This document shows positions 1 to 64,000 of a stretch of DNA of 64,000 bases, piece by piece. Every line of letters starts with the position of its first letter. Within the stretch, counting starts at the first letter, position 1. Origin of the DNA: Bacteroidia bacterium (GTDB taxonomy: Bacteria > Bacteroidota > Bacteroidia > Cytophagales > JAAEPT01); NCBI GenBank assembly GCA_030431525.1, contig JAUIJC010000028.1, positions 1-64,000 of the forward strand, in the 5' to 3' direction. The notes under the pieces were generated by a model. That model was given only the letters and a program-made list of their open reading frames with translations, searched no databases and was not told where the DNA came from. The position numbers were made by a program, and so were the translations under genes.

Positions 1-1
1 C

Positions 2-1444
2 TTCTTCTCGAAATACATCGAGGAACTCCGCAAAGGCCTGACAAAAAGCGAGGCCATCCGCACCACCATCAACGAAGTGGGCAAGGCTACCTTCCTAACC
101 TCGGTCACCACCGCCATCGGCTTTTTCACGCTCTACTTTATCGACATCAAGCCGATTCGCGAATTCGGGCTTTACTGTGGTCTGGGCGTATTATTCGCCT
201 TCATCATCACCATCCTATTACTTCCCCCACTGCTCAATTATTTGCCAAAGCCATCGCTGTTTTCCGTGTCCAAATCGGACCGTTTCTGGAACCGCATTTT
301 GCTGAAATCCTTGCAGACGGTTTTTGTCCGCCGAAAAGCGATTCTCGTAGGCTTTTTGGCCATCAGCGTATTAGCCATTGGAGGCATCAGCCAAATCCAA
401 ATCAACACCAAGCTGATTGACGACCTGCGCGACGACGACCCGATGAAGATTGATTTCGTCTTCTTCGAAGAAAACTTCTCTGGCGCCCGACCATTCGAAT
501 TGGCGCTCACCCTTCCCCACAGCAAAAGCTCCTTTTTCGAGGATTCCGTCCTACATGAATTGGGCAAACTCGACCACTTCCTCCACGAAACCTACGGGGT
601 GAAAAGCCTGATGGGGCCCGCCACCATGGCCAAAGGACTGAACCAAGCCCTCAATGGCGGAATGCCCGAATATTTCCAGATTCCGGAAAACAAACGCGAC
701 CTGAAACAAACGCAACGCTACCTCCACAAAGGGCGCAACCGCGACGAGTACAAGCTGTTCATCAACGACAGCCTGCACATCGGGCGCATCTCTGGGAAAA
801 TCCCCGACTGGGGAAGCCAGATTATTCAATGGAAAAACATTGCCCTGCAAGACTTTATCGACCAAGAGCTGGACCCCAACCAACTTCAAGTCCGCATCAC
901 GGGGAGCGCCCTCCTCATCGACGAAAACAACGAGGACTTGGCCAGCAACATGATTCTCGGTTTGGTCATCGCCTTCGGCATCATCGCCCTCATCATGGGC
1001 GGGCTGTTCCGCTCCCTCAAAATGATTTTCATTGCGCTGATGCCCAACGTCATTCCCCTGTGCATCTTGGGAGGCATCCTCGGCTTCGGCCACATCGACC
1101 TCAAACTCAGCACCTCCATCATCTTCACCGTGGCCTTCGGCATCGCCGTGGACGACACCATCCACTTTATGAGCCGTTACCGCATGGAGCGCAACTTGGG
1201 CAAAAGCCCCCTCTACGCCATCAAACGGAGCTTTATCTCCACCGGAAAGGCCCTTATCATCACCTCATTCATCCTCTCCTCCGGCTTTATGAGCCTGATG
1301 CTCTCCAGCTTTATGGGCACCTTCTACACAGGCCTTTTCATCAGCCTCACACTGTTCTTCGCCTTGATTTCCGATTTGACCTTGTTGCCTGTGCTGTTGT
1401 TGTATTTTGAGAAAAGTGAGGGAAGAGTAAGGATGAAGGGGTGA
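2..1444 (+). CDS. RND/MMPL-family exporter, C-terminal part (5' truncated)
   Basis: The reading frame is open from position 2, before any start codon, so about 480 C-terminal residues of a larger protein are visible and the N-terminus lies left of the window. It starts inside the first membrane bundle (a motif like EVGKATFLTSVTTAIGF, typical of MMPL/SSD domains). There follow a soluble porter region and a second bundle of about five helices with the FGIAVDDTIHFMSRYR segment characteristic of the family. Known members are proton-driven inner-membrane exporters of lipids, hopanoids or other hydrophobic compounds. The substrate cannot be read from this part. A GTG at 77 could be mistaken for a start, but it lies within the conserved domain. 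The next gene is an unrelated orphan 30 bp downstream. Confidence 0.9.
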   Translation, partial: FFSKYIEELRKGLTKSEAIRTTINEVGKATFLTSVTTAIGFFTLYFIDIKPIREFGLYCGLGVLFAFIITILLLPPLLNYLPKPSLFSVSKSDRFWNRILLKSLQTVFVRRKAILVGFLAISVLAIGGISQIQINTKLIDDLRDDDPMKIDFVFFEENFSGARPFELALTLPHSKSSFFEDSVLHELGKLDHFLHETYGVKSLMGPATMAKGLNQALNGGMPEYFQIPENKRDLKQTQRYLHKGRNRDEYKLFINDSLHIGRISGKIPDWGSQIIQWKNIALQDFIDQELDPNQLQVRITGSALLIDENNEDLASNMILGLVIAFGIIALIMGGLFRSLKMIFIALMPNVIPLCILGGILGFGHIDLKLSTSIIFTVAFGIAVDDTIHFMSRYRMERNLGKSPLYAIKRSFISTGKALIITSFILSSGFMSLMLSSFMGTFYTGLFISLTLFFALISDLTLLPVLLLYFEKSEGRVRMKG

Positions 1445-1474
1445 AATACCACAACTACTATTTAAGAAAATGAT

Positions 1475-1867
1475 ATGCTGTTTTTTGATTCACCAACCCT
1501 TGAAAAACTAAAAAGTCCCAAAGCAAAAATTGGCGATAAACTTTTCCTTATTGCCAGATACATTGAAGAGAAATACCAGTTTATCAATCAACCAAATCAC
1601 TGGGAAGATGTTTTTGATTCAATGGATGATTTGGATAAAATATTTTACAAGACATGGCTTTGGATGTGCTATGCAGAATGGGAAAACTTAGATCAGCCTA
1701 TAGAAGAATTCGACAAGGTGTTTGGCATTGAAGAACGAGAAAGGCTTGTTATTTATCTAAAATCCAGAAATGATGAACTGGGTGATTTGGAAACATTTTA
1801 CACATTAGATGGCGAAGCAGGAAAAAAACTGTTGAGTTGGGCAATGGAGAATTTTAATATTGAATAA
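1475..1867 (+). CDS. Hypothetical protein, 130 aa
   Basis: A small acidic soluble protein with no signal peptide or membrane segment that I do not recognise. It is rich in aromatic and acidic residues (WEDVFDSMDDLDKIFY, ETFYTLDGEAGKKLLSWAMENF) and looks all-helical. Size, acidity and position in an orphan stretch resemble immunity proteins of polymorphic toxin systems, but no toxin is visible, so that is only a guess. Base composition is more AT-rich than the exporter before it, suggesting acquisition. The ATG at 1475 is the first in frame. A hairpin (1881-1903) lies 13 bp after the stop. Confidence 0.7.
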   Translation: MLFFDSPTLEKLKSPKAKIGDKLFLIARYIEEKYQFINQPNHWEDVFDSMDDLDKIFYKTWLWMCYAEWENLDQPIEEFDKVFGIEERERLVIYLKSRNDELGDLETFYTLDGEAGKKLLSWAMENFNIE

Positions 1868-1880
1868 AAAATGACCTACT

Positions 1881-1903
1881 CGGGCGCTTTTGAAAAGCGT
1901 CCG
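1881..1903 (+). terminator. Hairpin downstream of the 130-aa orphan gene
   Basis: Eleven-base arms (1881-1891 and 1893-1903) are complementary apart from one G-T position, and their inner parts are T and A runs. It sits 13 bp after the stop codon at 1867, so it may end that transcript. Its left arm is also the first part of the repeat that recurs at 2754, where the right arm is missing. Confidence 0.45.
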
Positions 1904-1930
1904 AAACCGTCCACAACATTTCCAATGTCA

Positions 1931-1962
1931 AAACAGCTTAGGCCAAGGCATTACAAATACTA
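1931..1962 (+). repeat. 3' repeat copy A (32 bp)
   Basis: This 32-bp stretch matches 2772-2803 at 28 of 32 positions (core GCCAAGGCATT). Each copy is preceded by the same 13-base string CGGGCGCTTTTGA, at 1881-1893 here and at 2754-2766 for the second copy. The two copies lie just before and just after the putative metallopeptidase gene. Confidence 0.75.
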
Positions 1963-1974
1963 AGAGTTCTTATA

Positions 1975-2739
1975 ATGCACAATCCTACAAGAAGAAATAG
2001 AAATATAGGAACTAAAAAACAGGGGCATGGAAAGGATAATGAACTCACGATTCCACAACCTTGCATTCCACTAAAGCATTTTTTTGAACGAATTGATAAT
2101 TACAAAAAAGAAAAGCGAGTCATTAATGACCATGAATTCCTTTTTGTAATCGAACCACCCAGACAATCTTCAGCCCACGCTTGTACGGTTAACGACATTG
2201 CCAAAATAATAAGTCACATTCCACCCAAAGATTATGGAGAATTAGAGCTGATTATTCTAAGGCAACCAAAAAGGAAAGAAGAAACCCTTTCCCCTGTTTG
2301 GGGCAGAATAATCTACAATTTCGAATTTGAGGGGAAGTTTCAGCCAGCGATAATCATTGAAGCTGTTGATTACTCAAATTACTTGAAATGGTCAAAAAAG
2401 CTTTCACCTGATGATCAACAGGAATTAGACAGATTGCGCAACGACGGACACAAAATTGTGGAAGACAAACGACATTTCAAGGCTGAATACAAGATTGAAA
2501 ATGTAAGGCAGACACAACTATACCGAACATTACCTCATGAATTCGGGCATTATGTGCATTACTTGGAATTTGTAGAACGGGCGGGAACAGAGGATGAAGA
2601 ATTCGAAGAATGGGAAATACGAAACGACAATTATTTCAAACTGTCAAAAGCAGACAAGGAAAAATTTGCTCACAATTATGCTGACAATTTGAAAAATGAC
2701 CTGATTGAAAAAGGAATCATTCCATTTGATAGCATTTAA
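1975..2739 (+). CDS. Putative HEXXH zinc metallopeptidase, 254 aa
   Basis: No named family is recognised over the full length, but residues 188-192 read HEFGH followed by YVHYLEF, a zincin active-site helix. Glu229, in a helix EKFAHNYADNL about 40 residues later, is placed as the third zinc ligand of gluzincins. The N-terminal half is basic and then beta-rich, with no signal peptide or membrane helix, so the protein is probably cytoplasmic or exported by another route. The gene is AT-rich and is flanked by the two copies of a repeat, as if it were a cassette or a detached toxin/effector domain. That is inference; only the motif is seen. ATG at 1975 directly follows repeat copy A. Confidence 0.65.
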   Translation: MHNPTRRNRNIGTKKQGHGKDNELTIPQPCIPLKHFFERIDNYKKEKRVINDHEFLFVIEPPRQSSAHACTVNDIAKIISHIPPKDYGELELIILRQPKRKEETLSPVWGRIIYNFEFEGKFQPAIIIEAVDYSNYLKWSKKLSPDDQQELDRLRNDGHKIVEDKRHFKAEYKIENVRQTQLYRTLPHEFGHYVHYLEFVERAGTEDEEFEEWEIRNDNYFKLSKADKEKFAHNYADNLKNDLIEKGIIPFDSI

Positions 2740-2753
2740 TAGATGCCCCTACG

Positions 2754-2803
2754 CGGGCGCTTTTGATGTATAAACAGCCTAAGCCAAGGCATTCCAAATG
2801 CTA
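2754..2803 (+). repeat. 3' repeat copy B
   Basis: Contains CGGGCGCTTTTGA (2754-2766), identical to 1881-1893, and the 32-bp unit at 2772-2803 that matches 1931-1962. Copy B lacks the roughly 37 bases that separate the two parts in copy A, so either A carries an insertion or B a deletion. A perfect 6-bp inverted repeat (2818-2832) follows. No convincing gene lies between here and 3031. Confidence 0.75.
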
Positions 2804-3030
2804 TGAACAGTTTCGAACGCGACACAGTCGCGCCCGAGCACACTGGGCTGTTCATCGTTTATATAAGAGCAGGAAAACACAAACCCCCATTCCACTCAAG
2901 CCACCACGGCCCGAACGGAATGGGGCATTATTTTGTATAGGGAAGGTTGAATACCGCCGTGAAAGGCTCAGGCGGAAACCAGACGACAAAAATCGTTAGT
3001 TTGGGACATCAGAAACCATCCCTTGAATGT

Positions 3031-4017
3031 ATGCGATACACTTTTACGCTATTCATATCCCTCCTTCTTCTATCCTCCTGTTTCAAAAACAAGAAGTCCG
3101 CAAGCGCTACGGAAACAAGCCCTGTTATGGACACGGTAGTTGTGCATGACACTGTCGCAGTTTCCACCGATGGCTTGGTTATAAGGAAGGACCTACCCAC
3201 TCCTGACTTTACTGTTTTGAAGGGCGAGCCCTATTTCTCAACCGAAAGGGCAAAAATCAAACTGGAAAAGGGACGGAATGAAATGATTCTCAAATTCTCG
3301 ATTCTCCTTCCCGACACCTTCGCCATTCCCAAAGTAGAGCGAAATACCTTTGGCAAGGTTGATATGGGGGATCACTTAATGACTACCCTCACCCTTCGTT
3401 ACCAAGGAAAAAAAGTGAGTACGGTTTCCATCCAAAAGCTGGCTCCCAAAAAAGGACGACGACGTAGCTTTTCCTTTAAGCTTACCCCTAAAGATTTTCA
3501 TCAAATTACTGAGGGTGAAACCACCTTAAGGATAGATCTACAAGGAGAGTACTGCACATTTTTCGGTGACCCATCGGGGATTATCCCCTTTGATCTTGCT
3601 ATTGAGACGGCATTCAAAGTGGAGCCCATTTATAAAACAAAACTTTCCTTCAAACGATTGGTCCTCAACACGGAAGAAACAGCTCGCAGGCTGGGGACTC
3701 CTGACCCCTTTAGTAGTTATCCTGAGGCTTGTATAAAAGTGCTTTACAAGGATGAGAAAGCACTTTATGGGTACACGAAAAATAACTACACCCTCCAAAA
3801 AAACATTAACGAATACCTCTACCACAACTCCCCATTGGACACCATCCGCATTTGTGCCATGGACGCGGACTACTTCTTGAATCAAGACGACCTCATTAGC
3901 GACACGCTTTTGACAATCCAATCCATTGAGGGCAGGAGAAGAAAACCCCTGAAATTCTCATCGGTGGATGAACTGAAGTTTTCTGCTAAAACGATGGGGC
4001 AGGTGAACAAACTGTAG
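3031..4017 (+). CDS. Putative lipoprotein, 328 aa
   Basis: The start at 3031 gives a clean lipoprotein signal: MRYTFTLFISLLLLSSC, with Cys about residue 17 as lipidation site, followed by a charged spacer. An upstream in-frame start at 2947 would bury this signal and is rejected. The mature part is beta-rich and Lys/Thr-rich with no recognised domain. It probably faces the periplasm from the inner or outer membrane. A strong bidirectional hairpin follows (4037-4089) before the convergent gene. Confidence 0.75.
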   Translation: MRYTFTLFISLLLLSSCFKNKKSASATETSPVMDTVVVHDTVAVSTDGLVIRKDLPTPDFTVLKGEPYFSTERAKIKLEKGRNEMILKFSILLPDTFAIPKVERNTFGKVDMGDHLMTTLTLRYQGKKVSTVSIQKLAPKKGRRRSFSFKLTPKDFHQITEGETTLRIDLQGEYCTFFGDPSGIIPFDLAIETAFKVEPIYKTKLSFKRLVLNTEETARRLGTPDPFSSYPEACIKVLYKDEKALYGYTKNNYTLQKNINEYLYHNSPLDTIRICAMDADYFLNQDDLISDTLLTIQSIEGRRRKPLKFSSVDELKFSAKTMGQVNKL

Positions 4018-4036
4018 GTTGTAGACTTTTTGGAAT

Positions 4037-4089
4037 AAAAAATCCCATCTCACTCAAGGTTTTGAATCTTGGGTGGGATGGGATTTTTT
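4037..4089. terminator. Bidirectional intrinsic terminator between convergent genes
   Basis: Arms 4037-4049 and 4077-4089 are perfectly complementary over 13 bases, with A6 at the left end and T6 at the right. Further pairing extends the stem inward (CTCAAG with CTTGGG). It can terminate the lipoprotein gene on the plus strand and the 4141-4914 gene on the minus strand. Confidence 0.85.
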
Positions 4090-4140
4090 GTTTTGAAATA
4101 AGGTATTTAGGACTTGATAGTTGATCCAATCATGTCGAAC

Positions 4141-4914
4141 TCAATTATTGATCAATCTCTCAACAAGGGAAAAAACATGTTTTTCAAAAACCCTAAAATT
4201 CCTATTCCCACAAATCTCATTCCCTCCATAAAATTCACCAGACTTACCACCATCATACCAAAAAGTAACTTTGACAATGGGGTTATAACATGAAGAAACA
4301 GCAGGAGGCTCTTCTACATGAAAATGAGAAAAGTCAGACATAGACAGGTAAGACATGATACTGTCAGACTCTTTATAATAATTATCTGAAAAAATAGTGG
4401 TATCCCCATCACAGAAGTATACCCTATCACGAGTTAAACCAAACTCAAACAACTCTGGACCACCTGAATTTGCCAATTCAATAAAACGGATACTATCTAT
4501 CTGTGAAGTGGTTTTATTGGAATAATGAGTAATAAACTCTCCGTTAAAATAAACCACTGAATCATAGAGACATGGATTACTTCTCACATTAAATAACCTA
4601 TCATCAAGTTTTTCCGCAAAGACAGAATAGTAGTGATACCTGTCCACGGCTTGACAACTAAAACCTGAATCTGTGTTAACAAGAGCAACCAAAGAATATT
4701 CAAACCTTGCAGTATCATATACCGTTGCCAGATAGTCTTTGGAGCCATTCACATCAAGATCCATTTCTACAACCTTAGAAACTGAATCTTCATAAAGGAC
4801 AAAGTACTCTCCCTCTTCACATTTCGTCACTTCTGCATTCATATCCACCTTATTCTTAAGGGATGAGCATGAAGAAACTACCATTAACAAGAGGACTATA
4901 AATCTGATATTCAT
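4141..4914 (-). CDS. Putative lipoprotein, 257 aa
   Basis: The N-terminus MNIRFIVLLLMVVSSCSS is a type II signal with lipobox VSSC (Cys about residue 16). The mature protein is acidic with many Tyr, Ser and Asp residues and several short beta-strand-like stretches. I recognise no domain. It is AT-rich compared with the conserved genes of the window and begins a minus-strand series of orphan genes (4141-6000). Confidence 0.7.
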   Translation of the reverse strand: MNIRFIVLLLMVVSSCSSLKNKVDMNAEVTKCEEGEYFVLYEDSVSKVVEMDLDVNGSKDYLATVYDTARFEYSLVALVNTDSGFSCQAVDRYHYYSVFAEKLDDRLFNVRSNPCLYDSVVYFNGEFITHYSNKTTSQIDSIRFIELANSGGPELFEFGLTRDRVYFCDGDTTIFSDNYYKESDSIMSYLSMSDFSHFHVEEPPAVSSCYNPIVKVTFWYDGGKSGEFYGGNEICGNRNFRVFEKHVFSLVERLINN

Positions 4915-4934
4915 ATAGTTTTTAATCTAGTTTA

Positions 4935-4962
4935 GCGCAAGAGGATACTTGCGCCAGTGCAG
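4935..4962. repeat. REP-like palindrome, copy 1
   Basis: A GCGCAAG...CTTGCGC imperfect palindrome followed by the tail CAGTGCAG. The same core and tail recur at 5539-5567, and the core occurs in inverted orientation at 5483-5503. Copy 1 lies a few bases beyond the stop of the small membrane-protein gene and copies 2 and 3 lie beyond its start, so the gene is bracketed. Confidence 0.75.
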
Positions 4963-4968
4963 TTTTGG

Positions 4969-5463
4969 CTAAACCGCTTCTCGTTTTTCCTTTTCTTTTA
5001 AGGCTTCCTCCAAATTATAGTTGATTTCTCCCCAAGCCTTCATTGGCAAGGCTTCCAAAAAGTTGGAAAGCTTCTTTTCATCCCATAAATCTATCCGACA
5101 GCTGATCACTACATCAAATCCACTTCGGATTTTCAAAACCTTTGGTCTTCGAAGAAGCGGTAATACATCAACTTTTAAGCAACCAAGGGGAATGACGGCC
5201 TTCTTCTTTTGGGAGAAAACAGCATACTGAAGAACTGCCTCTTCATTCTTGATTTCAAAACCTGAAATGAAAACCTTTTCAAGGCTTACCACCCTGAAAA
5301 GCCAAAAGAAAAGAGCGAATGTGAGAAAAAACACACTGGAAACATTCTCCTTGGAAAAGAACATCACTGTCGCCAAAACAAATAAGTATAGGAGCAAAGG
5401 AACATACATTCTCCTCCATACCCTATCCACAAAAGGCTTTGCCTTGGCGTTAATCAGAATCAT
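4969..5463 (-). CDS. Small membrane protein with PH-like beta domain, 164 aa
   Basis: Two closely spaced hydrophobic helices (about residues 20-65) are followed by a beta-rich cytoplasmic-type domain and a charged helical tail (EEALKEKEKREAV). This layout resembles bacterial PH-domain membrane proteins, but family membership is not certain. The ATG at 5463 is preferred to a TTG at 5478 and a GTG at 5475. The REP-like palindrome at 5483 would sit just upstream. Two other genes in the window (21365-21880, 61784-62239) have the same layout. Confidence 0.65.
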   Translation of the reverse strand: MILINAKAKPFVDRVWRRMYVPLLLYLFVLATVMFFSKENVSSVFFLTFALFFWLFRVVSLEKVFISGFEIKNEEAVLQYAVFSQKKKAVIPLGCLKVDVLPLLRRPKVLKIRSGFDVVISCRIDLWDEKKLSNFLEALPMKAWGEINYNLEEALKEKEKREAV

Positions 5464-5482
5464 TGTTTTTTTCACCAAACTA

Positions 5483-5503
5483 GCGCAAGCGTCTGCTTGT
5501 GTC
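5483..5503. repeat. REP-like palindrome, copy 2 (inverted)
   Basis: GCGCAAGCGTCTGCTTGTG is the reverse complement of the core of copy 3 with one or two changes. Together with copy 3 it forms an inverted pair separated by about 35 bp, the arrangement of a bacterial BIME. Confidence 0.75.
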
Positions 5504-5538
5504 CATGTTACATATGATTTTTTAGGTGAAAGAATTTA

Positions 5539-5567
5539 GGCACAAGCGGACGCTTGCGCCAGTGCAG
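5539..5567. repeat. REP-like palindrome, copy 3
   Basis: Core CACAAGCGGACGCTTGCG followed by the tail CAGTGCAG, identical in tail to copy 1. It lies 4 bp beyond the stop of the 5572-6000 gene on the minus strand. Confidence 0.75.
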
Positions 5568-5571
5568 AAAA

Positions 5572-6000
5572 TCACCAATCAATATCTTCCGTAAAGGGCT
5601 TCTCTCTGTACGTCAAAAAGTCTTGAACCTTTTTATAGGTCATCGAAGGTATGTTGAAACTCCATATGGCTGATTTGGAAGACCACGGATCAATCAAAAA
5701 CAAAACCTCATCCTCTGAAACCAGCTTTAACCTCATTACATGAGAAATCTCTTCACTAAATACGCTAACAACCTCACCACTATCTCTTTTCCACACATAA
5801 AGCCCATCTCCCCCAACGATACACCAGTTATTACTTTTGGGGATTATGGCACAAGTTGGATCTCCATAATGACTACCCATCTCAACTTTCTTCTTGGACC
5901 GTTTATCTACGAGAGTGGCATCTTCCCATTCCTTATATACAATGAATGATTCATTTTCATAAAGAATCACCAATGATTCGTTTTTAGGGAGAATAGCCAT
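5572..6000 (-). CDS. Hypothetical protein, 142 aa
   Basis: A soluble beta-rich protein with no signal peptide. Repeating short strands around Trp and Gly (WCIVGGDGLYVWKRDSG, AIWSFNIPSM) suggest blades of a small beta-propeller or a fragment of one. No family is recognised. It lies between the REP-like repeats and the SLC13 transporter on the same strand, separated from the transporter's stop by 46 bp. It is AT-rich and probably part of the same accessory stretch. Confidence 0.6.
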   Translation of the reverse strand: MAILPKNESLVILYENESFIVYKEWEDATLVDKRSKKKVEMGSHYGDPTCAIIPKSNNWCIVGGDGLYVWKRDSGEVVSVFSEEISHVMRLKLVSEDEVLFLIDPWSSKSAIWSFNIPSMTYKKVQDFLTYREKPFTEDIDW

Positions 6001-6046
6001 GATTTTTTCTGGGAAGTTGAACGTAAATCACGCTCAAAAAGCATCC

Positions 6047-7831
6047 TTAAAACTCATAAAACAGCGGAATCATCAAAGTCGCCAACAGCCAAAACAACAG
6101 GTTCAAGCCCAAGCCAACTTTGGTGAAATCACGGAAACGGTAACCTCCGGCACTATAAATCATGGTGTTGGTTTGATAACCCACTGGCGTCATAAAGCTT
6201 GCGGAAGCGCCCAAAGTGATGGCCACCAAAAACGGCGTTGGCGACATGCCCAACTGATGGGCTGTGGACAAGGCGATGGGTGCCAGCAAAGCGGCGCTGG
6301 CATTATTGGACATGATTTCTGTGAGCAGGGAGGTCAGCAAATAGAGCGCTGAAACAATGGCCACAGGTCCCCAAGGCCCGATGGTGCCCACTACTTGGTT
6401 GGCGATAAGGCCTGAAAGTCCGGTCTTTTCCATGGCGACGCCAAGGCTTAAAGCGCCCGCCAAAAGGAAGACCACCTTCCAATCCACCATATCGTAGAGT
6501 TCTTTGGCGGGGATACAACCCGTCAGAATCAAGATGGCTGATGCCACCAAGGTTCCGCCCAATACATTGAGGATGTTCAGTGCGGAAAGTGTGACTACAC
6601 CAATCAAACAGGCCATAACAATGGCGAAGTTTTTCCAGTTGATGGTTGTGTTTTGGTGCTCGGTGAGCAAGAGCAGGAAGGGCTGTTTTTGGAGACGGAC
6701 CTCTTCCTTAAGCTTGTCCAAACGGCTGTTTTTGATTTCAGCCAGCACGATGTCGCCCGCCTTTAGGGGCAGTTTCATAAGGCGGTCATGGATAATTTCC
6801 TCTCGGTGGCGAATCGCCAAGGGGATGCAACGATAACGTTGCCTGAAGTTCATTTCGTTGAGGGTTTTGCCCTCGAAACGTGAATTGGACGGGATAATGA
6901 CCTCGACCAAAGAGGTGTCCTTGGAACCGAAATGGTGGTTACTCACTTTGATGACGGGACGAAGATGGAACTGCAACTTGTCCTTGAGCTTTTGGAGGCG
7001 TTCGACATCGCAACGGACTTTGAGCACATCGCCGGCCTTTAACTTGAAATCGCCTGAGGGTACTGAAGTGACCTCCTGATTCCTGATGACTTCCAGCACG
7101 TCCATGCCGTACTCCCTTACTAAAGGGGCTTCTGAAATGGCTTTTCCAACGGAACGTGCTTCTTTGAACAGCTCGATTTCGGCGACATATTCATACAAAT
7201 CGTATCCGTCTTCCTTCCCTCCTTTCAGCTTGGGCAACAGCTTTTGCCCAACCAAAAGCATGTAGAGCATTCCCGCCCCCAAGAGCACCAAGCCCACGGG
7301 AGTCAGGGTAAACATGTCGAAGCCGACCTCTCCTTTTTGACGGGCAATGCCATCGACTAAAATGTTGGTTGAAGTTCCTATCAGCGTACACATTCCTCCA
7401 AAAATGGAGGCAAAGGAAAGAGGCATCAGCAACTTACTAGCGGGCAACTTAACCTCCTTGGCCACCTGCACGATGATGGGAATAAAAATCGCCACCACAG
7501 GCGTGTTGTTGATAAATGCCGAAACCACCGCCACCGAGGCCATCATGACGATCAGTCCGAGAATATTGCTTCGCCTAAAAACATTGGCGAACATGGCGCC
7601 CACCCTGACCAGCGCTCCTGTTTTGAGCAATGCGGCGCTCAGCAGAAACATAAACAGCACGGTGACAGTGGCGCTATTGCTAAATCCACCTACTGCCTCC
7701 TGCGGGCTAAGAATGCCTGTGGCCACCAACGCACCCATGAGCATGAGTGCCACAACGTCCACACGCACCCATTCGCTGATAAACAGCACGAGCGCTCCAA
7801 CAATGATGATGGCTAAAAGAATAGCTTCCAT
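6047..7831 (-). CDS. SLC13/DASS-type anion transporter with TrkA-C domains
   Basis: An inner-membrane carrier of 594 aa with about a dozen hydrophobic helices split into two halves by a soluble insert (about residues 200-390) holding two TrkA-C (RCK_C) domains. This is the architecture of the SLC13/CitT-like family annotated as sodium:dicarboxylate or sulfate transporters. Family signatures are visible: NNTPVVAIFIPI and GTSTNILVDG in the first half, NNASAALLAPIALSTA and GYQTNTMIY in the second. The substrate cannot be read; the RCK domains suggest gating by a nucleotide or other ligand. The ATG at 7831 is preferred over a TTG at 7861, which would add an unlikely polar leader. Confidence 0.9.
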   Translation of the reverse strand: MEAILLAIIIVGALVLFISEWVRVDVVALMLMGALVATGILSPQEAVGGFSNSATVTVLFMFLLSAALLKTGALVRVGAMFANVFRRSNILGLIVMMASVAVVSAFINNTPVVAIFIPIIVQVAKEVKLPASKLLMPLSFASIFGGMCTLIGTSTNILVDGIARQKGEVGFDMFTLTPVGLVLLGAGMLYMLLVGQKLLPKLKGGKEDGYDLYEYVAEIELFKEARSVGKAISEAPLVREYGMDVLEVIRNQEVTSVPSGDFKLKAGDVLKVRCDVERLQKLKDKLQFHLRPVIKVSNHHFGSKDTSLVEVIIPSNSRFEGKTLNEMNFRQRYRCIPLAIRHREEIIHDRLMKLPLKAGDIVLAEIKNSRLDKLKEEVRLQKQPFLLLLTEHQNTTINWKNFAIVMACLIGVVTLSALNILNVLGGTLVASAILILTGCIPAKELYDMVDWKVVFLLAGALSLGVAMEKTGLSGLIANQVVGTIGPWGPVAIVSALYLLTSLLTEIMSNNASAALLAPIALSTAHQLGMSPTPFLVAITLGASASFMTPVGYQTNTMIYSAGGYRFRDFTKVGLGLNLLFWLLATLMIPLFYEF

Positions 7832-7863
7832 TAGAGAGTTTCCTTGACAGGAGTTATTCAAAT

Positions 7864-7974
7864 ACCACAGAGGACACAGAGGAAGGGAGGTTAAGAGACA
7901 CCCATTCTCTACACAGGTTATATTTTTGAGTGTAAGGAGCCTCCTATTCTCCTTTCCTCTGCGTCCTCTGTGGT
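7864..7974. repeat. Long imperfect inverted repeat upstream of the SLC13 gene
   Basis: The arms at 7864-7886 and 7951-7974 (ACCACAGAGGAC...GTCCTCTGTGGT) are complementary over about 23 bases with one or two mismatches. They enclose a loop of about 64 bp with no gene. It lies between the SLC13 transporter and the Rrf2 gene, both on the minus strand. It could fold into a transcript hairpin but lacks a terminal T run, so it is listed as an intergenic palindrome and not a terminator. Confidence 0.8.
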
Positions 7975-8073
7975 TTTAAAACCCTATTGAGTAAAATCCT
8001 TTGTTCAGGACAAAGTTCTAAATCCCTATAATCTATATCAACTTAGTAGGGATTAAAAAGTATGTAATTAAAA

Positions 8074-8511
8074 TCAAGCGTTTTCAGTTTCCTCCATGCC
8101 CTCGTCATTCATCACCTCAGCCAAGGATTTGCTCAAAATGGAAACGGTGGCAATGCGGACTTCCAAAAACAGCTTTCTAATCTGGCAGGGCTCCTCCTCT
8201 TGGCACTCCTCGCATCGCTCATAAAACTTTTCCGACACGCAGGGCAACATGGCTACAGGGCCATCGATGACACGCATCACCTCCAAGATTTTTATCTCCT
8301 CGGGTCGCATCCGAAAGGAATAGCCACCATTACTCCCTCGCTCACTTTTCAAGAACTTGGCTTTGCTCAATTCCCTGAAAATCGCCTCCAAAAACTTAAG
8401 TGAGATGCCCTCGGACTCTGAAATGCGACGGACGGATATCGGAGCTTCATCCTCGTTCTTGCCCAAAAATATTAATGCCTTCAAGGCGTATTTTGCCTTT
8501 TTTGAAATCAT
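8074..8511 (-). CDS. Rrf2/IscR-family transcriptional regulator
   Basis: A 145-aa winged-helix regulator. The N-terminal 70 residues match Rrf2 proteins (KAKYALKALIFLG; FLEAIFRELSKAKFLKSERGSNGGY as recognition helix and wing). Cys91, Cys100, Cys103 and Cys109 sit where IscR, NsrR and RsrR bind an Fe-S cluster, so it probably senses Fe-S status, redox or NO. Its target cannot be deduced. Neighbours are the SLC13 transporter downstream on the same strand, over 240 bp away, and a divergent glycan cassette. Confidence 0.9.
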   Translation of the reverse strand: MISKKAKYALKALIFLGKNEDEAPISVRRISESEGISLKFLEAIFRELSKAKFLKSERGSNGGYSFRMRPEEIKILEVMRVIDGPVAMLPCVSEKFYERCEECQEEEPCQIRKLFLEVRIATVSILSKSLAEVMNDEGMEETENA

Positions 8512-8656
8512 GGAATGTGTTGATTTTTCTTTCGTCTGGATTGAAAAAGCCTATAAATGGCAAATTACAGATTCCTGATACACTTTTTGAGCAAAAAACC
8601 ACATGTATTCCTGCCAAAAAAAATTCTTAAACTGAAAAAATTTAAAATGGAAGTTA

Positions 8657-8685
8657 TTGAGATAGACCAACATTAGATAAATTTG
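8657..8685 (+). promoter_or_regulatory. Bacteroidota-type promoter for the glycan cassette
   Basis: TTG (8657-8659), 18 bp spacer, then TAAATTTG (8678-8685), an exact match to TAnnTTTG. The first gene's ATG is at 8698, so the leader would be only a few bases. A TTG codon at 8683 falls within the promoter and is therefore not the start. Confidence 0.6.
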
Positions 8686-8697
8686 CACAAAAAGGAT

Positions 8698-9888
8698 ATG
8701 GAGAAGGTTATGGAGAATATAAGTGTGATGAATAGGCTAATCTCTTTTTTAAGAAAGGATAAGATATTTCTGTTCATATTCTTAATCACCCTGCTATCCT
8801 ATCTCCGGACAGTTTTTATTCCATTAAAGGGGGATGAAATCACATACCAAGAACTTGCCCAAAACATCCTAATGGGCAAATACTACTTTAGAGGGCAACC
8901 CTCGACGATTACACCAGTAATCCCCTTTATCATCAGCATTTTTCATATTTCTGCATTTCCAAGTATCGGTCTCGCAATTGCAAAGCTTGTGCATTTCACC
9001 CTTGCTCTAATGGGAATGCGGTATATTTACCTTTTTTTGAGAAACCAAAATTTTGATGATAAAATTATTTTTTCTCTCTTGGCTTTAACTTTTGCAAATC
9101 CAATTTCAGTTAGTTTCTTTTCAAGTTTATTTCCTGAGCCGATACTGATGTTCAGTTTTTGGGGGTTCATCTACTTTGTTACCCAGCCACCCAAACTTTC
9201 TCACCTCAAATTCATACTCTTCTTTTTTGTTCTTTCATTACTTACAAGATACTTATACGCAGTCCTACTATTACCCTTAGGTATTTACTATCTACAACTA
9301 TTGTTCAAAAGAAAACAAAAAACTGAGAAAATTTTTCAATTAGCATTTCATACAACCTTGTTTGTCCTTATCTCACTTACTTGGTTTAAATATGTCTATA
9401 TAACAGAAAATAGTCAGATAAACCAAGTCAGTTATTTTTCTAGATTCGAAGGAGAGAGCAGTTTTTTAACTAATGTAAAAAGCGGACTAGGACTAGTTAA
9501 ACATCCCGAAGTTAAGCGAATCAATGGGATTCCCGCCTTCATATCTCTCTTTATTCCTAAAACTGGTTTAAGAAACTTCCCCGTAAGCTTATTTTTAATT
9601 GTAAGCTTTATTTCAGGATTTCTTATATCAAAAAAAAGTAACGGATTTTACACACTCCTCACCTCAACAACTTTAGCCTTGATTGGACTCATTTTGGCTG
9701 GCACTGGTTTTAGTCGCTATTGGCTAATTCTACTACCAACCTTTTTGATAGGGTATTACTTCCTGTTTGAAAAATTTAAACTCAAACCTGATTGGTTTGT
9801 TATTGCTAGTAAAATCATCTGCATATTATACATTATCAATGAACTACGAATAGACTACATAATTATCCAAAAACACTTCCCCTTTTAA
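8698..9888 (+). CDS. GT-C-type integral membrane glycosyltransferase-like protein
   Basis: A 396-aa polytopic membrane protein with ten or more predicted helices. The first periplasmic loop, KGDEITYQELAQNIL, matches the Asp-Glu motif near the N-terminus of GT39/ArnT-like GT-C enzymes. These transfer a sugar from a polyprenyl-phosphate donor on the periplasmic face. It is shorter than ArnT and lacks a large soluble C-terminal domain, so the acceptor is unknown. It heads a plus-strand run with a GT2 transferase that could make the lipid-linked sugar and a GtrA flippase. The whole cassette is AT-rich compared with flanking genes. Confidence 0.7.
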   Translation: MEKVMENISVMNRLISFLRKDKIFLFIFLITLLSYLRTVFIPLKGDEITYQELAQNILMGKYYFRGQPSTITPVIPFIISIFHISAFPSIGLAIAKLVHFTLALMGMRYIYLFLRNQNFDDKIIFSLLALTFANPISVSFFSSLFPEPILMFSFWGFIYFVTQPPKLSHLKFILFFFVLSLLTRYLYAVLLLPLGIYYLQLLFKRKQKTEKIFQLAFHTTLFVLISLTWFKYVYITENSQINQVSYFSRFEGESSFLTNVKSGLGLVKHPEVKRINGIPAFISLFIPKTGLRNFPVSLFLIVSFISGFLISKKSNGFYTLLTSTTLALIGLILAGTGFSRYWLILLPTFLIGYYFLFEKFKLKPDWFVIASKIICILYIINELRIDYIIIQKHFPF

Positions 9889-9918
9889 AACCGACAACCA
9901 AAAAACACCTCTAAAAAC

Positions 9919-10908
9919 ATGTCTACGCTACTCATTTACATGCCTGCCCTTAACGAAGAACAAACCATAGGAAAGGTTATAAAATCAATACCAAAAAAAA
10001 TAAAAGGATTTTCTTCTATTGAAGTATTAGTAATTAACGATGGAAGTACTGACAACACTGAATATGAAGCATTAAACGCAGACGCAACGGTAGTATCTCA
10101 CAAGTACAACAAAGGTGTCGGTAGTGCTTTTCAGACAGCCGTAGAATATGCTCTAAAATCCAAGGCTGATGTCCTTGCCAGCATAGATGCAGATGGTCAA
10201 TTTGACGTGAATCAAATTGAAGAAATGACTGCCCCTATTGTATGGAACAATGCGGATTTCTGCATAGGTAACAGATTTGACAATGGTAAGCCTGACAACA
10301 TGCCTCCAATCAAATTCTGGGGTAATAAACAAGTAAATAGAATTGTTGGCTTTGTAGGTAAAACCAAAATCCATGATGCTTCTTGTGGATTTAGAGCATA
10401 CTCTAGAGAGGCTTTACTAAAGTTAAACCTACAGGGAAACTTCACATATACCCATGAAACAATCCTCGACCTTCTTGACAAAGGTTTGAGGGTTAAACAA
10501 GTTCCTGTAAAGGTCACCTATTTTGAAGAAAGGGTTTCTAGAGTGGCTAACAACCTATCAAGTTATGCCTTTAATACCCTAAAAATCATCATCAGATGCC
10601 TCAAAGACTACACCCCGTTTTCCTTCTTCCTATACATCGCCTTGAGTATTCTATTTATTGCTTCTTTAATGGGGGGATTTGTTCTTAACCATTGGATTAG
10701 TGCAGGAACAATTACTCCATACAAAAGCGTTGGAATCTTTGCTTTATCACTTTGTGGCATGTCTCTTATGGTATTCACCTTAGCATTGATTGCAGACATG
10801 ATTGGTAGAACAAGGAACAATCAGGAAAAAATATTATACCTCCTGAAAAAATCAGCTTATGACACTAAAGAAGATTTTGAGCAAAAAGAACATCCAGTTG
10901 TTCAATAA
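9919..10908 (+). CDS. GT2-family (polyprenyl-phosphate type) glycosyltransferase
   Basis: A 329-aa enzyme. The N-terminal GT-A domain has MPALNEEQTIGKV, VINDGSTDNT and a DxD at Asp90-Asp92 (SIDADGQF) for metal and nucleotide-sugar binding. Two C-terminal helices (about 235-258 and 275-300) anchor it in the inner membrane. This is the layout of GtrB/DPM1-like enzymes that load a sugar onto undecaprenyl phosphate. The GtrA gene overlaps its end by about 50 bp, which supports a GtrB-GtrA partnership, with the preceding GT-C protein as candidate final transferase. Confidence 0.88.
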   Translation: MSTLLIYMPALNEEQTIGKVIKSIPKKIKGFSSIEVLVINDGSTDNTEYEALNADATVVSHKYNKGVGSAFQTAVEYALKSKADVLASIDADGQFDVNQIEEMTAPIVWNNADFCIGNRFDNGKPDNMPPIKFWGNKQVNRIVGFVGKTKIHDASCGFRAYSREALLKLNLQGNFTYTHETILDLLDKGLRVKQVPVKVTYFEERVSRVANNLSSYAFNTLKIIIRCLKDYTPFSFFLYIALSILFIASLMGGFVLNHWISAGTITPYKSVGIFALSLCGMSLMVFTLALIADMIGRTRNNQEKILYLLKKSAYDTKEDFEQKEHPVVQ

Positions 10909-11251
10909 ATACATCCTCATCAGTTTTTTTGGATATGGTTTTGTATTCTCAAGCCTCTACATTATGATTGACTTGTTAGGTATTAACAAGTCAATTTCCT
11001 TTCTAATCGTTTACGGAATCTCATATATCATTCTATATTCCATTCAACTACGATTTCTTTTCAAAACAGAACACAACAAGAAAAGACTATTAAAGTTTAT
11101 TGGATCCCTAATCTTCTTTTACTTATTAGCTAACTTATTTTATAACATTGGCATCCAACTTGAAATCCAATACCTGATTTCCACCTGCCTAACCATAGCC
11201 ATACTCACCCCCCTAAGATTCATCGTATCCAAGCAGTTTGTTTTCAAATAA
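10859..11251 (+). CDS. GtrA-family membrane protein (predicted lipid-linked sugar flippase)
   Basis: A 130-aa protein with four hydrophobic helices and the GtrA family pattern: KYILISFFGYGFVF in helix 1 and the C-terminal RFIVSKQFVF. GtrA proteins are thought to move polyprenyl-phosphate sugars across the inner membrane. The ATG at 10859 overlaps the preceding GT2 gene by about 50 bp. No later Met precedes helix 1, so the overlap is probably real and points to translational coupling. Confidence 0.85.
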   Translation: MTLKKILSKKNIQLFNKYILISFFGYGFVFSSLYIMIDLLGINKSISFLIVYGISYIILYSIQLRFLFKTEHNKKRLLKFIGSLIFFYLLANLFYNIGIQLEIQYLISTCLTIAILTPLRFIVSKQFVFK

Positions 11252-11264
11252 CCCTTAAACTGTC

Positions 11265-11783
11265 ATGCTCTATAAAATTGACTACGTCTTACAAAGGTTT
11301 TTCACTTCCTTAATTTTTACTTTTCCAATAATCAACTTAATTAAAAGAACTTATTTTTTTATCCGATTTAACACCTTTAAAATTCTAACAACAAACAATG
11401 TAGTCATCACAAATTTTGACAAAACCACAGAGAACACAGGGATAACTTTCAAAGGAAAGTGCACGTTATCCCGAAACATTGAAGTGGATTTTTCTGGTGG
11501 TATTATAGTCGGAAATAACGTAACAATCTCTGACAATGTCACTATTCAGACGCATCGCCATGAATATGAAAACTGCAGTATATTTGACAACGTTACCAGT
11601 TCCTCACCTTTAGAAATTGAAGACGAGGTATGGGTATGTAACAATGTGGTAATTACCAGTTCTGTTAACAGAATAGGCAAAGGTGCCATCATTGCATCAG
11701 GATCAGTTTTAACGAAGGATGTTAAAGACTACAGCATAGTTGGAGGAGTACCTGCAAAACACATCAAATACAGAAAAATGTAA
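11265..11783 (+). CDS. Hexapeptide-repeat acyltransferase (LbH fold), 172 aa
   Basis: Imperfect hexapeptide repeats of a left-handed parallel beta-helix fill the C-terminal two thirds (IIVGNNVTISDNVTIQTH, IGKGAIIASGSVLTKDV, and the closing IVGGVPAKHIKYR). The His in TIQTHRHEY is placed like the catalytic His of NodL/maltose-type O-acetyltransferases. The N-terminal 45 residues are hydrophobic/basic and may dock on the membrane. It probably acetylates a glycan made by the cassette. It starts 13 bp after GtrA. Confidence 0.85.
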   Translation: MLYKIDYVLQRFFTSLIFTFPIINLIKRTYFFIRFNTFKILTTNNVVITNFDKTTENTGITFKGKCTLSRNIEVDFSGGIIVGNNVTISDNVTIQTHRHEYENCSIFDNVTSSSPLEIEDEVWVCNNVVITSSVNRIGKGAIIASGSVLTKDVKDYSIVGGVPAKHIKYRKM

Positions 11784-11787
11784 GGGA

Positions 11788-12270
11788 ATGAAACATACTG
11801 CTACATGGAACAAAACATTTTCATTTGCTTTTATTAAAAAAGCAATTCACTTTTTCCTTTTACACTTATCCAAGACATTTATTATTCCCCCTTCCCTTAG
11901 ACCAAGACTCCTCTCCCTATGTGGAGTTAGGTTTTCTAACGCAGAATCAGTCTTTATTGGCACTGATGTCTTGTTCGATAACCTTAAAGACACAAAGACG
12001 TTCATTGGCAAAAATGTAACAATCACTACCGGAGTTAAGATTCTCAATCATTTTCCAATAATTTCAAAAGGAGGCATCACTGAATTCAGCATGGGAAATG
12101 TCACCATTGAAGACGATGTCTTTATTGGAATGAATTCATTAATAATCAAGCCAATAACAATAGGAAAGGGAGCTATTATTGGTGCTGGCGCAGTGGTCAC
12201 TAGAGATGTACCAGCAGGAGCCATCGTAACAGGAAATCCTGCAGAAGTTACAGGTTACATTGAGAAATAA
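11788..12270 (+). CDS. Hexapeptide-repeat acyltransferase (LbH fold), 160 aa
   Basis: A second left-handed beta-helix transferase, four bases after the first (TAAGGGAATG). Repeats run from about residue 55 to the end (FIGKNVTITTGVKILNHF, VTIEDDVFIGMNSLIIKP, IGKGAIIGAGAVVTRDVPAG, GNPAEVTGYI), closer to the WbbJ/maltose acetyltransferase consensus than its neighbour. A TTG at 11740 would overlap the previous gene and add an unrelated leader, so ATG 11788 is used. Its TAA directly abuts the TAA of the convergent Rieske/glutamate-synthase gene with no intergenic base and no terminator between. Confidence 0.87.
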   Translation: MKHTATWNKTFSFAFIKKAIHFFLLHLSKTFIIPPSLRPRLLSLCGVRFSNAESVFIGTDVLFDNLKDTKTFIGKNVTITTGVKILNHFPIISKGGITEFSMGNVTIEDDVFIGMNSLIIKPITIGKGAIIGAGAVVTRDVPAGAIVTGNPAEVTGYIEK

Positions 12271-13956
12271 TTATCCAACCTTCAACAACGGTGGCAACTG
12301 CCTACCCTGATCAGCTTGACTGGCAGAAACCCCAGCATAGGCAACTCCCGTCAAACGATGCATTTCCCAATCAAAGGTGGTAATGTCGTTTGGATTAAAC
12401 TTCGCGATATCATCATGTCCACAGGCTCGGGCGAGCACCTTGATGAGGTCATTAGTCGCTCCGAAAAAGTTGAAGAGCTGAGTGGCTGACTTATCCACAA
12501 TCAGTCGGTTGCGTAGATGTTCCTTTTGGCTGGTGATACCGACCGGACAGTTATCCGTATGACAAGCACGCATCCCCAAACAGCCAATCGCTTGAATGGC
12601 TGAATTGGCCACCGCAATGGCATCAGCACCCAAGGCCAGAGCTTTGGCGAAGTCATCAGCCACGCGAAGCCCACCCGTAATGATTAGGGTGACATCCTTG
12701 GCACCTCGAGCATCCAAATGCTTGCGAGCACGAGCCAGTGCAGGAATCGTCGGGACACATATATTGTTTCTCAAGATGGTTGGCGAGGAGCCTGTAGCGC
12801 CACCTCGACCGTCGAGGATAATATAGTCAGCACCCACAGCTAAGGCAAAGTCAATATCTGCCTCGATATGACTGGAAGCCAACTTAAAGCCAACAGGAAT
12901 TCCTCCAGTCTCTTTCCTTACCTTTTCCGCAAAGGCTTTAAAGTCCTCGACTGTTTTTAGGTTCTTGAAATGCGATGGACTGATAGCATCCTGCCCTACA
13001 GGAATATTCCGCACATCAGCAATCTCTTGGGTGACCTTCTTAGCAGGCAAATGCCCTCCCGTTCCAGCTTTTGCTCCTTGGCCACCTTTAAAATGGAAAG
13101 CCTGTGCCTTGCGAACATTGTCCCAGCTAAACCCGAACTGGGCAGAGGCCATTTCATAGAAATACCGCGAGTTATTCTCCTGCTCTTCGGGCAACATCCC
13201 TCCTTCTCCAGAGCAAATGCCTGTGCCAGCCATCTGGGCACCAATCGAAAGGGCCATTTTAGCCTCCTTGGAAAGCGCTCCAAACGACATATCTGACACC
13301 AACAATGGAATTTTCAGCTTCAATGGCTTCTTGGCTTTTGGGCCAATGACCACTTCGGTTTTCACAGGATCGTCATCAAACAAGGGAGTATTGGCAAACT
13401 GGGCAGGCAGAAACTGGATGTTCTCCCATTTTGGAAGGCTATCTCGCTCGACACCCATGGACATATGCGGACCATGTTTTCCAGAACCCCGCAAGCCATT
13501 ACGGGCCAACTCCTGAATCTGTTGGTTATAAGGTTCTGTGGGCGCAGGATTCGTATCCTGATAATCGCCCAAATACGCATCGGACTTAAACGGAGAAGGA
13601 TGCACTTCCTCGAAGGCGACCACATCAGCGCGGTCGATATACACGATGTTATCCACAATCGCCTCCTTAAACTTATGGAGGACCTCCTTATTGTTATAGG
13701 CGCTGACGCCCGTATCAATGCGATAATCCCAACTGTGCAAGCCACATATCAAGTTATCCCCATCCACAAAACCATCTGCCATCATGGCCCCACGGTGCAA
13801 ACAACGCCCATAAAGCACCGAAACCTTATCATCATAGCGAACAATGACCAAATCCGTGTTCTCCACTTTGGCGTGAATCGGCTTTCGGTCTTCAAGGCGG
13901 GAGAATTCAGCGATAACTACAGGTTCGTGGAATGAGGCGAAGGTGTTTGTATCCAT
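12271..13956 (-). CDS. Rieske [2Fe-2S]-glutamate synthase (FMN) domain fusion protein
   Basis: A 561-aa protein with two redox modules. Residues 1-115 form a Rieske domain with ligands Cys52-x-His54 and Cys71-xx-His74. Residues 150-540 match the FMN-binding synthase domain of GltB, including SDMSFGALSKEAKMAL, a GGQGAKAGTGG loop and the [3Fe-4S] triad Cys459-x5-Cys465-x4-Cys470. The amidotransferase domain of GltB is absent, as in the stand-alone FMN-binding glutamate-synthase-like family. The Rieske module suggests electrons arrive from a ferredoxin-like or reductase partner. Reaction and substrate are uncertain and it need not make glutamate. It is monocistronic, followed on its strand by the abutting convergent gene. 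Confidence 0.88.
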   Translation of the reverse strand: MDTNTFASFHEPVVIAEFSRLEDRKPIHAKVENTDLVIVRYDDKVSVLYGRCLHRGAMMADGFVDGDNLICGLHSWDYRIDTGVSAYNNKEVLHKFKEAIVDNIVYIDRADVVAFEEVHPSPFKSDAYLGDYQDTNPAPTEPYNQQIQELARNGLRGSGKHGPHMSMGVERDSLPKWENIQFLPAQFANTPLFDDDPVKTEVVIGPKAKKPLKLKIPLLVSDMSFGALSKEAKMALSIGAQMAGTGICSGEGGMLPEEQENNSRYFYEMASAQFGFSWDNVRKAQAFHFKGGQGAKAGTGGHLPAKKVTQEIADVRNIPVGQDAISPSHFKNLKTVEDFKAFAEKVRKETGGIPVGFKLASSHIEADIDFALAVGADYIILDGRGGATGSSPTILRNNICVPTIPALARARKHLDARGAKDVTLIITGGLRVADDFAKALALGADAIAVANSAIQAIGCLGMRACHTDNCPVGITSQKEHLRNRLIVDKSATQLFNFFGATNDLIKVLARACGHDDIAKFNPNDITTFDWEMHRLTGVAYAGVSASQADQGRQLPPLLKVG

Positions 13957-14040
13957 GTGTACTCGATTTCAAAAGATGTACTTGGATGTACGCCCACATC
14001 TAAAATGGTTTTGGGCATTGATGAAAAATTCCGATTTGAG

Positions 14041-14078
14041 GAAAAGAAAAAGGAGCAAACCTATCGGCTTGCCCCTTT
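14041..14078 (-). terminator. Intrinsic terminator of the DUF2490 gene
   Basis: On the minus strand AGGGGCAA pairs with TTTGCTCCT around a short loop, followed by TTTTTCTTTT. It lies about 30 bp after the stop at 14105. Confidence 0.75.
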
Positions 14079-14104
14079 CCCAAACTACTACTCCTTGAAA
14101 TTCT

Positions 14105-14878
14105 TTACTGTGCTCCTTGTACCGTAGCGGGCTTTTTCTTTCGGAAATCAAAATCATAGCCCACGGTCATCTGCAAAGTTGGGCTGTGTTTGAAACCCGT
14201 ATCGCCTGTTCTTGTCCACTGATCAAGGTAGGCCAGTTCTACGCGGGCATTTTTCTGGAATTGGTAGCCAACACCTAAATACACCCAATTTCGGTTAATG
14301 TCGGTTGGGCGAAGCTTGGACTGATCCAACCAAATCTCATTGAAGATATGGGTGTAAAGCTTCTTGTTATTCTCACCTTTTAGGAGGGTCCCTTTCAGGG
14401 TGATGCGGTAGCGGAAACGCTGGCTATAATTGCTTCCGTCAATGATTTGATTGCCTGTCTCATCGAATGTTTTTTGGCCGATAAAGCGGTTCTCCTGACG
14501 GAAACGGTGCAAAAGTGCCCAACGGTCGCTGAACTTTTGCTTCACCGTAGCTTCCAAAAATACTTGGTTTTCAGGGGTGCTGATATCGTCCCCCACTACT
14601 GGCGTGGTGAGGATATAGGTATAACCCGCCGTCAAGGCCACATTCGGATGGACTTTATAGTTGATGGCCGGACGCCAGATAAATTGCTTTTGGTCCTTGA
14701 GCCAGTCATGACGACGCAAATGGAGCTCGTCGGTCACATAAAACTTATCGGTAATCTTGGCTTTGTTCAAAAGAAGGAACCAGTTTTCCATGGAACCTTG
14801 GGAGGTTTGGGCTGAAACATTTAAGCAAGAAAAAACCAGTGCAATAATCGTCCAAAATCGTATCCAAGTTCTATTCAT
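14105..14878 (-). CDS. DUF2490-family outer-membrane beta-barrel protein
   Basis: A 257-aa exported protein. MNRTWIRFWTIIALVFSCLNVSAQ is a Sec signal cleaved after about residue 23. The rest alternates amphipathic strands with aromatic girdles (ENWFLLLNKAKITDKFYVTDELHLRRHDW, RHRFRQENRFI, FNEIWL), the DUF2490 pattern seen across Bacteroidota. It is probably an outer-membrane barrel of unknown function. It stands alone, with its own terminator downstream and a long AT-rich gap upstream. Confidence 0.85.
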   Translation of the reverse strand: MNRTWIRFWTIIALVFSCLNVSAQTSQGSMENWFLLLNKAKITDKFYVTDELHLRRHDWLKDQKQFIWRPAINYKVHPNVALTAGYTYILTTPVVGDDISTPENQVFLEATVKQKFSDRWALLHRFRQENRFIGQKTFDETGNQIIDGSNYSQRFRYRITLKGTLLKGENNKKLYTHIFNEIWLDQSKLRPTDINRNWVYLGVGYQFQKNARVELAYLDQWTRTGDTGFKHSPTLQMTVGYDFDFRKKKPATVQGAQ

Positions 14879-15119
14879 AAATACTATTAATATGATACTG
14901 TAAGCTATTTTTTTCCCGCATTGGGATTTCCTACATCCTACAAATATACGCCTCCTTTTCGATTCAGGCGTTTGGAGCGCTTCCTCAAAGATCAGCTTCC
15001 CTTATTGAATCTGTGACTTTTTCAATCACTTTGGAACTGGAGGCACATGTGTAAATGTATTGGATTACTGGAAATGAGTCTGTGACAAGTGTTCCTTTTC
15101 AAGGCGAACAGAAGCTTTG

Positions 15120-15127
15120 TATTTTTG
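15120..15127 (+). promoter_or_regulatory. TAnnTTTG -7 element of the RluA-type gene
   Basis: TATTTTTG lies 20 bp before the ATG at 15148. No clear TTG is seen at the expected -33 position, so support is limited to the -7 box and its position. Confidence 0.4.
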
Positions 15128-15147
15128 TATCCAGAATAACCCGTACC

Positions 15148-16872
15148 ATGAGCACCCACTTCCACGCCTTCCCTCCTGAGCTCCAAAGTTCAGAAACCCC
15201 AACAAATTTCACTTTCCCCTTTTCCTACACACCCCATTGGCTAAGCGAAATCGCCACCAAAGAGATACAACACCATTTGGAAACGCAAACGGAATGGGAA
15301 CACAACTTTGGTTTGGAGGATGATGCGCAGGAAGGCGCCATCGGAAAAATGTTTGGTGTCTTGGTCGTGGAAAACCTAAATGGGGAAATTGGCTATTTGG
15401 CGGCCTTTTCAGGGAAGCTAGCCAACAGCAACCACCACCGTTTTTTCGTCCCTCCCGTTTTTGACATGCTCAAGGAGGACGGCTTTTACCGTATTGGCGA
15501 GGAGGAACTGAACGGCATCAACCGAGAAGTGAAACGGTTGGAATCAGATGAGGAATACCTCAGTCTGAAAACAACACTTGGGGAACTTGAAGCAAAGGCA
15601 ACAACAGAAATCGAGGAGGCAAAGGCCATTTACAAAGAAGCCCGTAAACTTCGTCGTCAGCGGAAAGCTGAGGCAAAGGAAACCTTGAATGAGGAGGACT
15701 ACATCACGCTCATGAAAAAGCAGAGCCGTGAAAGCCAACTACAACAAGAGGATATCAAGCGGATAACTCAGGAATGGAAAGAAAAGACGTTTACCATTCG
15801 GGAAAAGTTGGCTGACTATGATAGTCAACTACAAGCCCTAAAAACTGAACGCAAACAGAAATCCGCGGCTTTGCAACAACAGCTTTTTGAACAATACACC
15901 TTCCTTAACAGAGACCGAAAGGAGAAGAGCTTGCAAGCCATTTTCAAACACGACTTGAATATTCAACCTCCGGCTGGAGCTGGAGAATGCGCCGCGCCTA
16001 AGTTGTTGCAATATGCCTTTTGCCACCAACTCCGCCCCTTGGCGATGGCAGAATTCTGGTGGGGAAAATCGCCCAGCTCACAAATCCGAAAACACGGTAA
16101 CTTCTACCCTTCCTGCCGTAGCAAATGCGAGCCTATCCTAAACCATATGTTGGAGGGAATTCCCTTGGAACAGAAAATGGGCGCCATTTCCACACCTGTT
16201 CGCAAAGAATTGGAAATCATTTTTGAGGATGAGCATATCGCCTTAATCAACAAGCCACATGAGTTCCTCTCCGTTCCTGGCAAAGACGTTTCAGACTCCG
16301 TGTTGGCGAGGATGCAGAAAAAATATCCAGAGGCCACAGGGCCGTTGCTGGTACACCGCCTCGACATGTCCACCTCCGGCCTTTTACTCATGGCAAAGAC
16401 CAAGGACGCTCATAAAAACCTGCAGGAACAATTCGCCAAACGAACCGTCAAGAAACGTTATAAAGCCATTTTGGAAGGTGTTGTTGAAAAAAATGAGGGG
16501 CTAATTGATTTGCCCCTTAGAGTGGATTTAGACAACCGCCCGCATCAATTGGTTTGCTATGAATACGGCAAGCCTGCCCAAACCCACTTTGAAGTCGTAG
16601 AGCGTTCAGCCACCCATACTCTGGTGAACTTCTACCCGATTACTGGACGGACCCACCAATTGCGGATGCACGCAGCTCACCAGCTTGGACTTAACGCCCC
16701 GATGGTTGGCGACAATCTCTATGGCCAGCCCTCTGACCGCCTTTACCTCCACGCCGAGGCCATCGCCTTTGAACATCCCGCCAATGGGGAACGAATGGAA
16801 TTTGAGTTGCCTGCTGAATTTGGATTAGGGACGCCAGTATCAAATAGCGAAACACAAGAAGCGGTCATCTAA
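15148..16872 (+). CDS. RluA-family RNA pseudouridine synthase with long N-terminal extension
   Basis: A 574-aa protein. The C-terminal 220 residues are a pseudouridine synthase of the RluA group: LLVHRLDMSTSGLLL with catalytic Asp406, KKRYKAILEG, and GRTHQLRMHAAHQLG. The N-terminal 350 residues comprise a conserved globular part, a long charged coiled coil (about residues 125-245) and the GAGECAAPKLLQYAF...FWWG segment typical of the long RluA-like enzymes. There is no S4 domain. The target uridine is not evident. A start at 15055 in the same frame is rejected because the -7 promoter element at 15120 lies inside it. Confidence 0.88.
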   Translation: MSTHFHAFPPELQSSETPTNFTFPFSYTPHWLSEIATKEIQHHLETQTEWEHNFGLEDDAQEGAIGKMFGVLVVENLNGEIGYLAAFSGKLANSNHHRFFVPPVFDMLKEDGFYRIGEEELNGINREVKRLESDEEYLSLKTTLGELEAKATTEIEEAKAIYKEARKLRRQRKAEAKETLNEEDYITLMKKQSRESQLQQEDIKRITQEWKEKTFTIREKLADYDSQLQALKTERKQKSAALQQQLFEQYTFLNRDRKEKSLQAIFKHDLNIQPPAGAGECAAPKLLQYAFCHQLRPLAMAEFWWGKSPSSQIRKHGNFYPSCRSKCEPILNHMLEGIPLEQKMGAISTPVRKELEIIFEDEHIALINKPHEFLSVPGKDVSDSVLARMQKKYPEATGPLLVHRLDMSTSGLLLMAKTKDAHKNLQEQFAKRTVKKRYKAILEGVVEKNEGLIDLPLRVDLDNRPHQLVCYEYGKPAQTHFEVVERSATHTLVNFYPITGRTHQLRMHAAHQLGLNAPMVGDNLYGQPSDRLYLHAEAIAFEHPANGERMEFELPAEFGLGTPVSNSETQEAVI

Positions 16873-16965
16873 GGAAATCTAGATACTTGATACTTCAAAA
16901 CAAAAAAGTCCGTAAGCCCTCAATTCTGTTCCAGCCAAGCCGATTCATGGTGCGTATTTGCAGAC

Positions 16966-17262
16966 ATGAATCAAACGAATATGACTATGGAACAGCAACA
17001 TCTTGTCTCTCGCAATACGCCAGCTTGGCGCATCCAAGTTTGGGTAAGTTTCATTCTTTCGATGGGCCTCAGCATCATCGGCATCTACAACCTACCTGTG
17101 GATTGGTGGGTGAAAGGCTACTTCCTGATGGGCACTGTTTTCTTGGTCGCTTCCTGCTTTGGCTTGGCAAAAACCCTTCGTGATGACCAAGAGCTTGATA
17201 AGCTGGTGACGCGGGTGTCAGAAGCCAAAATGAGTAAGATTATCAAGGAGTATGAGGATTAA
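16966..17262 (+). CDS. YiaA/YiaB-type small inner-membrane protein
   Basis: A 98-aa protein with two hydrophobic helices (about 22-42 and 49-67) in the YiaAB two-helix domain, including PAWRIQVWVSFILS and the KGYFLMGTVFLVAS segment. The cytoplasmic tail (TLRDDQELDKLV...) is charged. Function in the family is unknown. It follows the RluA-type gene by about 90 bp on the same strand and may be co-transcribed. Confidence 0.8.
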   Translation: MNQTNMTMEQQHLVSRNTPAWRIQVWVSFILSMGLSIIGIYNLPVDWWVKGYFLMGTVFLVASCFGLAKTLRDDQELDKLVTRVSEAKMSKIIKEYED

Positions 17263-17290
17263 TGCTGTTGCATTAAGCACATCAATTCAA

Positions 17291-17417
17291 CCCCTCCTCT
17301 GTCCTCCCCTTATCCAAGGGGAGGAGAATGTTACAGTAAATACTTACCAAGTACGGTTTCTTGACTTTGGGCTGACGGTATCTCCTCCCCTTGGATAAGG
17401 GGAGGACAGAGGTGGGG
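17291..17417. repeat. Large inverted repeat, 36-bp arms
   Basis: The arm at 17291-17326 (beginning CCCCTCCTCTGTCC) is almost the exact reverse complement of 17382-17417 (ending GGACAGAGGTGGGG), with about 55 bp between. It lies in the convergent gap between the YiaA/B gene and the desaturase. A second smaller palindrome and a terminator follow directly. Confidence 0.85.
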
Positions 17418-17430
17418 TCGAACCCCATGT

Positions 17431-17452
17431 GGGCAGACACACAGGTCTGCCC
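17431..17452. repeat. Short palindrome adjoining the large inverted repeat
   Basis: GGGCAGAC (17431-17438) and GTCTGCCC (17445-17452) form a perfect 8-bp inverted repeat with a 6-base loop. It begins 13 bp after the large inverted repeat, so the gap is a composite of palindromes. Confidence 0.75.
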
Positions 17453-17461
17453 CTACAAGGC

Positions 17462-17501
17462 AAAAAAGGGACAAGCTGAAAATTCAGCTTGTCCCTTTCT
17501 T
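17462..17501. terminator. Bidirectional terminator before the desaturase 3' end
   Basis: GGGACAAGCTGAA (17468-17480) pairs perfectly with TTCAGCTTGTCCC (17483-17495), with an A run on the left and a T-rich run on the right. It lies about 20 bp beyond the desaturase stop (minus strand) and may also stop plus-strand transcription. Confidence 0.88.
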
Positions 17502-17522
17502 ATTTCTATTAAAGCCAAATGC

Positions 17523-18698
17523 TTATCCAGCCATACGCTCCACCTCCGGTTTCACCGTGGCCTCCGCCACACCGCCCAATGGACTTGGCACAGCGCTCAA
17601 ATCCTTTTGACCGAAGTAATCCAACATGCGGTAGTGAGATCTCAAGGCCGACCAGAACGTTTTGTTCTCCAAGTATGGAAGTTCAAACTCCTCGGCGGTC
17701 TCTTTCACAATCTCAGAAAGCTTCGCATAGTGGGTGTGGCAAATATTCGGGAACAAGTGGTGCTCGACTTGGAAGTTCAATCCGCCACACACGAAGTCAG
17801 CCAACCAGCTTTTGCGGGCAAAATCTGCTGTAGTGAACAACTGGTGAATGGCCCAAGAGTTCTCAATCATGCCCTCTGGCATCACTGGCTCTGGATAATC
17901 CACGCCTTCAACCACGTGAGCCAACTGGAATACGAGTCCCAATACAAAGCCCTCGGCAAGCATCATGGTCAAGAAGCCAATCGCAAACTGCCACCATGGC
18001 AAGTCCATGATTAAGAATGGAATGATGATGAAGATTGCGTAATAAAGTCCTTTGTAGAAGAAGAGGTTGAAGTACTCAACTTTCGGGTGGTTGCGGTTAT
18101 CAAACGCACCGATTTCCTTTTGGAAGAACTTCACATAATCCTGACGGAATACACGGAACACGGCTGCCAAACCATAAAGTAGGAAGGCGTAATACTTTTG
18201 GAATTGCATGTGCCAATACCACTTGCCTTTTGGAGACAAACGAATGATGTTCGGCGCCATCTCAATATCCTCATCGTGTTCTGGGATATTGGTGTAAGTG
18301 TGGTGCACTTGGTTGTGGGTGATGCTCCACATATAGGAACTACCGCCCAAAAGGTCGAAGGTGCGACCCAATAATTTGTTGACCCATTTCTTTGATGAAT
18401 ATGAGCCGTGGATGGCATCGTGGCCAACATTAAAGGCGACGAAGGCCTTGAAAGCTCCCAGCAGCATAACTACTGGAATGAGCTGGAGCGGGGTGAGTCC
18501 GCCAAAGACTACCAAACTATAAAGGAGGACGGTGCCTGTAATAAAAAATACGGTCTTGAAGACCATGTGGCCATCAGCACGACGGGTTTTGCCCGTTTTT
18601 TTGAAATACTCGTTTACTCGCTGATGTAAGGTTTGGACGAAATTTTTCTGTTCCTCATTGGCATGAACAAACCGGATGGGTGAAGATTGATTTGACAT
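17523..18698 (-). CDS. Membrane fatty acid desaturase (front-end/acyl-lipid type)
   Basis: A 391-aa integral membrane di-iron enzyme. The three histidine boxes are complete: HDAIH at 93-97, HNQVHH at 128-133 and QVEHH at 310-314. Gln in place of the first His of the third box is the mark of front-end desaturases (delta-5/delta-6 type, linoleoyl-CoA desaturase-like). There is no fused cytochrome b5, so an external electron donor is needed. Four or more hydrophobic helices lie between the boxes. It probably introduces a double bond into membrane acyl chains. It is monocistronic with a strong terminator downstream. Confidence 0.92.
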   Translation of the reverse strand: MSNQSSPIRFVHANEEQKNFVQTLHQRVNEYFKKTGKTRRADGHMVFKTVFFITGTVLLYSLVVFGGLTPLQLIPVVMLLGAFKAFVAFNVGHDAIHGSYSSKKWVNKLLGRTFDLLGGSSYMWSITHNQVHHTYTNIPEHDEDIEMAPNIIRLSPKGKWYWHMQFQKYYAFLLYGLAAVFRVFRQDYVKFFQKEIGAFDNRNHPKVEYFNLFFYKGLYYAIFIIIPFLIMDLPWWQFAIGFLTMMLAEGFVLGLVFQLAHVVEGVDYPEPVMPEGMIENSWAIHQLFTTADFARKSWLADFVCGGLNFQVEHHLFPNICHTHYAKLSEIVKETAEEFELPYLENKTFWSALRSHYRMLDYFGQKDLSAVPSPLGGVAEATVKPEVERMAG

Positions 18699-18959
18699 CT
18701 ACTCGGGGATAATTGGTGATCGGGGAACAATAGTTCTTTGATCGATTGGTTGCAGACAGGCCGCAGCCTGTAAAGGTACAACCTTCTTTGAAACTCATTT
18801 TGTTCCTCTCGGTTGATTTTTATTTGGAAAGCTCCATGGCAAGCAACATCAACTTTACCCAGAACCTCAATTCCTTAAGCAAGTCTTAACACGGAGATTC
18901 ATTTCATGTAAGATTTACCCCCCAACTTGCAAACATCTTGCAAATAGCTATTGAGCGCC

Positions 18960-19397
18960 ATGAAAAAACTACTTCCCTTCGGCTTAGGCCTCGTACTTTT
19001 CTTGGGTTCCTTCACCCAGTCGGGAAATGAATCCATTCCATTGGTGGACAAAAACGCCTATGTAGAGCGCTTCTACACGCCCAACGAACTCAACAAGCTG
19101 GGCAAAGGCGAACTCACGGCACTCTATAAACAACGGCTGAAAGTTATTCTGGCAATCCTCCCTTACGTTGGGCTCACCCAACAGCCTGGTGCCATGCTCT
19201 CTGATGTGGGAATTCCGGAATCATCGAACAACCTGAACCAGCTCAAGGACTTGGACCGCAACCGCGAGAAATTCCGCGAAACCGTAGACGCCAGCCTCGA
19301 CACCTTTATCCCCTACTCCGACACCAAGGATTTGAAATGGGCCATCCTCTTTTATGAGGACATCATCAAGAAAGCATCATTGGGCAACGACTTCTAA
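18960..19397 (+). CDS. Hypothetical exported protein, 145 aa
   Basis: MKKLLPFGLGLVLFLGSFTQSG is a Sec-type signal, and the mature part is a helical protein of about 120 aa with no known domain. The ATG at 18960 is preferred to a TTG at 18951. It ends 3 bp before the beta-helix gene, so the two are almost certainly co-transcribed and may act together outside the inner membrane. Confidence 0.72.
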   Translation: MKKLLPFGLGLVLFLGSFTQSGNESIPLVDKNAYVERFYTPNELNKLGKGELTALYKQRLKVILAILPYVGLTQQPGAMLSDVGIPESSNNLNQLKDLDRNREKFRETVDASLDTFIPYSDTKDLKWAILFYEDIIKKASLGNDF

Positions 19398-19400
19398 GCC

Positions 19401-20687
19401 ATGAAAACACTAAGCTGTATGCTGCTCTTGCTCACCAGCATCTTCGCGCATGCCGAGGATGCCGCCAAGGGAGCTTTCACCCAAGGGGATTGGACACGCC
19501 TGTGGACGCATTTCCACCCAAACGCTGTGGAATATCCAGAGCCGACCATTACCCTGAAAGGGGAAATCTCCTCGGACATGGTGTTGAGCAATCGCCAAAT
19601 CTATTTGCTGGAGGGCCGAGTATATGTGACCAACAATGCTACCCTGACCATTGAGCCAGGCACTATCATCCGTGGGGACAAGCTGACCAAAGGCACATTA
19701 ATCATCACCCAAGGGGCCAAAATCATGGCTGAGGGCACAGAAACAAACCCAATTGTTTTTACCTCCAACCAAATTGCTGGCAACCGCATGCCTGGCGATT
19801 GGGGTGGAATTATCGTCTTGGGAAAAGCCCCAATCAGCAGAATTGGTGGCAAGGCTGTGTTTGAAGGCAACTTTGAACAGCGCCACACCATTTTTGGTGG
19901 CAACGACAAGGAAGACAACTCTGGCATCCTGCGCTATGTGCGCATCGAATATCCTGGCGAGAAAATCACCAAGACCAAGGAACTCAACGGCCTTTCCTTG
20001 GCGGGAGTGGGCTCAAAAACCACCTTGGAATACGTTCAGGTGAGCTACTCCAATGACGACGCCTTTGAGATGTATGGTGGAAACTTGGATGCCAGCCACC
20101 TCCTCTCCTTCAAATGCGGTGACGATGACTTCGATTTCACCATGGGCTTTCAAGGCACCCTGTCCTATATCTGCGCCATCCGCCACCCATTTATTTCAGA
20201 TTTCTCGGGATCTCGCTCCGTGGAGATTAACACCTACAGCAAGCCTGAGACTTACAGTCCGGACATGCCATTGACCAACGTGAATATTCATCACGCCACC
20301 TTCGTCACAATTGAAAAATCAAAGATGAATCAGTCGGCCATCCGAGAGGCGGTTTATTTGGGGGACAATGCCACGGTGAACATTTCCAAATCTATCATTT
20401 CCGACTTCAACTACGGCATCTGCTTGGAAAGCAAAAAGGGACAGGAAGCCATCCTCAATAAAGAATCCGCTTTCCATGACAACCTTGTGGCCAACGCCCT
20501 GCATTTGGCGGTGTTTGAAGAGGAAATAGAAAAAGGAGGCAAATGGATGGAGCGCGTGGAGTACCACAACACCGTCGTGCAACTCTCTCCGGAAACGCTC
20601 TTTCAGGACATCAATAACAAAAAACACTACAACCTGACCACCGTCCAACGGGAGACTTTAGAAGGGTCAAGGTTTAGCAATAGATAA
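19401..20687 (+). CDS. Exported right-handed parallel beta-helix protein, 428 aa
   Basis: A signal peptide (MKTLSCMLLLLTSIFAHA) is followed by a conserved repetitive region. It includes YLLEGRVYVTNNATLTIEPGT, GTLIITQGAKIMAEGT, DWGGIIVLGKAP, YVRIEYPG, and LEYVQVSYSNDDAFEMYGG. This is the pattern of a Bacteroidota family often annotated as T9SS-associated or 'multidrug transporter' by mistake; the sequence is a solenoid and not a transporter. No C-terminal T9SS sorting domain is visible here. Function is unknown; carbohydrate or surface binding is a reasonable guess. It forms a pair with the preceding gene. Confidence 0.82.
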   Translation: MKTLSCMLLLLTSIFAHAEDAAKGAFTQGDWTRLWTHFHPNAVEYPEPTITLKGEISSDMVLSNRQIYLLEGRVYVTNNATLTIEPGTIIRGDKLTKGTLIITQGAKIMAEGTETNPIVFTSNQIAGNRMPGDWGGIIVLGKAPISRIGGKAVFEGNFEQRHTIFGGNDKEDNSGILRYVRIEYPGEKITKTKELNGLSLAGVGSKTTLEYVQVSYSNDDAFEMYGGNLDASHLLSFKCGDDDFDFTMGFQGTLSYICAIRHPFISDFSGSRSVEINTYSKPETYSPDMPLTNVNIHHATFVTIEKSKMNQSAIREAVYLGDNATVNISKSIISDFNYGICLESKKGQEAILNKESAFHDNLVANALHLAVFEEEIEKGGKWMERVEYHNTVVQLSPETLFQDINNKKHYNLTTVQRETLEGSRFSNR

Positions 20688-20753
20688 AGCATTGGGGGTT
20701 TTTAGGTTGAAAGGTGAATTTTTAAAACCCTCATTTTTTCAGATTTTTTAGCG

Positions 20754-20785
20754 CGTCTCGGGAGGTCCCCCCTGAGGCGTTTTTT
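20754..20785 (+). terminator. Likely terminator after the beta-helix gene
   Basis: A GC-rich hairpin (arms 20754-20762 and 20770-20779, with wobble pairs) is followed by six Ts (20780-20785), about 70 bp after the stop codon at 20687. Confidence 0.6.
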
Positions 20786-20816
20786 ATTCTGTTTGGACTA
20801 CAACTCAAGCGTGTTT

Positions 20817-21314
20817 TCAATCATTAGATGAAACACCGGATGAATCCAATATAGTTGCGACACACCCTTTCTCTGTGGAATTCACCTTAATTATGGAATT
20901 AGGATGGTGAAAGTGCTGATTATGATATCCCCCCAAATACATTATTCTAGAATCGTGGTTAGGATCCTCAAACTTCAAAAACTTTTCCTCCACCTCAACT
21001 AATGATGAAACATGAGAATTTCTAAAAAAATAAATCACAGTAACCCCCTCACCTATCCTGTAACTTTTTTCCTCATAGAAAGGCAAATCAAAATAATCAC
21101 TGACTCCATCGATATTTCCCCACATCGTGTGAGACAACTTTTTGTTTGAATAGAAAACATAAGCCGAATCAAAAGGGGTATCAATAATATCTTTCAATTT
21201 CACTGAGGTCTCACTAGCGCAAATTTGCTCAATCACAGCATGTGGCATATTATTTTTGCCCTTGTTACAGGATGAGATTAAAAAAGTAACCATAGCTAGA
21301 TAGTACTTCATCAT
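20817..21314 (-). CDS. Putative lipoprotein, 165 aa
   Basis: MMKYYLAMVTFLISSCNKG is a type II signal with lipobox ISSC. The mature part is small, beta-rich and His/Tyr-containing, with a GGYHNQHFHHPNS stretch that could bind metal. No family is recognised. It is AT-rich and lies in a minus-strand orphan pair with the next gene. Confidence 0.68.
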   Translation of the reverse strand: MMKYYLAMVTFLISSCNKGKNNMPHAVIEQICASETSVKLKDIIDTPFDSAYVFYSNKKLSHTMWGNIDGVSDYFDLPFYEEKSYRIGEGVTVIYFFRNSHVSSLVEVEEKFLKFEDPNHDSRIMYLGGYHNQHFHHPNSIIKVNSTEKGCVATILDSSGVSSND

Positions 21315-21364
21315 ACCAAAACTCTCATTATCCTACTGAATAGAAATCCAAATCCATCTTCTAG

Positions 21365-21880
21365 TTAGCTATCAGAAGGCTTAGACCATGGTTTAGTAGT
21401 CAACTTCAACTTGGGACCAAGTATTGAATGAAGAACCTCAACCTTTTCCCCAAATTCATAATAAGAGGTTGCCACTACAATTTTTATCTGAGAACCATTT
21501 TTAAGAAAAAATTCAACCACACATTTTCCACGCTGAAAACAACCAACCTTTACTTTTTTAATGGCTTCATAAGAAAGCCCAGTTGGACGATGCAAAAAAT
21601 TAAGTGGATTGCTTACTACTATTTGAGTTTCACCAAACTCAATGAACCTTCCATAATTCTGCAACACCACATAATAGCCAAAGAGAAATAAAGAGTAGGC
21701 CATGAAAAAACCTAAACTCATATAAACCAAAGAAAGTACAACATCCAGAAATAGAAGTACACAAAAAACAACCACTACCCAACGGTTTTCATCTCCAAAC
21801 TTAACTTTTGGTTTGACTTCCGTTTCCATTCGAATTTTGCCGTCTTGACTGTCAGTAATAATATTCATTCGCATTACCAT
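21365..21880 (-). CDS. Small membrane protein with PH-like beta domain, 171 aa
   Basis: Two hydrophobic helices (about residues 35-75) are followed by a beta-strand-rich C-terminal domain (FIEFGETQIVVSNPLNFL, VVEFFLKNGSQIKIVV). This matches the layout of the genes at 4969 and 61784 although sequence identity looks low. ATG 21880 is chosen; a TTG at 21943 would overlap the upstream gene by 40 bp. It begins 23 bp after the stop of the VLRF1 homologue and could be read from the same transcript. Confidence 0.62.
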   Translation of the reverse strand: MVMRMNIITDSQDGKIRMETEVKPKVKFGDENRWVVVVFCVLLFLDVVLSLVYMSLGFFMAYSLFLFGYYVVLQNYGRFIEFGETQIVVSNPLNFLHRPTGLSYEAIKKVKVGCFQRGKCVVEFFLKNGSQIKIVVATSYYEFGEKVEVLHSILGPKLKLTTKPWSKPSDS

Positions 21881-21903
21881 CTTAGGATTCCATATTGAGG
21901 ACT

Positions 21904-22575
21904 CTAAATCTCCCCAAACATGGTAACCCGCCCAAACTGGCAAAACTTATTCACCTTCTTCAATTCCTCAAAAGTAGGCGTTTGCACATCCCTCGGCACT
22001 TTTTGCAATCGGGCGTCCTTCTTTTCAAAAGGCAGCTCCTCCTTAGTTTGGAACACAAAGGGCCAAAGCGTGGTAGGACAACTGTAAAGGATTTTCTCTG
22101 TTGGAAGCTTCAGGTATTCATTCAGCTTGGCATTAGTCTCCTCAAAAAACTCGAAGGAATCAGCCAAACGCACCCGTGATCCCGCCCGTGATTTGCCTTT
22201 CTTTTTGAGATAGGTCAACTGGGACTTTCCACGTTTTTTGCGGACCATGTATTTCCGAATGACCTTGTGGTGCACCACCTCTCCCTCCGAAAAATAACCC
22301 AAAGCGCAATTACCCGACTGCATCAAAAACATGACATAGGGAATGGGCTTCTCGGGCACCCGATTCAGATAGGCTTCCAACGATTCTCCGTCCTCAAGCC
22401 GTGGAAAACTCAAGGGAAAACGGATTTCAGCCATCCTCTCTCCATCATCATCCTCAAAGGATAGTTGCTGTTTCTTTTCATCAAGAAAATAGCGCCACCC
22501 TTCTTTTTCCATCAATTGACGGAGCCTTGGAATCACCTCCTCGTAAGGAATGAAATCAATGTTTTCCTTTGCCAT
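21904..22575 (-). CDS. VLRF1 (Vms1-like) release-factor homologue, predicted peptidyl-tRNA hydrolase
   Basis: A 223-aa soluble protein whose residues 78-210 follow the eRF1-like domain of eukaryotic Vms1/ANKZF1. In order these are a hydrophobic strand with SGNCALG (Vms1: SGGHFAG), HHKVIRKYMVRKKRGKSQ (Vms1: HKTFHRYxVRxKxGGSQ), RAGSRVR, and the tail FEKKDARLQKVPRDVQTPTFEELKKV. Gln119 in the KSQ loop corresponds to the catalytic Gln of Vms1, which releases stalled nascent chains from the 60S subunit. Bacterial VLRF1 members have been predicted computationally; experimental work on bacterial ones is not known to me. The zinc finger and VIM of Vms1 are absent. Its role would be ribosome rescue or quality control. 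Neighbours are HslU upstream on the same strand and an orphan membrane gene downstream. Confidence 0.75.
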   Translation of the reverse strand: MAKENIDFIPYEEVIPRLRQLMEKEGWRYFLDEKKQQLSFEDDDGERMAEIRFPLSFPRLEDGESLEAYLNRVPEKPIPYVMFLMQSGNCALGYFSEGEVVHHKVIRKYMVRKKRGKSQLTYLKKKGKSRAGSRVRLADSFEFFEETNAKLNEYLKLPTEKILYSCPTTLWPFVFQTKEELPFEKKDARLQKVPRDVQTPTFEELKKVNKFCQFGRVTMFGEI

Positions 22576-22643
22576 AATGCAAGGGTAAGAAAAAGAGGTT
22601 GCCCCAATAAAAGGACAACCTCCAAACTGTGCTTTTGACGTAA

Positions 22644-22675
22644 GAGGTTAGAGCTAAAATCTAATGTCTAACCTC
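22644..22675. repeat. Inverted repeat of the TCTAATGTC family
   Basis: GAGGTTAGA (22644-22652) pairs with TCTAACCTC (22667-22675). The loop and right flank contain TCTAATGTCTAA and TCTAATGTCC, motifs shared with the larger palindrome at 58393-58462. It lies just beyond the hslU stop codon (minus strand) and could also act as a transcript hairpin. Confidence 0.6.
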
Positions 22676-22685
22676 TAATGTCCCT

Positions 22686-24056
22686 TTAAAGAATATATTG
22701 ACTCAAATCACGGTCTTGTACCATATCTCCCAATCGCTCATCCACCATTTCAGCGGTGATGACAATTTTTGCGTTGGCACCAATCACGTCTGGGACATCA
22801 AACAAAATGTCGTTGAGCAACTTGCTCACCACCGTATTCAGACGGCGTGCGCCAATATTCTCAATCTCAGAATTTACGCGGAAGGCGATTTCCGCCAAGC
22901 GTTTGAGGGCAGCATCTTGGAAGCTCAGCTCTACGCTTTCTGCCTTTAACAAAGCCTCATATTGCTTGGTCAAGGCATTTTTTGGTTCGGAAAGAATCTG
23001 ATAGAAATCATCCTCAGTCAAATCCACCAATTCCACACGAATTGGGAAACGTCCCTGAAGCTCTGGAATCAAATCCGAAGGCTTGGACAAGTGGAAAGCT
23101 CCGGCAGCCACAAACAGAATGTGGTCAGTTTTGATGGTGCCGTGCTTAGTGGCCACCGATGAGCCTTCAACGATAGGCAACAAATCACGTTGCACACCCT
23201 CGCGGCTCACATCTGGACCTCCACCCTTGGCAGAGCTAACGGCAATCTTATCAATCTCATCAATGAAGATGATGCCTGTATTCTCTGCACGGCGGATGGC
23301 CTCCTCCTTGACCTCTTCCATGTCAATGAGTTTGGCAGCCTCCTCCTCGAGCAATACTTTTCTGGCCTCGGCAATGGTCAACTTGCGCTTGCGGGTCTTC
23401 TTCGGCATCATGGAGCCAAGCATATCCTGCAAGCCAATCATTGACGCCTCGTCCATACCCGGAGCAGCCACACCGATTCCTGAGGCTGGATTTTGAGTAA
23501 CAGTAATCTCAATCTTACGGTCCTCTAACTCACCGTTACGGATTTTCTCACGGAAACGCTCACGAGTGCGCTCGTTCAGCTCATGATCATTTTTTGGTTC
23601 GTCTGCAGTAGTCGAACTAAAGTTAGAACCACCACGCATCGGTGGGATCAAGGCATCAAGAATTACCTCCTCCACAGCCTCCATGGCCTTTTCCTTGACA
23701 GCCTGTTGCTTCTGGCTGCGCACCATGTTCACCGACTGCTCTACCAAGTCGCGCACCATGCTTTCCACATCGCGACCTACATAGCCAACCTCGGTAAACT
23801 TGGAAGCTTCCACCTTGGTGAACGGGGCATCGGCGATACCCGCCAAACGACGAGCAATCTCGGTCTTACCCACACCCGTGGAACCGATCATCAAAATGTT
23901 ATTCGGAACGATTTCCTGTTGAATCTCACTTGGGGCAGCCATCCTTCTCCATCGGTTCCTCAACGCAATGGCCACATTCTTCTTGGCATCCTCTTGCCCA
24001 ATGATGTATTTGTCTAATTCCGCCACAATCTGGCGGGGGGTCAAGAATTCTTTCAT
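22686..24056 (-). CDS. hslU: HslU, ATPase subunit of the HslUV protease
   Basis: A 456-aa AAA+ ATPase that unfolds substrates for the HslV peptidase in the cytoplasm. Residues 1-20 match HslU starts (LTPRQIVAELDKYIIGQ). Walker A GSTGVGKT is at about 58-65 and Walker B IIFIDEID in the middle. The I-domain is inserted between them, and the GRFPIRVEL sensor region follows. The C-terminus (LSQYIL) keeps the tail that docks into HslV. ATG 24056 gives the canonical N-terminus; a farther in-frame start at 24104 is rejected. HslV, usually adjacent in proteobacteria, is not in this window. Confidence 0.97.
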   Translation of the reverse strand: MKEFLTPRQIVAELDKYIIGQEDAKKNVAIALRNRWRRMAAPSEIQQEIVPNNILMIGSTGVGKTEIARRLAGIADAPFTKVEASKFTEVGYVGRDVESMVRDLVEQSVNMVRSQKQQAVKEKAMEAVEEVILDALIPPMRGGSNFSSTTADEPKNDHELNERTRERFREKIRNGELEDRKIEITVTQNPASGIGVAAPGMDEASMIGLQDMLGSMMPKKTRKRKLTIAEARKVLLEEEAAKLIDMEEVKEEAIRRAENTGIIFIDEIDKIAVSSAKGGGPDVSREGVQRDLLPIVEGSSVATKHGTIKTDHILFVAAGAFHLSKPSDLIPELQGRFPIRVELVDLTEDDFYQILSEPKNALTKQYEALLKAESVELSFQDAALKRLAEIAFRVNSEIENIGARRLNTVVSKLLNDILFDVPDVIGANAKIVITAEMVDERLGDMVQDRDLSQYIL

Positions 24057-24170
24057 TATAAAAGTTTTTAAAAAGTACGGGGGCACGGCGTGTTCAGTGC
24101 ACAAACGCTTTTAGAATTTAGTGGTGAGATGTATTCCCTCTAATTCTATACGGGCTACCCAGTACTTGAT

Positions 24171-25232
24171 TTACGATTTTTCAGCCTCTTTTTTAGGCTT
24201 GGATTTTATTTGCTCGCCCAAATTCATGGTCAAGCTCAACACATTCACCCCTCCTGCCACATAGTAGAAGGCGCGTGAGTATTCGAAATTAAACCGCTTG
24301 ATGCGCAACATTCCACCAAAGGAAAAGCCTGACATGGCCGAGGTGCTGGCAACCCCCATTTCCTTGCGGCGAAGGTGATTGTAGCCCATTCTCAAATTGA
24401 AATTATCCGAGAAATCGAACTCAGCACCGAACACCAAATGGCGGGCAATCTGTTCAGTTACGCTCTTCTCATCTGGCACTTTCTCCCCATCCGAATCAAA
24501 GCTGAAACTACGGTTCGGATCCAAGTATTGAATGTCCCAACGATGTAGGTTATGTGCCGTCAAATTGAAACGCAATGGCAAGTGCTCCAGTTTATAGCTC
24601 AAACCCAATTGGACATCCAAAGGTGTGTTTGAAGAGGAAGTCTTGGAATAATCATCGAAGACAAATCCCACATTCCTGAACACCAATCCCACTTGGAAAT
24701 CACGCTTTGGGTGATGGAACATACCACCGATATCCGCCATGGCGGCAAAGGCGTTGTACGACTCGAAGTGCGAACCAGCAAAACGGAAGCTTCCGCCTAC
24801 GCTGTAATGCCCGATACGATGCGAACGCGTTACGGACATGGCGTATTCACGAGGATGAAATGTACCCGTTTGAACGCCGTTGATTTCGGTGGAAGCTTGT
24901 TCACCGTAATCCATGAAATCCACGGCAAAGCCCCACGTATTCCCCCTAATTGGCGCGGCATAAACCATGGAGGCCTTTTTCACACCACCATAAAATGGCA
25001 GGTAGTTTACCCCTAACTGCTTGTCCATCTCCTCATTCAAAGAAGCCGGATTGTAGAGGAACGTATTCACATCCCTGCCATACAAACTGACATTTTCGCC
25101 CCCCAAAGCCGCCATGCGGGCATTCGGGCTCAACCTCAAGAAATCAAAGGACGTCCTTCCTCCGATTTGGGAAAAAACCGCCATCGGGAAGACCGCAAGC
25201 AGGGAAACCAGTAAGGATTTTTTGAGGTGCAT
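24171..25232 (-). CDS. porQ: Type IX secretion system protein PorQ
   Basis: A 353-aa outer-membrane barrel of the FadL-like PorQ family: signal MHLKKSLLVSLLAVFPMAVFSQ, then the hallmark SFDFLRLSPNARMAALGGENVS. The rest is amphipathic strands ending in FEYSRAFYYVAGGVNVLSLTMNL. PorQ is needed in some Bacteroidota for release or attachment of T9SS cargo, together with PorU, PorV and PorZ, none of which is in this window. Between it and Lon lies a shared palindrome (25343-25410). Confidence 0.9.
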   Translation of the reverse strand: MHLKKSLLVSLLAVFPMAVFSQIGGRTSFDFLRLSPNARMAALGGENVSLYGRDVNTFLYNPASLNEEMDKQLGVNYLPFYGGVKKASMVYAAPIRGNTWGFAVDFMDYGEQASTEINGVQTGTFHPREYAMSVTRSHRIGHYSVGGSFRFAGSHFESYNAFAAMADIGGMFHHPKRDFQVGLVFRNVGFVFDDYSKTSSSNTPLDVQLGLSYKLEHLPLRFNLTAHNLHRWDIQYLDPNRSFSFDSDGEKVPDEKSVTEQIARHLVFGAEFDFSDNFNLRMGYNHLRRKEMGVASTSAMSGFSFGGMLRIKRFNFEYSRAFYYVAGGVNVLSLTMNLGEQIKSKPKKEAEKS

Positions 25233-25342
25233 AAGGGCAAATAGCAGACAAACAGAAAAGGATTACAGGGCGGAAACCAAACCAACCTCAGTTTGGTTCC
25301 AGCCCCGTAACGGCAATCAGCGCCTTTTATTATAAGTATAGT

Positions 25343-25410
25343 GTACAATGTATTGTGTATTATGTACAATGATTGCCTCATTTGAAGTCATTGTACATAA
25401 TACATTGTAC
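25343..25410. repeat. GTACAATG palindrome, copy 1
   Basis: The left arm 25343-25372 and the right arm 25388-25410 are reverse complements apart from a few extra bases in the left arm; core GTACAATGTATT / AATACATTGTAC. The same palindrome, with the same core on both arms, occurs at 53084-53154. It lies between porQ and lon, both on the minus strand. Confidence 0.85.
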
Positions 25411-25432
25411 TTGATACAATAATGGTCAGGAC

Positions 25433-27919
25433 TTATTTCTTTTCTCGAAGGGTCAAGTCGAGTGGCTTTTCAACCTGCTCCTCCAACAAGGCAATTTTCA
25501 AGACCTCGTCGGCATACTTGACGTAGTGGATGTTCAATTCTTGGATGTATTCCGGCTCAATCTCATCAACGTCCTTGCGGTTTTTATCACACATGATAAT
25601 GTCAGTGATGCCCGCACGCTTTGCCGCCAGAATCTTCTCCTTAATCCCGCCTACCGGCAATACTTTACCGCTAAGGGTAATCTCGCCCGTCATCGCCAAA
25701 TGATTTCTCACTTTGCGCTGCGTGTAAGTGGATGCCAAAGAAGTGAGGATTGTAATACCTGCCGAAGGACCGTCTTTTGGAACCGCACCCGCTGGGAAGT
25801 GAATGTGCAAGTCAAACTCGCGGAACATGCGGTCATCGATGCCCAACTTTTCAGCGTGCGCTCTCAATAAAGAGTGTGCCGTTTGAGCAGATTCCTTCAT
25901 CACATCACCCAACTGGCCAGAAAGGACAAACTTGCCTGTTCCTCGGCTCAAAATGGATTCGATGGAAAGGATGGAACCACCAACGGAAGTCCAAGCCAAA
26001 CCTGTTACGATACCGGCAATCTCACGGCTTTCGTATTCGTCAGAATCAAAGAGCTCTGCGCCCAAAATACGGACAACATCCTTTGGACCTACGCGGTGCG
26101 AAATATTCTCCTCCTCCATGGCAATCGACTTGGCCACGTTTCGGCAAACAGCTCCCACTTGACGTTCCAATCCACGAACACCAGACTCTCGGGTATAATC
26201 GCGAACAAGCTTTTCGATGGCCGCCTTGGTCATGGAGAACTCTTTGGCAGACAAACCGTGTTCTTCGCGCTGTTTTGGAATCAAATGCTTTTTGCAGATT
26301 TCCACCTTCTCCTCAATGGTATAGCCATTGATTTCGATGATTTCCATCCGGTCCCGCAATGCAGGCTGAATGGTATCTAAGGAGTTGGAAGTCGCAATAA
26401 AGAGGATTTTGGAGAGGTCGTATTCCACCTCCAAATAGTTATCCACAAAGGTGCTGTTCTGCTCTGGATCAAGCACCTCGAGCAAAGCGGAAGATGGATC
26501 TCCCCTGAAATCGCTTGCCACCTTGTCCACCTCATCCAAGATGAACACAGGGTTGTCCTTGCCTACCTTCTTAATGTTTTGGATCACCTTACCCGGCATG
26601 GCACCGATATAAGTTTTCCGGTGACCTCGAATCTCGGCCTCATCGCGGACACCACCCAAAGCCATTCGGATGTACTCACGGTCCAAGGCCTTGGCAACGG
26701 AACGACCGAGGGAGGTTTTACCCACTCCCGGAGGGCCGTACAAGCAAAGGATAGGCGCTTTCATGGCACCGTCCTTACTCTTGGCTGTCTTCAACTTAAG
26801 AACCGCCAAATATTCAAGAATACGCTTCTTTACCTTTTCAAGGCCATAATGTTCCTTGTCAAGGATTTTTTGAGCGCGCTTCAAATCAAAATTGTCCTTG
26901 GAAACTTTTCCCCAAGGCAAGTCGGTCAAGAGCTCGACATAGTTCAAATGAACAGGATAGTCGGCCGCCTGTGGGTTCATGCGGCTCAGCTTTGCAATCT
27001 CCTTATCAAAATGATCTCGGATGTCCTCTGACCAGTTCTTTCGAAGGGCCTTTGCCTTAATCTTCTTAAGGTCCTGCTCTGCACCTTCCTCACCCAGTTC
27101 GTCTTGAAGCACTTTCATTTGTTGCCTCAAGAAATAATCACGCTGTTGCTGATCAATATCAGACGATACCTTATGATGGATTTCGTGCTTGATCTGCAAC
27201 AATTGGATTTCCTTGTGCATCTGCTCCAACAACATGGTGGAGCGTGCAAGGCCTTCATCAATTTCCAAAAGCCCTTGCTTGATGCCCACCTCCGCATTCA
27301 AATTGGAAGAGAGGAAATGTGTCAAGAATCCTGGAGTCTCAATGTTGTCAACCGCAATCTGCGCTTCTGGTGGAAGCTCCGGATTGAGTTGCAAAATCTT
27401 ACTTGCTGCCTCCTTTAGAGAATCCACAATGGCCTTCTCTTGGTCTGGCTCCCAAGTATTGAAATCTTCTTGCTTGTATCGGACCTGCGCACGGAAGTAT
27501 GGCTCCTCAGCCAAGAATCCCTCAATGGAAAAACGGCGCTTTCCTTGGATGATGACTGTTGTATTGCCATCAGGCAACACGAGCATCTTGATGATTTTGG
27601 CCACCGTTCCTGTCTGGAACAAGTCGCTTGGAATTGGGTCTTCGATGGCAGGGTTTTCCTGCGCCACCACCCCTATGATTTTATCGCCGTTATAGGCTTC
27701 TTTGATCAGCTGAATGGACTTCTTGCGCCCTACAGTAATAGGAAGCACCACTCCAGGAAACAGGACTGTGTTTCTCACTGCCAAAATGGGCAGCTCCTCC
27801 GGCATCTCTTCATTCCCCATTTCCTGCTCCTCCTCCGGAGAAAGCAACGGAATCATTTCCCCCCCTTCCTCAGTAGCTTTATCCATCAATATTAGCGCGT
27901 CCAAGTTATTATTATGCAT
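25433..27919 (-). CDS. lon: Lon, ATP-dependent protease La
   Basis: An 828-aa cytoplasmic AAA+ protease. The N-terminal substrate-binding domain (LPILAVRNTVLFPGVVLPI) is followed by a coiled-coil region. The ATPase has Walker A GPPGVGKTS and Walker B VFILDEVDK. The C-terminal protease domain has catalytic Ser near 719 in PKDGPSAG and Lys near 760 in GGIKEK. Full length for the family. It degrades misfolded and regulatory proteins. The upstream region faces the divergent OmpA-family gene across 370 bp. I saw no CIRCE-type heat-shock operator there. Confidence 0.98.
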   Translation of the reverse strand: MHNNNLDALILMDKATEEGGEMIPLLSPEEEQEMGNEEMPEELPILAVRNTVLFPGVVLPITVGRKKSIQLIKEAYNGDKIIGVVAQENPAIEDPIPSDLFQTGTVAKIIKMLVLPDGNTTVIIQGKRRFSIEGFLAEEPYFRAQVRYKQEDFNTWEPDQEKAIVDSLKEAASKILQLNPELPPEAQIAVDNIETPGFLTHFLSSNLNAEVGIKQGLLEIDEGLARSTMLLEQMHKEIQLLQIKHEIHHKVSSDIDQQQRDYFLRQQMKVLQDELGEEGAEQDLKKIKAKALRKNWSEDIRDHFDKEIAKLSRMNPQAADYPVHLNYVELLTDLPWGKVSKDNFDLKRAQKILDKEHYGLEKVKKRILEYLAVLKLKTAKSKDGAMKAPILCLYGPPGVGKTSLGRSVAKALDREYIRMALGGVRDEAEIRGHRKTYIGAMPGKVIQNIKKVGKDNPVFILDEVDKVASDFRGDPSSALLEVLDPEQNSTFVDNYLEVEYDLSKILFIATSNSLDTIQPALRDRMEIIEINGYTIEEKVEICKKHLIPKQREEHGLSAKEFSMTKAAIEKLVRDYTRESGVRGLERQVGAVCRNVAKSIAMEEENISHRVGPKDVVRILGAELFDSDEYESREIAGIVTGLAWTSVGGSILSIESILSRGTGKFVLSGQLGDVMKESAQTAHSLLRAHAEKLGIDDRMFREFDLHIHFPAGAVPKDGPSAGITILTSLASTYTQRKVRNHLAMTGEITLSGKVLPVGGIKEKILAAKRAGITDIIMCDKNRKDVDEIEPEYIQELNIHYVKYADEVLKIALLEEQVEKPLDLTLREKK

Positions 27920-28232
27920 CGTAATAGTCCCTCAATATGTTGGTGCCATTCCGCACCTAAATGCTGAATTTGGCAGTTTTACCTCCGCCATACAACCCTT
28001 CCGAAGAATATAACCGCTCAGGACAACGCCATTTTGACAGCATTGCCCTCAAATCCCGATTCGGAAAAGGTGTCCCCCATTAGCAACAACCAAGCCACCG
28101 CCAAAACATGACAGCTCGGCAGGGAATGCATCCAATGAACCAAAAGAAAATGGCCATTGTTACTTAAACCTTGTGCCTGAGCTCATATCATATAAGTACC
28201 AGAATGCTTCCCTTCCTCCTGCTGAAAGAACG
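27920..28232. other. Divergent intergenic region between lon and the OmpA-family gene
   Basis: No gene is supported here. The right part leads into the promoter at 28233-28264 for the plus-strand gene. The left part must hold the lon promoter, but no clear TAnnTTTG element or operator could be seen. An in-frame ATG at 28173 for the downstream gene is not used because it lies upstream of the promoter. Confidence 0.5.
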
Positions 28233-28264
28233 TTGGGGGAAAAAGCTTATTTAGTGTACTTTTG
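28233..28264 (+). promoter_or_regulatory. Bacteroidota-type promoter of the PorE-like gene
   Basis: TTG at 28233-28235, 21 bp spacer, TACTTTTG at 28257-28264, then ATG at 28290. The -7 element matches TAnnTTTG exactly; the spacer is one or two bases longer than usual. Confidence 0.55.
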
Positions 28265-28289
28265 TTGTTGCCCAAGATTTAGGCGCCTT

Positions 28290-30422
28290 ATGAAGAGTTT
28301 CCTAATACAACGATTCGCATTCTTTTTACTGTTTTCCCTTTTTTGGACGCCTTCCATTGCCCAAAAAGTCTCCAAGCGCAAGTTTCGCGAGGAGATGGAA
28401 CAGGAGGAAAAAAAATACCGCGCACAACAGGTTACTGGAGATCTCCTTTCTACAGGAGATGACGGCAATTTTTACTTTGTCTTCCCCAACGTTAATAAAG
28501 TACCCTATTACTATAACGCTACCCGCCTTAAGAAGATCAAAAGTCTTCGGGAGGAAGGTTTGGAGATTGACCTTATTGAAGAGCTGGAAAAATACATTCT
28601 GGACTTTGGCATCGACAATTTCCACAGGGACAATGAAATGGTGTGGCTGCTTGCCCAGCTTTACGAGAAAAACGGCATGCCTTTGAAAGCACGAGCCGCT
28701 TACCGTTTGGTATTAAAACACCACGATCATAAGACCCAAGAGAAGGTATTGCAATTCCACAAAATCCGCTCGGAGTTCGACACGCTTACAGAAATGGAAA
28801 AGGACTATTACGTGCCTTTGAAATACTACTATGAGCTGGTCGAATACCGTAGGCAGATTGACACCCTCACTCCTCCCAAGAGTGTCTTATTGAACATGGG
28901 GCCAGAACTCAATCTGCGCCAGACCGCTGATTATGGCCCTTCCATTAACCTCCAAGGCAATCTCATTGTGTTCTCCCGAAGGGAGGAAGACACCCGCTAC
29001 ATTGGAAGCAAACCACGCTATTCCGAAAATTTGTTCTTCAGCACGGGGGCTGATGGCTATTGGGATGTGGCCCAGCCTTTCCCAAGTCCGATTCAGTCGC
29101 GATGCAATGAAGGATCAGCCTGTATTTCCCAAGACGGAAAGACCTTGATTTTCTCGCGTTGCGTAGCTCCAGACACTCGTTTGGACTGCCCAGATTGCAT
29201 GGGTAGCTGTGACCTTTACATCTCCACCAAGGACGATGAGGGCAACTGGAGTAAACCAAGAAACCTCGGCCCACAAGTCAACTCCAACCGCTGGGATTCT
29301 CACCCTACCCTTTCGGGCAATGAAGACACCCTTTATTTTGCCTCTGACCGCCCGGGCGGCTTCGGTCTTTCTGACATCTACTACACGGCAAAACTGAAGG
29401 ATGGCACTTGGTCAAAAGCCCAAAACATGGGCCCCATCATCAACACCCGAGGAAATGAATACAGCCCTTATTACCATCAACGATATGATGTGCTGTATTT
29501 CAGCTCTAATGGGCACATGATGAATTTTGACAGCCAGAAAAGCATGCGTGACCAGCATACCTTGGATCTCTACAAAAGCTATCGTAGAGGCGTAGGCGCT
29601 TGGAAGGAGCCAAAAAACCTTGGCCCACTGGTGAATGGTAGTGACAATGAGATGTACTTCACCATTGACCCATTGGCCAAAAACCTCTTTTATGCCAAGA
29701 CTGAGGAAGGTTCTACCAATCCGTTGCACACCGATCTTTACTCCTTCCCACTCCCAATGGAGGCACAACCAAATGCCACAGTGAAACTTTCTGGGCAGGT
29801 TGTGAACGAGGAAACTGGCGACCCATATAAAGGAATTGTGTCGGTTATTGACCTTGAAAACGGCATTGAGGTGGCGCCAAAGGAAACCCGCGAAGACGGT
29901 TCTTATGGCTTTGACCTTATTCCTGACAACGAATACCTGCTGGTTATCCAAGGTGATGAATTCTTCCGTGTGGAACAGGTCTTCCAAATGACTGGCGACA
30001 CCACCATTCTTTCCAAGGCCGTTCCCGTCACCAAACGCTTGACCTTCTCCTCCTTGGAGTTTGAGCAGGGAAAAGCGGACATCCTTCCTGAAATGGAAAA
30101 GGACCTTTGGAACATCATCAACTTCTTGGTGGATAACCCAAACTTCATCCTGAGCATTGGTGGACACACCGATTCACGTGGCAATGCCAATGACAACATC
30201 AACCTGTCGCAACGCCGTGCGGATGCCATTAAGCATTATTTAGAAAAAGAGGGCTTTATAGACCCAAGTAGGATTACCGCAAAGGGCTATGGTTCATCCA
30301 AGCCAATCCGCTCACCAGAGATTACCGAAGAGGATCGTCAGGTGAACCGTCGAGTTGAGTTTAACATTGAGCGCAAGAAGTCTGCTTTCGACGAAAACAC
30401 AAGTTGGGAGGACGAAGACTAA
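28290..30422 (+). CDS. PorE-like OmpA-family protein (TPR, PD40, CRD, OmpA)
   Basis: A 710-aa exported protein. After a signal peptide (residues 1-25, ending PSIAQ) come a charged N-terminal segment and TPR-like helices (about 95-165). A PD40/WD40-like propeller follows (about 205-480; EGSACISQDGKTLIFSR, DTLYFASDRPGGFGLSDIYY, RYDVLYFSSNGH). Next are a carboxypeptidase-regulatory-like domain (about 490-565) and a C-terminal OmpA domain with GGHTDSRGNANDNINLS, binding peptidoglycan. This is the domain order of PorE, the T9SS component that links the outer-membrane complex to peptidoglycan. Bacteroidota carry many paralogues, so the role is not fixed. A similar gene lies at 46819. The promoter at 28233 decides the start. 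Confidence 0.85.
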   Translation: MKSFLIQRFAFFLLFSLFWTPSIAQKVSKRKFREEMEQEEKKYRAQQVTGDLLSTGDDGNFYFVFPNVNKVPYYYNATRLKKIKSLREEGLEIDLIEELEKYILDFGIDNFHRDNEMVWLLAQLYEKNGMPLKARAAYRLVLKHHDHKTQEKVLQFHKIRSEFDTLTEMEKDYYVPLKYYYELVEYRRQIDTLTPPKSVLLNMGPELNLRQTADYGPSINLQGNLIVFSRREEDTRYIGSKPRYSENLFFSTGADGYWDVAQPFPSPIQSRCNEGSACISQDGKTLIFSRCVAPDTRLDCPDCMGSCDLYISTKDDEGNWSKPRNLGPQVNSNRWDSHPTLSGNEDTLYFASDRPGGFGLSDIYYTAKLKDGTWSKAQNMGPIINTRGNEYSPYYHQRYDVLYFSSNGHMMNFDSQKSMRDQHTLDLYKSYRRGVGAWKEPKNLGPLVNGSDNEMYFTIDPLAKNLFYAKTEEGSTNPLHTDLYSFPLPMEAQPNATVKLSGQVVNEETGDPYKGIVSVIDLENGIEVAPKETREDGSYGFDLIPDNEYLLVIQGDEFFRVEQVFQMTGDTTILSKAVPVTKRLTFSSLEFEQGKADILPEMEKDLWNIINFLVDNPNFILSIGGHTDSRGNANDNINLSQRRADAIKHYLEKEGFIDPSRITAKGYGSSKPIRSPEITEEDRQVNRRVEFNIERKKSAFDENTSWEDED

Positions 30423-30521
30423 CCTCTCAGGGGACTATTGCGTTTTGATAAAAGAAAGGGGGCGGGATTTCTCGTCATTCAAAACCCTTTTAACAACTGC
30501 TTAACTTGAGATAATATTAGC

Positions 30522-30529
30522 TAACTTTG
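30522..30529 (+). promoter_or_regulatory. TAnnTTTG -7 element of dapA
   Basis: TAACTTTG lies 49 bp upstream of the dapA ATG. The only TTG upstream is 13 bp away, which is too close for a standard -33 element, so only the -7 box is supported. Confidence 0.45.
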
Positions 30530-30578
30530 TGGCACTGGCCTCTTCAGCTTTTCGGGGCCGCTGATAATTGACGAAATT

Positions 30579-31472
30579 ATGAGGAGCAAATTGACAGGAG
30601 TTGGTGTTGCCTTGGTCACCCCCTTCACCCCCGAACTGACCATTGATTTCCCTGCGCTCAAGCAACTTGTCGAAAACACCATTGAAGGCGGTGTTGACTA
30701 CTTGGTGGTAAACGGCACTACAGCCGAAGCTTCCACCCTTAGCCCTGAAGAGAAGAAGAAAGTCCTAAACTTCGTGGTTGAAGTAAATGCAGAGCGCCTG
30801 CCTATCGTTTACGGCATTGGGGCCAACAACACTCAACACGTGTTGGACTTGATTGAGGAAACTGATTTCACTCATATTTCAGCCATCCTAACGGTCTCCC
30901 CTTACTACAATAAGCCAAGCCAAGAAGGTATTTACGCGCACTACTGCAAAGTAGCGGACGCATCCCCAGTTCCGGTCATGCTTTACAACGTGCCGGGCCG
31001 TACGGGATCGAATATTTGCTCAGCAACCACCCTTCGCCTAGCACAACACCCTAACATCTTCGCCATCAAAGAAGCATCAGGCGACCTGCAGCAGTGCATG
31101 GAGATTGTCAGGGAAAAACCAGAGGACTTCATGCTCATCTCTGGCGACGACCTGCTCACCGTCCCAATGATCTCGATTGGCACAGAAGGCGTCATCTCGG
31201 TATTGGCTAATGCCTACCCAAAGAAATTCTCTTCCATGATTCACGATGCCTTGGAAGGAAACTTCGCTGCAGCATCCGAGCACCTCAAGGACTTTTTGCC
31301 TGTCAACGACTACCTCTACGTCGAAAGCAACCCAGTAGGCATCAAAGAGGTTTTGCGTCAAATGGGCGTTTGTGGTGGTGATGTTCGCCTCCCACTCTTG
31401 GCCGCTTCCGAAGAGCTACAACAAAACATTGCTGAAACCTACCCGATTGCCAATCAGAAAGTGATTGTCTAA
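30579..31472 (+). CDS. dapA: 4-hydroxy-tetrahydrodipicolinate synthase
   Basis: A 297-aa TIM-barrel enzyme that condenses pyruvate with aspartate semialdehyde, the first committed step to diaminopimelate and lysine. The Schiff-base lysine is Lys164 (FAIKEASGD). Tyr136 lies in YNVPGRTG, and the substrate loop is NGTTAEASTL at about 46-54. The GTTAE variant of the usual GTTGE is often seen in Bacteroidota. Full length. It is transcribed alone, with a strong terminator just downstream. Confidence 0.96.
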   Translation: MRSKLTGVGVALVTPFTPELTIDFPALKQLVENTIEGGVDYLVVNGTTAEASTLSPEEKKKVLNFVVEVNAERLPIVYGIGANNTQHVLDLIEETDFTHISAILTVSPYYNKPSQEGIYAHYCKVADASPVPVMLYNVPGRTGSNICSATTLRLAQHPNIFAIKEASGDLQQCMEIVREKPEDFMLISGDDLLTVPMISIGTEGVISVLANAYPKKFSSMIHDALEGNFAAASEHLKDFLPVNDYLYVESNPVGIKEVLRQMGVCGGDVRLPLLAASEELQQNIAETYPIANQKVIV

Positions 31473-31496
31473 AATCTTAGGGCTTCATAAACACAG

Positions 31497-31531
31497 AAAG
31501 CGTCTCCTGATTATTCGGGAGACGCTTTTTT
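31497..31531 (+). terminator. Intrinsic terminator of dapA
   Basis: AAAGCGTCTCC pairs with GGGAGACGCTTT around a 9-base loop and ends in six Ts. It lies 25 bp after the dapA stop. Confidence 0.92.
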
Positions 31532-31602
31532 GTTGGAGATACCTTCCAAAGGGATTCTATCACTGAAAGCCCTTTAAAGCCTTATCTGCCCAACACTGGA
31601 CA

Positions 31603-31638
31603 CAAAAAAGCCACTCCAAAAAAACGGAGTGGCCTTTA
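31603..31638 (-). terminator. Intrinsic terminator of the Hc1-like gene
   Basis: On the minus strand GCCACTCC and GGAGTGGC form a perfect 8-bp stem around an A/T loop, followed by TTTTTT. It lies 22 bp beyond the stop at 31660. Confidence 0.9.
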
Positions 31639-31659
31639 AAAACTAAAGATTTAAAGAAA

Positions 31660-31842
31660 TCAAGCAGTCTTAGAGTTCTTGATGTCTTGAACTTCTTTAC
31701 GAACGTCTTGAGCAAGGTTCTTCAACTCTTGCATAGCTTTACGAACACGAGTACCAGCAGCCTGGTTCTCTTTCTGGTAAAACTTTACTGCGTCCTCCTC
31801 GATGCTAAGAACGATGTCTTTGATTTGTTGATACTTTTCCAT
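31660..31842 (-). CDS. Histone H1-like (Hc1) small basic protein, 60 aa
   Basis: A short Lys-rich helical protein matching the Hc1-type proteins conserved in Bacteroidota: EEDAVKFYQKENQAAGTRVRKAMQELKNLAQDVRKEV, ending in NSKTA. Chlamydial Hc1 condenses DNA; the Bacteroidota relatives are assumed to bind nucleoid DNA. The length is normal for this group. It is transcribed alone with a strong terminator, consistent with an abundant product. The upstream gene is serine palmitoyltransferase on the same strand, 104 bp away. Confidence 0.88.
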   Translation of the reverse strand: MEKYQQIKDIVLSIEEDAVKFYQKENQAAGTRVRKAMQELKNLAQDVRKEVQDIKNSKTA

Positions 31843-31946
31843 CTGGAATCTTAATTAAAATGAACCAAAAGCTTTGTTTCTGAGCCAATATAGCGATTTG
31901 TTCCTCTATGACAAACGCATAACTAAGAAAAGCTTGACAAATTTTA

Positions 31947-33191
31947 TCAGACAGAAATGTCCGTAAACTTATGCTCGTAGTAGCCTTCCTGCAATTTTTG
32001 AGCAACCTCAGCAAAGGCATCAATAGTCACTTTCACATCCTCTAAGGAATGTGAAGCTGTTGGGATAAGACGAAGCATCATCACCCCTTTTGGCACTACA
32101 GGATAAACCACGATTGAGCAGAAAATGCCATAATTCTCACGCAAATCCATGATCATTCGGATGGCCGTGGTCTCTGTACCCTGTAGGAATACTGGAGTTA
32201 CCGGAGAAGAAGTATTACCGATGTTAAACCCTTTCTCCTTCAAGCCAGCTTGAAGTGCATTAGTGATTTCCCACAACTTATTCTTCAACTCAGGCTTCTC
32301 GCGCAAAAGCTCCAGACGCTTCAAAAGACCAACAACCAATGGCATTGGAAGGGACTTGGCAAAAATCTGAGAACGCACGTTGTAACGCAGATACTCAATT
32401 ACATTCTCCTTTGCGGAGATGAAAGCGCCAATACAAGCCATTGACTTTGCGAAAGTCGAGAAATAGATATCAATCTCGTCCATCACACCCTGAGCCTCAC
32501 CAGCACCAGCACCAGTTTCACCCAAGGTTCCAAAACCGTGAGCATCATCCACCATAAGGCGGAACTGGAACTTCTCTTTCAAAGCTACAATGCCTTTCAA
32601 GTCGCCTTGGTCACCAGACATTCCGAAGACACCTTCGGTGATTACCAAAATCGCTCCTCCAGTCTCTTTGGCCACCTTGGTGGCATGCTCCAACTGCTTC
32701 TCGCAGTTTTCAATATCATTATGAGGGAAAACAAAACGTTTACCCATGTGCATGCGAAGACCATCTACGATACAAGCATGACACTCCGAATCATATACGA
32801 CGACATCCTTACGATCCAACAACGCATCGATGGCAGACATGATGCCCTGATAGCCGTAGTTCAAAAGAATCGTATCCTCCTTCTTTACAAACTGGGATAG
32901 CTCCTCCTCTAGTTTCTCGTGCAAGTTGGAGTTACCAGACATCATTCGGGCACCCATCGGATAGGCAAGTCCCCAATCCCTAGCTCCTTCCTCGTCGGCT
33001 TTGCGCACCTCAGGATGGTTGGCCAATCCGAGGTAGTTGTTAAGGCTCCAGTTCAACACTTTCTTGCCTCGGAAAGTCATCCAAGGACCAATTTCACCTT
33101 CTAGTTTCGGGAAAGTGTAATACCCGTGTGCAACCTGAGAGTGCTTACCCAAAGGGCCACGGTTCACGAGAAGTTTCTCAAACAAATCCAA
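31947..33191 (-). CDS. Serine palmitoyltransferase (PLP-dependent, alpha-oxoamine synthase family)
   Basis: A 414-aa soluble PLP enzyme that joins serine and an acyl-CoA, the first step of sphingolipid synthesis in Bacteroidota. PLP Lys249 lies in STFAKSMACIGAF. DDAHGFGTLG at 215-224 binds the cofactor, and His138 stacks on the ring. It resembles bacterial SPT more closely than KBL or BioF (LNWSLNNYLGLANHP, GARMMSGNSNLHEKLE). The frame contains no ATG before residue 38. The likely start is TTG at 33191, because a stop codon lies six codons upstream. The sphingolipid genes that usually cooperate are not nearby. Confidence 0.9.
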   Translation of the reverse strand: MDLFEKLLVNRGPLGKHSQVAHGYYTFPKLEGEIGPWMTFRGKKVLNWSLNNYLGLANHPEVRKADEEGARDWGLAYPMGARMMSGNSNLHEKLEEELSQFVKKEDTILLNYGYQGIMSAIDALLDRKDVVVYDSECHACIVDGLRMHMGKRFVFPHNDIENCEKQLEHATKVAKETGGAILVITEGVFGMSGDQGDLKGIVALKEKFQFRLMVDDAHGFGTLGETGAGAGEAQGVMDEIDIYFSTFAKSMACIGAFISAKENVIEYLRYNVRSQIFAKSLPMPLVVGLLKRLELLREKPELKNKLWEITNALQAGLKEKGFNIGNTSSPVTPVFLQGTETTAIRMIMDLRENYGIFCSIVVYPVVPKGVMMLRLIPTASHSLEDVKVTIDAFAEVAQKLQEGYYEHKFTDISV

Positions 33192-33424
33192 AGCAATACA
33201 GTTTTATGATGATACCTGACTGTGCGACACTATGGGACTTTCCCTTGTGTTACCACCTTCGCTCCGCTCCATTTTCGCCTGCCTTCTACCATGGAATATG
33301 GCTGCCATCACAGTAAAAAAACCGCACAAAGGTATCATTTTTCACACAGGCAATCAATAGGCTACCCTAAAGCAACCATACTGAAAGCACATTCGTACAA
33401 TTTGGATAGACCATTTTTCTCCCC

Positions 33425-34906
33425 ATGCCCTATACTCCCATCACTAGGCTACTGATTGCAAACCGTGGCGAAATTGCCGTGCGAATCATACGTACAGCCA
33501 AAGAAATGGGGATTTACACCATTGCTGTGTATAGCGACGTGGATCGCCTTTCACCACACGTTAGGTTGGCCGACGAGGCGCATTGCATCGGCCAAGCCAA
33601 TCCCTTGGAATCTTACCTATCCATTGAAAACATTATTGAAGCCTGTCAAAACAGCAATGCAGATGCCGTTCATCCCGGATATGGATTCCTCTCTGAAAAC
33701 GCCGATTTTGCTCGCAGCGTCATCAACGCAGGAATCATATTCATTGGACCGCAACCAGACACCATCGAATTGATGGGCGACAAAATAAAAGCAAAGGCGC
33801 AGGCCCTTGAATCAGGCGTTCCGTGTATTCCAGGTGCATTCATAAACACTCTGGACATCACAGAGGCTAAAAAATCTGCATCGGACATTGGGTACCCAAT
33901 CTTGGTAAAAGCAAGTGCCGGCGGAGGCGGAAAAGGAATGCGCTCGGTAAGTTCAGAAGATCAACTCGAACAACAACTCACCAGAGCTTCCAGCGAAGCA
34001 AAAGCAGCTTTTGGCAACCCCTCAGTTTTTATTGAAAAGGAGCTTTTAGGACCAAAACACATCGAAGTGCAAGTCATGGCCGACAGTCATGGAAACGTCC
34101 ACCATCTCCTGGAAAGGGATTGTAGCATCCAGCGTCGTCATCAAAAAGTCATTGAGGAGGCTCCTGCTTTTTCACTCCCCCACGAACTTCTTCAAAAGCT
34201 CCGCAACGATGCTACACAACTGGCAAAAGACTGTGGTTACTTAGGCGCTGGTACCGTCGAGTTTTTGGTGGAGAATGGCAACCACTACTTTCTGGAAATG
34301 AACACCCGCCTCCAAGTTGAACACCCTGTCACGGAATTGGTCACTGGAATCGACTTGGTACGAGAACAAATTAACATTGCCATGGGGCACCCTATGAGCT
34401 TCTCCCAAGAAGAAGTTACACCATTAGGCCATGCCATTGAGCTTCGTGTATATGCCGAAGATTCTAAAAACGGGTTTCTTCCCAGCTTAGGTAAGATCGT
34501 TCACTATGAACGCCCCCAAGGGAATGGGGTTCGGGTAGATGATGCCATTCATGAAGGCATGGAAACACTGCCCTTTTACGACCCGATGCTGGCTAAACTC
34601 ATCGTTCATCACCAAGACCGACCAAAAGCCATCGAACGACTAAAAAACGCCATTGAAGAATATCAAATTCACGGGGTTGAAACCACACTTCGCTTTGGGA
34701 TATGGCTCACCAAACATCCTGAATTCCTTGCAGGAAGTTATGACATAAAATTCATTGACAAATCATTTCAACCAGACACCGTTCCTACCCAAGATATTCC
34801 TCCCAAAGTATTGGCCACATTCGCCCATTTCTTTAGCATGAAAACAGAGGATCGACCCCAAAACTCAAGAAATTCAACCGCTTGGCAGGAACGAAAAATC
34901 CTCTGA
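33425..34906 (+). CDS. Acyl-CoA carboxylase biotin carboxylase subunit
   Basis: A 493-aa ATP-grasp enzyme that carboxylates biotin on a carrier protein. The N-terminal domain has LLIANRGEIAVRIIRTAKEMG; the ATP-grasp domain has KASAGGGGKGMR and the FLEMNTRLQVEHPVTE signature; the C-terminal domain has ELRVYAED. It is about 40 residues longer than a typical fatty-acid AccC and has no biotinyl (BCCP) domain. This fits the subunit of a propionyl- or acetyl-CoA carboxylase as well as AccC. Carrier and carboxyltransferase genes are not adjacent. It is divergent from serine palmitoyltransferase across 233 bp. Confidence 0.92.
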   Translation: MPYTPITRLLIANRGEIAVRIIRTAKEMGIYTIAVYSDVDRLSPHVRLADEAHCIGQANPLESYLSIENIIEACQNSNADAVHPGYGFLSENADFARSVINAGIIFIGPQPDTIELMGDKIKAKAQALESGVPCIPGAFINTLDITEAKKSASDIGYPILVKASAGGGGKGMRSVSSEDQLEQQLTRASSEAKAAFGNPSVFIEKELLGPKHIEVQVMADSHGNVHHLLERDCSIQRRHQKVIEEAPAFSLPHELLQKLRNDATQLAKDCGYLGAGTVEFLVENGNHYFLEMNTRLQVEHPVTELVTGIDLVREQINIAMGHPMSFSQEEVTPLGHAIELRVYAEDSKNGFLPSLGKIVHYERPQGNGVRVDDAIHEGMETLPFYDPMLAKLIVHHQDRPKAIERLKNAIEEYQIHGVETTLRFGIWLTKHPEFLAGSYDIKFIDKSFQPDTVPTQDIPPKVLATFAHFFSMKTEDRPQNSRNSTAWQERKIL

Positions 34907-35018
34907 ATCCATTTACCAATCGGGAAACTAAGAAATGAAATGATTGATAGTCTCGGCTTTTTTTCCTAAAATTCGAGATTATACCAACACACACACTTTC
35001 AACAGAAAATCTGTTTTT

Positions 35019-36206
35019 ATGAAACTGATTAGCAATTCCTTGAAAGCATTGTTGACAGCAAGCTTCCTCCTCTTTGGAATGATGCTCACCGCACATGCGA
35101 ACGACAACGAATCGCTTTACAATCAAGGCATTGAACACTATAAGCGCTTGGATCATGTAAAGGCTCGTGAGGCATTCCAGGAAGTGGTGGATGCAAATCC
35201 AAACCACGGCGGTGCGTATTATCATTTGGGGAAAATCGCATTGTATTTTGAGGAATACGATAAAGCCATTGCTGCCTTCACCAAAACCACCGAAGTTGGT
35301 GATGATTATTTTGTCGAAGCTGAGTTTGAACTAGGGGAACTGAAAACTGAGCGCAAGGATTACGAAGCAGCCGTAAAGCACTACGATGCTATCCTCAGCA
35401 AAGAAAGCGGAAACGGAAAGGCTTATCGCCTACGTGGCCTCTGCAAAAGAGAAATTCAAAACTACGAAGGTGCTCTTGCTGACCTGAACAAAGCCATTGA
35501 ATTGGAAGGTGAAAACGAAGCCACTCTTTATGAGAAAGGAGTCTTGGAAATAGAAATCAAGGACTTTGATGCTGCCATTGCTGACTTGACAAAGGTTATT
35601 GAGGGCAACGAGAAAAACGCTGATGCCTATTTCTATCGCGCTTTTGCTCATTACCAAGAAGCACAAGACCCAAACTACAAGCACCACCACGCACACCTTA
35701 AACAAGCCTTGGCTGACTACGACAAAACACTGAAGCTTGACCCCGATTTTGATGAGGCTTACTTCGATCGTGGTGAGGTAAAACTAAAGCTTAACGATTA
35801 CCAAGGCGCCATTTACGACTTCAAAAAGGCAATTGCCATCAACCCTGAAGACCTCGACGCTCGTTACATGAAAGCCCTTTGCAACTACCACTACGGCTAT
35901 GAGCAAAGCGCTGTAAAACAAGTTGAAAAACTTCTACTCATCGACTCCAACTACGTAAACGGCCACCACTTTATGGCTGAGTATTACGAGGACCTTCAGG
36001 AGTACGACAAAGCACTTACTTCAATCAATAAAGTGATTGATTTGGAAGGCAATGAAAAACAAGCGGATGCCTTCTTGATGAGGGCTTACATTAAGCTTGA
36101 CTTGAACGACACCGAAGGTGCTTGTCAAGACTTTGCCGAGGCAGAAAACTTGGGTAACAAAGAAGCTCACTACAAGCGAAACAGGTACTGCCGAAAGTAT
36201 AAGTAA
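35019..36206 (+). CDS. Exported TPR-repeat protein, 395 aa
   Basis: The signal peptide MKLISNSLKALLTASFLLFGMMLTAHA defines the start at 35019; a longer reading from 34944 is rejected. The mature protein is about ten consecutive TPRs (for example YNQGIEHYKRLDHVKAREAFQEVVDANP and AYFDRGEVKLKLNDYQGAIYDFKKAIAINP) with no catalytic domain. It is probably a periplasmic scaffold. The partner cannot be named. It has a strong terminator immediately downstream. Confidence 0.85.
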   Translation: MKLISNSLKALLTASFLLFGMMLTAHANDNESLYNQGIEHYKRLDHVKAREAFQEVVDANPNHGGAYYHLGKIALYFEEYDKAIAAFTKTTEVGDDYFVEAEFELGELKTERKDYEAAVKHYDAILSKESGNGKAYRLRGLCKREIQNYEGALADLNKAIELEGENEATLYEKGVLEIEIKDFDAAIADLTKVIEGNEKNADAYFYRAFAHYQEAQDPNYKHHHAHLKQALADYDKTLKLDPDFDEAYFDRGEVKLKLNDYQGAIYDFKKAIAINPEDLDARYMKALCNYHYGYEQSAVKQVEKLLLIDSNYVNGHHFMAEYYEDLQEYDKALTSINKVIDLEGNEKQADAFLMRAYIKLDLNDTEGACQDFAEAENLGNKEAHYKRNRYCRKYK

Positions 36207-36230
36207 TTCCCTGTGTGTTGATTATTCTTC

Positions 36231-36259
36231 AAAAGCTCAGCTCCGGCTGAGCTTTTTTT
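36231..36259 (+). terminator. Intrinsic terminator of the TPR gene
   Basis: AAAAGCTCAGC and GCTGAGCTTTT form an 11-bp stem with a 4-base loop, followed by more Ts. It lies 25 bp after the stop and directly before the maf start. Confidence 0.92.
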
Positions 36260-36275
36260 ATGCCTTTACAACATC

Positions 36276-36833
36276 ATGAAAAAATATATTCTCGCCTCAG
36301 GATCACCTCGTCGAGCAGAACTTTTGAAACAGCTTGAAATTGAGTTTAGGGTCCAAAAACCTGATGTAGAAGAAATCTTCCCCAAGGATCTCCATTATTC
36401 CACCGTAGCGGAATTTTTGGCGTGCCTAAAGGCCGATAGCTTCAATCAATTGGAACCAAATGAAGTTGTGATTACAGCCGATACGACTGTTGCCATCAAC
36501 GGCGAAATCCTCGGCAAACCCGAGAACTTAGAACATGCCAAGCAGATGCTTCAACAGTTCTCTGGTAACACTCATGAGGTGATTACTGGGGTTTGCCTAA
36601 AAAGCACTGACAAACAAGTAGCCTTCAGCGAGACCACTAAGGTATTCTTCGACAAGCTCTCGGATGAGGATATTAACCATTACGTGGACACTTACCAGCC
36701 ATTAGACAAGGCTGGCTCTTATGGCATCCAAGAATGGATTGGAATGATTGGCGTAAAAAAAATCGAGGGCTCCTACTTCAACGTCGTAGGCCTACCTGTT
36801 CAACACCTTCGGAAAGAACTTATTAAGTTCTGA
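36276..36833 (+). CDS. maf: Maf-family nucleotide pyrophosphatase
   Basis: A 185-aa house-cleaning nucleoside-triphosphate pyrophosphatase. Seen are SGSPRRAELL at the N-terminus, ADTTVAINGEILGKP with the catalytic Asp, and DKAGSYGIQEWIG. The last motif points to the YhdE-like subgroup that hydrolyses dTTP, UTP and modified pyrimidine nucleotides. Its stop is 5 bp from that of the convergent gpsA gene. Confidence 0.93.
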   Translation: MKKYILASGSPRRAELLKQLEIEFRVQKPDVEEIFPKDLHYSTVAEFLACLKADSFNQLEPNEVVITADTTVAINGEILGKPENLEHAKQMLQQFSGNTHEVITGVCLKSTDKQVAFSETTKVFFDKLSDEDINHYVDTYQPLDKAGSYGIQEWIGMIGVKKIEGSYFNVVGLPVQHLRKELIKF

Positions 36834-36838
36834 GCGCA

Positions 36839-37837
36839 TCACTGCAAACGCCCTTTCAATATTTCAACTTCCACGGCTGGGGAAATTCGCTCATACAAAA
36901 TGTGATAGACGGCCTGACAGATAGGGAGATCCAGCTTCGCTTCCGAATAAATCTTGTGCAGGCTTTTCACGGCGTAATAGCCCTCAGCAATCATCCCCAT
37001 TTCCACCATGGCGGACTTCACGGTATAACCCCGACCAAGCATATTTCCCAAGGTTCTGTTCCTACTGAACTGTGAATATGACGTCACCAAAAGGTCTCCC
37101 AAATAAGCCGATTGACTCAAATCCCTTTCCCCTGGGAATAAGGCGTCTAAAAAACGGGAAATCTCTTGAAGGGCATTGGATACCAACACCGCTTGAAAGT
37201 TATCTCCAAAGTTGAGTCCGTGGGTAATACCACAAGCCAGCGCCACAATATTCTTCATCACTGCCGCATACTCAATCCCCACTAAATCGGGCAAGGTATG
37301 GACATTGACGTATGAGCAACGAAGCAGTGCCGCCACTTCCTCTCCTGTTTCCTCATTCTCGCAGCCGATGGTAAGGTAGGATTGGCGACGAAGCGCTACT
37401 TCCTCCGCATGGCAAGGACCAGCAATAATCGTCAGGTGCTTTTCATCTACCCCAAAACGTTCTTGCACATAATCCGTGACCAGACAGTCCATTTCGGGAA
37501 TCATGCCCTTAATAGCCGAAACCACGATCTTCCCTTCGAAGGCATCTTCCTCCAACTGATCCAAGGCATCCTTCACAAAAGCAGCAGGAACCACCAACAC
37601 AACCACGGAAACTCCTTCAACAGCCTTGTGAATATCAGTTTCAACCTGAACTTTTTCCAAGTTGATGTTCACATTGGTCAAATACCTTGGGTTGTGCCCA
37701 AAGGCCCGAATTAGCCGCGCACTCTCCTTTCTGCGCACCCACCATTTGATGTTTACTTCCTGTTCAGAAAGGATTTGAATCAAAGCGGTTGCCCAACTTC
37801 CGTCACCGATTACTGCTATTTGAGGGACTTGGCTCAT
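36839..37837 (-). CDS. gpsA: NAD(P)-dependent glycerol-3-phosphate dehydrogenase
   Basis: A 332-aa cytoplasmic enzyme that reduces dihydroxyacetone phosphate to sn-glycerol-3-phosphate for phospholipids. It has the Rossmann motif IGDGSWATAL (Asp in the usual GAG position is common in Bacteroidota). The catalytic Lys lies in VMKNIVALACGITHGLNFGDN. ATG 37837 is preferred to an in-frame start at 37873, which would precede the promoter element at 37862-37869. Confidence 0.95.
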   Translation of the reverse strand: MSQVPQIAVIGDGSWATALIQILSEQEVNIKWWVRRKESARLIRAFGHNPRYLTNVNINLEKVQVETDIHKAVEGVSVVVLVVPAAFVKDALDQLEEDAFEGKIVVSAIKGMIPEMDCLVTDYVQERFGVDEKHLTIIAGPCHAEEVALRRQSYLTIGCENEETGEEVAALLRCSYVNVHTLPDLVGIEYAAVMKNIVALACGITHGLNFGDNFQAVLVSNALQEISRFLDALFPGERDLSQSAYLGDLLVTSYSQFSRNRTLGNMLGRGYTVKSAMVEMGMIAEGYYAVKSLHKIYSEAKLDLPICQAVYHILYERISPAVEVEILKGRLQ

Positions 37838-37861
37838 AAACAAAGGGAATGAAAATTCGTA

Positions 37862-37869
37862 CAAAAGTA
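37862..37869 (-). promoter_or_regulatory. TAnnTTTG -7 element of gpsA
   Basis: On the minus strand TACTTTTG lies 24 bp before the gpsA ATG. A -33 TTG is not evident. It supports the shorter gpsA start. Confidence 0.45.
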
Positions 37870-37924
37870 CCAAATTATACTGGTTTACGGCTCGCCCCTG
37901 TCTCAGCCTTCAATTTTAGCGAAT

Positions 37925-38743
37925 ATGATCATTTACAATTTTGAGCTCATCGAGGAAAACAAATTTCCCTTTTCGCTGCACAATCGTGCATTTCTCTATG
38001 GGGATGCCCTGTTTGAAACTTTGATGGCCAAACAAAAATCCATTCGCTTTTTTGAGGACCATTTAGCCAGGCTTTCAGGCGGACTGACCACTTTGGGAAT
38101 TGAATACCCAAATGAATTGAATCCTCAGCATCTGGAACCAATCATCACAAAATTGATGGAGGCGAAAAATTTGGAGGATGCACGCCTAAAAATATTGGCT
38201 TGGAGAACACATGGCGGACTATTTACCCCTGAAAATAATGCATTGGAATTCATCATTACGGCAGCTCCAGCCAAACCATTTGAAAACCATGTAAAGGAAA
38301 ATGTGGGCTTTTTTGAAGATTTCCGGCTTTACCATTCTCCCCTTTCAGCCTACAAAACGACAAACGCCCAGCCCTATGTGATGGCGGGCATTGAAATGAA
38401 AAAGAAAGGCTGGGATGACATCATTTTGCTGGATACCGACGACCATGTGGCTGAATGTCTTTCCACCAACCTCTATTGGGTAAAGGACAATACCATCTTC
38501 TCCCCTTCAAAAAGTACGGGTTGCATTTGCGGAGTCATGCAACAACAAATCATCAAACTGTTGGAGGAAAAGGGAAACCCATTACAATTTGTAAAAGCTC
38601 AACCCGAAGAACTCTCAAAAGCTGAGGCCATTTTCACGAGTAACGTCACTGGAATCAGCTACATCAAAACCATTGACAGCAAGAGCTTTTCTGAAAAGCA
38701 TCCAATGGTGGATGAATTAAAAAGCAAACTGGATTTTAAATAA
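37925..38743 (+). CDS. Class IV aminotransferase/aminodeoxychorismate lyase-like
   Basis: A 272-aa PLP enzyme of fold type IV. The N-terminus has SLHNRAFLYGDALFETL, the PLP lysine lies in AYKTTNAQPYVMAG, and the phosphate cup has AECLSTNLYWVKD with TGCICGVMQQ. The group includes PabC (4-amino-4-deoxychorismate lyase) and branched-chain or D-amino acid aminotransferases. The short length and divergent loops fit PabC best. No folate or pab genes are adjacent, so the assignment is tentative. It converges on lolD with 6 bp between stops. Confidence 0.8.
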   Translation: MIIYNFELIEENKFPFSLHNRAFLYGDALFETLMAKQKSIRFFEDHLARLSGGLTTLGIEYPNELNPQHLEPIITKLMEAKNLEDARLKILAWRTHGGLFTPENNALEFIITAAPAKPFENHVKENVGFFEDFRLYHSPLSAYKTTNAQPYVMAGIEMKKKGWDDIILLDTDDHVAECLSTNLYWVKDNTIFSPSKSTGCICGVMQQQIIKLLEEKGNPLQFVKAQPEELSKAEAIFTSNVTGISYIKTIDSKSFSEKHPMVDELKSKLDFK

Positions 38744-38749
38744 CAAAGA

Positions 38750-39397
38750 TTACAACTGGCCGTCCGCCATCACCAACTTGCGGTCTGTCATATTGGCCAA
38801 TTCTTCATTGTGGGTCACAATCACAAAAGTCTGCCCTGTTTCCTCTCGTAGCCTGAAAAACAATTCATGCAGCTCTTGAGCACTTTTTGAATCAAGGTTA
38901 CCACTCGGCTCATCAGCAAAGACCACTTTTGGATTATTCAACAGTGCACGCGCCACCGAAACTCGTTGCTGTTCTCCGCCGGATAATTGTGACGGTTTAT
39001 GTTGAAGGCGATTTGAAAGCCCCAACATACCCAACAGCTCCTCGGCGCGACTCTTTACTAATTTTTCATTCCGTCCCCCCAGAAAACCAGGCATACAGAC
39101 ATTTTCCAAGGCAGAAAACTCCGGCAAAAGGTTGTGAAACTGAAAAACAAAGCCAATGTGCTCATTTCGGAATCTTGCCAACGAGGATCCCTTGAGCGAA
39201 AAAACATCCTTTCCATCCATACGAACACCTCCCTGATCGGGGTTATCCAAGGTGCCTAGAATGTGTAAAAGCGTGCTCTTTCCAGCCCCAGAAGCCCCAA
39301 CAATAGATACAATCTCACCCTGCTGAACCTCAAGGCTCACTCCCTTTAGCACCTGCAAATTGCCGTAGTGCTTAACGATATTTTCTGCAACCAACAT
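38750..39397 (-). CDS. lolD: LolD-type ABC transporter ATP-binding protein
   Basis: A 215-aa ABC ATPase of the MacB/LolD class: Walker [10 protein letters not shown] at about 35-43, [16 protein letters not shown], signature [15 protein letters not shown] and Walker [14 protein letters not shown]. With LolC/E-type membrane subunits it would extract lipoproteins from the inner membrane, but those genes are not in the window. The class also includes FtsE and MacB. It is monocistronic, with a textbook promoter at 39405-39434. Confidence 0.88.
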
Positions 39398-39404
39398 AAG
39401 GCCA

Positions 39405-39434
39405 CAAAGTTAAGCCGACATCGACGGGATACAA
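39405..39434 (-). promoter_or_regulatory. Consensus Bacteroidota promoter of lolD
   Basis: On the minus strand TTG (39432-39434), exactly 19 bp, TAACTTTG (39405-39412). Spacing and both boxes match the Bacteroidota consensus. It lies back to back with the sucC promoter. Confidence 0.7.
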
Positions 39435-39462
39435 GCGATAGTTTAGTCGGGCAAAAGGGAAT

Positions 39463-39493
39463 TTGATTGTTCTAAGCAAAGTCATTACTTTTG
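39463..39493 (+). promoter_or_regulatory. Bacteroidota-type promoter of sucC
   Basis: TTG (39463-39465), 20 bp spacer, TACTTTTG (39486-39493), and the sucC ATG at 39516. Both boxes fit the consensus. Confidence 0.65.
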
Positions 39494-39515
39494 GACGGCC
39501 TTTAAGTTAGCGACT

Positions 39516-40703
39516 ATGAACATCCACGAATATCAAGCAAAAGAAATCTTGAAATCTTACGGCGTAAGGATTCAAGAAGGTATTGTCTGCGACACTGTTG
39601 ATCAAGCAGTGGCTGCCTCTGAAAAACTCACCAAAGAGTTTGGCCCTGGCCAAGTGGTGAAAGCACAGATCCACGCAGGTGGACGCGGTAAAGGAGGGGG
39701 CGTAAAATTCAGCCCATCCGTTGAGAAAGTGCGTGAAAACGCTGAGAACATCCTAGGCATGACCTTGGTGACTCCTCAAACCGGTCCTGAAGGAAAGCTT
39801 GTACAAAAAGTACTCATCGCTCAGGATGCCTACTACCCAGGCGAGAGCGAGCCACAAGAGTTCTACCTTGGCGTATTGCTCGACCGTGCCACTAAAATGA
39901 ACGTCATCATGGCGTCTACTGAAGGTGGTGTGGAAATCGAAGAAGTTGCCGAAGCAACTCCTGAGAAAATCATCAAGGAGTGGGTTGACCCAGTATTGGG
40001 CCTCCAGCCATTCCAAGCACGTAAAATCGCCTTTGCTCTTGGATTGGAAGGTCCAGCGTTGAAGGAAATGGTGAAGTTCATCTTCTCCCTTTACCGTGCT
40101 TACGAGGAGACTGACTCCTCCATGTTTGAGATCAACCCTGTTCTCAAAACTTCCGACAACAAGATCCTTGCTGTTGACGCCAAAGTAAACTTGGACCCCA
40201 ACGCATTGTTCCGTCACAAAGACTTCCTTGAACTTCGCGACCTTACCGAAGAAGATCCATTGGAAGTTGAAGCCAGCGAATTCAACCTCAACTACGTGAA
40301 GCTTGACGGCAACGTAGGTTGTATGGTAAACGGTGCTGGTCTTGCCATGGCTACCATGGACATGATTAAGCTTTCTGGTGGTGAGCCTGCTAACTTCCTT
40401 GACGTAGGAGGAGGCGCTAACGCTCAAACTGTAGAAGCTGGTTTCCGAATCATCTTGAAAGACCCTAACGTAAAAGCTATTTTGATCAACGTATTCGGTG
40501 GTATCGTTCGTTGCGACCGCGTTGCTCAAGGTGTTGTTGAGGCTTACAAGAACATCGGTGAAATTAAAGTTCCTATCATCGTTCGTCTACAAGGCACAAA
40601 CGCTGAAGAAGGTAAGAAAGTAATTGAGGAGTCTGGCTTGAACGTAATTCCTGCCATCGTCCTTAAAGAAGATGCTGAAAAAGTGAAGGAAGTTCTTTCC
40701 TAA
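39516..40703 (+). CDS. sucC: Succinate-CoA ligase (ADP-forming) beta subunit
   Basis: A 395-aa TCA-cycle subunit that forms succinate and ATP or GTP from succinyl-CoA with the SucD alpha subunit. ATP-grasp features include MNIHEYQAKEIL, AQIHAGGRGKGGGV and EINPVL near the metal site. The C-terminal CoA-ligase domain has FLDVGGGANAQTV and LINVFGGIVRCDRVA. Full length. sucD is not adjacent, unlike in many bacteria. It has its own promoter and a strong terminator. Confidence 0.97.
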   Translation: MNIHEYQAKEILKSYGVRIQEGIVCDTVDQAVAASEKLTKEFGPGQVVKAQIHAGGRGKGGGVKFSPSVEKVRENAENILGMTLVTPQTGPEGKLVQKVLIAQDAYYPGESEPQEFYLGVLLDRATKMNVIMASTEGGVEIEEVAEATPEKIIKEWVDPVLGLQPFQARKIAFALGLEGPALKEMVKFIFSLYRAYEETDSSMFEINPVLKTSDNKILAVDAKVNLDPNALFRHKDFLELRDLTEEDPLEVEASEFNLNYVKLDGNVGCMVNGAGLAMATMDMIKLSGGEPANFLDVGGGANAQTVEAGFRIILKDPNVKAILINVFGGIVRCDRVAQGVVEAYKNIGEIKVPIIVRLQGTNAEEGKKVIEESGLNVIPAIVLKEDAEKVKEVLS

Positions 40704-40724
40704 GCACAGCACTCATAGCAAGAC

Positions 40725-40760
40725 AAAAGCGGTTGACCAACCAGGTCAACCGCTTTTTTT
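40725..40760 (+). terminator. Intrinsic terminator of sucC
   Basis: AAAAGCGGTTGACC (40725-40738) and GGTCAACCGCTTTT (40744-40757) pair perfectly over 14 bases around a 5-base loop, with T continuing to 40760. It lies 22 bp after the stop. Confidence 0.95.
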
Positions 40761-40865
40761 GTTTCTAAATGAAGCCATTTTGCCTTTGAATGGAGGCTTC
40801 AACATTTTTTCTTCAAAGCCATCTTTTCAATTGAGCTGTAAAACCCTACCTCAAAGAGCCCAATA

Positions 40866-41507
40866 TTAATCTTCTTGACTAAGCTCCACACCAAGGACAA
40901 AATTGAAAGAATTGGTTCTTACGGCACCATCCTTCCCTATTGGGCTCTCCAAAATATCCGTTATCCCTGTCTCAAACTCAAGATCAAAGGTGAAGATGGA
41001 AAAGTTGAGACCAGCCCCTACGGACATAGCAATATTGGTTGTCCTAAAATCCTCATCTGTGACAGGTCCTGATGTCACTCGCACAGGTGTCACATAATCA
41101 ATATCTCTTTTAGTATAGAAATTAAACAATGGACCTCCATAAACACGAAGCATCACAGGCGAATCATAGAAGAACCGATAACCAAAATACCCCCCAGCAT
41201 CAATACTGTTTAGCCTTAACTTAAAATCATCCTTATTCGTATCATCTTGCACCGATACCTCTCCACCATAACTTGAAACCCCAAGGTAGGGTTCGAAATA
41301 CCATCGCTTCCCAAACCTTGCAAAGCCTCTAATGTAATACGCGATATCTCCTTTATCCTGGGAAATAGTAGGCAGTTCCGAGGTTCTGTAGTTCGTCCAT
41401 TTAATGGCGGCCTTGCCTCCAAAAGAAATCTGTGCTTGGGCACCAATTGCCATGAGCAACAAAAAACCTGTCAAAACAATGAGCCTACATTTTTTCACGG
41501 TTGTCAT
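40866..41507 (-). CDS. Outer-membrane beta-barrel protein, 213 aa
   Basis: ATG 41507 gives MTTVKKCRLIVLTGFLLLMAIGAQAQ, a clean Sec signal; an in-frame start at 41552 does not. The mature part is a small barrel of the OMP_b-brl type (ISFGGKAAIKWTNYR, WYFEPYLGVSSYGGEV, GYFGYRFFYDSPVMLRVYGGP, MSVGAGLNFSIFTFDLEFETGITDI). It ends with an aromatic strand followed by LSQED. Similar to PorT-like/OmpW-like orphan barrels; role unknown. Confidence 0.8.
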   Translation of the reverse strand: MTTVKKCRLIVLTGFLLLMAIGAQAQISFGGKAAIKWTNYRTSELPTISQDKGDIAYYIRGFARFGKRWYFEPYLGVSSYGGEVSVQDDTNKDDFKLRLNSIDAGGYFGYRFFYDSPVMLRVYGGPLFNFYTKRDIDYVTPVRVTSGPVTDEDFRTTNIAMSVGAGLNFSIFTFDLEFETGITDILESPIGKDGAVRTNSFNFVLGVELSQED

Positions 41508-41596
41508 AAAATCATAAACCAAAGTCCCTTTAGTACATGTACGCATGAACACACCCCGAGTTACTAAGCCAAAAAATCCATTTGGGGAAAGACAGC

Positions 41597-42634
41597 TTAA
41601 TCTTCCAACAGACCGATCATAAAAGTACTTTTAGTGGCCATCCAACCGATAAACATCCCTAATCCCAAAAGAAGAAAAATCGAGTGATAGGGAGTTGAGA
41701 CCTTATAAGGTTTCGTTTTTATCAACACAGGCTCTCGTTGGTCAATGGCATTGAAGACATCACTCAACCGCTCCCTACTCTTTGCACGAAAAAAAGCTCC
41801 TTGACCAATAGAAGCTACTTCCATGAGCTGCCGTTCATTCAACTGACTTGGAAAAGAATCAATCTCCTCAACCCGGCGTCCTCCCTGTTTCAATTTTTGA
41901 ACTTTATAGGGCACTCGCCCCTCTCGCCCAAGACCAACCGTGTACACTTTAATCTGATATGCATCGGCCAATTCGGCTGCAGTTTTTGGAGAAATTCTAC
42001 CCGAATTATCCTCCCCATCGCTCAAAAGCACGATAAATTTTGACGAACCTTCTGATTTTTTCAACTGGGAAATCGCCAATCCCAAAGCCGAACCTATCGC
42101 TGTTCCCTGAACGGAAACACTTTCCGGCCTTAAACCATCAATCCTTTCCTTTAATAGCGAATAATCTTGCGTCTGTGGGACTGCAACAAAAGCTTCACCG
42201 CGAAATGCGATAAGACCTATTCGATCATTTTTCCTTCCTTCCACAAAAGTTTTTGCCACCTCCTTAGCTGCCTCCAATCGGGTTGGCTCCATGTCCATCC
42301 CCAACATGGACTTCGATACATCAAGTACTAAAACTATACAGCTGCCCTGCTCCACTACATCCGATTTTTCAGCGTATTTAACCGGTTTGGAGAGAGCCAA
42401 AGCCAACAACAGACCTGCGAGAATCAAAAAGACATTTGGTAAAAACCGCATCCAAATGGTCCAATCAGACCAAAATGTATTCAATCGACTTACCGCTAAT
42501 GGTTCATGAAACCGCTTATCCAACACCCACCGAAAAGCTAAAGCCATGGGCAAAGCAACCCCCACATACAGCCATTCTGGCTGCTCAAATGTCAGCCCAA
42601 GAAACTCTATGGAACAAATCCCCTCAATCATCAT
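41597..42634 (-). CDS. BatA/B-type VWA-domain membrane protein
   Basis: A 345-aa inner-membrane protein. Two N-terminal helices (about 15-35 and 55-80) precede a VWA domain with a complete MIDAS: DVSKSM, TAIGSALG and SDGED. A C-terminal helix (FLLLGLGMFIGWMATK) follows. This is the BatA/BatB (Bacteroides aerotolerance) architecture; family members are implicated in oxidative-stress or envelope functions, with the mechanism unknown. Its start ATGATGATTGA overlaps the upstream stop by 11 bp, so translation is coupled. It is the last gene of a three-gene operon. Confidence 0.88.
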   Translation of the reverse strand: MMIEGICSIEFLGLTFEQPEWLYVGVALPMALAFRWVLDKRFHEPLAVSRLNTFWSDWTIWMRFLPNVFLILAGLLLALALSKPVKYAEKSDVVEQGSCIVLVLDVSKSMLGMDMEPTRLEAAKEVAKTFVEGRKNDRIGLIAFRGEAFVAVPQTQDYSLLKERIDGLRPESVSVQGTAIGSALGLAISQLKKSEGSSKFIVLLSDGEDNSGRISPKTAAELADAYQIKVYTVGLGREGRVPYKVQKLKQGGRRVEEIDSFPSQLNERQLMEVASIGQGAFFRAKSRERLSDVFNAIDQREPVLIKTKPYKVSTPYHSIFLLLGLGMFIGWMATKSTFMIGLLED

Positions 42635-43478
42635 TTGGATCCAGAAACCTTTTCTTTGCAAACTCCCTGAGCACCGTTAAATCAGGCTGCTCTTGACTAC
42701 TTCCATAAATCACCCGATCCGCCTGCCGCAATACATCCACAAAGGGTTCTTCACCAAAATGCTGCGCAAGCTCATGAGTAGTGAGCAACGGAATTGGCAT
42801 TCCTTCCATCTCTTGGAGCCACCTTTTCCACAGAAAAATCGTTGCGGATAACTGCCCATCCTGTAGAGCAAGCTGATCAAAACGCTGACTAAATTTCCGG
42901 TATTGCCGCCTCTTCCTCCATGAATCCGCCCCACGCTTCAGCGGATTTCGGAAAAAGACCAATAACAAACCAACAACCACAAAGAACACTGCTGACACGG
43001 CCACATAGAACCATGGAGGCAACAAACGTTTCAATGGCTGAAGACCAACCTCTTCCTTCATTTTTATCACCGCCGGAAGCGCTCCAACCGAAAGATCCAT
43101 GCTCACCTTAGCTTCTTGAACTTGAAGCCCCAGCGAATCATCATCCCGATAAAAAACCATTAGAGGAGAAAGGGACTGCATGGAATCCATCGAAAAGGTC
43201 CGCACCAGATAAACGGCACTGTCGTACAACCTTCCCTCGGCCACAATCTTAGTTGGAAAATATTCGCGCTTAATTACCTCAAAAGGCATAAAACCATCTA
43301 AAGTATCGGGAAAAACCACCAACTCATTCTCCTCATAAATAGCAGAAAGGCAATACCTCACAGGCTCCCCCAACTTGACCGAATCGCTCAAAAACCTGCC
43401 CCTAATGATTGGCAAAGCAAAAAGATGGTTGAGGCACAAAAAATAAAAAACCATGAAAACCACCCCAAGACGAGTCAT
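42624..43478 (-). CDS. Bat-operon membrane protein (BatD/DUF4381-like position), 284 aa
   Basis: A signal or first helix (MTRLGVVFMVFYFLCLNHLF), a periplasmic beta-rich domain (about 25-150), one transmembrane helix (about 155-178) and a basic cytoplasmic region with helices. The layout and position between a DUF58 gene and a VWA gene match the poorly conserved third component of Bat operons. Sequence similarity to a named family is not evident. It overlaps both neighbours (4 and 11 bp), showing tight coupling. Confidence 0.72.
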   Translation of the reverse strand: MTRLGVVFMVFYFLCLNHLFALPIIRGRFLSDSVKLGEPVRYCLSAIYEENELVVFPDTLDGFMPFEVIKREYFPTKIVAEGRLYDSAVYLVRTFSMDSMQSLSPLMVFYRDDDSLGLQVQEAKVSMDLSVGALPAVIKMKEEVGLQPLKRLLPPWFYVAVSAVFFVVVGLLLVFFRNPLKRGADSWRKRRQYRKFSQRFDQLALQDGQLSATIFLWKRWLQEMEGMPIPLLTTHELAQHFGEEPFVDVLRQADRVIYGSSQEQPDLTVLREFAKKRFLDPNDD

Positions 43479-44335
43479 TGATGCACGCGATTTCGATGTC
43501 TGAAAAACTTGGCCATTTTATCCACAAAATCTTCCTCAGCATTTAAGGAAAGTAATGACGCTCCTGCTCCATGACAAAGCCGCTTAAACTGTTCCTCAAG
43601 AAGATTGGCTGCCAAAATATTGTCCTGCCTAAACTGTTTTGTGGAAGAGTTCACCCAACAAACTCTTCCTGTTTCACTGTCCTTCATCCGCACAATTCCC
43701 AGATTGGGCCATTCCTCCTCCCTTTTATTCATCATACGCACTGCGATGAGGTCGTGTTTTTTTGCCAACACTCGAAATGACCTTTCATAGCCACTGGCCA
43801 AAAAGTCCGACACCCAAACCACAACACTCCGATGTGGCAACAATCCCAGCACCGCATTGCAACACGCTTCTAAATCTGTATTTCTTGACTTTAAAGGCGT
43901 CTCAAACAGACAACGTAACAACCTATTGGTCACTCCTGCGCCCTTTTGCGGACGAAACAACTGTTCTCTAACATCACTAAATGTGAGCAGACCAACATGG
44001 CTACCGTCACTAATCGCCGACAAGGCCAAAGTCCCCAACAGCTCTCTGGACTGGTCCAATTTCCCACCCACCCGTTGCGACCCACTTACATCCAACACCA
44101 AAAAAACGGTTTGCCCCCTGTCCTCACGGAAAGTCTTCACAAAAGTACCATGCCCTTTGGCCGACACATTCCAGTCAATATGCCGCACATCATCGCCATA
44201 TTGATAAGTCCGAACAGCGTCAAAGTCCAAGCCTGCCCCTTTAAACACCGAGCGGAACTCTCCGGCAAAATGAGTGTTTACCAGCCTGCGAATCCGCAGT
44301 TCATTGCGCTTAAGTTTTTTAATACGCTCGTTCAT
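43475..44335 (-). CDS. DUF58-family (VWA-like) protein
   Basis: A 286-aa soluble protein. The DUF58 core is at about 25-60 (GLDFDAVRTYQYGDDVRHIDWNVSAKG), followed by a VWA-like fold whose metal site is FLVLDVSGS, with SDFLASGYE later. DUF58 proteins normally work with a MoxR AAA+ ATPase. No moxR gene lies upstream here; instead the gene is divergent from a lipoprotein gene with only 30 bp between the two starts. First gene of the Bat-like operon. Confidence 0.9.
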   Translation of the reverse strand: MNERIKKLKRNELRIRRLVNTHFAGEFRSVFKGAGLDFDAVRTYQYGDDVRHIDWNVSAKGHGTFVKTFREDRGQTVFLVLDVSGSQRVGGKLDQSRELLGTLALSAISDGSHVGLLTFSDVREQLFRPQKGAGVTNRLLRCLFETPLKSRNTDLEACCNAVLGLLPHRSVVVWVSDFLASGYERSFRVLAKKHDLIAVRMMNKREEEWPNLGIVRMKDSETGRVCWVNSSTKQFRQDNILAANLLEEQFKRLCHGAGASLLSLNAEEDFVDKMAKFFRHRNRVHQ

Positions 44336-44365
44336 TCGGAAATTAGCTTTGAAAGCTCTCAGCTT

Positions 44366-44746
44366 ATGAAATACCTTCCCCTTCTCGGCGCCTTGGCCGT
44401 TTTCTTGTCTTCATGTTCCACGGATCCCATTCCAGAAAACATTTTACCGCAAAAGAAAATGGCTGCCATTTACATCGACATGCATATGTCCGAGCAAATT
44501 CTGGCGGAGCAAAACATGGCATACGATAGCGCCAAAGCCTACTTTCTGGACACCTACAAACCGAAAGTGCTAAAACTCCATGGTGTGAAAACTGCACAAT
44601 TCGACTCCAGTCATTCTTTTTACGAGAAAAAACCGGAACTGATGGCAGAAATCTATCACATGGGTGTCATTGACACCCTTTCGGTGTATGAGTCAAAAAA
44701 GAAGGTGAAAACCAGCCTATTGCAATTGGCTGAGGAGAAAAAATGA
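44366..44746 (+). CDS. DUF4296-family lipoprotein, 126 aa
   Basis: MKYLPLLGALAVFLSSC is a lipoprotein signal with Cys at residue 17, which fixes the start at 44366; the much longer open frame from 43946 is antisense read-through of DUF58. The mature part follows DUF4296 (AIYIDMHMSEQILAEQ, FLDTYKPKVLKLHGV, FDSSHSFYEKKPELMAEIY), a small helical lipoprotein family confined to Bacteroidota with no known function. It overlaps the Nudix gene by 4 bp. Confidence 0.87.
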   Translation: MKYLPLLGALAVFLSSCSTDPIPENILPQKKMAAIYIDMHMSEQILAEQNMAYDSAKAYFLDTYKPKVLKLHGVKTAQFDSSHSFYEKKPELMAEIYHMGVIDTLSVYESKKKVKTSLLQLAEEKK

Positions 44747-45207
44747 ATGAAATCACGGAGAAATTCGGGAACAGGCTGCGGCTAAGAGCTTGTGGAATCC
44801 TCATCGAAGACAACTGCTTGCTCCTCATCAAGCACCTTTCCCTTGGCAAAAGTGGAGAACTTTGGGCTCCTCCGGGAGGAGGACTAAACTATGGGGAGTC
44901 TTTAGAAAATTGCCTCAAGCGCGAGTTTAAAGAAGAGACCGGATTAGATATTTCGGTGGGAAATCTATTATTTGCCAACGAATACTTACAACCTCCTTTA
45001 CACGCCGTCGAACTCTTTTATGAAGTGAGACGAACGGGTGGCGAACTCTGCCAAGGGATTGACCCCGAATTGGGAATCGACCAACAAATCATCCAAGAGG
45101 TTCGATTCATCAGCCTTGACGAACTAAAAACCATTCCTGAGGACAGCCTACATGGTCGCCTTCATGGACTGGAAAACTGGTCGGAATTAACCCTACAAAA
45201 GAACTGA
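44743..45207 (+). CDS. Nudix hydrolase
   Basis: A 154-aa enzyme with a complete Nudix box (GGLNYGESLENCLKREFKEETGL; pattern Gx5Ex7REUxEExGU), so it hydrolyses a nucleoside diphosphate linked to some group. The substrate is not determined. It starts in ATGA overlap with the DUF4296 gene, so they are co-translated. Confidence 0.92.
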   Translation: MNEITEKFGNRLRLRACGILIEDNCLLLIKHLSLGKSGELWAPPGGGLNYGESLENCLKREFKEETGLDISVGNLLFANEYLQPPLHAVELFYEVRRTGGELCQGIDPELGIDQQIIQEVRFISLDELKTIPEDSLHGRLHGLENWSELTLQKN

Positions 45208-45231
45208 TTTAACAGATTATCAGGATTTTAT

Positions 45232-45239
45232 TACTTTTG
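45232..45239 (+). promoter_or_regulatory. TAnnTTTG -7 element before the 191-aa gene
   Basis: TACTTTTG lies 17 bp before the ATG at 45256. No clear TTG at -33 is seen. It suggests the 191-aa gene has its own promoter in addition to read-through from the Nudix gene. Confidence 0.4.
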
Positions 45240-45255
45240 TTTGAGCCAATAAGAC

Positions 45256-45831
45256 ATGAAAAGAAAGGTACTAAATCTTATATTAGGAGTTACTTGTCTC
45301 ATTGCCGCTGGTTTTTTGGCCTTTCGTCTCTACGAAGCCAGCCAAGAAGGTAAGCGCATCGCTAACCAAGAACAGCGGATTATTGAGCGGCTGACCGACA
45401 TCCGAACGGCGCAAATGGCTTACCGTTCCATTCACAACAAATACACGAATAACTGGGACAGCCTCTTTCATTTCATTGAAAAGGAAAGTTTTCCCATTGT
45501 GGAACGTCGCGAAAATATCGTGACTCTTGCCTACGGCGCTGACAGTGTATCCGTCGTGATGGATACCTTGGCAATGATTCCTGTAAAAGATTCGTTGTTC
45601 TCAGGTTGGAAGCCATCAAAAATTCATGAGTTGCAAAAAATCCCTGCGCTTCAAGAAGGTAACTCTGAATACAGCTTTGCGCTTTATGCAGGCAAAATAA
45701 ATAAGACCCCAATTTTCGAGGCTAAGGATGTGGCACCAACAAACCCGCTGCGCCAAGGGGCCTTACAAATGGACACCCTTCGAGTGGGCTCAAGAACGGA
45801 AGTGACAACGAAAGGCAACTGGGAAAAATAA
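45256..45831 (+). CDS. Hypothetical membrane-anchored protein, 191 aa
   Basis: One N-terminal hydrophobic helix (VLNLILGVTCLIAAGFLAF) is followed by a heptad-like helix with RLTDIRTAQMAYRSIHNKYTNNWDSLFHFI, then a beta-rich domain. The helix with 'AQMAYRSIHNKYT' resembles pseudopilin N-terminal helices, but there is no prepilin peptidase motif. I do not recognise a named family. It lies between the Nudix and DUF3822 genes on the same strand. Confidence 0.7.
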   Translation: MKRKVLNLILGVTCLIAAGFLAFRLYEASQEGKRIANQEQRIIERLTDIRTAQMAYRSIHNKYTNNWDSLFHFIEKESFPIVERRENIVTLAYGADSVSVVMDTLAMIPVKDSLFSGWKPSKIHELQKIPALQEGNSEYSFALYAGKINKTPIFEAKDVAPTNPLRQGALQMDTLRVGSRTEVTTKGNWEK

Positions 45832-45935
45832 GCTCATTACACCATTGGGGGATAAAAAAGCTTCTTTCAATCGTTTAGACTAAAACAAGCGTGAAAACAC
45901 CAAGCTTGAAACAGGCACAGACATATTATCAACGG

Positions 45936-46796
45936 ATGACCAAAATCCAAGACTCGGCATTCAATGTGGAGGAATTAGGTCAGTACCAGCTATGCCTGAC
46001 GATTGGCCCCAAGGAGTTTTATTTTGCGGTTATTAATACCAATAACAACCGGTGCCTAAGTTTGGAGCACTTCAGCTTTCAAAAGGTTGGCTCAATGGAG
46101 CGGCTGACCAATTTCATGAAAGAAATCATTGAGGACCACCACTACCTGAGTGCAGGCTTTTGGAAGGAAATCTTTGTATGTGTCAAAAACCAACGCTTCT
46201 CCTTAGTTCCCAACTCCCTCTTTGACGAAGCCCACCTTACTGATTATTTGAATTGGCAATGCGAAATTGATGAAGAAAAAGATGCTTTCTTCTATCACCA
46301 GCATCCAGCCTTAGGCTTAGTAACCACCTTTGCCACCAGCAAAAAGTTGGTGAAGGCCATTGAGGAATTTTACCCGAACAAAAAGCCTATCATCCTTCAT
46401 CAAACCAGTCCACTCTTGGAAGGGGCTCTTCAGGCATTTGAGCCGAGCCTTCCTCTAAAGATGCACCTGCATTGCTCGGGCTCATTCTTGAACATTGTAA
46501 TTCTTCGCAAAGGAGGCCAGCTTCAGTACAACAACGTCTTCACCTACAAAACTCCGGAAGACCTTCTGTACTTTACCATGTTGGTTATCAAAGAGCTTGA
46601 GCTCAACCCTGAGACACTTCCTGTATCCGTGTCTGGAGACATTGACTTCTCAGACATGAACTTCACAAAGTTGTACCAGTACATCAGGGCTTTGTCCTTC
46701 TCAACCCGACCAACACACCTCCATTTTGGTTATATGTTTGACGAGGTGTTCGACCACCAGTTTTTCGACCTGCTCAGTCTCCCACTTTGCAAATAA
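45936..46796 (+). CDS. DUF3822-family protein, 286 aa
   Basis: Matches DUF3822, a Bacteroidota family with an actin-like/ASKHA-like fold predicted from alternating strands (LCLTIGPKEFYFAVINTNNNRCLSLEHFSF, MHLHCSGSFLNIVILRKGGQLQYNNVFTY, LPVSVSGDID). ATG 45936 is preferred; a GTG at 45891 would add 15 residues and is possible. In many relatives this gene is beside rsmD and coaD; neither is present here. Role unknown. It is convergent with the second PorE-like gene. Confidence 0.8.
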   Translation: MTKIQDSAFNVEELGQYQLCLTIGPKEFYFAVINTNNNRCLSLEHFSFQKVGSMERLTNFMKEIIEDHHYLSAGFWKEIFVCVKNQRFSLVPNSLFDEAHLTDYLNWQCEIDEEKDAFFYHQHPALGLVTTFATSKKLVKAIEEFYPNKKPIILHQTSPLLEGALQAFEPSLPLKMHLHCSGSFLNIVILRKGGQLQYNNVFTYKTPEDLLYFTMLVIKELELNPETLPVSVSGDIDFSDMNFTKLYQYIRALSFSTRPTHLHFGYMFDEVFDHQFFDLLSLPLCK

Positions 46797-46818
46797 TTTG
46801 CATAATTATCTGCCTTGA

Positions 46819-48825
46819 TCATCTGCGACCGTAGTAGGCCTTCCAACGCTTGCCCTCGATTGTTCTGTCATGCAAAATGATTTCAATTCGGCGGTTTTTT
46901 TGTCTTTGCTCTTCCTCATCTCCCCTTGCCTTGGGAAATCTCCCTCCATGCCCATAGCCCTCCATCCTTTTCCTTTTGACTCCATGACGAGCCAAGTAAT
47001 CTAAAACGGCCTTTGCTCGGTCAAGTGATAACTTGTCATTATTTGACTCTACTCCTCCAAGCTCTGTATGGCCAGCAATCTCAACATCATACTGAGGGTA
47101 TTTTTTGAGAAAATCTGCTAAGTCGATTAGCTCCCCATAGGACTCAGGTCGCAGCTTTGCTTTGTTATTGTCAAAAAACACCGACTTCAACTCAATGATT
47201 TGGGTTTCCAGTGGTGTCAAACACAATTTCACTGCTGCCGGACACTCTCCCTTATCTGAGATTTTTATGCTTTCAATTGTTGTCATGTAAGTCTCAAACA
47301 TCGGTTGAACCACACGAATAGCCGAAGTCTCTCCAGGAGTCATCACAAAAGAAAACACACCTGTTTCCGGATCACTGACAAACTCATATTTTTTCGTAAC
47401 TGACTCCCCATCAAAGACACTCACAAATGCCTTGACAGGCGTACTGTCCCCTGCCGATAGCACATGACCTTCCACCAAGCACATTGGCGTATGAGGCTTA
47501 TTACGATCGGTCATGTGATAAATGTCCAAATCACCAAAACCACCGTTTCTGTGCGAGCAGAAATAGGCATCTCTTCCATCCACGGTCCACACTAAACCCA
47601 AATCATCCCCACCAGAATTTATAGGAATCCCCAAATTGACAGGCTTACTCCATCTGCGGGTAGTCTCATTATACTCTGACTTAAACATATCATACCCCCC
47701 AATGCTATTGTGGCCTCTGGAACTGAAATAGAGTGTCTTACCATCGGGATGAAGAAAAGGTGTATCCTCGTCCTCCTCTGTATTAATCACGGTGCCCATA
47801 TTCTGCACATTGCCCCAAGAACCGTCACTCATCCGCTCGGCCATGTAAATGTCATACCCACCTTTTCCTGATGGTCGGTTACTGGAAAAAACCATAGTAC
47901 GCCCATCCACTGACACGCTGGCACCATTTTCCACCCCATCCGAATTCACTCCATCCACACGCTTTGGAAAGCCCCAACCAAACGCATTTAACCGACTGAC
48001 ATAAAGATTTCCTGTATTGATATTCTTCCCCTTGTAAACATAGAGATCTCTACCATCTGTGGACATTCCCACCGCCGCATCATGACTTGTGGTATTTACT
48101 CTCATCCCTATTTTATTGGGCGCCTCCCAAACGCCCTCCTCCCTATAAGTCACATAAATATCTTCCAGATACCTCCCATTGATATCCTTTCGGTTCCCTG
48201 TGCTACCAGGTCTGCGTGAAGTAAAAATCAGTCTGTTTCCATCGCCAGTGACCAAGGGAGACACCTCTTCATAAGCAGTGTTCACTCCAGCACCCAAGTT
48301 TGTAATAACGACATCTGGGTTTTCTTTGATGATAAGACCATTTTTGGCTGTTTGGATATAGCGCATCATCGAAGCCTCAGCCTCCTGACCTATGTGGCCT
48401 GCACTGTGCAATCTTTGTGAAAAACGTCGATAGTACTCCAGCGCTGTCTTAAACTCATAATTGCTGTGATAGCAGCGCGCCATACAAAACTCAATATCAT
48501 GAGATTCGAAATCGTGACTAAACACGTTTCTGGGCTCAAAATCAGGATCTAAACTTGGCTTGTAGCCCAATTTTCGAGCGCGAACCAAATATTGAAGCGC
48601 AATGCTTTCATTCCTCAAAAAGTAATAACAAACCCCTGTTCCATATTGGGCTCCTGCATTCGTAGAATCATTCTTAGCCACCCGCTCATAAAACTCTAAA
48701 GCCTTTTCGTAGTCATTTATGAGAAAATAATCCTGTGCCTGAGCCATCAAAACCTCATCCCCAATCCTTCGCTGAGCGAACAGCGCCATGGGCAACATGA
48801 GTAAAAAAAGCACACACTGTTTCAT
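46819..48825 (-). CDS. PorE-like OmpA-family protein (TPR, PD40, CRD, OmpA)
   Basis: A 668-aa exported protein. The signal is MKQCVLFLLMLPMALFAQ, without a lipobox Cys. TPR helices follow (about 25-160), then a PD40 propeller (about 180-450; VSPLVTGDGNRLIFTSRRPG, TMVFSSNRPSGKGGYDIYM, TLYFSSRGHNSIGGYDMF). A regulatory-like beta domain (about 455-525) and an OmpA domain with AGHTELGGVESNNDKLSLDRA complete it. Same domain order as the gene at 28290, but the sequence differs throughout. Likely anchors an envelope complex to peptidoglycan; the link to T9SS is inferred from domain order only. Confidence 0.85.
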   Translation of the reverse strand: MKQCVLFLLMLPMALFAQRRIGDEVLMAQAQDYFLINDYEKALEFYERVAKNDSTNAGAQYGTGVCYYFLRNESIALQYLVRARKLGYKPSLDPDFEPRNVFSHDFESHDIEFCMARCYHSNYEFKTALEYYRRFSQRLHSAGHIGQEAEASMMRYIQTAKNGLIIKENPDVVITNLGAGVNTAYEEVSPLVTGDGNRLIFTSRRPGSTGNRKDINGRYLEDIYVTYREEGVWEAPNKIGMRVNTTSHDAAVGMSTDGRDLYVYKGKNINTGNLYVSRLNAFGWGFPKRVDGVNSDGVENGASVSVDGRTMVFSSNRPSGKGGYDIYMAERMSDGSWGNVQNMGTVINTEEDEDTPFLHPDGKTLYFSSRGHNSIGGYDMFKSEYNETTRRWSKPVNLGIPINSGGDDLGLVWTVDGRDAYFCSHRNGGFGDLDIYHMTDRNKPHTPMCLVEGHVLSAGDSTPVKAFVSVFDGESVTKKYEFVSDPETGVFSFVMTPGETSAIRVVQPMFETYMTTIESIKISDKGECPAAVKLCLTPLETQIIELKSVFFDNNKAKLRPESYGELIDLADFLKKYPQYDVEIAGHTELGGVESNNDKLSLDRAKAVLDYLARHGVKRKRMEGYGHGGRFPKARGDEEEQRQKNRRIEIILHDRTIEGKRWKAYYGRR

Positions 48826-48960
48826 TTTTTGAGTTTTCGATTGATGCCTATAACAAAAATTGGAGAGTTCTCTCTAAGCCCAAGCACGACCAAAGGGCAC
48901 TCATCCTCTGGTTTTTATACTCAAAAAATCGAAAAATGTTCTTTCCCTATCTGGGAAAAC

Positions 48961-48987
48961 AAAAAGCCACCCCTATTGGGATGGCTT
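48961..48987 (-). terminator. Intrinsic terminator of the cca gene
   Basis: On the minus strand AGCCATCCC pairs with GGGGTGGCT (one U-G pair) around a short loop and is followed by TTTT. It lies 23 bp beyond the stop at 49010. Confidence 0.82.
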
Positions 48988-49009
48988 CCTACTCAAAAAA
49001 TGATTTTTA

Positions 49010-50428
49010 TCATGACTTAACCTCCAGCCCCAACCGTTTGCCGATGGACAACATCAGCTTATAGGCCTCCTGGTCATCATTACGAATTTTTCCTTCAAGG
49101 ATAGCCTCCTTGATCTCTTCCTTAATGTCACCAATCGCCTTACATGGGGAGATTCCAAAGGTTTCCATAATCATCTCACCAGTAACTGGCGGCTGGAAAT
49201 TTCGAAGTTGGTCGCGCTCCTCCACCTCTCGCATCTTTTGCTCGACCTTGTCGAAATTGGCCAGATAGCGTTTGACCCGCACATCATTTTTACTGGTCAC
49301 ATCAGCCCTGCAAAGCGCCATTAAGGCCTCTACATCCTCTCCAGCTTCAAACAAAACACGACGAACAGCAGAGTCCGTAATTTCATCCTTTACCAAAGCA
49401 ATTGGGCGTAAATGAAGCCTCACCAACTTCTGGACAAAACGCATGCGTTCATCCAACGGCAACTTCATTCTTCGGAAAATCTTCGGCACCATGCGTGCGC
49501 CCTTGTCCTCATGGCCATGGAATGTCCACCCTGCCCTTGGGTGGAAACGCTTTGTCGGTGGCTTGGCGATGTCATGCAAAATAGCTGACCAACGCCACCA
49601 AAGGTCATCAGACTTTTCGGCCATATTGTCCAAGACCTGCAACGTATGGTAGAAGTTATCCTTGTGCGATTTTCCATCGCGGGTTTCCACCCCCTGTAAG
49701 GCGGCCATCTCAGGGAAAATCAGTTGCAAAAGCCCACAATGGAAAAGCAGCTTGAACCCATAAGACGGTGTTGGGCTCAAGACGATTTTATTCAATTCAT
49801 CAATAACCCGCTCACCAGAAATAATCTCGATACGATCCTTGTATTCGGACAATGCGTCAAATGTATCTGGCTCAATGTCAAAGTTCAGCTGTGAAGCAAA
49901 ACGGATCGCCCGCATCATACGCAGTGGATCATCCGAAAACGTTTGCCCTGGCTCCAAAGGTGTCTTGATGATTTTCCGCTTCAAATCCTTCAAACCACCA
50001 AATGGATCGATAACCTCTCCATAATTGTCAGCATTCAGGCTAATAGCCAAAGCATTGATGGTGAAGTCACGACGGTTTTGGTCATCCTCCAAGGTTCCAT
50101 CCTCAACGATGGGCTTGCGAGAATCACGCTGATAGGACTCCCTTCTGGCTCCCACAAACTCGACCTCCCAATCATCGGCCTTGAGCATGGCGGTACCAAA
50201 ATTCTTGAAATAGCTGACAGGTACTTTTCTCTCAAACCCCTCAGCTACTTTTTTGGCCAATGCGATACCACTTCCCACACAGACAATATCAATGTCTTTG
50301 CTGGGACGCTTGAGGATCAAATCACGCACAAAACCTCCAATCACATAGCTTTCAACCCCCATTTCTTGAGCAGCCTTGGCCACCCGTCCAAAAATAGGGT
50401 TCGCGTTTAGTGTATCGCTGAAATTCAT
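49010..50428 (-). CDS. cca: tRNA nucleotidyltransferase (CCA-adding family, with HD domain)
   Basis: A 472-aa class II enzyme of the poly(A) polymerase/CCA-adding family. The head domain has YVIGGFVRDLIL and the metal-binding SKDIDIVCVG. The RRDFTINALA motif and the FSDDPLRMMRAIRFASQL neck follow. In the C-terminal half an HD domain (HDIAKPPTKRF) would have phosphohydrolase activity. It completes or repairs tRNA 3' ends; whether it adds CCA or only A cannot be read here. It has terminators on both sides. Confidence 0.94.
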   Translation of the reverse strand: MNFSDTLNANPIFGRVAKAAQEMGVESYVIGGFVRDLILKRPSKDIDIVCVGSGIALAKKVAEGFERKVPVSYFKNFGTAMLKADDWEVEFVGARRESYQRDSRKPIVEDGTLEDDQNRRDFTINALAISLNADNYGEVIDPFGGLKDLKRKIIKTPLEPGQTFSDDPLRMMRAIRFASQLNFDIEPDTFDALSEYKDRIEIISGERVIDELNKIVLSPTPSYGFKLLFHCGLLQLIFPEMAALQGVETRDGKSHKDNFYHTLQVLDNMAEKSDDLWWRWSAILHDIAKPPTKRFHPRAGWTFHGHEDKGARMVPKIFRRMKLPLDERMRFVQKLVRLHLRPIALVKDEITDSAVRRVLFEAGEDVEALMALCRADVTSKNDVRVKRYLANFDKVEQKMREVEERDQLRNFQPPVTGEMIMETFGISPCKAIGDIKEEIKEAILEGKIRNDDQEAYKLMLSIGKRLGLEVKS

Positions 50429-50435
50429 GGTATAT

Positions 50436-50469
50436 AAAAAGCCCCCACCCTTTGTCGGGGCAGGGGCTT
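50436..50469 (-). terminator. Intrinsic terminator of the 122-aa gene
   Basis: On the minus strand AGCCCCTGCCC and GGGTGGGGGCT form a GC-rich stem with two unpaired inner bases, followed by TTTTT. It separates the small gene from cca, whose start is 8 bp further. Confidence 0.85.
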
Positions 50470-50491
50470 GGCAATATGTTAGAAATCTTTC

Positions 50492-50860
50492 TTACTCAAT
50501 GAACAAGTCATCCTCACCTGGTACCTCCAAAGAAGCTTGGTGATTGTCCAAAACATGGACGATGCACTTGATGTGTGTAGCAGGGTTGCTCAAGTCAGCT
50601 TCCTCGCTGGCCATTACAATTTTGATGCTCTTGTAAGTGTTGGCAAAAGCGCTCAGGCGACCCACCTCACGGAAGTAGATGGAGGTGTTCTGTTTGTCCT
50701 GTGAAATCTTCACGTCCTCGTTGCCGACAAACTCGGTAAAGATATGGCTGTCAACCACCAATTTGATGATGTTCACACGGAAAGGAAGGATCATCCTGTT
50801 ACCGATGTGGAAAGCCTTTTTGTCAGACTTAATGATTTCAATAATCTGTTCAGTGGACAT
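50492..50860 (-). CDS. Hypothetical protein, 122 aa
   Basis: A small soluble alpha/beta protein with no signal peptide that I do not recognise (FHIGNRMILPFRVNIIKLVVDSHIFTEFVG, HIKCIVHVLDNHQASLEVPGEDDLFIE). Codon use is like the housekeeping genes, and it has its own strong terminator, so it is probably an expressed conserved gene. It stands alone, 247 bp after the next gene on the strand. Confidence 0.75.
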   Translation of the reverse strand: MSTEQIIEIIKSDKKAFHIGNRMILPFRVNIIKLVVDSHIFTEFVGNEDVKISQDKQNTSIYFREVGRLSAFANTYKSIKIVMASEEADLSNPATHIKCIVHVLDNHQASLEVPGEDDLFIE

Positions 50861-51107
50861 AAGTAGTAGGTTTGAATTCCTGGGTCATCGTTCATGGCAA
50901 AACAATGTAAGTGAAAGTGAAACAATAAACTGACCCAACTAAAACGAAGTTATTTTATTCGCTGTTCGTAGCAAGTTGATGAAGGGATAGCCACAGCTAT
51001 CACAAAGCAAGTTGATGCGGACAGCGGGCAAAAGAACAAGTTGACTGGTTTAGTTTTTTGTTTTTCTTTCGCTAATAGTCCTCATGTGCCAATGAACCCA
51101 CTCTTGC

Positions 51108-51674
51108 TCATTCCCTCAGCCATTCCAATCCGCCCTGCGGCAACACCTTCACGATGGCTGAAGGCTTGGAACCCATAGCTTCCAAGCGCCGCCAATTTAC
51201 TACATAATCCACACGCCTCAAAACAGCGTCCTCAATTTCGGAATAACTTGCGGCTGTTGGCTGTCCGCTGATATTGGCAGAGGTGGAAACCAAAGGCGCG
51301 CCCAAAGCACGAATAACCTGTTGGCAGAACTCATCTCGAACCACACGAAGCGCAATTGATCCATCTGCTGGCATCACCTTACGCACCACATTTTTTCCTT
51401 TGGGAAACACAACCGTCAACGGGCGCTCAAAGGTGGTGATGAGCTCCTTTATTTCTGGAGAAATATCTCCCTCCACATAATCATTCAACTGCTCCAAATC
51501 AGCCACTAAACTCACAAATGCCTTATCTGGCAAACGCTCCTTCACTTCAAAAATTCGGTCAACTGCCGCCTCGTCAGTCGCATCACAACCTATGCCCCAC
51601 ACGGTATCGGTGGGATAAAGCAAAACGCCATGCTCCTTCATGCAGGCCAATGCCTTATTTACTTCCTCTTGCAT
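51108..51674 (-). CDS. tsaC: Threonylcarbamoyl-AMP synthase (Sua5/YrdC/YwlC family)
   Basis: A 188-aa enzyme of the tRNA t6A37 pathway that makes threonylcarbamoyl-AMP from threonine, bicarbonate and ATP. Seen are LLYPTDTVWGIGCDATDEAAVDRIFEVKER, FERPLTVVFPKG and the C-terminal PLVSTSANISGQPTAAS. It is the short TsaC form without the Sua5 C-terminal domain. It begins 11 bp after the CxxC-rich gene and is probably translated from the same message. Confidence 0.92.
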   Translation of the reverse strand: MQEEVNKALACMKEHGVLLYPTDTVWGIGCDATDEAAVDRIFEVKERLPDKAFVSLVADLEQLNDYVEGDISPEIKELITTFERPLTVVFPKGKNVVRKVMPADGSIALRVVRDEFCQQVIRALGAPLVSTSANISGQPTAASYSEIEDAVLRRVDYVVNWRRLEAMGSKPSAIVKVLPQGGLEWLRE

Positions 51675-51685
51675 ATTACTTCAAC

Positions 51686-52381
51686 CTATTCCGCATACGG
51701 GCCATGCGTGCAAACCCGCTGCTTCGGATATTGACCTGTGCCAGCACATTTGTGGCAAGTTCCTAAATGGTTATGGTCCTCATCACAATTTGGGCAGTCA
51801 ATAGCTCCATCACCTTGGCAATGGGTGCACAAGGCATATTGCTGCCCCAAATATTGACCACTTTTTACAACAACACCATTCCCTTGACAATGACTACACA
51901 ATAGCTCTCCGTGCCCTCGACAAGTCAAGCAAGGCTTATCCGTTACGCCTTGGCCTTGACATAATTCACAATCGATTGTTTCATCCAAAGGCCCCAATTG
52001 ACGACAAACGGGGCAGGTATGGGTAATGGTGGGATACAATCGATGGCTCAGCTCATAAATCATCTCAATCGAATGATCAAAATGAGCGGCACTATCCCCT
52101 GTCAGCTCCACATATTTCAACAACGCCCGTAAGCTGCCACGGTCGCGCTTTTGCTCATAGAGCACCCATCCCAAATAGTAGGTAGATTCATCGGGCAAAA
52201 TCGTATCCCTTCGGAAAAGATCCCGCAAGGGAAAAATGGCTGCATCGAAATCCTCTTGATAAGTCGCCGTTTGGATGGAGTCCATCAAAATTCCCACGGT
52301 CACCTGATGAGGCATTTTCTTCTTAGGACCAAAGGCCATAAGAATAAATAGCAGTATGGGCAACAGAAGTAATTTTCGCAT
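51686..52381 (-). CDS. Exported DnaJ-type zinc-finger (CxxCxGxG) protein
   Basis: A 231-aa protein. The N-terminal helix MRKLLLLPILLFILMAFG reads as a signal peptide or membrane anchor, followed by a helical TPR-like region (about 35-115). The C-terminal half holds seven CxxC pairs (123, 138, 151, 162, 185, 196 and 209 as first Cys), several as CxxCxGxG, the DnaJ zinc-binding repeat. No J domain is present. Zinc fingers in an exported protein are unusual; the N-terminus may instead anchor it to the membrane. A role in chaperoning or thiol chemistry is only a guess. It precedes the TsaC gene by 11 bp. Confidence 0.72.
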   Translation of the reverse strand: MRKLLLLPILLFILMAFGPKKKMPHQVTVGILMDSIQTATYQEDFDAAIFPLRDLFRRDTILPDESTYYLGWVLYEQKRDRGSLRALLKYVELTGDSAAHFDHSIEMIYELSHRLYPTITHTCPVCRQLGPLDETIDCELCQGQGVTDKPCLTCRGHGELLCSHCQGNGVVVKSGQYLGQQYALCTHCQGDGAIDCPNCDEDHNHLGTCHKCAGTGQYPKQRVCTHGPYAE

Positions 52382-52478
52382 GGTTTTTTAACCAATTCCT
52401 ATCCTAAAATACGTTTGAAAAGGCAGAAAGAACACACATCCCCTCTAAAAAATGTGCGCCCCATGAGCTTAGGCAACT

Positions 52479-52486
52479 TATATTTG
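52479..52486 (+). promoter_or_regulatory. TAnnTTTG -7 element of the thioesterase gene
   Basis: TATATTTG lies 40 bp before the ATG at 52527. No good -33 TTG is seen, so confidence is modest. Confidence 0.4.
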
Positions 52487-52526
52487 CCCGAACAAGCACA
52501 TTTCCATTTTCGTTTCTTTCCCACCC

Positions 52527-53075
52527 ATGGAAAATTTCAAACCTGTCAGCGCATCCCAGACTACCATCACCGAATTGATGATTCCTTCCCACGCCAACTT
52601 CGGCGGAAAGGTGCATGGAGGCATCATCCTTTCCATGATGGACAAAGTGGCCTACGCCTGCGCCGCCAAGCACTCTGCGGGCTATAATGTGACCGCCTCC
52701 ATGAATGGCGTTGATTTTCTTGCCCCCGTTGAAGTGGGCAACCTTTTGCACCTGCATGCCTCTGTCAACTTTGTGGGAAGCTCTTCGATGGTGATTGGCA
52801 TCAGGGTAGAAGCCGAAGATATCCACACCGGAAAAATCACCCACACCAATAGCTCCTACATGACTATGGTGGCCATGAACGAGGACAAAACCACAAGAAA
52901 GGTTCCGGGCCTCATTCTTGAAACCGATGAGGATGTCCGTCGTTTCTTACAAGCCATCAAACGACGTAAGCTTATCAAGACCTACAAACAAAAGGAGGCT
53001 GAATTGATGGAAAACTTCAACTTGGACCAAGCCCGCACCCAGTTGGACGGACAGAACTGCATCATCCTAAAATAA
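52527..53075 (+). CDS. Acyl-CoA thioesterase (hotdog fold)
   Basis: A 182-aa cytoplasmic enzyme that hydrolyses acyl-CoA. The hotdog helix motif is HANFGGKVHGGIILSMMDKVAYACA, with the usual HGG and Asp positions. The second strand set has VDFLAPVEVGNLLHLHASVNFVGSSSM, and the C-terminal tail is charged. It matches the BACH/YciA-like group. Chain-length preference is unknown. It stands alone, with a GTACAATG palindrome just after the stop. Confidence 0.9.
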   Translation: MENFKPVSASQTTITELMIPSHANFGGKVHGGIILSMMDKVAYACAAKHSAGYNVTASMNGVDFLAPVEVGNLLHLHASVNFVGSSSMVIGIRVEAEDIHTGKITHTNSSYMTMVAMNEDKTTRKVPGLILETDEDVRRFLQAIKRRKLIKTYKQKEAELMENFNLDQARTQLDGQNCIILK

Positions 53076-53083
53076 GCTGAAGG

Positions 53084-53154
53084 TGTACAATGTATTATGT
53101 ACAATGATCACTGCTATGGGGCAATCATTGTACATAATACACGATACATTGTAC
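53084..53154. repeat. GTACAATG palindrome, copy 2
   Basis: Left arm 53084-53107 and right arm 53124-53154 are reverse complements except for a few extra bases in the right arm. The core is the same as the palindrome at 25343-25410, nearly 28 kb away. It lies just after the thioesterase stop and before the His-rich lipoprotein gene. Confidence 0.85.
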
Positions 53155-53293
53155 AATCCCCCCTTTCCCTGTCAGGCTGAATCGATATTTTTTTCGGCCT
53201 GACAGATTTTATTTCATTTTTTTTCGTCTTCTCTTTAAACCTCATCCACGGAGTTTCCTCTAATCGCCATAACACACAAAAAATGAGACTCCT

Positions 53294-54172
53294 ATGAAAC
53301 ATAACTTTTTGAAAACCTCGGTATTGGCCTTTGGCATTTTAGGAATGTTGGCCTCTTGTGAAAAGAACAAGGAAGAAGAAAGCATTAATGGCGAAGCTAA
53401 CCGTGAAGCAGGTGAGTGTCACAGAAAACGTGGTGGACATCATGGTGGCATGGTCCACTTCTGGGGCTCAATGCACAACCGCATGGAAAAGCACCTTCCT
53501 GACTGCGCCAATGTGACGGAATCTGGCACTGAGTACCCAATGACCAAGACTATCTCATTTGGAGAGGGATGCACGAACGATAAAGGTCACAAGTTTTCAG
53601 GCACCATCACTATCACCACGACTGGTCCAATGGGCGAAATGGGAACTGAGCGCACGGTTGTTTTGCAAGATGTGTCATTCCATGGTCGAAAAATGAGTGG
53701 CACCAGAAACTTTAAAGTGGTTGGTGGATCTGCGGATGCTCCAGTTATCGAATTTGAAGAAAACTTGACCTTCGACGGCAAGCGTGGCAAAAAGGAGAAA
53801 ACCATCAAGGGGAAGAAAACTTGGACCGCTGGTTTTGGCACCGAAGACTGGAAGGATGATTCCTTCACGATTGAAGGAGAAGAGACTGGTAGCCGTGATG
53901 GCAACGCCTTCACAAGAAAAATTACGACTCCTGTAGTATTTGAAGCCAGCTGTGGACATGTTCCTGTCAAAGGTGTGGTGGAAAGCCAGTCCTCAAAAGG
54001 TGAGCGTACCATTGACTTCGGAGACGGCACTTGCGACAAGCAGGCCACGGTAACCGAAGACGGTGAGACCAAAACCATTGACATGGGAAAACACCATGGA
54101 AAAAGAGGTCACCACAAAGGCAAGGGAAAAGGCCATTGTAAAAAAGACAGTGATTCGAGCTCAAAAGAATAA
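53294..54172 (+). CDS. His/Lys-rich putative lipoprotein, 292 aa
   Basis: MKHNFLKTSVLAFGILGMLASC is a type II signal with Cys at about residue 22. The mature protein begins with a His-rich patch (HRKRGGHHGG) and ends in a Gly/Lys/His tail (GKHHGKRGHHKGKGKGHCKK). Between them are repeated beta hairpins with Thr and Gly (FSGTITITTTGPMG, MSGTRNFKVVGGS). The terminal His clusters could bind divalent metal. No named family is recognised. It has its own terminator. Confidence 0.75.
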   Translation: MKHNFLKTSVLAFGILGMLASCEKNKEEESINGEANREAGECHRKRGGHHGGMVHFWGSMHNRMEKHLPDCANVTESGTEYPMTKTISFGEGCTNDKGHKFSGTITITTTGPMGEMGTERTVVLQDVSFHGRKMSGTRNFKVVGGSADAPVIEFEENLTFDGKRGKKEKTIKGKKTWTAGFGTEDWKDDSFTIEGEETGSRDGNAFTRKITTPVVFEASCGHVPVKGVVESQSSKGERTIDFGDGTCDKQATVTEDGETKTIDMGKHHGKRGHHKGKGKGHCKKDSDSSSKE

Positions 54173-54235
54173 GCAGTAGTAGCTGATCAAGGAAGCCGGT
54201 TTAGTTTAACGCAAAAATTCATCGCTTCCGGAATG

Positions 54236-54283
54236 AAAGACCCGAAAAAGGCCAAAACCGCCTTCTTTCGGGTCTTTCTTTTT
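54236..54283 (+). terminator. Intrinsic terminator of the His-rich lipoprotein gene
   Basis: AAAGACCCGAAA pairs with TTTCGGGTCTTT around a small imperfect inner stem and is followed by CTTTTT. It lies 63 bp after the stop. Confidence 0.88.
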
Positions 54284-54417
54284 CATTGGCTAATGTTTTT
54301 AACACCTTTGAAAGGATATCGTTTAACTACTCTAGAAGGCCAAAGGGAATAAACCCAAGTATAAAGCGCTTGGTGAAAGCCCTTCAATCTCGCTGGTCAA
54401 AAAAACAGATAGTCCTC

Positions 54418-55044
54418 ATGTTCAGCCAACAATTCCTTGAGGCCTTGGCCTTGATGCTATTCATCCTCAACCCTTTTTTGCTCATCATCTACCTCATCGA
54501 CCTTGTGGAAAGCATGGAGCCCAAACGCTTTGCCAAGGTCATGCTCCGCGCTGGATTGATTAGCGGAGCTGTCTACCTCTTCTTCGCTTATTTTGGGGAG
54601 GACATCTTCAAACATTTATTCCAATCCAACTTCGCCTCATTCCAGATTTTTGGAGGCTTTATCTTCTTGATCACCGCTATCCGTTTTGTATTTGAAGGCA
54701 AAAAAGCCATTGCAGCATTAAAGGGCGGCGACCCTGAACATGTAGAAGGCAGTGTGGTGATGCCCATCATGATTGGACCCGGCTCCATCAGTGCCAGTAT
54801 TCTTATCGGAAAGTCATTGAGCTACACCGAATCTACAGCCGCCATTGTTTTCTCCATGGTATTGTGCATTGCGGCCGTTATTGGATTAAAATACATCTAC
54901 GACCATGCCCATGCACGCAATGAGCAATTGGTACGCCGTTACATCGACCTGACGGGCCGTATCTCAGCCCTGCTTATTGGCACCTTTTCCATTGAGATGA
55001 TTATGAATGGGCTATCTGTGTGGATTAAGAATTTCATGAGCTAA
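54418..55044 (+). CDS. MarC-family integral membrane protein
   Basis: A 208-aa protein with six hydrophobic helices and the MarC/UPF0056 pattern: a first helix with FILNPFLLIIYLIDL, then IFGGFIFLITAIRFVF, and PIMIGPGSISASILIG in the middle. ATG 54418 gives the usual length; reading from a TTG at 54286 would start inside the preceding terminator and is rejected. Family function is unknown (an early link to multiple antibiotic resistance was not confirmed). It is convergent with the phosphatase gene. Confidence 0.87.
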   Translation: MFSQQFLEALALMLFILNPFLLIIYLIDLVESMEPKRFAKVMLRAGLISGAVYLFFAYFGEDIFKHLFQSNFASFQIFGGFIFLITAIRFVFEGKKAIAALKGGDPEHVEGSVVMPIMIGPGSISASILIGKSLSYTESTAAIVFSMVLCIAAVIGLKYIYDHAHARNEQLVRRYIDLTGRISALLIGTFSIEMIMNGLSVWIKNFMS

Positions 55045-55065
55045 TTCCACTAAACACATAAAACG

Positions 55066-55109
55066 AAAAAAGGCAGGGCACGACTTAAACGGTTGCACCC
55101 TGCCTTTTT
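55066..55109. terminator. Bidirectional terminator between the MarC and phosphatase genes
   Basis: AAAAAGGCAGGG and CCCTGCCTTTTT form a 12-bp stem with an internal loop of about 20 bases. The A and T runs on either side let it function on both strands. Confidence 0.9.
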
Positions 55110-55125
55110 CATTGAAATGAAACTC

Positions 55126-56880
55126 TTAAGCCTTTACTCCGATTACCAACACGTCATCGGTTTGAGGCGTTTCGCCCTGCCATTTGGCAAAGGCTGAAGC
55201 CAAGGCCTCTTTTTGCTCTTGGGCTGACTTGTCATGAATTTCTTGGAGGAAATCGCGGAAGCGTTTTGAACCAAACTTCTTGTCGGCTTCACCACCAAAC
55301 TGGTCTTGGAAACCATCGCTGAAGAGGTAAAACACCTCATCCTTTTCCAAGGTGATTTCTTGAGTTTTGAATGGAACGCCCTGCTTTTCCTCGGACTTAC
55401 CGATTGGCATTCGGTCTGCTTTTACACGAGTTGCCACGCCATCCTTGACCAAGACCATCGGGTTATAAGCTCCAGCAAAACGAAGTTTATCTCCATCCAA
55501 CACACACAAGGCGATGTCCATGCCGTCCGTGCTTCCATTCAGGGATTTCACCACCTCTGTACGCAACCTGTTCAAAATCTGGTCTGGCTCAGTGATTTTC
55601 TCACGGAGGACAATTTGGTTCAACAAGGTATTGCCCATCATGCTCATGAATGCGCCGGGTACGCCATGACCTGTGCAGTCCACAGCGGCCACCACTTTTT
55701 TTCCATCCTTCTCCCCGTACCAATAGAAATCACCTGAAACAATGTCCTTGGGTTTGTAGAACACAAAAGCATCTTTGAAGCCTTGTTGGATTTTCCCTTC
55801 ATTGGGAATCATGGCCGACTGAATCAACTTCGCATAGTTAATGCTGTCGATGATTTGGTCGTTTTTCTCCTCAATGATGTCCTTCTGGCGAGAGATTTCC
55901 ACATTGGCCTTTTTGCTTTTGAAGTAAGCGATTACCGCCAATACAATCGCCAAGGCCAAGATTCCCGCTCCGGCAGAAATGGCGAAGATGGCATTCTTCT
56001 TCACCTCCAAATCCTTGCGGTAGAACTTGTTCTTGGTCTCCTGCTCCTTGATTTTCATCGCATCCAACTCCTTCTCATTCTCCAAGAGGCGGATATAAGA
56101 AAGGTCGTTCCGAATCTGCACCGCCTGCTCCACCTGCTTGGCCTTTGGATAGTTCTTCACAAAGGCGTCAAAGGCCTCAAGATTATTCAATTTTACCGCC
56201 TCCTGAAAAGCGCGCTCATTACGAAGCTCGGTAGCCACAGCCACCTGAAGTGCATTGGGGTAATCCCGAATAAAGGAGGAATAGCTTTCGGAAGTGTTCG
56301 TCTTTTTCGCATTCAAGAATGCCAAGGAATCTCGGATAGACATCGCTTCCTTGGTCTCCTCCGCCTCTGGATGCTTGTCAATAAAGGAATTCAGACTATC
56401 TAATTTCGGGGCTTTTTTCAGTGACCTAAAGGTTAATGCCCTGAGATGCCTGCGTGCGAGTTCCGTATTGTGAGCCGAGGAATAGTCCAGCAAATAATTG
56501 CGTAGGTCACGAACAGAACCCTTTTCCACGATCTGGTTCAAAATGGCATTCTCCAACTGATGCTTACCTTTGGTGATGGTCTGCATGTTGATTTGATAAT
56601 CACCAGCATGGCTTTCCGCTGGCGACCCCTTCGCCTTGTAGAGCACCTCCGCCTCCAATAAATGGAGATAAGCCACTTCAGCATTAGTTCGATTGGTCAA
56701 ATACAATCCATAATGAGCACGATAATCCGATGAATCATCCTTGATGGCATCCTCAAACATTTCCGTCGCCTTGGCTGTTTTCCCTCTGTCCAATAAACGG
56801 AACGCCTTGTTGACTTGCTCGGCATCTGCGAATTGCACCCAAAGCAAACTAATGAGGATAGTTAGTAAACCTCTTTTCAT
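55126..56880 (-). CDS. SpoIIE-type PP2C phosphatase with repeat region
   Basis: A 584-aa membrane-bound phosphatase. After a signal peptide (MKRGLLTILISLLWVQFADA) and TPR-like helices come four tandem helical repeats of about 37 residues (about 124-261), each with an F-x3-YP-type hinge and an A-x2-LRN or IRD turn. One transmembrane helix follows (about 297-320), then a coiled coil and the SpoIIE/RsbU PP2C domain (about 345-584). The PP2C domain has DIVSGDFYWY, VDCTGHGVPGAFMSMMG and QTDDVLVIGV. It dephosphorylates Ser/Thr in a cytoplasmic partner, often an anti-sigma antagonist. The partner is not in this window. Confidence 0.9.
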   Translation of the reverse strand: MKRGLLTILISLLWVQFADAEQVNKAFRLLDRGKTAKATEMFEDAIKDDSSDYRAHYGLYLTNRTNAEVAYLHLLEAEVLYKAKGSPAESHAGDYQINMQTITKGKHQLENAILNQIVEKGSVRDLRNYLLDYSSAHNTELARRHLRALTFRSLKKAPKLDSLNSFIDKHPEAEETKEAMSIRDSLAFLNAKKTNTSESYSSFIRDYPNALQVAVATELRNERAFQEAVKLNNLEAFDAFVKNYPKAKQVEQAVQIRNDLSYIRLLENEKELDAMKIKEQETKNKFYRKDLEVKKNAIFAISAGAGILALAIVLAVIAYFKSKKANVEISRQKDIIEEKNDQIIDSINYAKLIQSAMIPNEGKIQQGFKDAFVFYKPKDIVSGDFYWYGEKDGKKVVAAVDCTGHGVPGAFMSMMGNTLLNQIVLREKITEPDQILNRLRTEVVKSLNGSTDGMDIALCVLDGDKLRFAGAYNPMVLVKDGVATRVKADRMPIGKSEEKQGVPFKTQEITLEKDEVFYLFSDGFQDQFGGEADKKFGSKRFRDFLQEIHDKSAQEQKEALASAFAKWQGETPQTDDVLVIGVKA

Positions 56881-57021
56881 ATCATTCCTATTTCTCTATG
56901 AATCAATCGATCATTAACCGCTAACACACTGAAATACAACACTGCAAAATTCGGCATTCCCCATGAAAGCCAATCTCACTTCCCCTCTTCAAAAGTCCAG
57001 TTTCGTAAACTGAAACCATAA

Positions 57022-57062
57022 TAAAATGCCCTGCAATGCTGACCATTGCAGGGCTATTTTTT
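57022..57062 (-). terminator. Intrinsic terminator of purA
   Basis: On the minus strand GCCCTGCAATG pairs perfectly with CATTGCAGGGC around a 5-base loop and continues into an AT-rich tail. It lies about 25 bp beyond the purA stop. Confidence 0.88.
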
Positions 57063-57079
57063 AGGGATACTCCCTTAAA

Positions 57080-58345
57080 TTATCGCATGATAGTTTCCGT
57101 ACGGTCTGGACCGATGGAAATCACTTTTACAGGCACGGCAAGCTTCTCTTCCAAGTAAGCTACATAATCTTTCACCTCAGCAGGGAAAGCGTCAAAGTCC
57201 TTCACGTCAGAAAGGTCCTTGTTCCAGCCTTTAATATCCTCATAAACAGCATCAGTAACGTCCTGCAACTCGTAAGGCATATCCTCAGTTACGGAACCGT
57301 CCTTCAACTTGTAAGCCGTACACGCCTTGATGGTCTCAAAACCATTCAACACGTCAGCCTTCATCATGTGAAGCTCTGTCACACCGTTCAAGGCGATCAC
57401 ATATTTCAAAGCAGGAAGGTCAATCCAACCACAACGACGCTTACGGCCAGTGGTAGCACCAAACTCGTTACCAACCTTTCCAAGGGTCTCGCCGTCCTCG
57501 TCGAACAACTCCGTTGGGAAAGGACCGCTACCTACACGCGTGCAGTAGGCCTTTACGATACCAATCACACGACCAATGTTTTTAGGCGCTACGCCCAAAC
57601 CAGTGCAAGCACCAGCAACAGTCGTGTTGGAAGAAGTTACGAACGGATATGTTCCGTAGTCGATATCGAGCAAAGAGCCCTGTGCGCCTTCAGCCAAGAT
57701 AGACTTGCCTTCGGCGATGTATTTATTGATCAACACCTCGGAGTCAACAAGCTTGAATTTCTTCAAGAACTCCACAGAGGCGAAGAAGGCTTTTTCCATC
57801 TCTGAGAAATCCTCCTCAAAGCCATAGAAAGCCAACTGGCCAAGGTGCTTCTGCTTGAGAGCCTCGTAGCGCTCCTCAAAGTTGTCGGCGATGATATCAC
57901 CAACACGAAGACCTGAACGACCAATTTTGTCCTGATAAGTAGGACCAATACCCTTCAAAGTAGAACCAATCTTGTCGTTTCCTTTGGCCTGCTCAGAAGC
58001 CTTGTCCAACAAACGGTGGGTAGGAACGATGATTTGGGTCTTTTTGGAGATGTAAAGGTTCTTGGTGACATCAATGTCGAACTTCATCATCTTCTGAGCC
58101 TCCTCTTGGAAGATCACTGGATCAAGCACGACACCATTGCCGATGATATTGACAATGTGTGGATGGAAGATGCCCGAAGGAATTTGGTGAAGCACGTGTT
58201 TGATACCGTCAAACTCCAACGTGTGTCCCGCGTTTGGTCCCCCTTGGAAACGGGCTACCACATCATACTTGCCGGCGAGGTAATCTACAATCTTACCTTT
58301 CCCCTCATCACCCCACTGCAAGCCTAACAATACATCTACTGCCAT
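57080..58345 (-). CDS. purA: Adenylosuccinate synthetase
   Basis: A 421-aa GTP-dependent enzyme that joins IMP and aspartate for AMP synthesis. Seen are LGLQWGDEGKGKIVDYLAG with catalytic Asp and Lys, FQGGPNAGHTLEFDG, GSTLKGIGPTYQDK and TTGRKRRCGWIDL. Full length. A palindrome of the TCTAATG family lies between it and fur. Confidence 0.97.
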   Translation of the reverse strand: MAVDVLLGLQWGDEGKGKIVDYLAGKYDVVARFQGGPNAGHTLEFDGIKHVLHQIPSGIFHPHIVNIIGNGVVLDPVIFQEEAQKMMKFDIDVTKNLYISKKTQIIVPTHRLLDKASEQAKGNDKIGSTLKGIGPTYQDKIGRSGLRVGDIIADNFEERYEALKQKHLGQLAFYGFEEDFSEMEKAFFASVEFLKKFKLVDSEVLINKYIAEGKSILAEGAQGSLLDIDYGTYPFVTSSNTTVAGACTGLGVAPKNIGRVIGIVKAYCTRVGSGPFPTELFDEDGETLGKVGNEFGATTGRKRRCGWIDLPALKYVIALNGVTELHMMKADVLNGFETIKACTAYKLKDGSVTEDMPYELQDVTDAVYEDIKGWNKDLSDVKDFDAFPAEVKDYVAYLEEKLAVPVKVISIGPDRTETIMR

Positions 58346-58392
58346 TACTGTTATGTTGAGTATTAAGTCATTGGATGAAGACGTCGGATAAA

Positions 58393-58462
58393 GACTTTAG
58401 ATTTTAGACGTTAGACCTTAGCTTTTCACTGCGCTAATGTCCAATGTCTAATGTCTAATGTC
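58393..58462. repeat. TCTAATG-family palindrome
   Basis: Arms 58393-58422 and 58433-58462 are reverse complements at 24 of 30 positions. The right arm contains the tandem unit TCTAATG. The same string occurs near 22660. It lies between fur and purA, both on the minus strand. Confidence 0.75.
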
Positions 58463-58488
58463 CTCTATCAAAAGTCTGCTCTCCCTTA

Positions 58489-58983
58489 TCACTGTTCTTT
58501 TTGCTGTTCACTCGCCTTCGCTTCCTCCAACTTTTCCTGCGCCTGACAATCAGGGCACACCCCATAGAGGTTCAGAGAATGGTGGAGAATCTTGAAGTTG
58601 AGCAACTCTCCCACCATGTTTCGCACATTCTGGATGCGCGGGTCACAAAACTCCACCACCTTGTTGCACTTCGTGCAAATCACATGGTCGTGTTGCTTGT
58701 AGCCGTAAGATTTTTCGAACTGAGCCAAGTTGCGACCAAACTGGTGCTTGCTCACCAAGTCACATTCCACCAACAAATCCAAGGTATTATAGACCGTGGC
58801 GCGACTTACTCGGTAGTTCTTGTTTTTCATGCTGATGTAGAGATTCTCCACATCAAAGTGTCCGTCACGAGAGTAAATTTCCTCCAAGATGGCAAAACGC
58901 TCAGGAGTCTTGCGCAACCCCTTGTTCTCCAAATAAGCAGTGAAGATCTGCCTGACCTCTTGGTATAATTTCTCGTTAAGCAT
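58489..58983 (-). CDS. fur: Fur-family transcriptional regulator
   Basis: A 164-aa DNA-binding metal sensor. The N-terminal winged helix has [15 protein letters not shown] and [20 protein letters not shown]. The metal site His98-Asp99-His100 is followed by Cys103-xx-Cys106, and a second pair Cys143-xx-Cys146 forms the structural zinc site. Whether it senses iron (Fur), zinc (Zur) or peroxide (PerR) is not evident; Fur is the default. It lies upstream of purA on the same strand and may regulate itself. Confidence 0.92.
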
Positions 58984-59162
58984 TGTCTGCTTATTGTTTG
59001 ATTAGACGCGACGAATTTGTCGGACAAGGCCAACCCGTTCATCTTTTCACTTCAACTCGCCCCAAAAAGGAGAGGCAAGGGCATTAAGGGGACGAAGTTA
59101 CGAAGAAAAGAATGAGGAAGGAATATTGGGATGAATTATAGCAAAAGGAAAATTTCTTACAC
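58984..59162. other. Upstream region of fur, no gene
   Basis: Part of the 362-bp gap between the rel stop and the fur start. The minus strand must carry the fur promoter. A near-match to the -7 consensus (TAACTTCG) is the only hint. No small gene or RNA is supported. Confidence 0.4.
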
Positions 59163-59171
59163 GCCTCATTT

Positions 59172-59226
59172 TGAGCAAAAAGAATGGCCGAAAAGCCTAC
59201 CCAAACATTTGGGAGAACCTTTCGGC
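59172..59226 (-). terminator. Intrinsic terminator downstream of rel
   Basis: On the minus strand TGGCCGAAA pairs with TTTCGGCCA. An inner stem CCCAAA/TTTGGG and a trailing TTCTTTTT give a long imperfect hairpin. It lies about 120 bp beyond the rel stop. Confidence 0.7.
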
Positions 59227-59281
59227 CAGTGTAAATATTGAATGGACGCAACGTATTAGCTCAAGTTATGTAGGCTGTCAC

Positions 59282-59307
59282 CTGCCAATAGCCGTAGGCT
59301 TTGGCAG
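59282..59307. other. Second hairpin downstream of rel
   Basis: CTGCCAA and TTGGCAG (59282-59288 and 59301-59307) plus AGCC/GGCT make an 11-bp stem with one bulge around a 3-base loop. There is no T run on the minus strand side; on the plus strand it is followed by GCTTTTT but no plus-strand gene lies upstream. Probably a transcript-protecting or processing hairpin of the rel mRNA. Confidence 0.6.
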
Positions 59308-59345
59308 TGTGCTTTTTCCCATAAAAAGTTATGTTCTTATCACAA

Positions 59346-61574
59346 TCAAGGCTCCGAACGCTCCACACTAATCACCTCAGAAATATTCCGAAGCGCATTC
59401 ATCACCGTCTGCAAATGCTCGGTGTCCGTCACGTGGAAAGTCAAATAATCCTCGATCAAGTCATTTTTGGTATCCACCTTCATCCCACGGATGTTGATAT
59501 CCAGCTCCTCGGTCATCACCTTGGCGATATCCAACACAAGGCCTTTTCGATCAGTACCCACCAAGCGAACCGTAGTTAAGAACGCATCACGGATATGCTC
59601 GCGCCAATGCGCCTTTACCACACGATAACCGTGGTTTGACAACATCTCAGTGGCATTCGGACAAGTCGTACGGTGGACTTTCACCCCACCATCCAAAGTC
59701 ACATAACCAAAGACATCATCTCCGGGGATTGGATTACAGCAAGTTGCCAAGGAATAATCCACCTCGTCGTTATCCCCAATCATCAAGGCTGATTTGTTCA
59801 GCTCCTTGACTTGGGTTTTGAGCTCATCGCTGTTTGGCAAATTGGCTTGAATGTCCTCAATCTGCTGGTTGAAATCCTGCGATTGCATGACTTCCAAGGA
59901 CTTCAATGGAATCACGCCCTTGCCAATATCAAACAGAAGTTCCTCACGGTCTCGAAGACCGAAATGAACCACAAGCTTTTTGGCTGTTGCGCTCGACCAT
60001 TTCAGGTCCATCTGCTGGAACTTACGCTCCACCAATTCCTGACCTTTGGCGACTACATGACGGCGACCCTCGTTCAAATACTCACGAATTCGACGACGCG
60101 CCTTTGAAGTCACCACCTTATTCGCCCAAGCCTCTTTTGGCGCCTGCTTATTAGAAGTAATGATTTCCACTTGGTCACCATTTTTCAACTTATGCGTCAC
60201 GGGCACCAACTGATGATTTACCTTGGCTCCCAAACAGTGAAGACCGATTTGGGTGTGAATATCAAAAGCGAAGTCAATGGCCGTGGCACCTTGTGGCAAC
60301 ACGCGCATCTCCCCCTTCGGGGTAAAGACAAAGATTTCCTCGTCGTAAAAATTCGAACGGAATTCGTCTACAAACTCCTCGGCACTGGTTGGTTCCTGCT
60401 TGTTGTGATGCAACAAATCACGCACTCGCTCAATCCATGCATCCAAGCCAGATTCACCAACACCAGCATCCTTATCCTCAGGCTTATGGTCCTTATATTT
60501 CCAATGCGCCGCATAACCCTTCTCAGCAATATCATCCATGCGGTTGGTACGAATCTGCACTTCCACCCAACGGCCTTCTTCGCCCATCACCGTGGTGTGC
60601 AATGACTCATAGCCATTCGCTTTTGGCGTACTGATCCAATCACGCAAACGATCAGGATTTGGCATGTAGTAATCCGTCACGATGGAATACACTTGCCAGC
60701 TTAGGGATTTCTCATTCTCCGGCGAGGAGTTGATGATGATTCGGATGGCAAACAGGTCATAAACCTGCTCAAAAGGCACTTCCTGCTTTTTCATCTTATT
60801 CCAAATGGAATAGATGGATTTGGTGCGCCCCTTAATAGTAAACTCGAAATAGCGGTCCTTGAGCTGTTCCTGAATCGGCTTGATAAAGTTGCGGATGAAA
60901 CGCTTGCGCTCTGGCTCACTCTGACGGATTTTCTCCTCGATTTCCTTATAAGTCTCAGGGTCCGTGTACCTCAAATAGAGGTCCTCCAATTCCGTTTTGA
61001 TGGAATAAAGACCGAGGCGGTGCGCCAATGGCGCATACATATAAATGGTTTCCGAAGAAATCTTTAGCTGTTTGTGGCGAGGCATGCTCTCCATGGTCCG
61101 CATGTTGTGCAGACGGTCGGCCAGCTTCACCAAAATCACACGCACATCCTCGGAAAGCGTGAATACAATCTTTCGGAAATTCTCGGCCTGTTGGGAGGTT
61201 CCAAACTCGAAGCCACCAGAAATCTTGGTCAACCCGTCAATAATGCGGGCTACCTTTTTACCAAAGCTACGCTCGATGTCCTCCAGCGTAGTATCCGTGT
61301 CCTCCACCACATCGTGCAACAAGGCCGCTACGATGGAAGTTGTCCCCAAGCCAATCTCCTCCACGCAAATCTGCGCCACGGCAATGGGATGAAAAATATA
61401 AGGCTCCCCTGACTTACGACGCATTTCCTTGTGCGCCTCCAAAGCCGTGTGGAAAGCCTGCTTGATAATCCGCGTATCTCCCTGCTTCAGAATAGGCTTG
61501 GCCGACCGCAACAAATGGCGGTATTGCCTCACAATCTCCTTATTCTCCTGTTCTATATCTAAATCGTATGCCAT
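59346..61574 (-). CDS. rel: Bifunctional (p)ppGpp synthetase/hydrolase Rel
   Basis: A 742-aa stringent-response enzyme. The N-terminal HD hydrolase domain is intact (GEPYIFHPIAVAQICVEEIG, AALLHDVVEDTD). The synthetase domain has YDLFAIRIII and YESLHTTVMGEEGRWVEVQIRT. TGS (VFTPKGEMRVLPQGATAIDFAF), a helical region and a zinc-finger-like CC segment (SLATCCNPIPGDDVFGY) follow, then a C-terminal ACT domain. Intact HD and synthetase motifs indicate a Rel-type dual enzyme. ATG 61574 gives a normal N-terminus (MAYDLDIEQENK); a longer start at 61616 is less likely. Confidence 0.96.
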   Translation of the reverse strand: MAYDLDIEQENKEIVRQYRHLLRSAKPILKQGDTRIIKQAFHTALEAHKEMRRKSGEPYIFHPIAVAQICVEEIGLGTTSIVAALLHDVVEDTDTTLEDIERSFGKKVARIIDGLTKISGGFEFGTSQQAENFRKIVFTLSEDVRVILVKLADRLHNMRTMESMPRHKQLKISSETIYMYAPLAHRLGLYSIKTELEDLYLRYTDPETYKEIEEKIRQSEPERKRFIRNFIKPIQEQLKDRYFEFTIKGRTKSIYSIWNKMKKQEVPFEQVYDLFAIRIIINSSPENEKSLSWQVYSIVTDYYMPNPDRLRDWISTPKANGYESLHTTVMGEEGRWVEVQIRTNRMDDIAEKGYAAHWKYKDHKPEDKDAGVGESGLDAWIERVRDLLHHNKQEPTSAEEFVDEFRSNFYDEEIFVFTPKGEMRVLPQGATAIDFAFDIHTQIGLHCLGAKVNHQLVPVTHKLKNGDQVEIITSNKQAPKEAWANKVVTSKARRRIREYLNEGRRHVVAKGQELVERKFQQMDLKWSSATAKKLVVHFGLRDREELLFDIGKGVIPLKSLEVMQSQDFNQQIEDIQANLPNSDELKTQVKELNKSALMIGDNDEVDYSLATCCNPIPGDDVFGYVTLDGGVKVHRTTCPNATEMLSNHGYRVVKAHWREHIRDAFLTTVRLVGTDRKGLVLDIAKVMTEELDINIRGMKVDTKNDLIEDYLTFHVTDTEHLQTVMNALRNISEVISVERSEP

Positions 61575-61783
61575 GGGCCAAGGGACTATTCTCTCTTCTG
61601 TATCTAACCTCCCCAATTTCGGAAAATTCCGCCAAGAATGTGCAAAAACAGGTTGGGTGGTGATTTTTTGGACTTAGGGAGAATTGAAACCAATCTTCAA
61701 GCCCTTTAATTCCAAAATGACCCCAAGAATTTTGATGTACTCAGTTCTGAAAAAAGAGGTCTTAAAAAAAGAAAAATCAGCTG

Positions 61784-62239
61784 TTAATCAGGATAGGAAA
61801 CCTCCTTCAAGAAAAGTTCCCTGTATCTCATTTTTAATTGTTTCCGAATTTCAGATTCCTTCACACTCAGATGTTCAATATTAACAAAAACCTCTTCCCC
61901 ATTCTTTTTGAAAATAGAAAAACCAAAATAAGTATCAGTTCCATACGACCTATAGGACATTTGAATTGATTTGATCTTATTTAGACAAACCTTTTCTCCC
62001 TCATAAAGAATAAAATCATCCACCAACAGAAGGCTATAAATCCCCTTCTTGTAAACGTAAAGACCATAAATTACCACAGGTATTATTAGCACAAATAGAA
62101 GAAAAAAGAAACCTAACTTATCATTGACGGAAAGGTCTTCCTTAAAAAAATTAAAAAGACCACCGAGGACTCCCCAATAACAAAAAATAAATGTAGCTAT
62201 TTCAGATACCATAGAGGTCTTCACTGCAAACTCTCTCAT
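61784..62239 (-). CDS. Small membrane protein with PH-like beta domain, 151 aa
   Basis: Two hydrophobic helices (about 13-33 and 42-64) are followed by a beta-rich domain (SLLLVDDFILYEGEKVCLNKIKSIQMSYRS, FGFSIFKKNGEEVFVNIEHLSV) and a basic helical tail. Same layout as the genes at 4969 and 21365. ATG 62239 is used; the preceding codon is GTG. AT-rich, orphan, family not recognised. Confidence 0.6.
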   Translation of the reverse strand: MREFAVKTSMVSEIATFIFCYWGVLGGLFNFFKEDLSVNDKLGFFFLLFVLIIPVVIYGLYVYKKGIYSLLLVDDFILYEGEKVCLNKIKSIQMSYRSYGTDTYFGFSIFKKNGEEVFVNIEHLSVKESEIRKQLKMRYRELFLKEVSYPD

Positions 62240-62364
62240 CACTTTAGTACTTTTTCAAATCTCGAAAGAGTCAAGATTCCACCCGACATCACCGACAGTT
62301 TTTACCAAATCATCCACAACAATTTCCACAAAGCCACTCAAAAAGCCTAACATCTCTTTGAGAA

Positions 62365-62398
62365 CAAAAACCCGCTTCATCGCACCAATGAAGCGGGT
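62365..62398 (-). terminator. Intrinsic terminator of the lemA-DUF3137 operon
   Basis: On the minus strand ACCCGCTTCAT pairs perfectly with ATGAAGCGGGT around a 7-base loop and is followed by TTTTTG. It lies about 95 bp beyond the DUF3137 stop. Confidence 0.9.
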
Positions 62399-62491
62399 CC
62401 CAATAAAACCAACAATCAACCCTACCCTCAAACCAACAACTCAATTTCAGCAAAGGAATAATGCTACAAAGCCATAGATGGGTTTTTCACA

Positions 62492-63469
62492 TCAAGCCTT
62501 AGTCCAAATCCTTGTATTCAAATCAAGCTCATTAATAATCAACTCATTCACTTTGAAAAGTTCATAGAACAATTCCACCTCCCTATAAGGAACCCCAGCC
62601 GTGGAGATATTTGGCTCAAAGAGCCCATACTTCAGCTGAATGGCGCAGTAAACGCGGGATTCCACAAAGGAAAAGGACACCTCACAATTAAAGTGTTTGC
62701 GGAGATACACCATCTTTTCCATCATGGCTGGTGTGATAAGATAGCGCGCCTCAATCTGGTCGGTAGATTTTACATGGAATGCCCGTTCAAACTCTGGATT
62801 CTCCAGTTTCACCACCTGAAACTCCTTTTCGAAACCAAATAGCTTCGTGAGGAAATTCTCGTCTTTTTTGGCCTTCTCAGGGACGACATAGGTGATGCCT
62901 GAGAAATGTTTTTTGAAATCGGCATGGAAAAACAAGCCATGAAAAACATCAACTGTTTTCTTCTTTACCTTTCCATTCCTGCCTTTCTTCTCCTCGAAAT
63001 AGCCTGTGTGAAGTTCTGAAGACTGGAAATCCGTCTGCCCGACCTTTCCCACCACAAGGTCATCACCTTTGTAGAAATGATGGATCAAATCGAACATTTT
63101 GCTGCCCTCGTACACAGACTCTGGAATCTTCTTTTCGGGAAAATATTCCCAATCTGGATTCACAAATTTGACCAGCTCTTGCACCACTCTGGCCTTAAAC
63201 TGCTTTGTGTACTTTTTAGTAGCAATGTGAGAGGCGTAAAACAGTGCCCCACCAACACCAATAGTGACTAAAATCCCAATCCAGCCAGTTGACTTTGCGA
63301 TGACATAAAACTTCATCAGAATTATCAGCAGCAAAAAAACGGGAAGCGCCCCAAATCCTGCTAACAACAATTTCTTGGCCTTCAGCCTCAGCCCCTCCAA
63401 ATCATCCATTTTGGTTCGGAGACGTTCTTCGTAGAACCTCTTCAGCTCAACATTATTACTTCTCTTCAT
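62492..63469 (-). CDS. DUF3137-family membrane protein, 325 aa
   Basis: An N-terminal coiled region (ERLRTKMDDLEGLRLKAKKLL), two transmembrane helices (about 35-55 and 63-80), and a large cytoplasmic domain matching DUF3137 (YEGSKMFDLIHHFYKGDDLVVGKVGQTDFQSSELHT, DVFHGLFFHADFKKHFSGITYV). Function unknown. The pairing with LemA, 9 bp upstream on the same strand, is recurrent in bacteria and suggests a joint membrane role. Confidence 0.87.
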   Translation of the reverse strand: MKRSNNVELKRFYEERLRTKMDDLEGLRLKAKKLLLAGFGALPVFLLLIILMKFYVIAKSTGWIGILVTIGVGGALFYASHIATKKYTKQFKARVVQELVKFVNPDWEYFPEKKIPESVYEGSKMFDLIHHFYKGDDLVVGKVGQTDFQSSELHTGYFEEKKGRNGKVKKKTVDVFHGLFFHADFKKHFSGITYVVPEKAKKDENFLTKLFGFEKEFQVVKLENPEFERAFHVKSTDQIEARYLITPAMMEKMVYLRKHFNCEVSFSFVESRVYCAIQLKYGLFEPNISTAGVPYREVELFYELFKVNELIINELDLNTRIWTKA

Positions 63470-63478
63470 CTCACTGAA

Positions 63479-64000
63479 TTATGCAAAAAGGGCTTTTGCG
63501 CTGACATTATTTCGTTCTACGGTGGTGGCTACAAACACCTCCTTTCGGGCCATGCCCATCATCCCAGCCAAAAGGTTTCTCGGGAAAGTCTCAATCCCAA
63601 TATTATAGTCAGTCACCGAAGCATTATAAGCCCTGCGAGCGGCTGAAATCTGTGACTCCACTTCGTTGAAAGAGCCTTGAAGATGAATAAAATTCTCGTT
63701 GCTTTTCAGCTCAGGATAATTCTCCACAGACACCAACAGTTTGCCCATTGAAGCGGACAACTCATTTTCCAAAGCTACCTTCTCATTGGCTCCCAAATTC
63801 TGGCTAACAGCTTGAGTCCTCAGCTTGGTAATATCTTCCAACAAGCTTCGCTCATGACCCATAAAAGTCTTCACTGTTTCCACAAGATTTGGAATCAAAT
63901 CATAGCGCTTTTTGAGCTGGACATCTACGCCTGCAAAGGCATTATCCACTTGATTCCGAAGACGAACCAAGCCGTTATACATGCTTCCAAAAACAGCTCC
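63479..64000 (-). CDS. lemA: LemA-family protein, N-terminus off the window
   Basis: About 173 residues are visible. The frame stays open to the window end (GAVFGS precedes an internal ATG at 63982), and the short N-terminal transmembrane helix of LemA would lie beyond 64000. The visible part is the four-helix LemA domain: YNGLVRLRNQVDNAFAGVDVQLKKRYDLIPNLVETVKTFMGHE, YPELKSNENFIHLQ, ARRAYNASVTDYNIGIETFP. It is membrane-anchored; function is poorly known. It forms an operon with DUF3137. Confidence 0.9.
   Translation of the reverse strand, partial: GAVFGSMYNGLVRLRNQVDNAFAGVDVQLKKRYDLIPNLVETVKTFMGHERSLLEDITKLRTQAVSQNLGANEKVALENELSASMGKLLVSVENYPELKSNENFIHLQGSFNEVESQISAARRAYNASVTDYNIGIETFPRNLLAGMMGMARKEVFVATTVERNNVSAKALFA

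What the first reader, a model, noticed from the sequence alone, without database searches (positions are those of the whole stretch)
21904..22575. Bacterial Vms1-like (VLRF1) release factor
Motif order over residues 78-210 (SGNCALG; HHKVIRKYMVRKKRGKSQ; RAGSRVR; FEKKDARLQKVPRDVQTPTF) follows the catalytic eRF1-like domain of Vms1/ANKZF1, including the KSQ loop where Vms1 has GGSQ. Vms1 cleaves peptidyl-tRNA on stalled large subunits. A stand-alone 223-aa bacterial version suggests a ribosome-rescue factor in Bacteroidota of which I know no experimental study. The residue alignment is made by eye.
Basis: partly seen in the sequence, partly recalled or inferred. Interest (0 to 1): 0.65.

Follow-up and report, generated by a model that had tools for sequence, protein, structure and literature searches.

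The report
Bacterial Vms1-like ribosome release factor (bVLRF1)
This gene encodes a small bacterial cousin of Vms1/ANKZF1, the eukaryotic protein that frees unfinished chains from jammed ribosomes; the family is already named in databases but no experiment on it was found, and most bacteria that carry it also carry an RqcH-like protein, so it could be the dedicated release factor that bacterial ribosome quality control is said to lack.

Summary
In detail: a 223-aa ORF lies on the minus strand at 21904-22575 with the quoted motifs. It is a clear member of a published family, Pfam PF18826 bVLRF1 (107 bits, cut-off 27), described in 2019 (PMC6514570). A profile of 29 relatives finds yeast Vms1 as its only significant PDB match (2e-11), and the predicted fold matches Vms1 over residues 5-220 (Z 12.9). 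Vms1 residues needed for release (R288, G292, Q295) correspond to R112, G116 and Q119, invariant in 29 relatives; G..Q is kept in 100/100 sequences. Q119 lies on a long loop of low predicted order. Added here: the family is patchy in Cytophagales (121/390 genomes), not found elsewhere in the phylum sample (0/284), yet present in MAGs of several other phyla; 112/121 plus 16/17 further carriers also hold an RqcH-like NFACT gene. That association is modest (p = 0.002, not corrected for phylogeny), and six genomes of one genus keep VLRF1 without NFACT. The protein probably releases nascent chains on split 50S subunits. Activity, chemistry and the link to RqcH are untested.

The parts
21904..22575 (-). 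bVLRF1 gene, 223 aa, start ATG at 22575
   Evidence: ORF; Pfam PF18826 E 9.3e-31; relatives start at about the same place in alignment A1
21943..22338 (-). eRF1-like catalytic (bVLRF1) domain, residues 80-211
   Evidence: Pfam match; fold match to the eRF1/Vms1 domain
22339..22575 (-). N-terminal region, residues 1-79; predicted as strands and two helices; aligned with the N-terminal part of the Vms1 core
   Evidence: AlphaFold2 model; VIA alignment to Vms1 spans model residues 5-220, whereas eRF1/Pelota matches start at about residue 76
22159..22254 (-). long basic catalytic loop, residues 108-139 (13 K/R of 32); low predicted confidence
   Evidence: pLDDT below 50 at residues 117-125 and 127-136; composition
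22219..22230 (-). GKSQ motif, residues 116-119 (Vms1 G292-G293-S294-Q295); Q119 is codon 22219-22221
   Evidence: hmmsearch alignment to Vms1; G116, K117 and Q119 invariant in 29 relatives
22594..22623 (-). terminator-like hairpin (12-bp stem, 6-nt loop, then a T-run) between the upstream hslU and the VLRF1 start codon
   Evidence: leader fold z -5.1; not conserved: 6 of 76 loci have any hairpin plus T-run there

Best explanation
The gene encodes a bVLRF1, a single-domain bacterial relative of Vms1/ANKZF1. The most likely mechanism is this. [quoted passage not shown] Release would be independent of a stop codon, because there is no stop-codon-recognition domain. Shown here: family membership, the fold, conservation of the residues that yeast Vms1 needs for release, and frequent presence of an RqcH-like gene in the same genome. 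Inferred: 50S binding, catalysis, and that it often ends RqcH-type quality control. Not decided: hydrolysis of the ester bond versus cleavage of the tRNA CCA end.
For: Pfam bVLRF1 107 bits against a cut-off of 27. Profile search of the PDB: Vms1 at 2e-11 and nothing else significant. Fold: Vms1 6r84 Z 12.9 with 178 residues aligned over 5..220, ahead of eRF1, aRF1, Pelota and Balon at Z about 9-11, which match only the central domain. Yeast R288A and G292A/G293A abolish release, and Q295L, G292A and delta-S294 strongly impair it (PMC5989216); R112, G116 and Q119 are invariant in 29 relatives and G..Q is kept in 100 of 100. Carriers also hold NFACT genes: 112 of 121 in the order and 16 of 17 carriers reached through named loci, including all nine non-Cytophagales MAGs tested. 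The window's genome has an NFACT gene, MutS2, SmpB and a short ArfB-like gene.
Against: No experiment on any bVLRF1 was found in the searched library. Gly293 of Vms1 is Lys here and in most relatives, so the loop chemistry may differ. Six of eight sampled genomes of one genus keep VLRF1 without NFACT (confirmed with a second NFACT domain model), so RqcH is not obligatory. NFACT is also in 217 of 269 genomes of the order without VLRF1. The N-terminal part of the window genome's NFACT protein is not matched by Pfam or by RqcH, so its tailing activity is uncertain.
Confidence: 0.72

Rival explanations
1. It acts as a tRNA endonuclease: as reported for Vms1/ANKZF1, it cuts the CCA end from the P-site tRNA, and the chain leaves with a few nucleotides attached. 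The ribosomal target is the same as in the best explanation; the chemistry is different.
For: Recent papers describe Vms1/ANKZF1 as a tRNA endonuclease that removes CCA (PMC11317155; PMC12868832). The same Gln is needed for release in yeast.
Against: Burroughs & Aravind argue for peptidyl hydrolysis from the GxuQ motif (PMC6514570). Sequence cannot decide.
Confidence: 0.4
2. It is a stand-alone rescue factor that does not work with RqcH: it releases chains from split 50S or vacant-A-site ribosomes on its own, in parallel with tmRNA and ArfB.
For: PMC6514570 states that prokaryotic VLRF1 proteins occur independently of other RQC components. Six genomes of one genus keep VLRF1 without NFACT. No conserved gene neighbour. 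NFACT is common in the order without VLRF1 (217 of 269).
Against: 112 of 121 carriers in the order, and all nine non-Cytophagales carriers tested, do have NFACT, against rqcH in 24% of bacterial genomes surveyed (PMC11633108).
Confidence: 0.4
3. It is a ribosome-binding factor without catalysis, for example a hibernation or splitting factor like Balon or Dom34, which share the eRF1-like central domain.
For: Balon and Pelota/Dom34 appear among the fold matches at Z about 9-10.
Against: The G..Q motif is kept in 100 of 100 sequences, and the residues needed for Vms1 release are invariant. Most families of the presumed inactive baeRF-1 clade have lost the Gln (PMC6514570).
Confidence: 0.08

Closest known systems
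bVLRF1 family (Pfam PF18826; Burroughs & Aravind 2019)
   Same: Profile score four times the cut-off; same stand-alone architecture with a short N-terminal extension; GxuQ loop (GKSQ)
   Different: The window copy lacks the acidic C-terminal tail, often with tryptophan at or near its end, seen in many relatives, and sits on a long branch next to a Bdellovibrionota MAG sequence (placement uncertain)
Yeast Vms1 / human ANKZF1 (eVLRF1)
   Same: Fold over the whole core (Z 12.9); R288, G292, S294 and Q295 correspond to R112, G116, S118 and Q119
   Different: No zinc finger, ankyrin repeats, coiled coil or Cdc48-binding VIM motif; G293 is Lys; 223 aa only
acVLRF1 (NCBIfam NF041024)
   Same: Same VLRF1 clade; weak match over residues 24-119 (E 0.07)
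   Different: 12.8 bits against a cut-off of 125; that family carries a GGxSQ motif (PMC6514570)
Peptidyl-tRNA hydrolase (Pth) in Bacillus subtilis RQC
   Same: Proposed role: release of the tagged chain at the end of bacterial RQC (PMC11317155)
   Different: Described in the literature as an essential general enzyme of most bacteria; bVLRF1 is an eRF1-like protein and patchily distributed

Membership tests
bVLRF1 (PF18826) | Score above the Pfam gathering cut-off | tested here: met
   107.2 bits against 27, residues 80-211, profile 1-136 of 145
bVLRF1 (PF18826) | GxuQ loop: conserved Gly and Gln with a tiny residue before Gln | tested here: met
   GKSQ at 116-119; G and Q in 100 of 100 relatives
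bVLRF1 (PF18826) | N-terminal extension shared with eukaryotic Vms1, no Pelota domain | tested here: met
   223 aa; the rows that cover model residues 5-75 are the Vms1 alignments
bVLRF1 (PF18826) | Peptidyl-tRNA hydrolase or release activity | not testable with these tools
   No assay possible; no published assay found
Eukaryotic Vms1/ANKZF1 (eVLRF1) | Homologous catalytic core with the residues needed for release | tested here: met
   E 2.1e-11; Z 12.9; R112/G116/Q119
Eukaryotic Vms1/ANKZF1 (eVLRF1) | Zinc finger, ankyrin repeats and VIM motif | tested here: not met
   Only the bVLRF1 domain is found in a 223-aa protein; so it may work like Vms1 but is not a Vms1/ANKZF1 by architecture
Classical eRF1 / aRF1 | GGQ motif and stop-codon-recognition domain | tested here: not met
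   GKSQ rather than GGQ; no eRF1 family matched in Pfam
Bacterial RQC (RqcH pathway) | RqcH-like NFACT gene in the same genome | tested here: met
   G000:C29:38216-38869; protein matches RqcH 7aqc E 1.8e-26 over residues 208-512
Bacterial RQC (RqcH pathway) | RqcH partner with intact N-terminal domain | tested here: inconclusive
   Pfam NFACT_N matches only profile positions 203-441; the first 170 residues are too divergent to score
Bacterial RQC (RqcH pathway) | Strict dependence: VLRF1 never without NFACT | tested here: not met
   Nine of 121 carriers lack NFACT, seven of them at least 90% complete

The most novel reading that the evidence does not exclude
bVLRF1 is the dedicated termination factor of RqcH-type ribosome quality control in Cytophagales and a few other phyla: it releases tailed chains from 50S subunits and takes the place that Pth fills in Bacillus. 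This would make a Vms1-RqcH/Rqc2 pairing older than, or independent of, the eukaryotic one.
Probability: 0.35. Interest if true: 0.72.

Novelty: new member of a known kind. Interest (0 to 1): 0.42.

Why it matters
[quoted passage not shown] The paper that defines bVLRF1 says prokaryotic members occur independently of other RQC components. The census here shows that most carriers do have an RqcH-like NFACT gene, which turns an annotated but apparently unstudied family into a direct, testable candidate. Pontibacter and Rufibacter are named carriers with many cultured species, and genomes of the same order with NFACT but without VLRF1, or with VLRF1 but without NFACT, offer natural comparisons.

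Tried and rejected
Single-sequence scan of genome contigs found nothing; the alignment-based scan did. No relatives in plasmids, phages or viral contigs. Operon with hslU: not informative, because none of the window's neighbours has a relative near VLRF1 in 80 other loci and a terminator-like hairpin lies between them. A conserved leader hairpin: rejected, only 6 of 76 loci. Association with ArfB, SmpB or MutS2: SmpB and MutS2 are in 48 of 48 genomes with and without VLRF1, and short ArfB-like genes occur in both groups, so they do not discriminate. NFACT as an obligatory partner: rejected by nine carriers without it. A premature stop in the window copy was considered because its C-terminus is short; the other two frames downstream show no continuation resembling the relatives' tail.

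Full report
Observation. The window holds one ORF at 21904-22575 on the minus strand, 223 aa, ATG start. The loop is G116-K117-S118-Q119.

Identity. hmmscan gives a single Pfam family, PF18826 bVLRF1 'Bacteroidetes VLRF1 release factor', 107 bits against a cut-off of 27. The single sequence reaches Vms1 in the PDB only at E 0.18; a profile of 29 relatives reaches it at about 2e-11, and no other PDB entry is significant. AlphaFold2 on that alignment gives mean pLDDT 86 and pTM 0.80, with most of residues 117-136 below 50. Foldseek ranks four Vms1 structures first. VIA-align puts Vms1 at Z 11.6-12.9 with 168-178 residues aligned over model residues 5-220, whereas eRF1, aRF1, Pelota and Balon (Z about 9-11) align only to about residues 75-215. 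So the N-terminal 75 residues also resemble Vms1, as the family's authors proposed from sequence.

Catalytic residues. In yeast, R288A and G292A/G293A abolish release, and Q295L, G292A and delta-S294 strongly impair it; H279A, H283A, R284A and T286A behave like wild type in growth and Y285A is partly sensitive (PMC5989216). By spacing and by the HMMER alignment R288, G292, S294 and Q295 are R112, G116, S118 and Q119 here, and H279 and Y285 are H103 and Y109. H103, Y109, R112, G116, K117 and Q119 are invariant in 29 relatives; among 100 distinct sequences the motif is GKSQ 81, GKAQ 10, GVSQ 3, GTSQ 3, GKFQ 2, GMSQ 1. This fits the GxuQ description of the family apart from the two GKFQ copies. 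The second Gly of yeast is replaced, mostly by Lys.

Distribution. Of 296 genomes spread over the phylum, 5 carry the gene, and all lie in the window's order (12 of the 296 are from it); of 390 in the order, 121 do. The order is Cytophagales, judged from contigs whose lengths and gene positions equal those of named records such as Microscilla, Mongoliibacter, Pararhodonellum and Bernardetia. A scan of named genomes returned 262 relatives, of which 80 were kept; besides Cytophagales these include MAGs labelled Calditrichota, Kapaibacterium, Deltaproteobacteria (Myxococcota in the taxonomy used by the tree) and Oligoflexia. In the tree the window copy falls in a strongly supported mixed set of 20 with the Calditrichota, Myxococcota and Bdellovibrionota rows and with rows of families f63 and f52 of the order; branches are long and its exact sister is uncertain. 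Binning errors cannot be excluded for single non-Cytophagales MAG rows.

Company in the genome. The window's genome encodes an NFACT protein whose residues 208-512 match Bacillus RqcH at 1.8e-26, but its first 170 residues are not matched by Pfam NFACT_N. It also has SmpB, MutS2, two full-length RF1/RF2-like genes, a 134-aa ArfB-like open frame and a 214-aa RF-1-domain open frame. In the order NFACT is found in 112 of 121 carriers and 217 of 269 non-carriers (Fisher p 0.0024). This p-value ignores phylogeny, and small-genome families that lack both genes contribute. Nine carriers lack NFACT by two domain models; six belong to one genus, and seven of the nine are at least 90% complete. Sixteen of 17 carriers reached through named loci have NFACT-R, including all nine outside Cytophagales; the one without is a 3.0-Mb MAG that appears to be the same assembly as one of the nine. 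For comparison, a survey found rqcH in 24% of 15,259 bacterial genomes and in 404 of 1,956 FCB genomes, but in most Myxococcota and Bdellovibrionota, so part of the co-occurrence reflects phyla where RqcH is common.

Neighbourhood. Upstream on the same strand is an HslU-like AAA+ ATPase gene (22686-24104), then an ORF of 353 aa without a Pfam match and a lon-like gene (25433-27919, by sequence). A terminator-like hairpin lies between hslU and VLRF1. No neighbour has a relative near VLRF1 in 80 other loci. So there is no guilt-by-association evidence beyond genome-wide co-occurrence.

Mechanism. The best-supported model is nascent-chain release on split 50S subunits through Gln119. Family, fold and residues are shown here; binding, catalysis and substrate are inferred from Vms1. 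Whether the reaction is ester hydrolysis or CCA cleavage is stated differently in the literature on Vms1 itself. The link to RqcH is a plausible hypothesis (about one in three), supported by co-occurrence but weakened by carriers without NFACT and by the divergent NFACT N-terminus.

Novelty. The family was described in 2019 from sequence (PMC6514570) and is curated in Pfam. The term occurs in only two papers of the library searched, one of them on soybean resistance genes, and no experimental study of a bacterial member was found; most subscription papers are not covered. The window protein is a new member of a known kind. What is added is the residue-level test, the fold, the wider phylum range and the NFACT census.

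Noticed in passing
L002-L033 and L044-L123, C-termini of the VLRF1 proteins: Many bVLRF1 proteins end in an acidic tail with a terminal or near-terminal tryptophan: 45 of 99 complete sequences end in W (W is 0.9% of residues overall) and others end in WD or WE. The window copy lacks it. It might be a docking motif.
   Followed up: partly
window 22594-22623 (minus): Strong terminator-like hairpin with a T-run ends about 18 nt before the VLRF1 start codon, leaving little room for a promoter; it may be the hslU terminator or a leader attenuator. Leader fold z -5.1.
   Followed up: partly
G000:C73:96702-96935 (outside the window): A 214-aa open frame with an RF-1 domain (93 bits), too short for RF1/RF2 and longer than ArfB; possibly PrfH/RFH, another specialised release factor, in the same genome.
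   Followed up: no
L124:1133-2749 (G000:C29): The N-terminal 170 residues of the genome's RqcH-like NFACT protein are not matched by Pfam NFACT_N; many Cytophagales NFACT matches likewise cover only the second half of the profile.
   Followed up: partly
order-wide census, genus label g203: Six of eight sampled genomes of one genus have VLRF1 but no NFACT, a natural case of VLRF1 without RqcH.
   Followed up: partly
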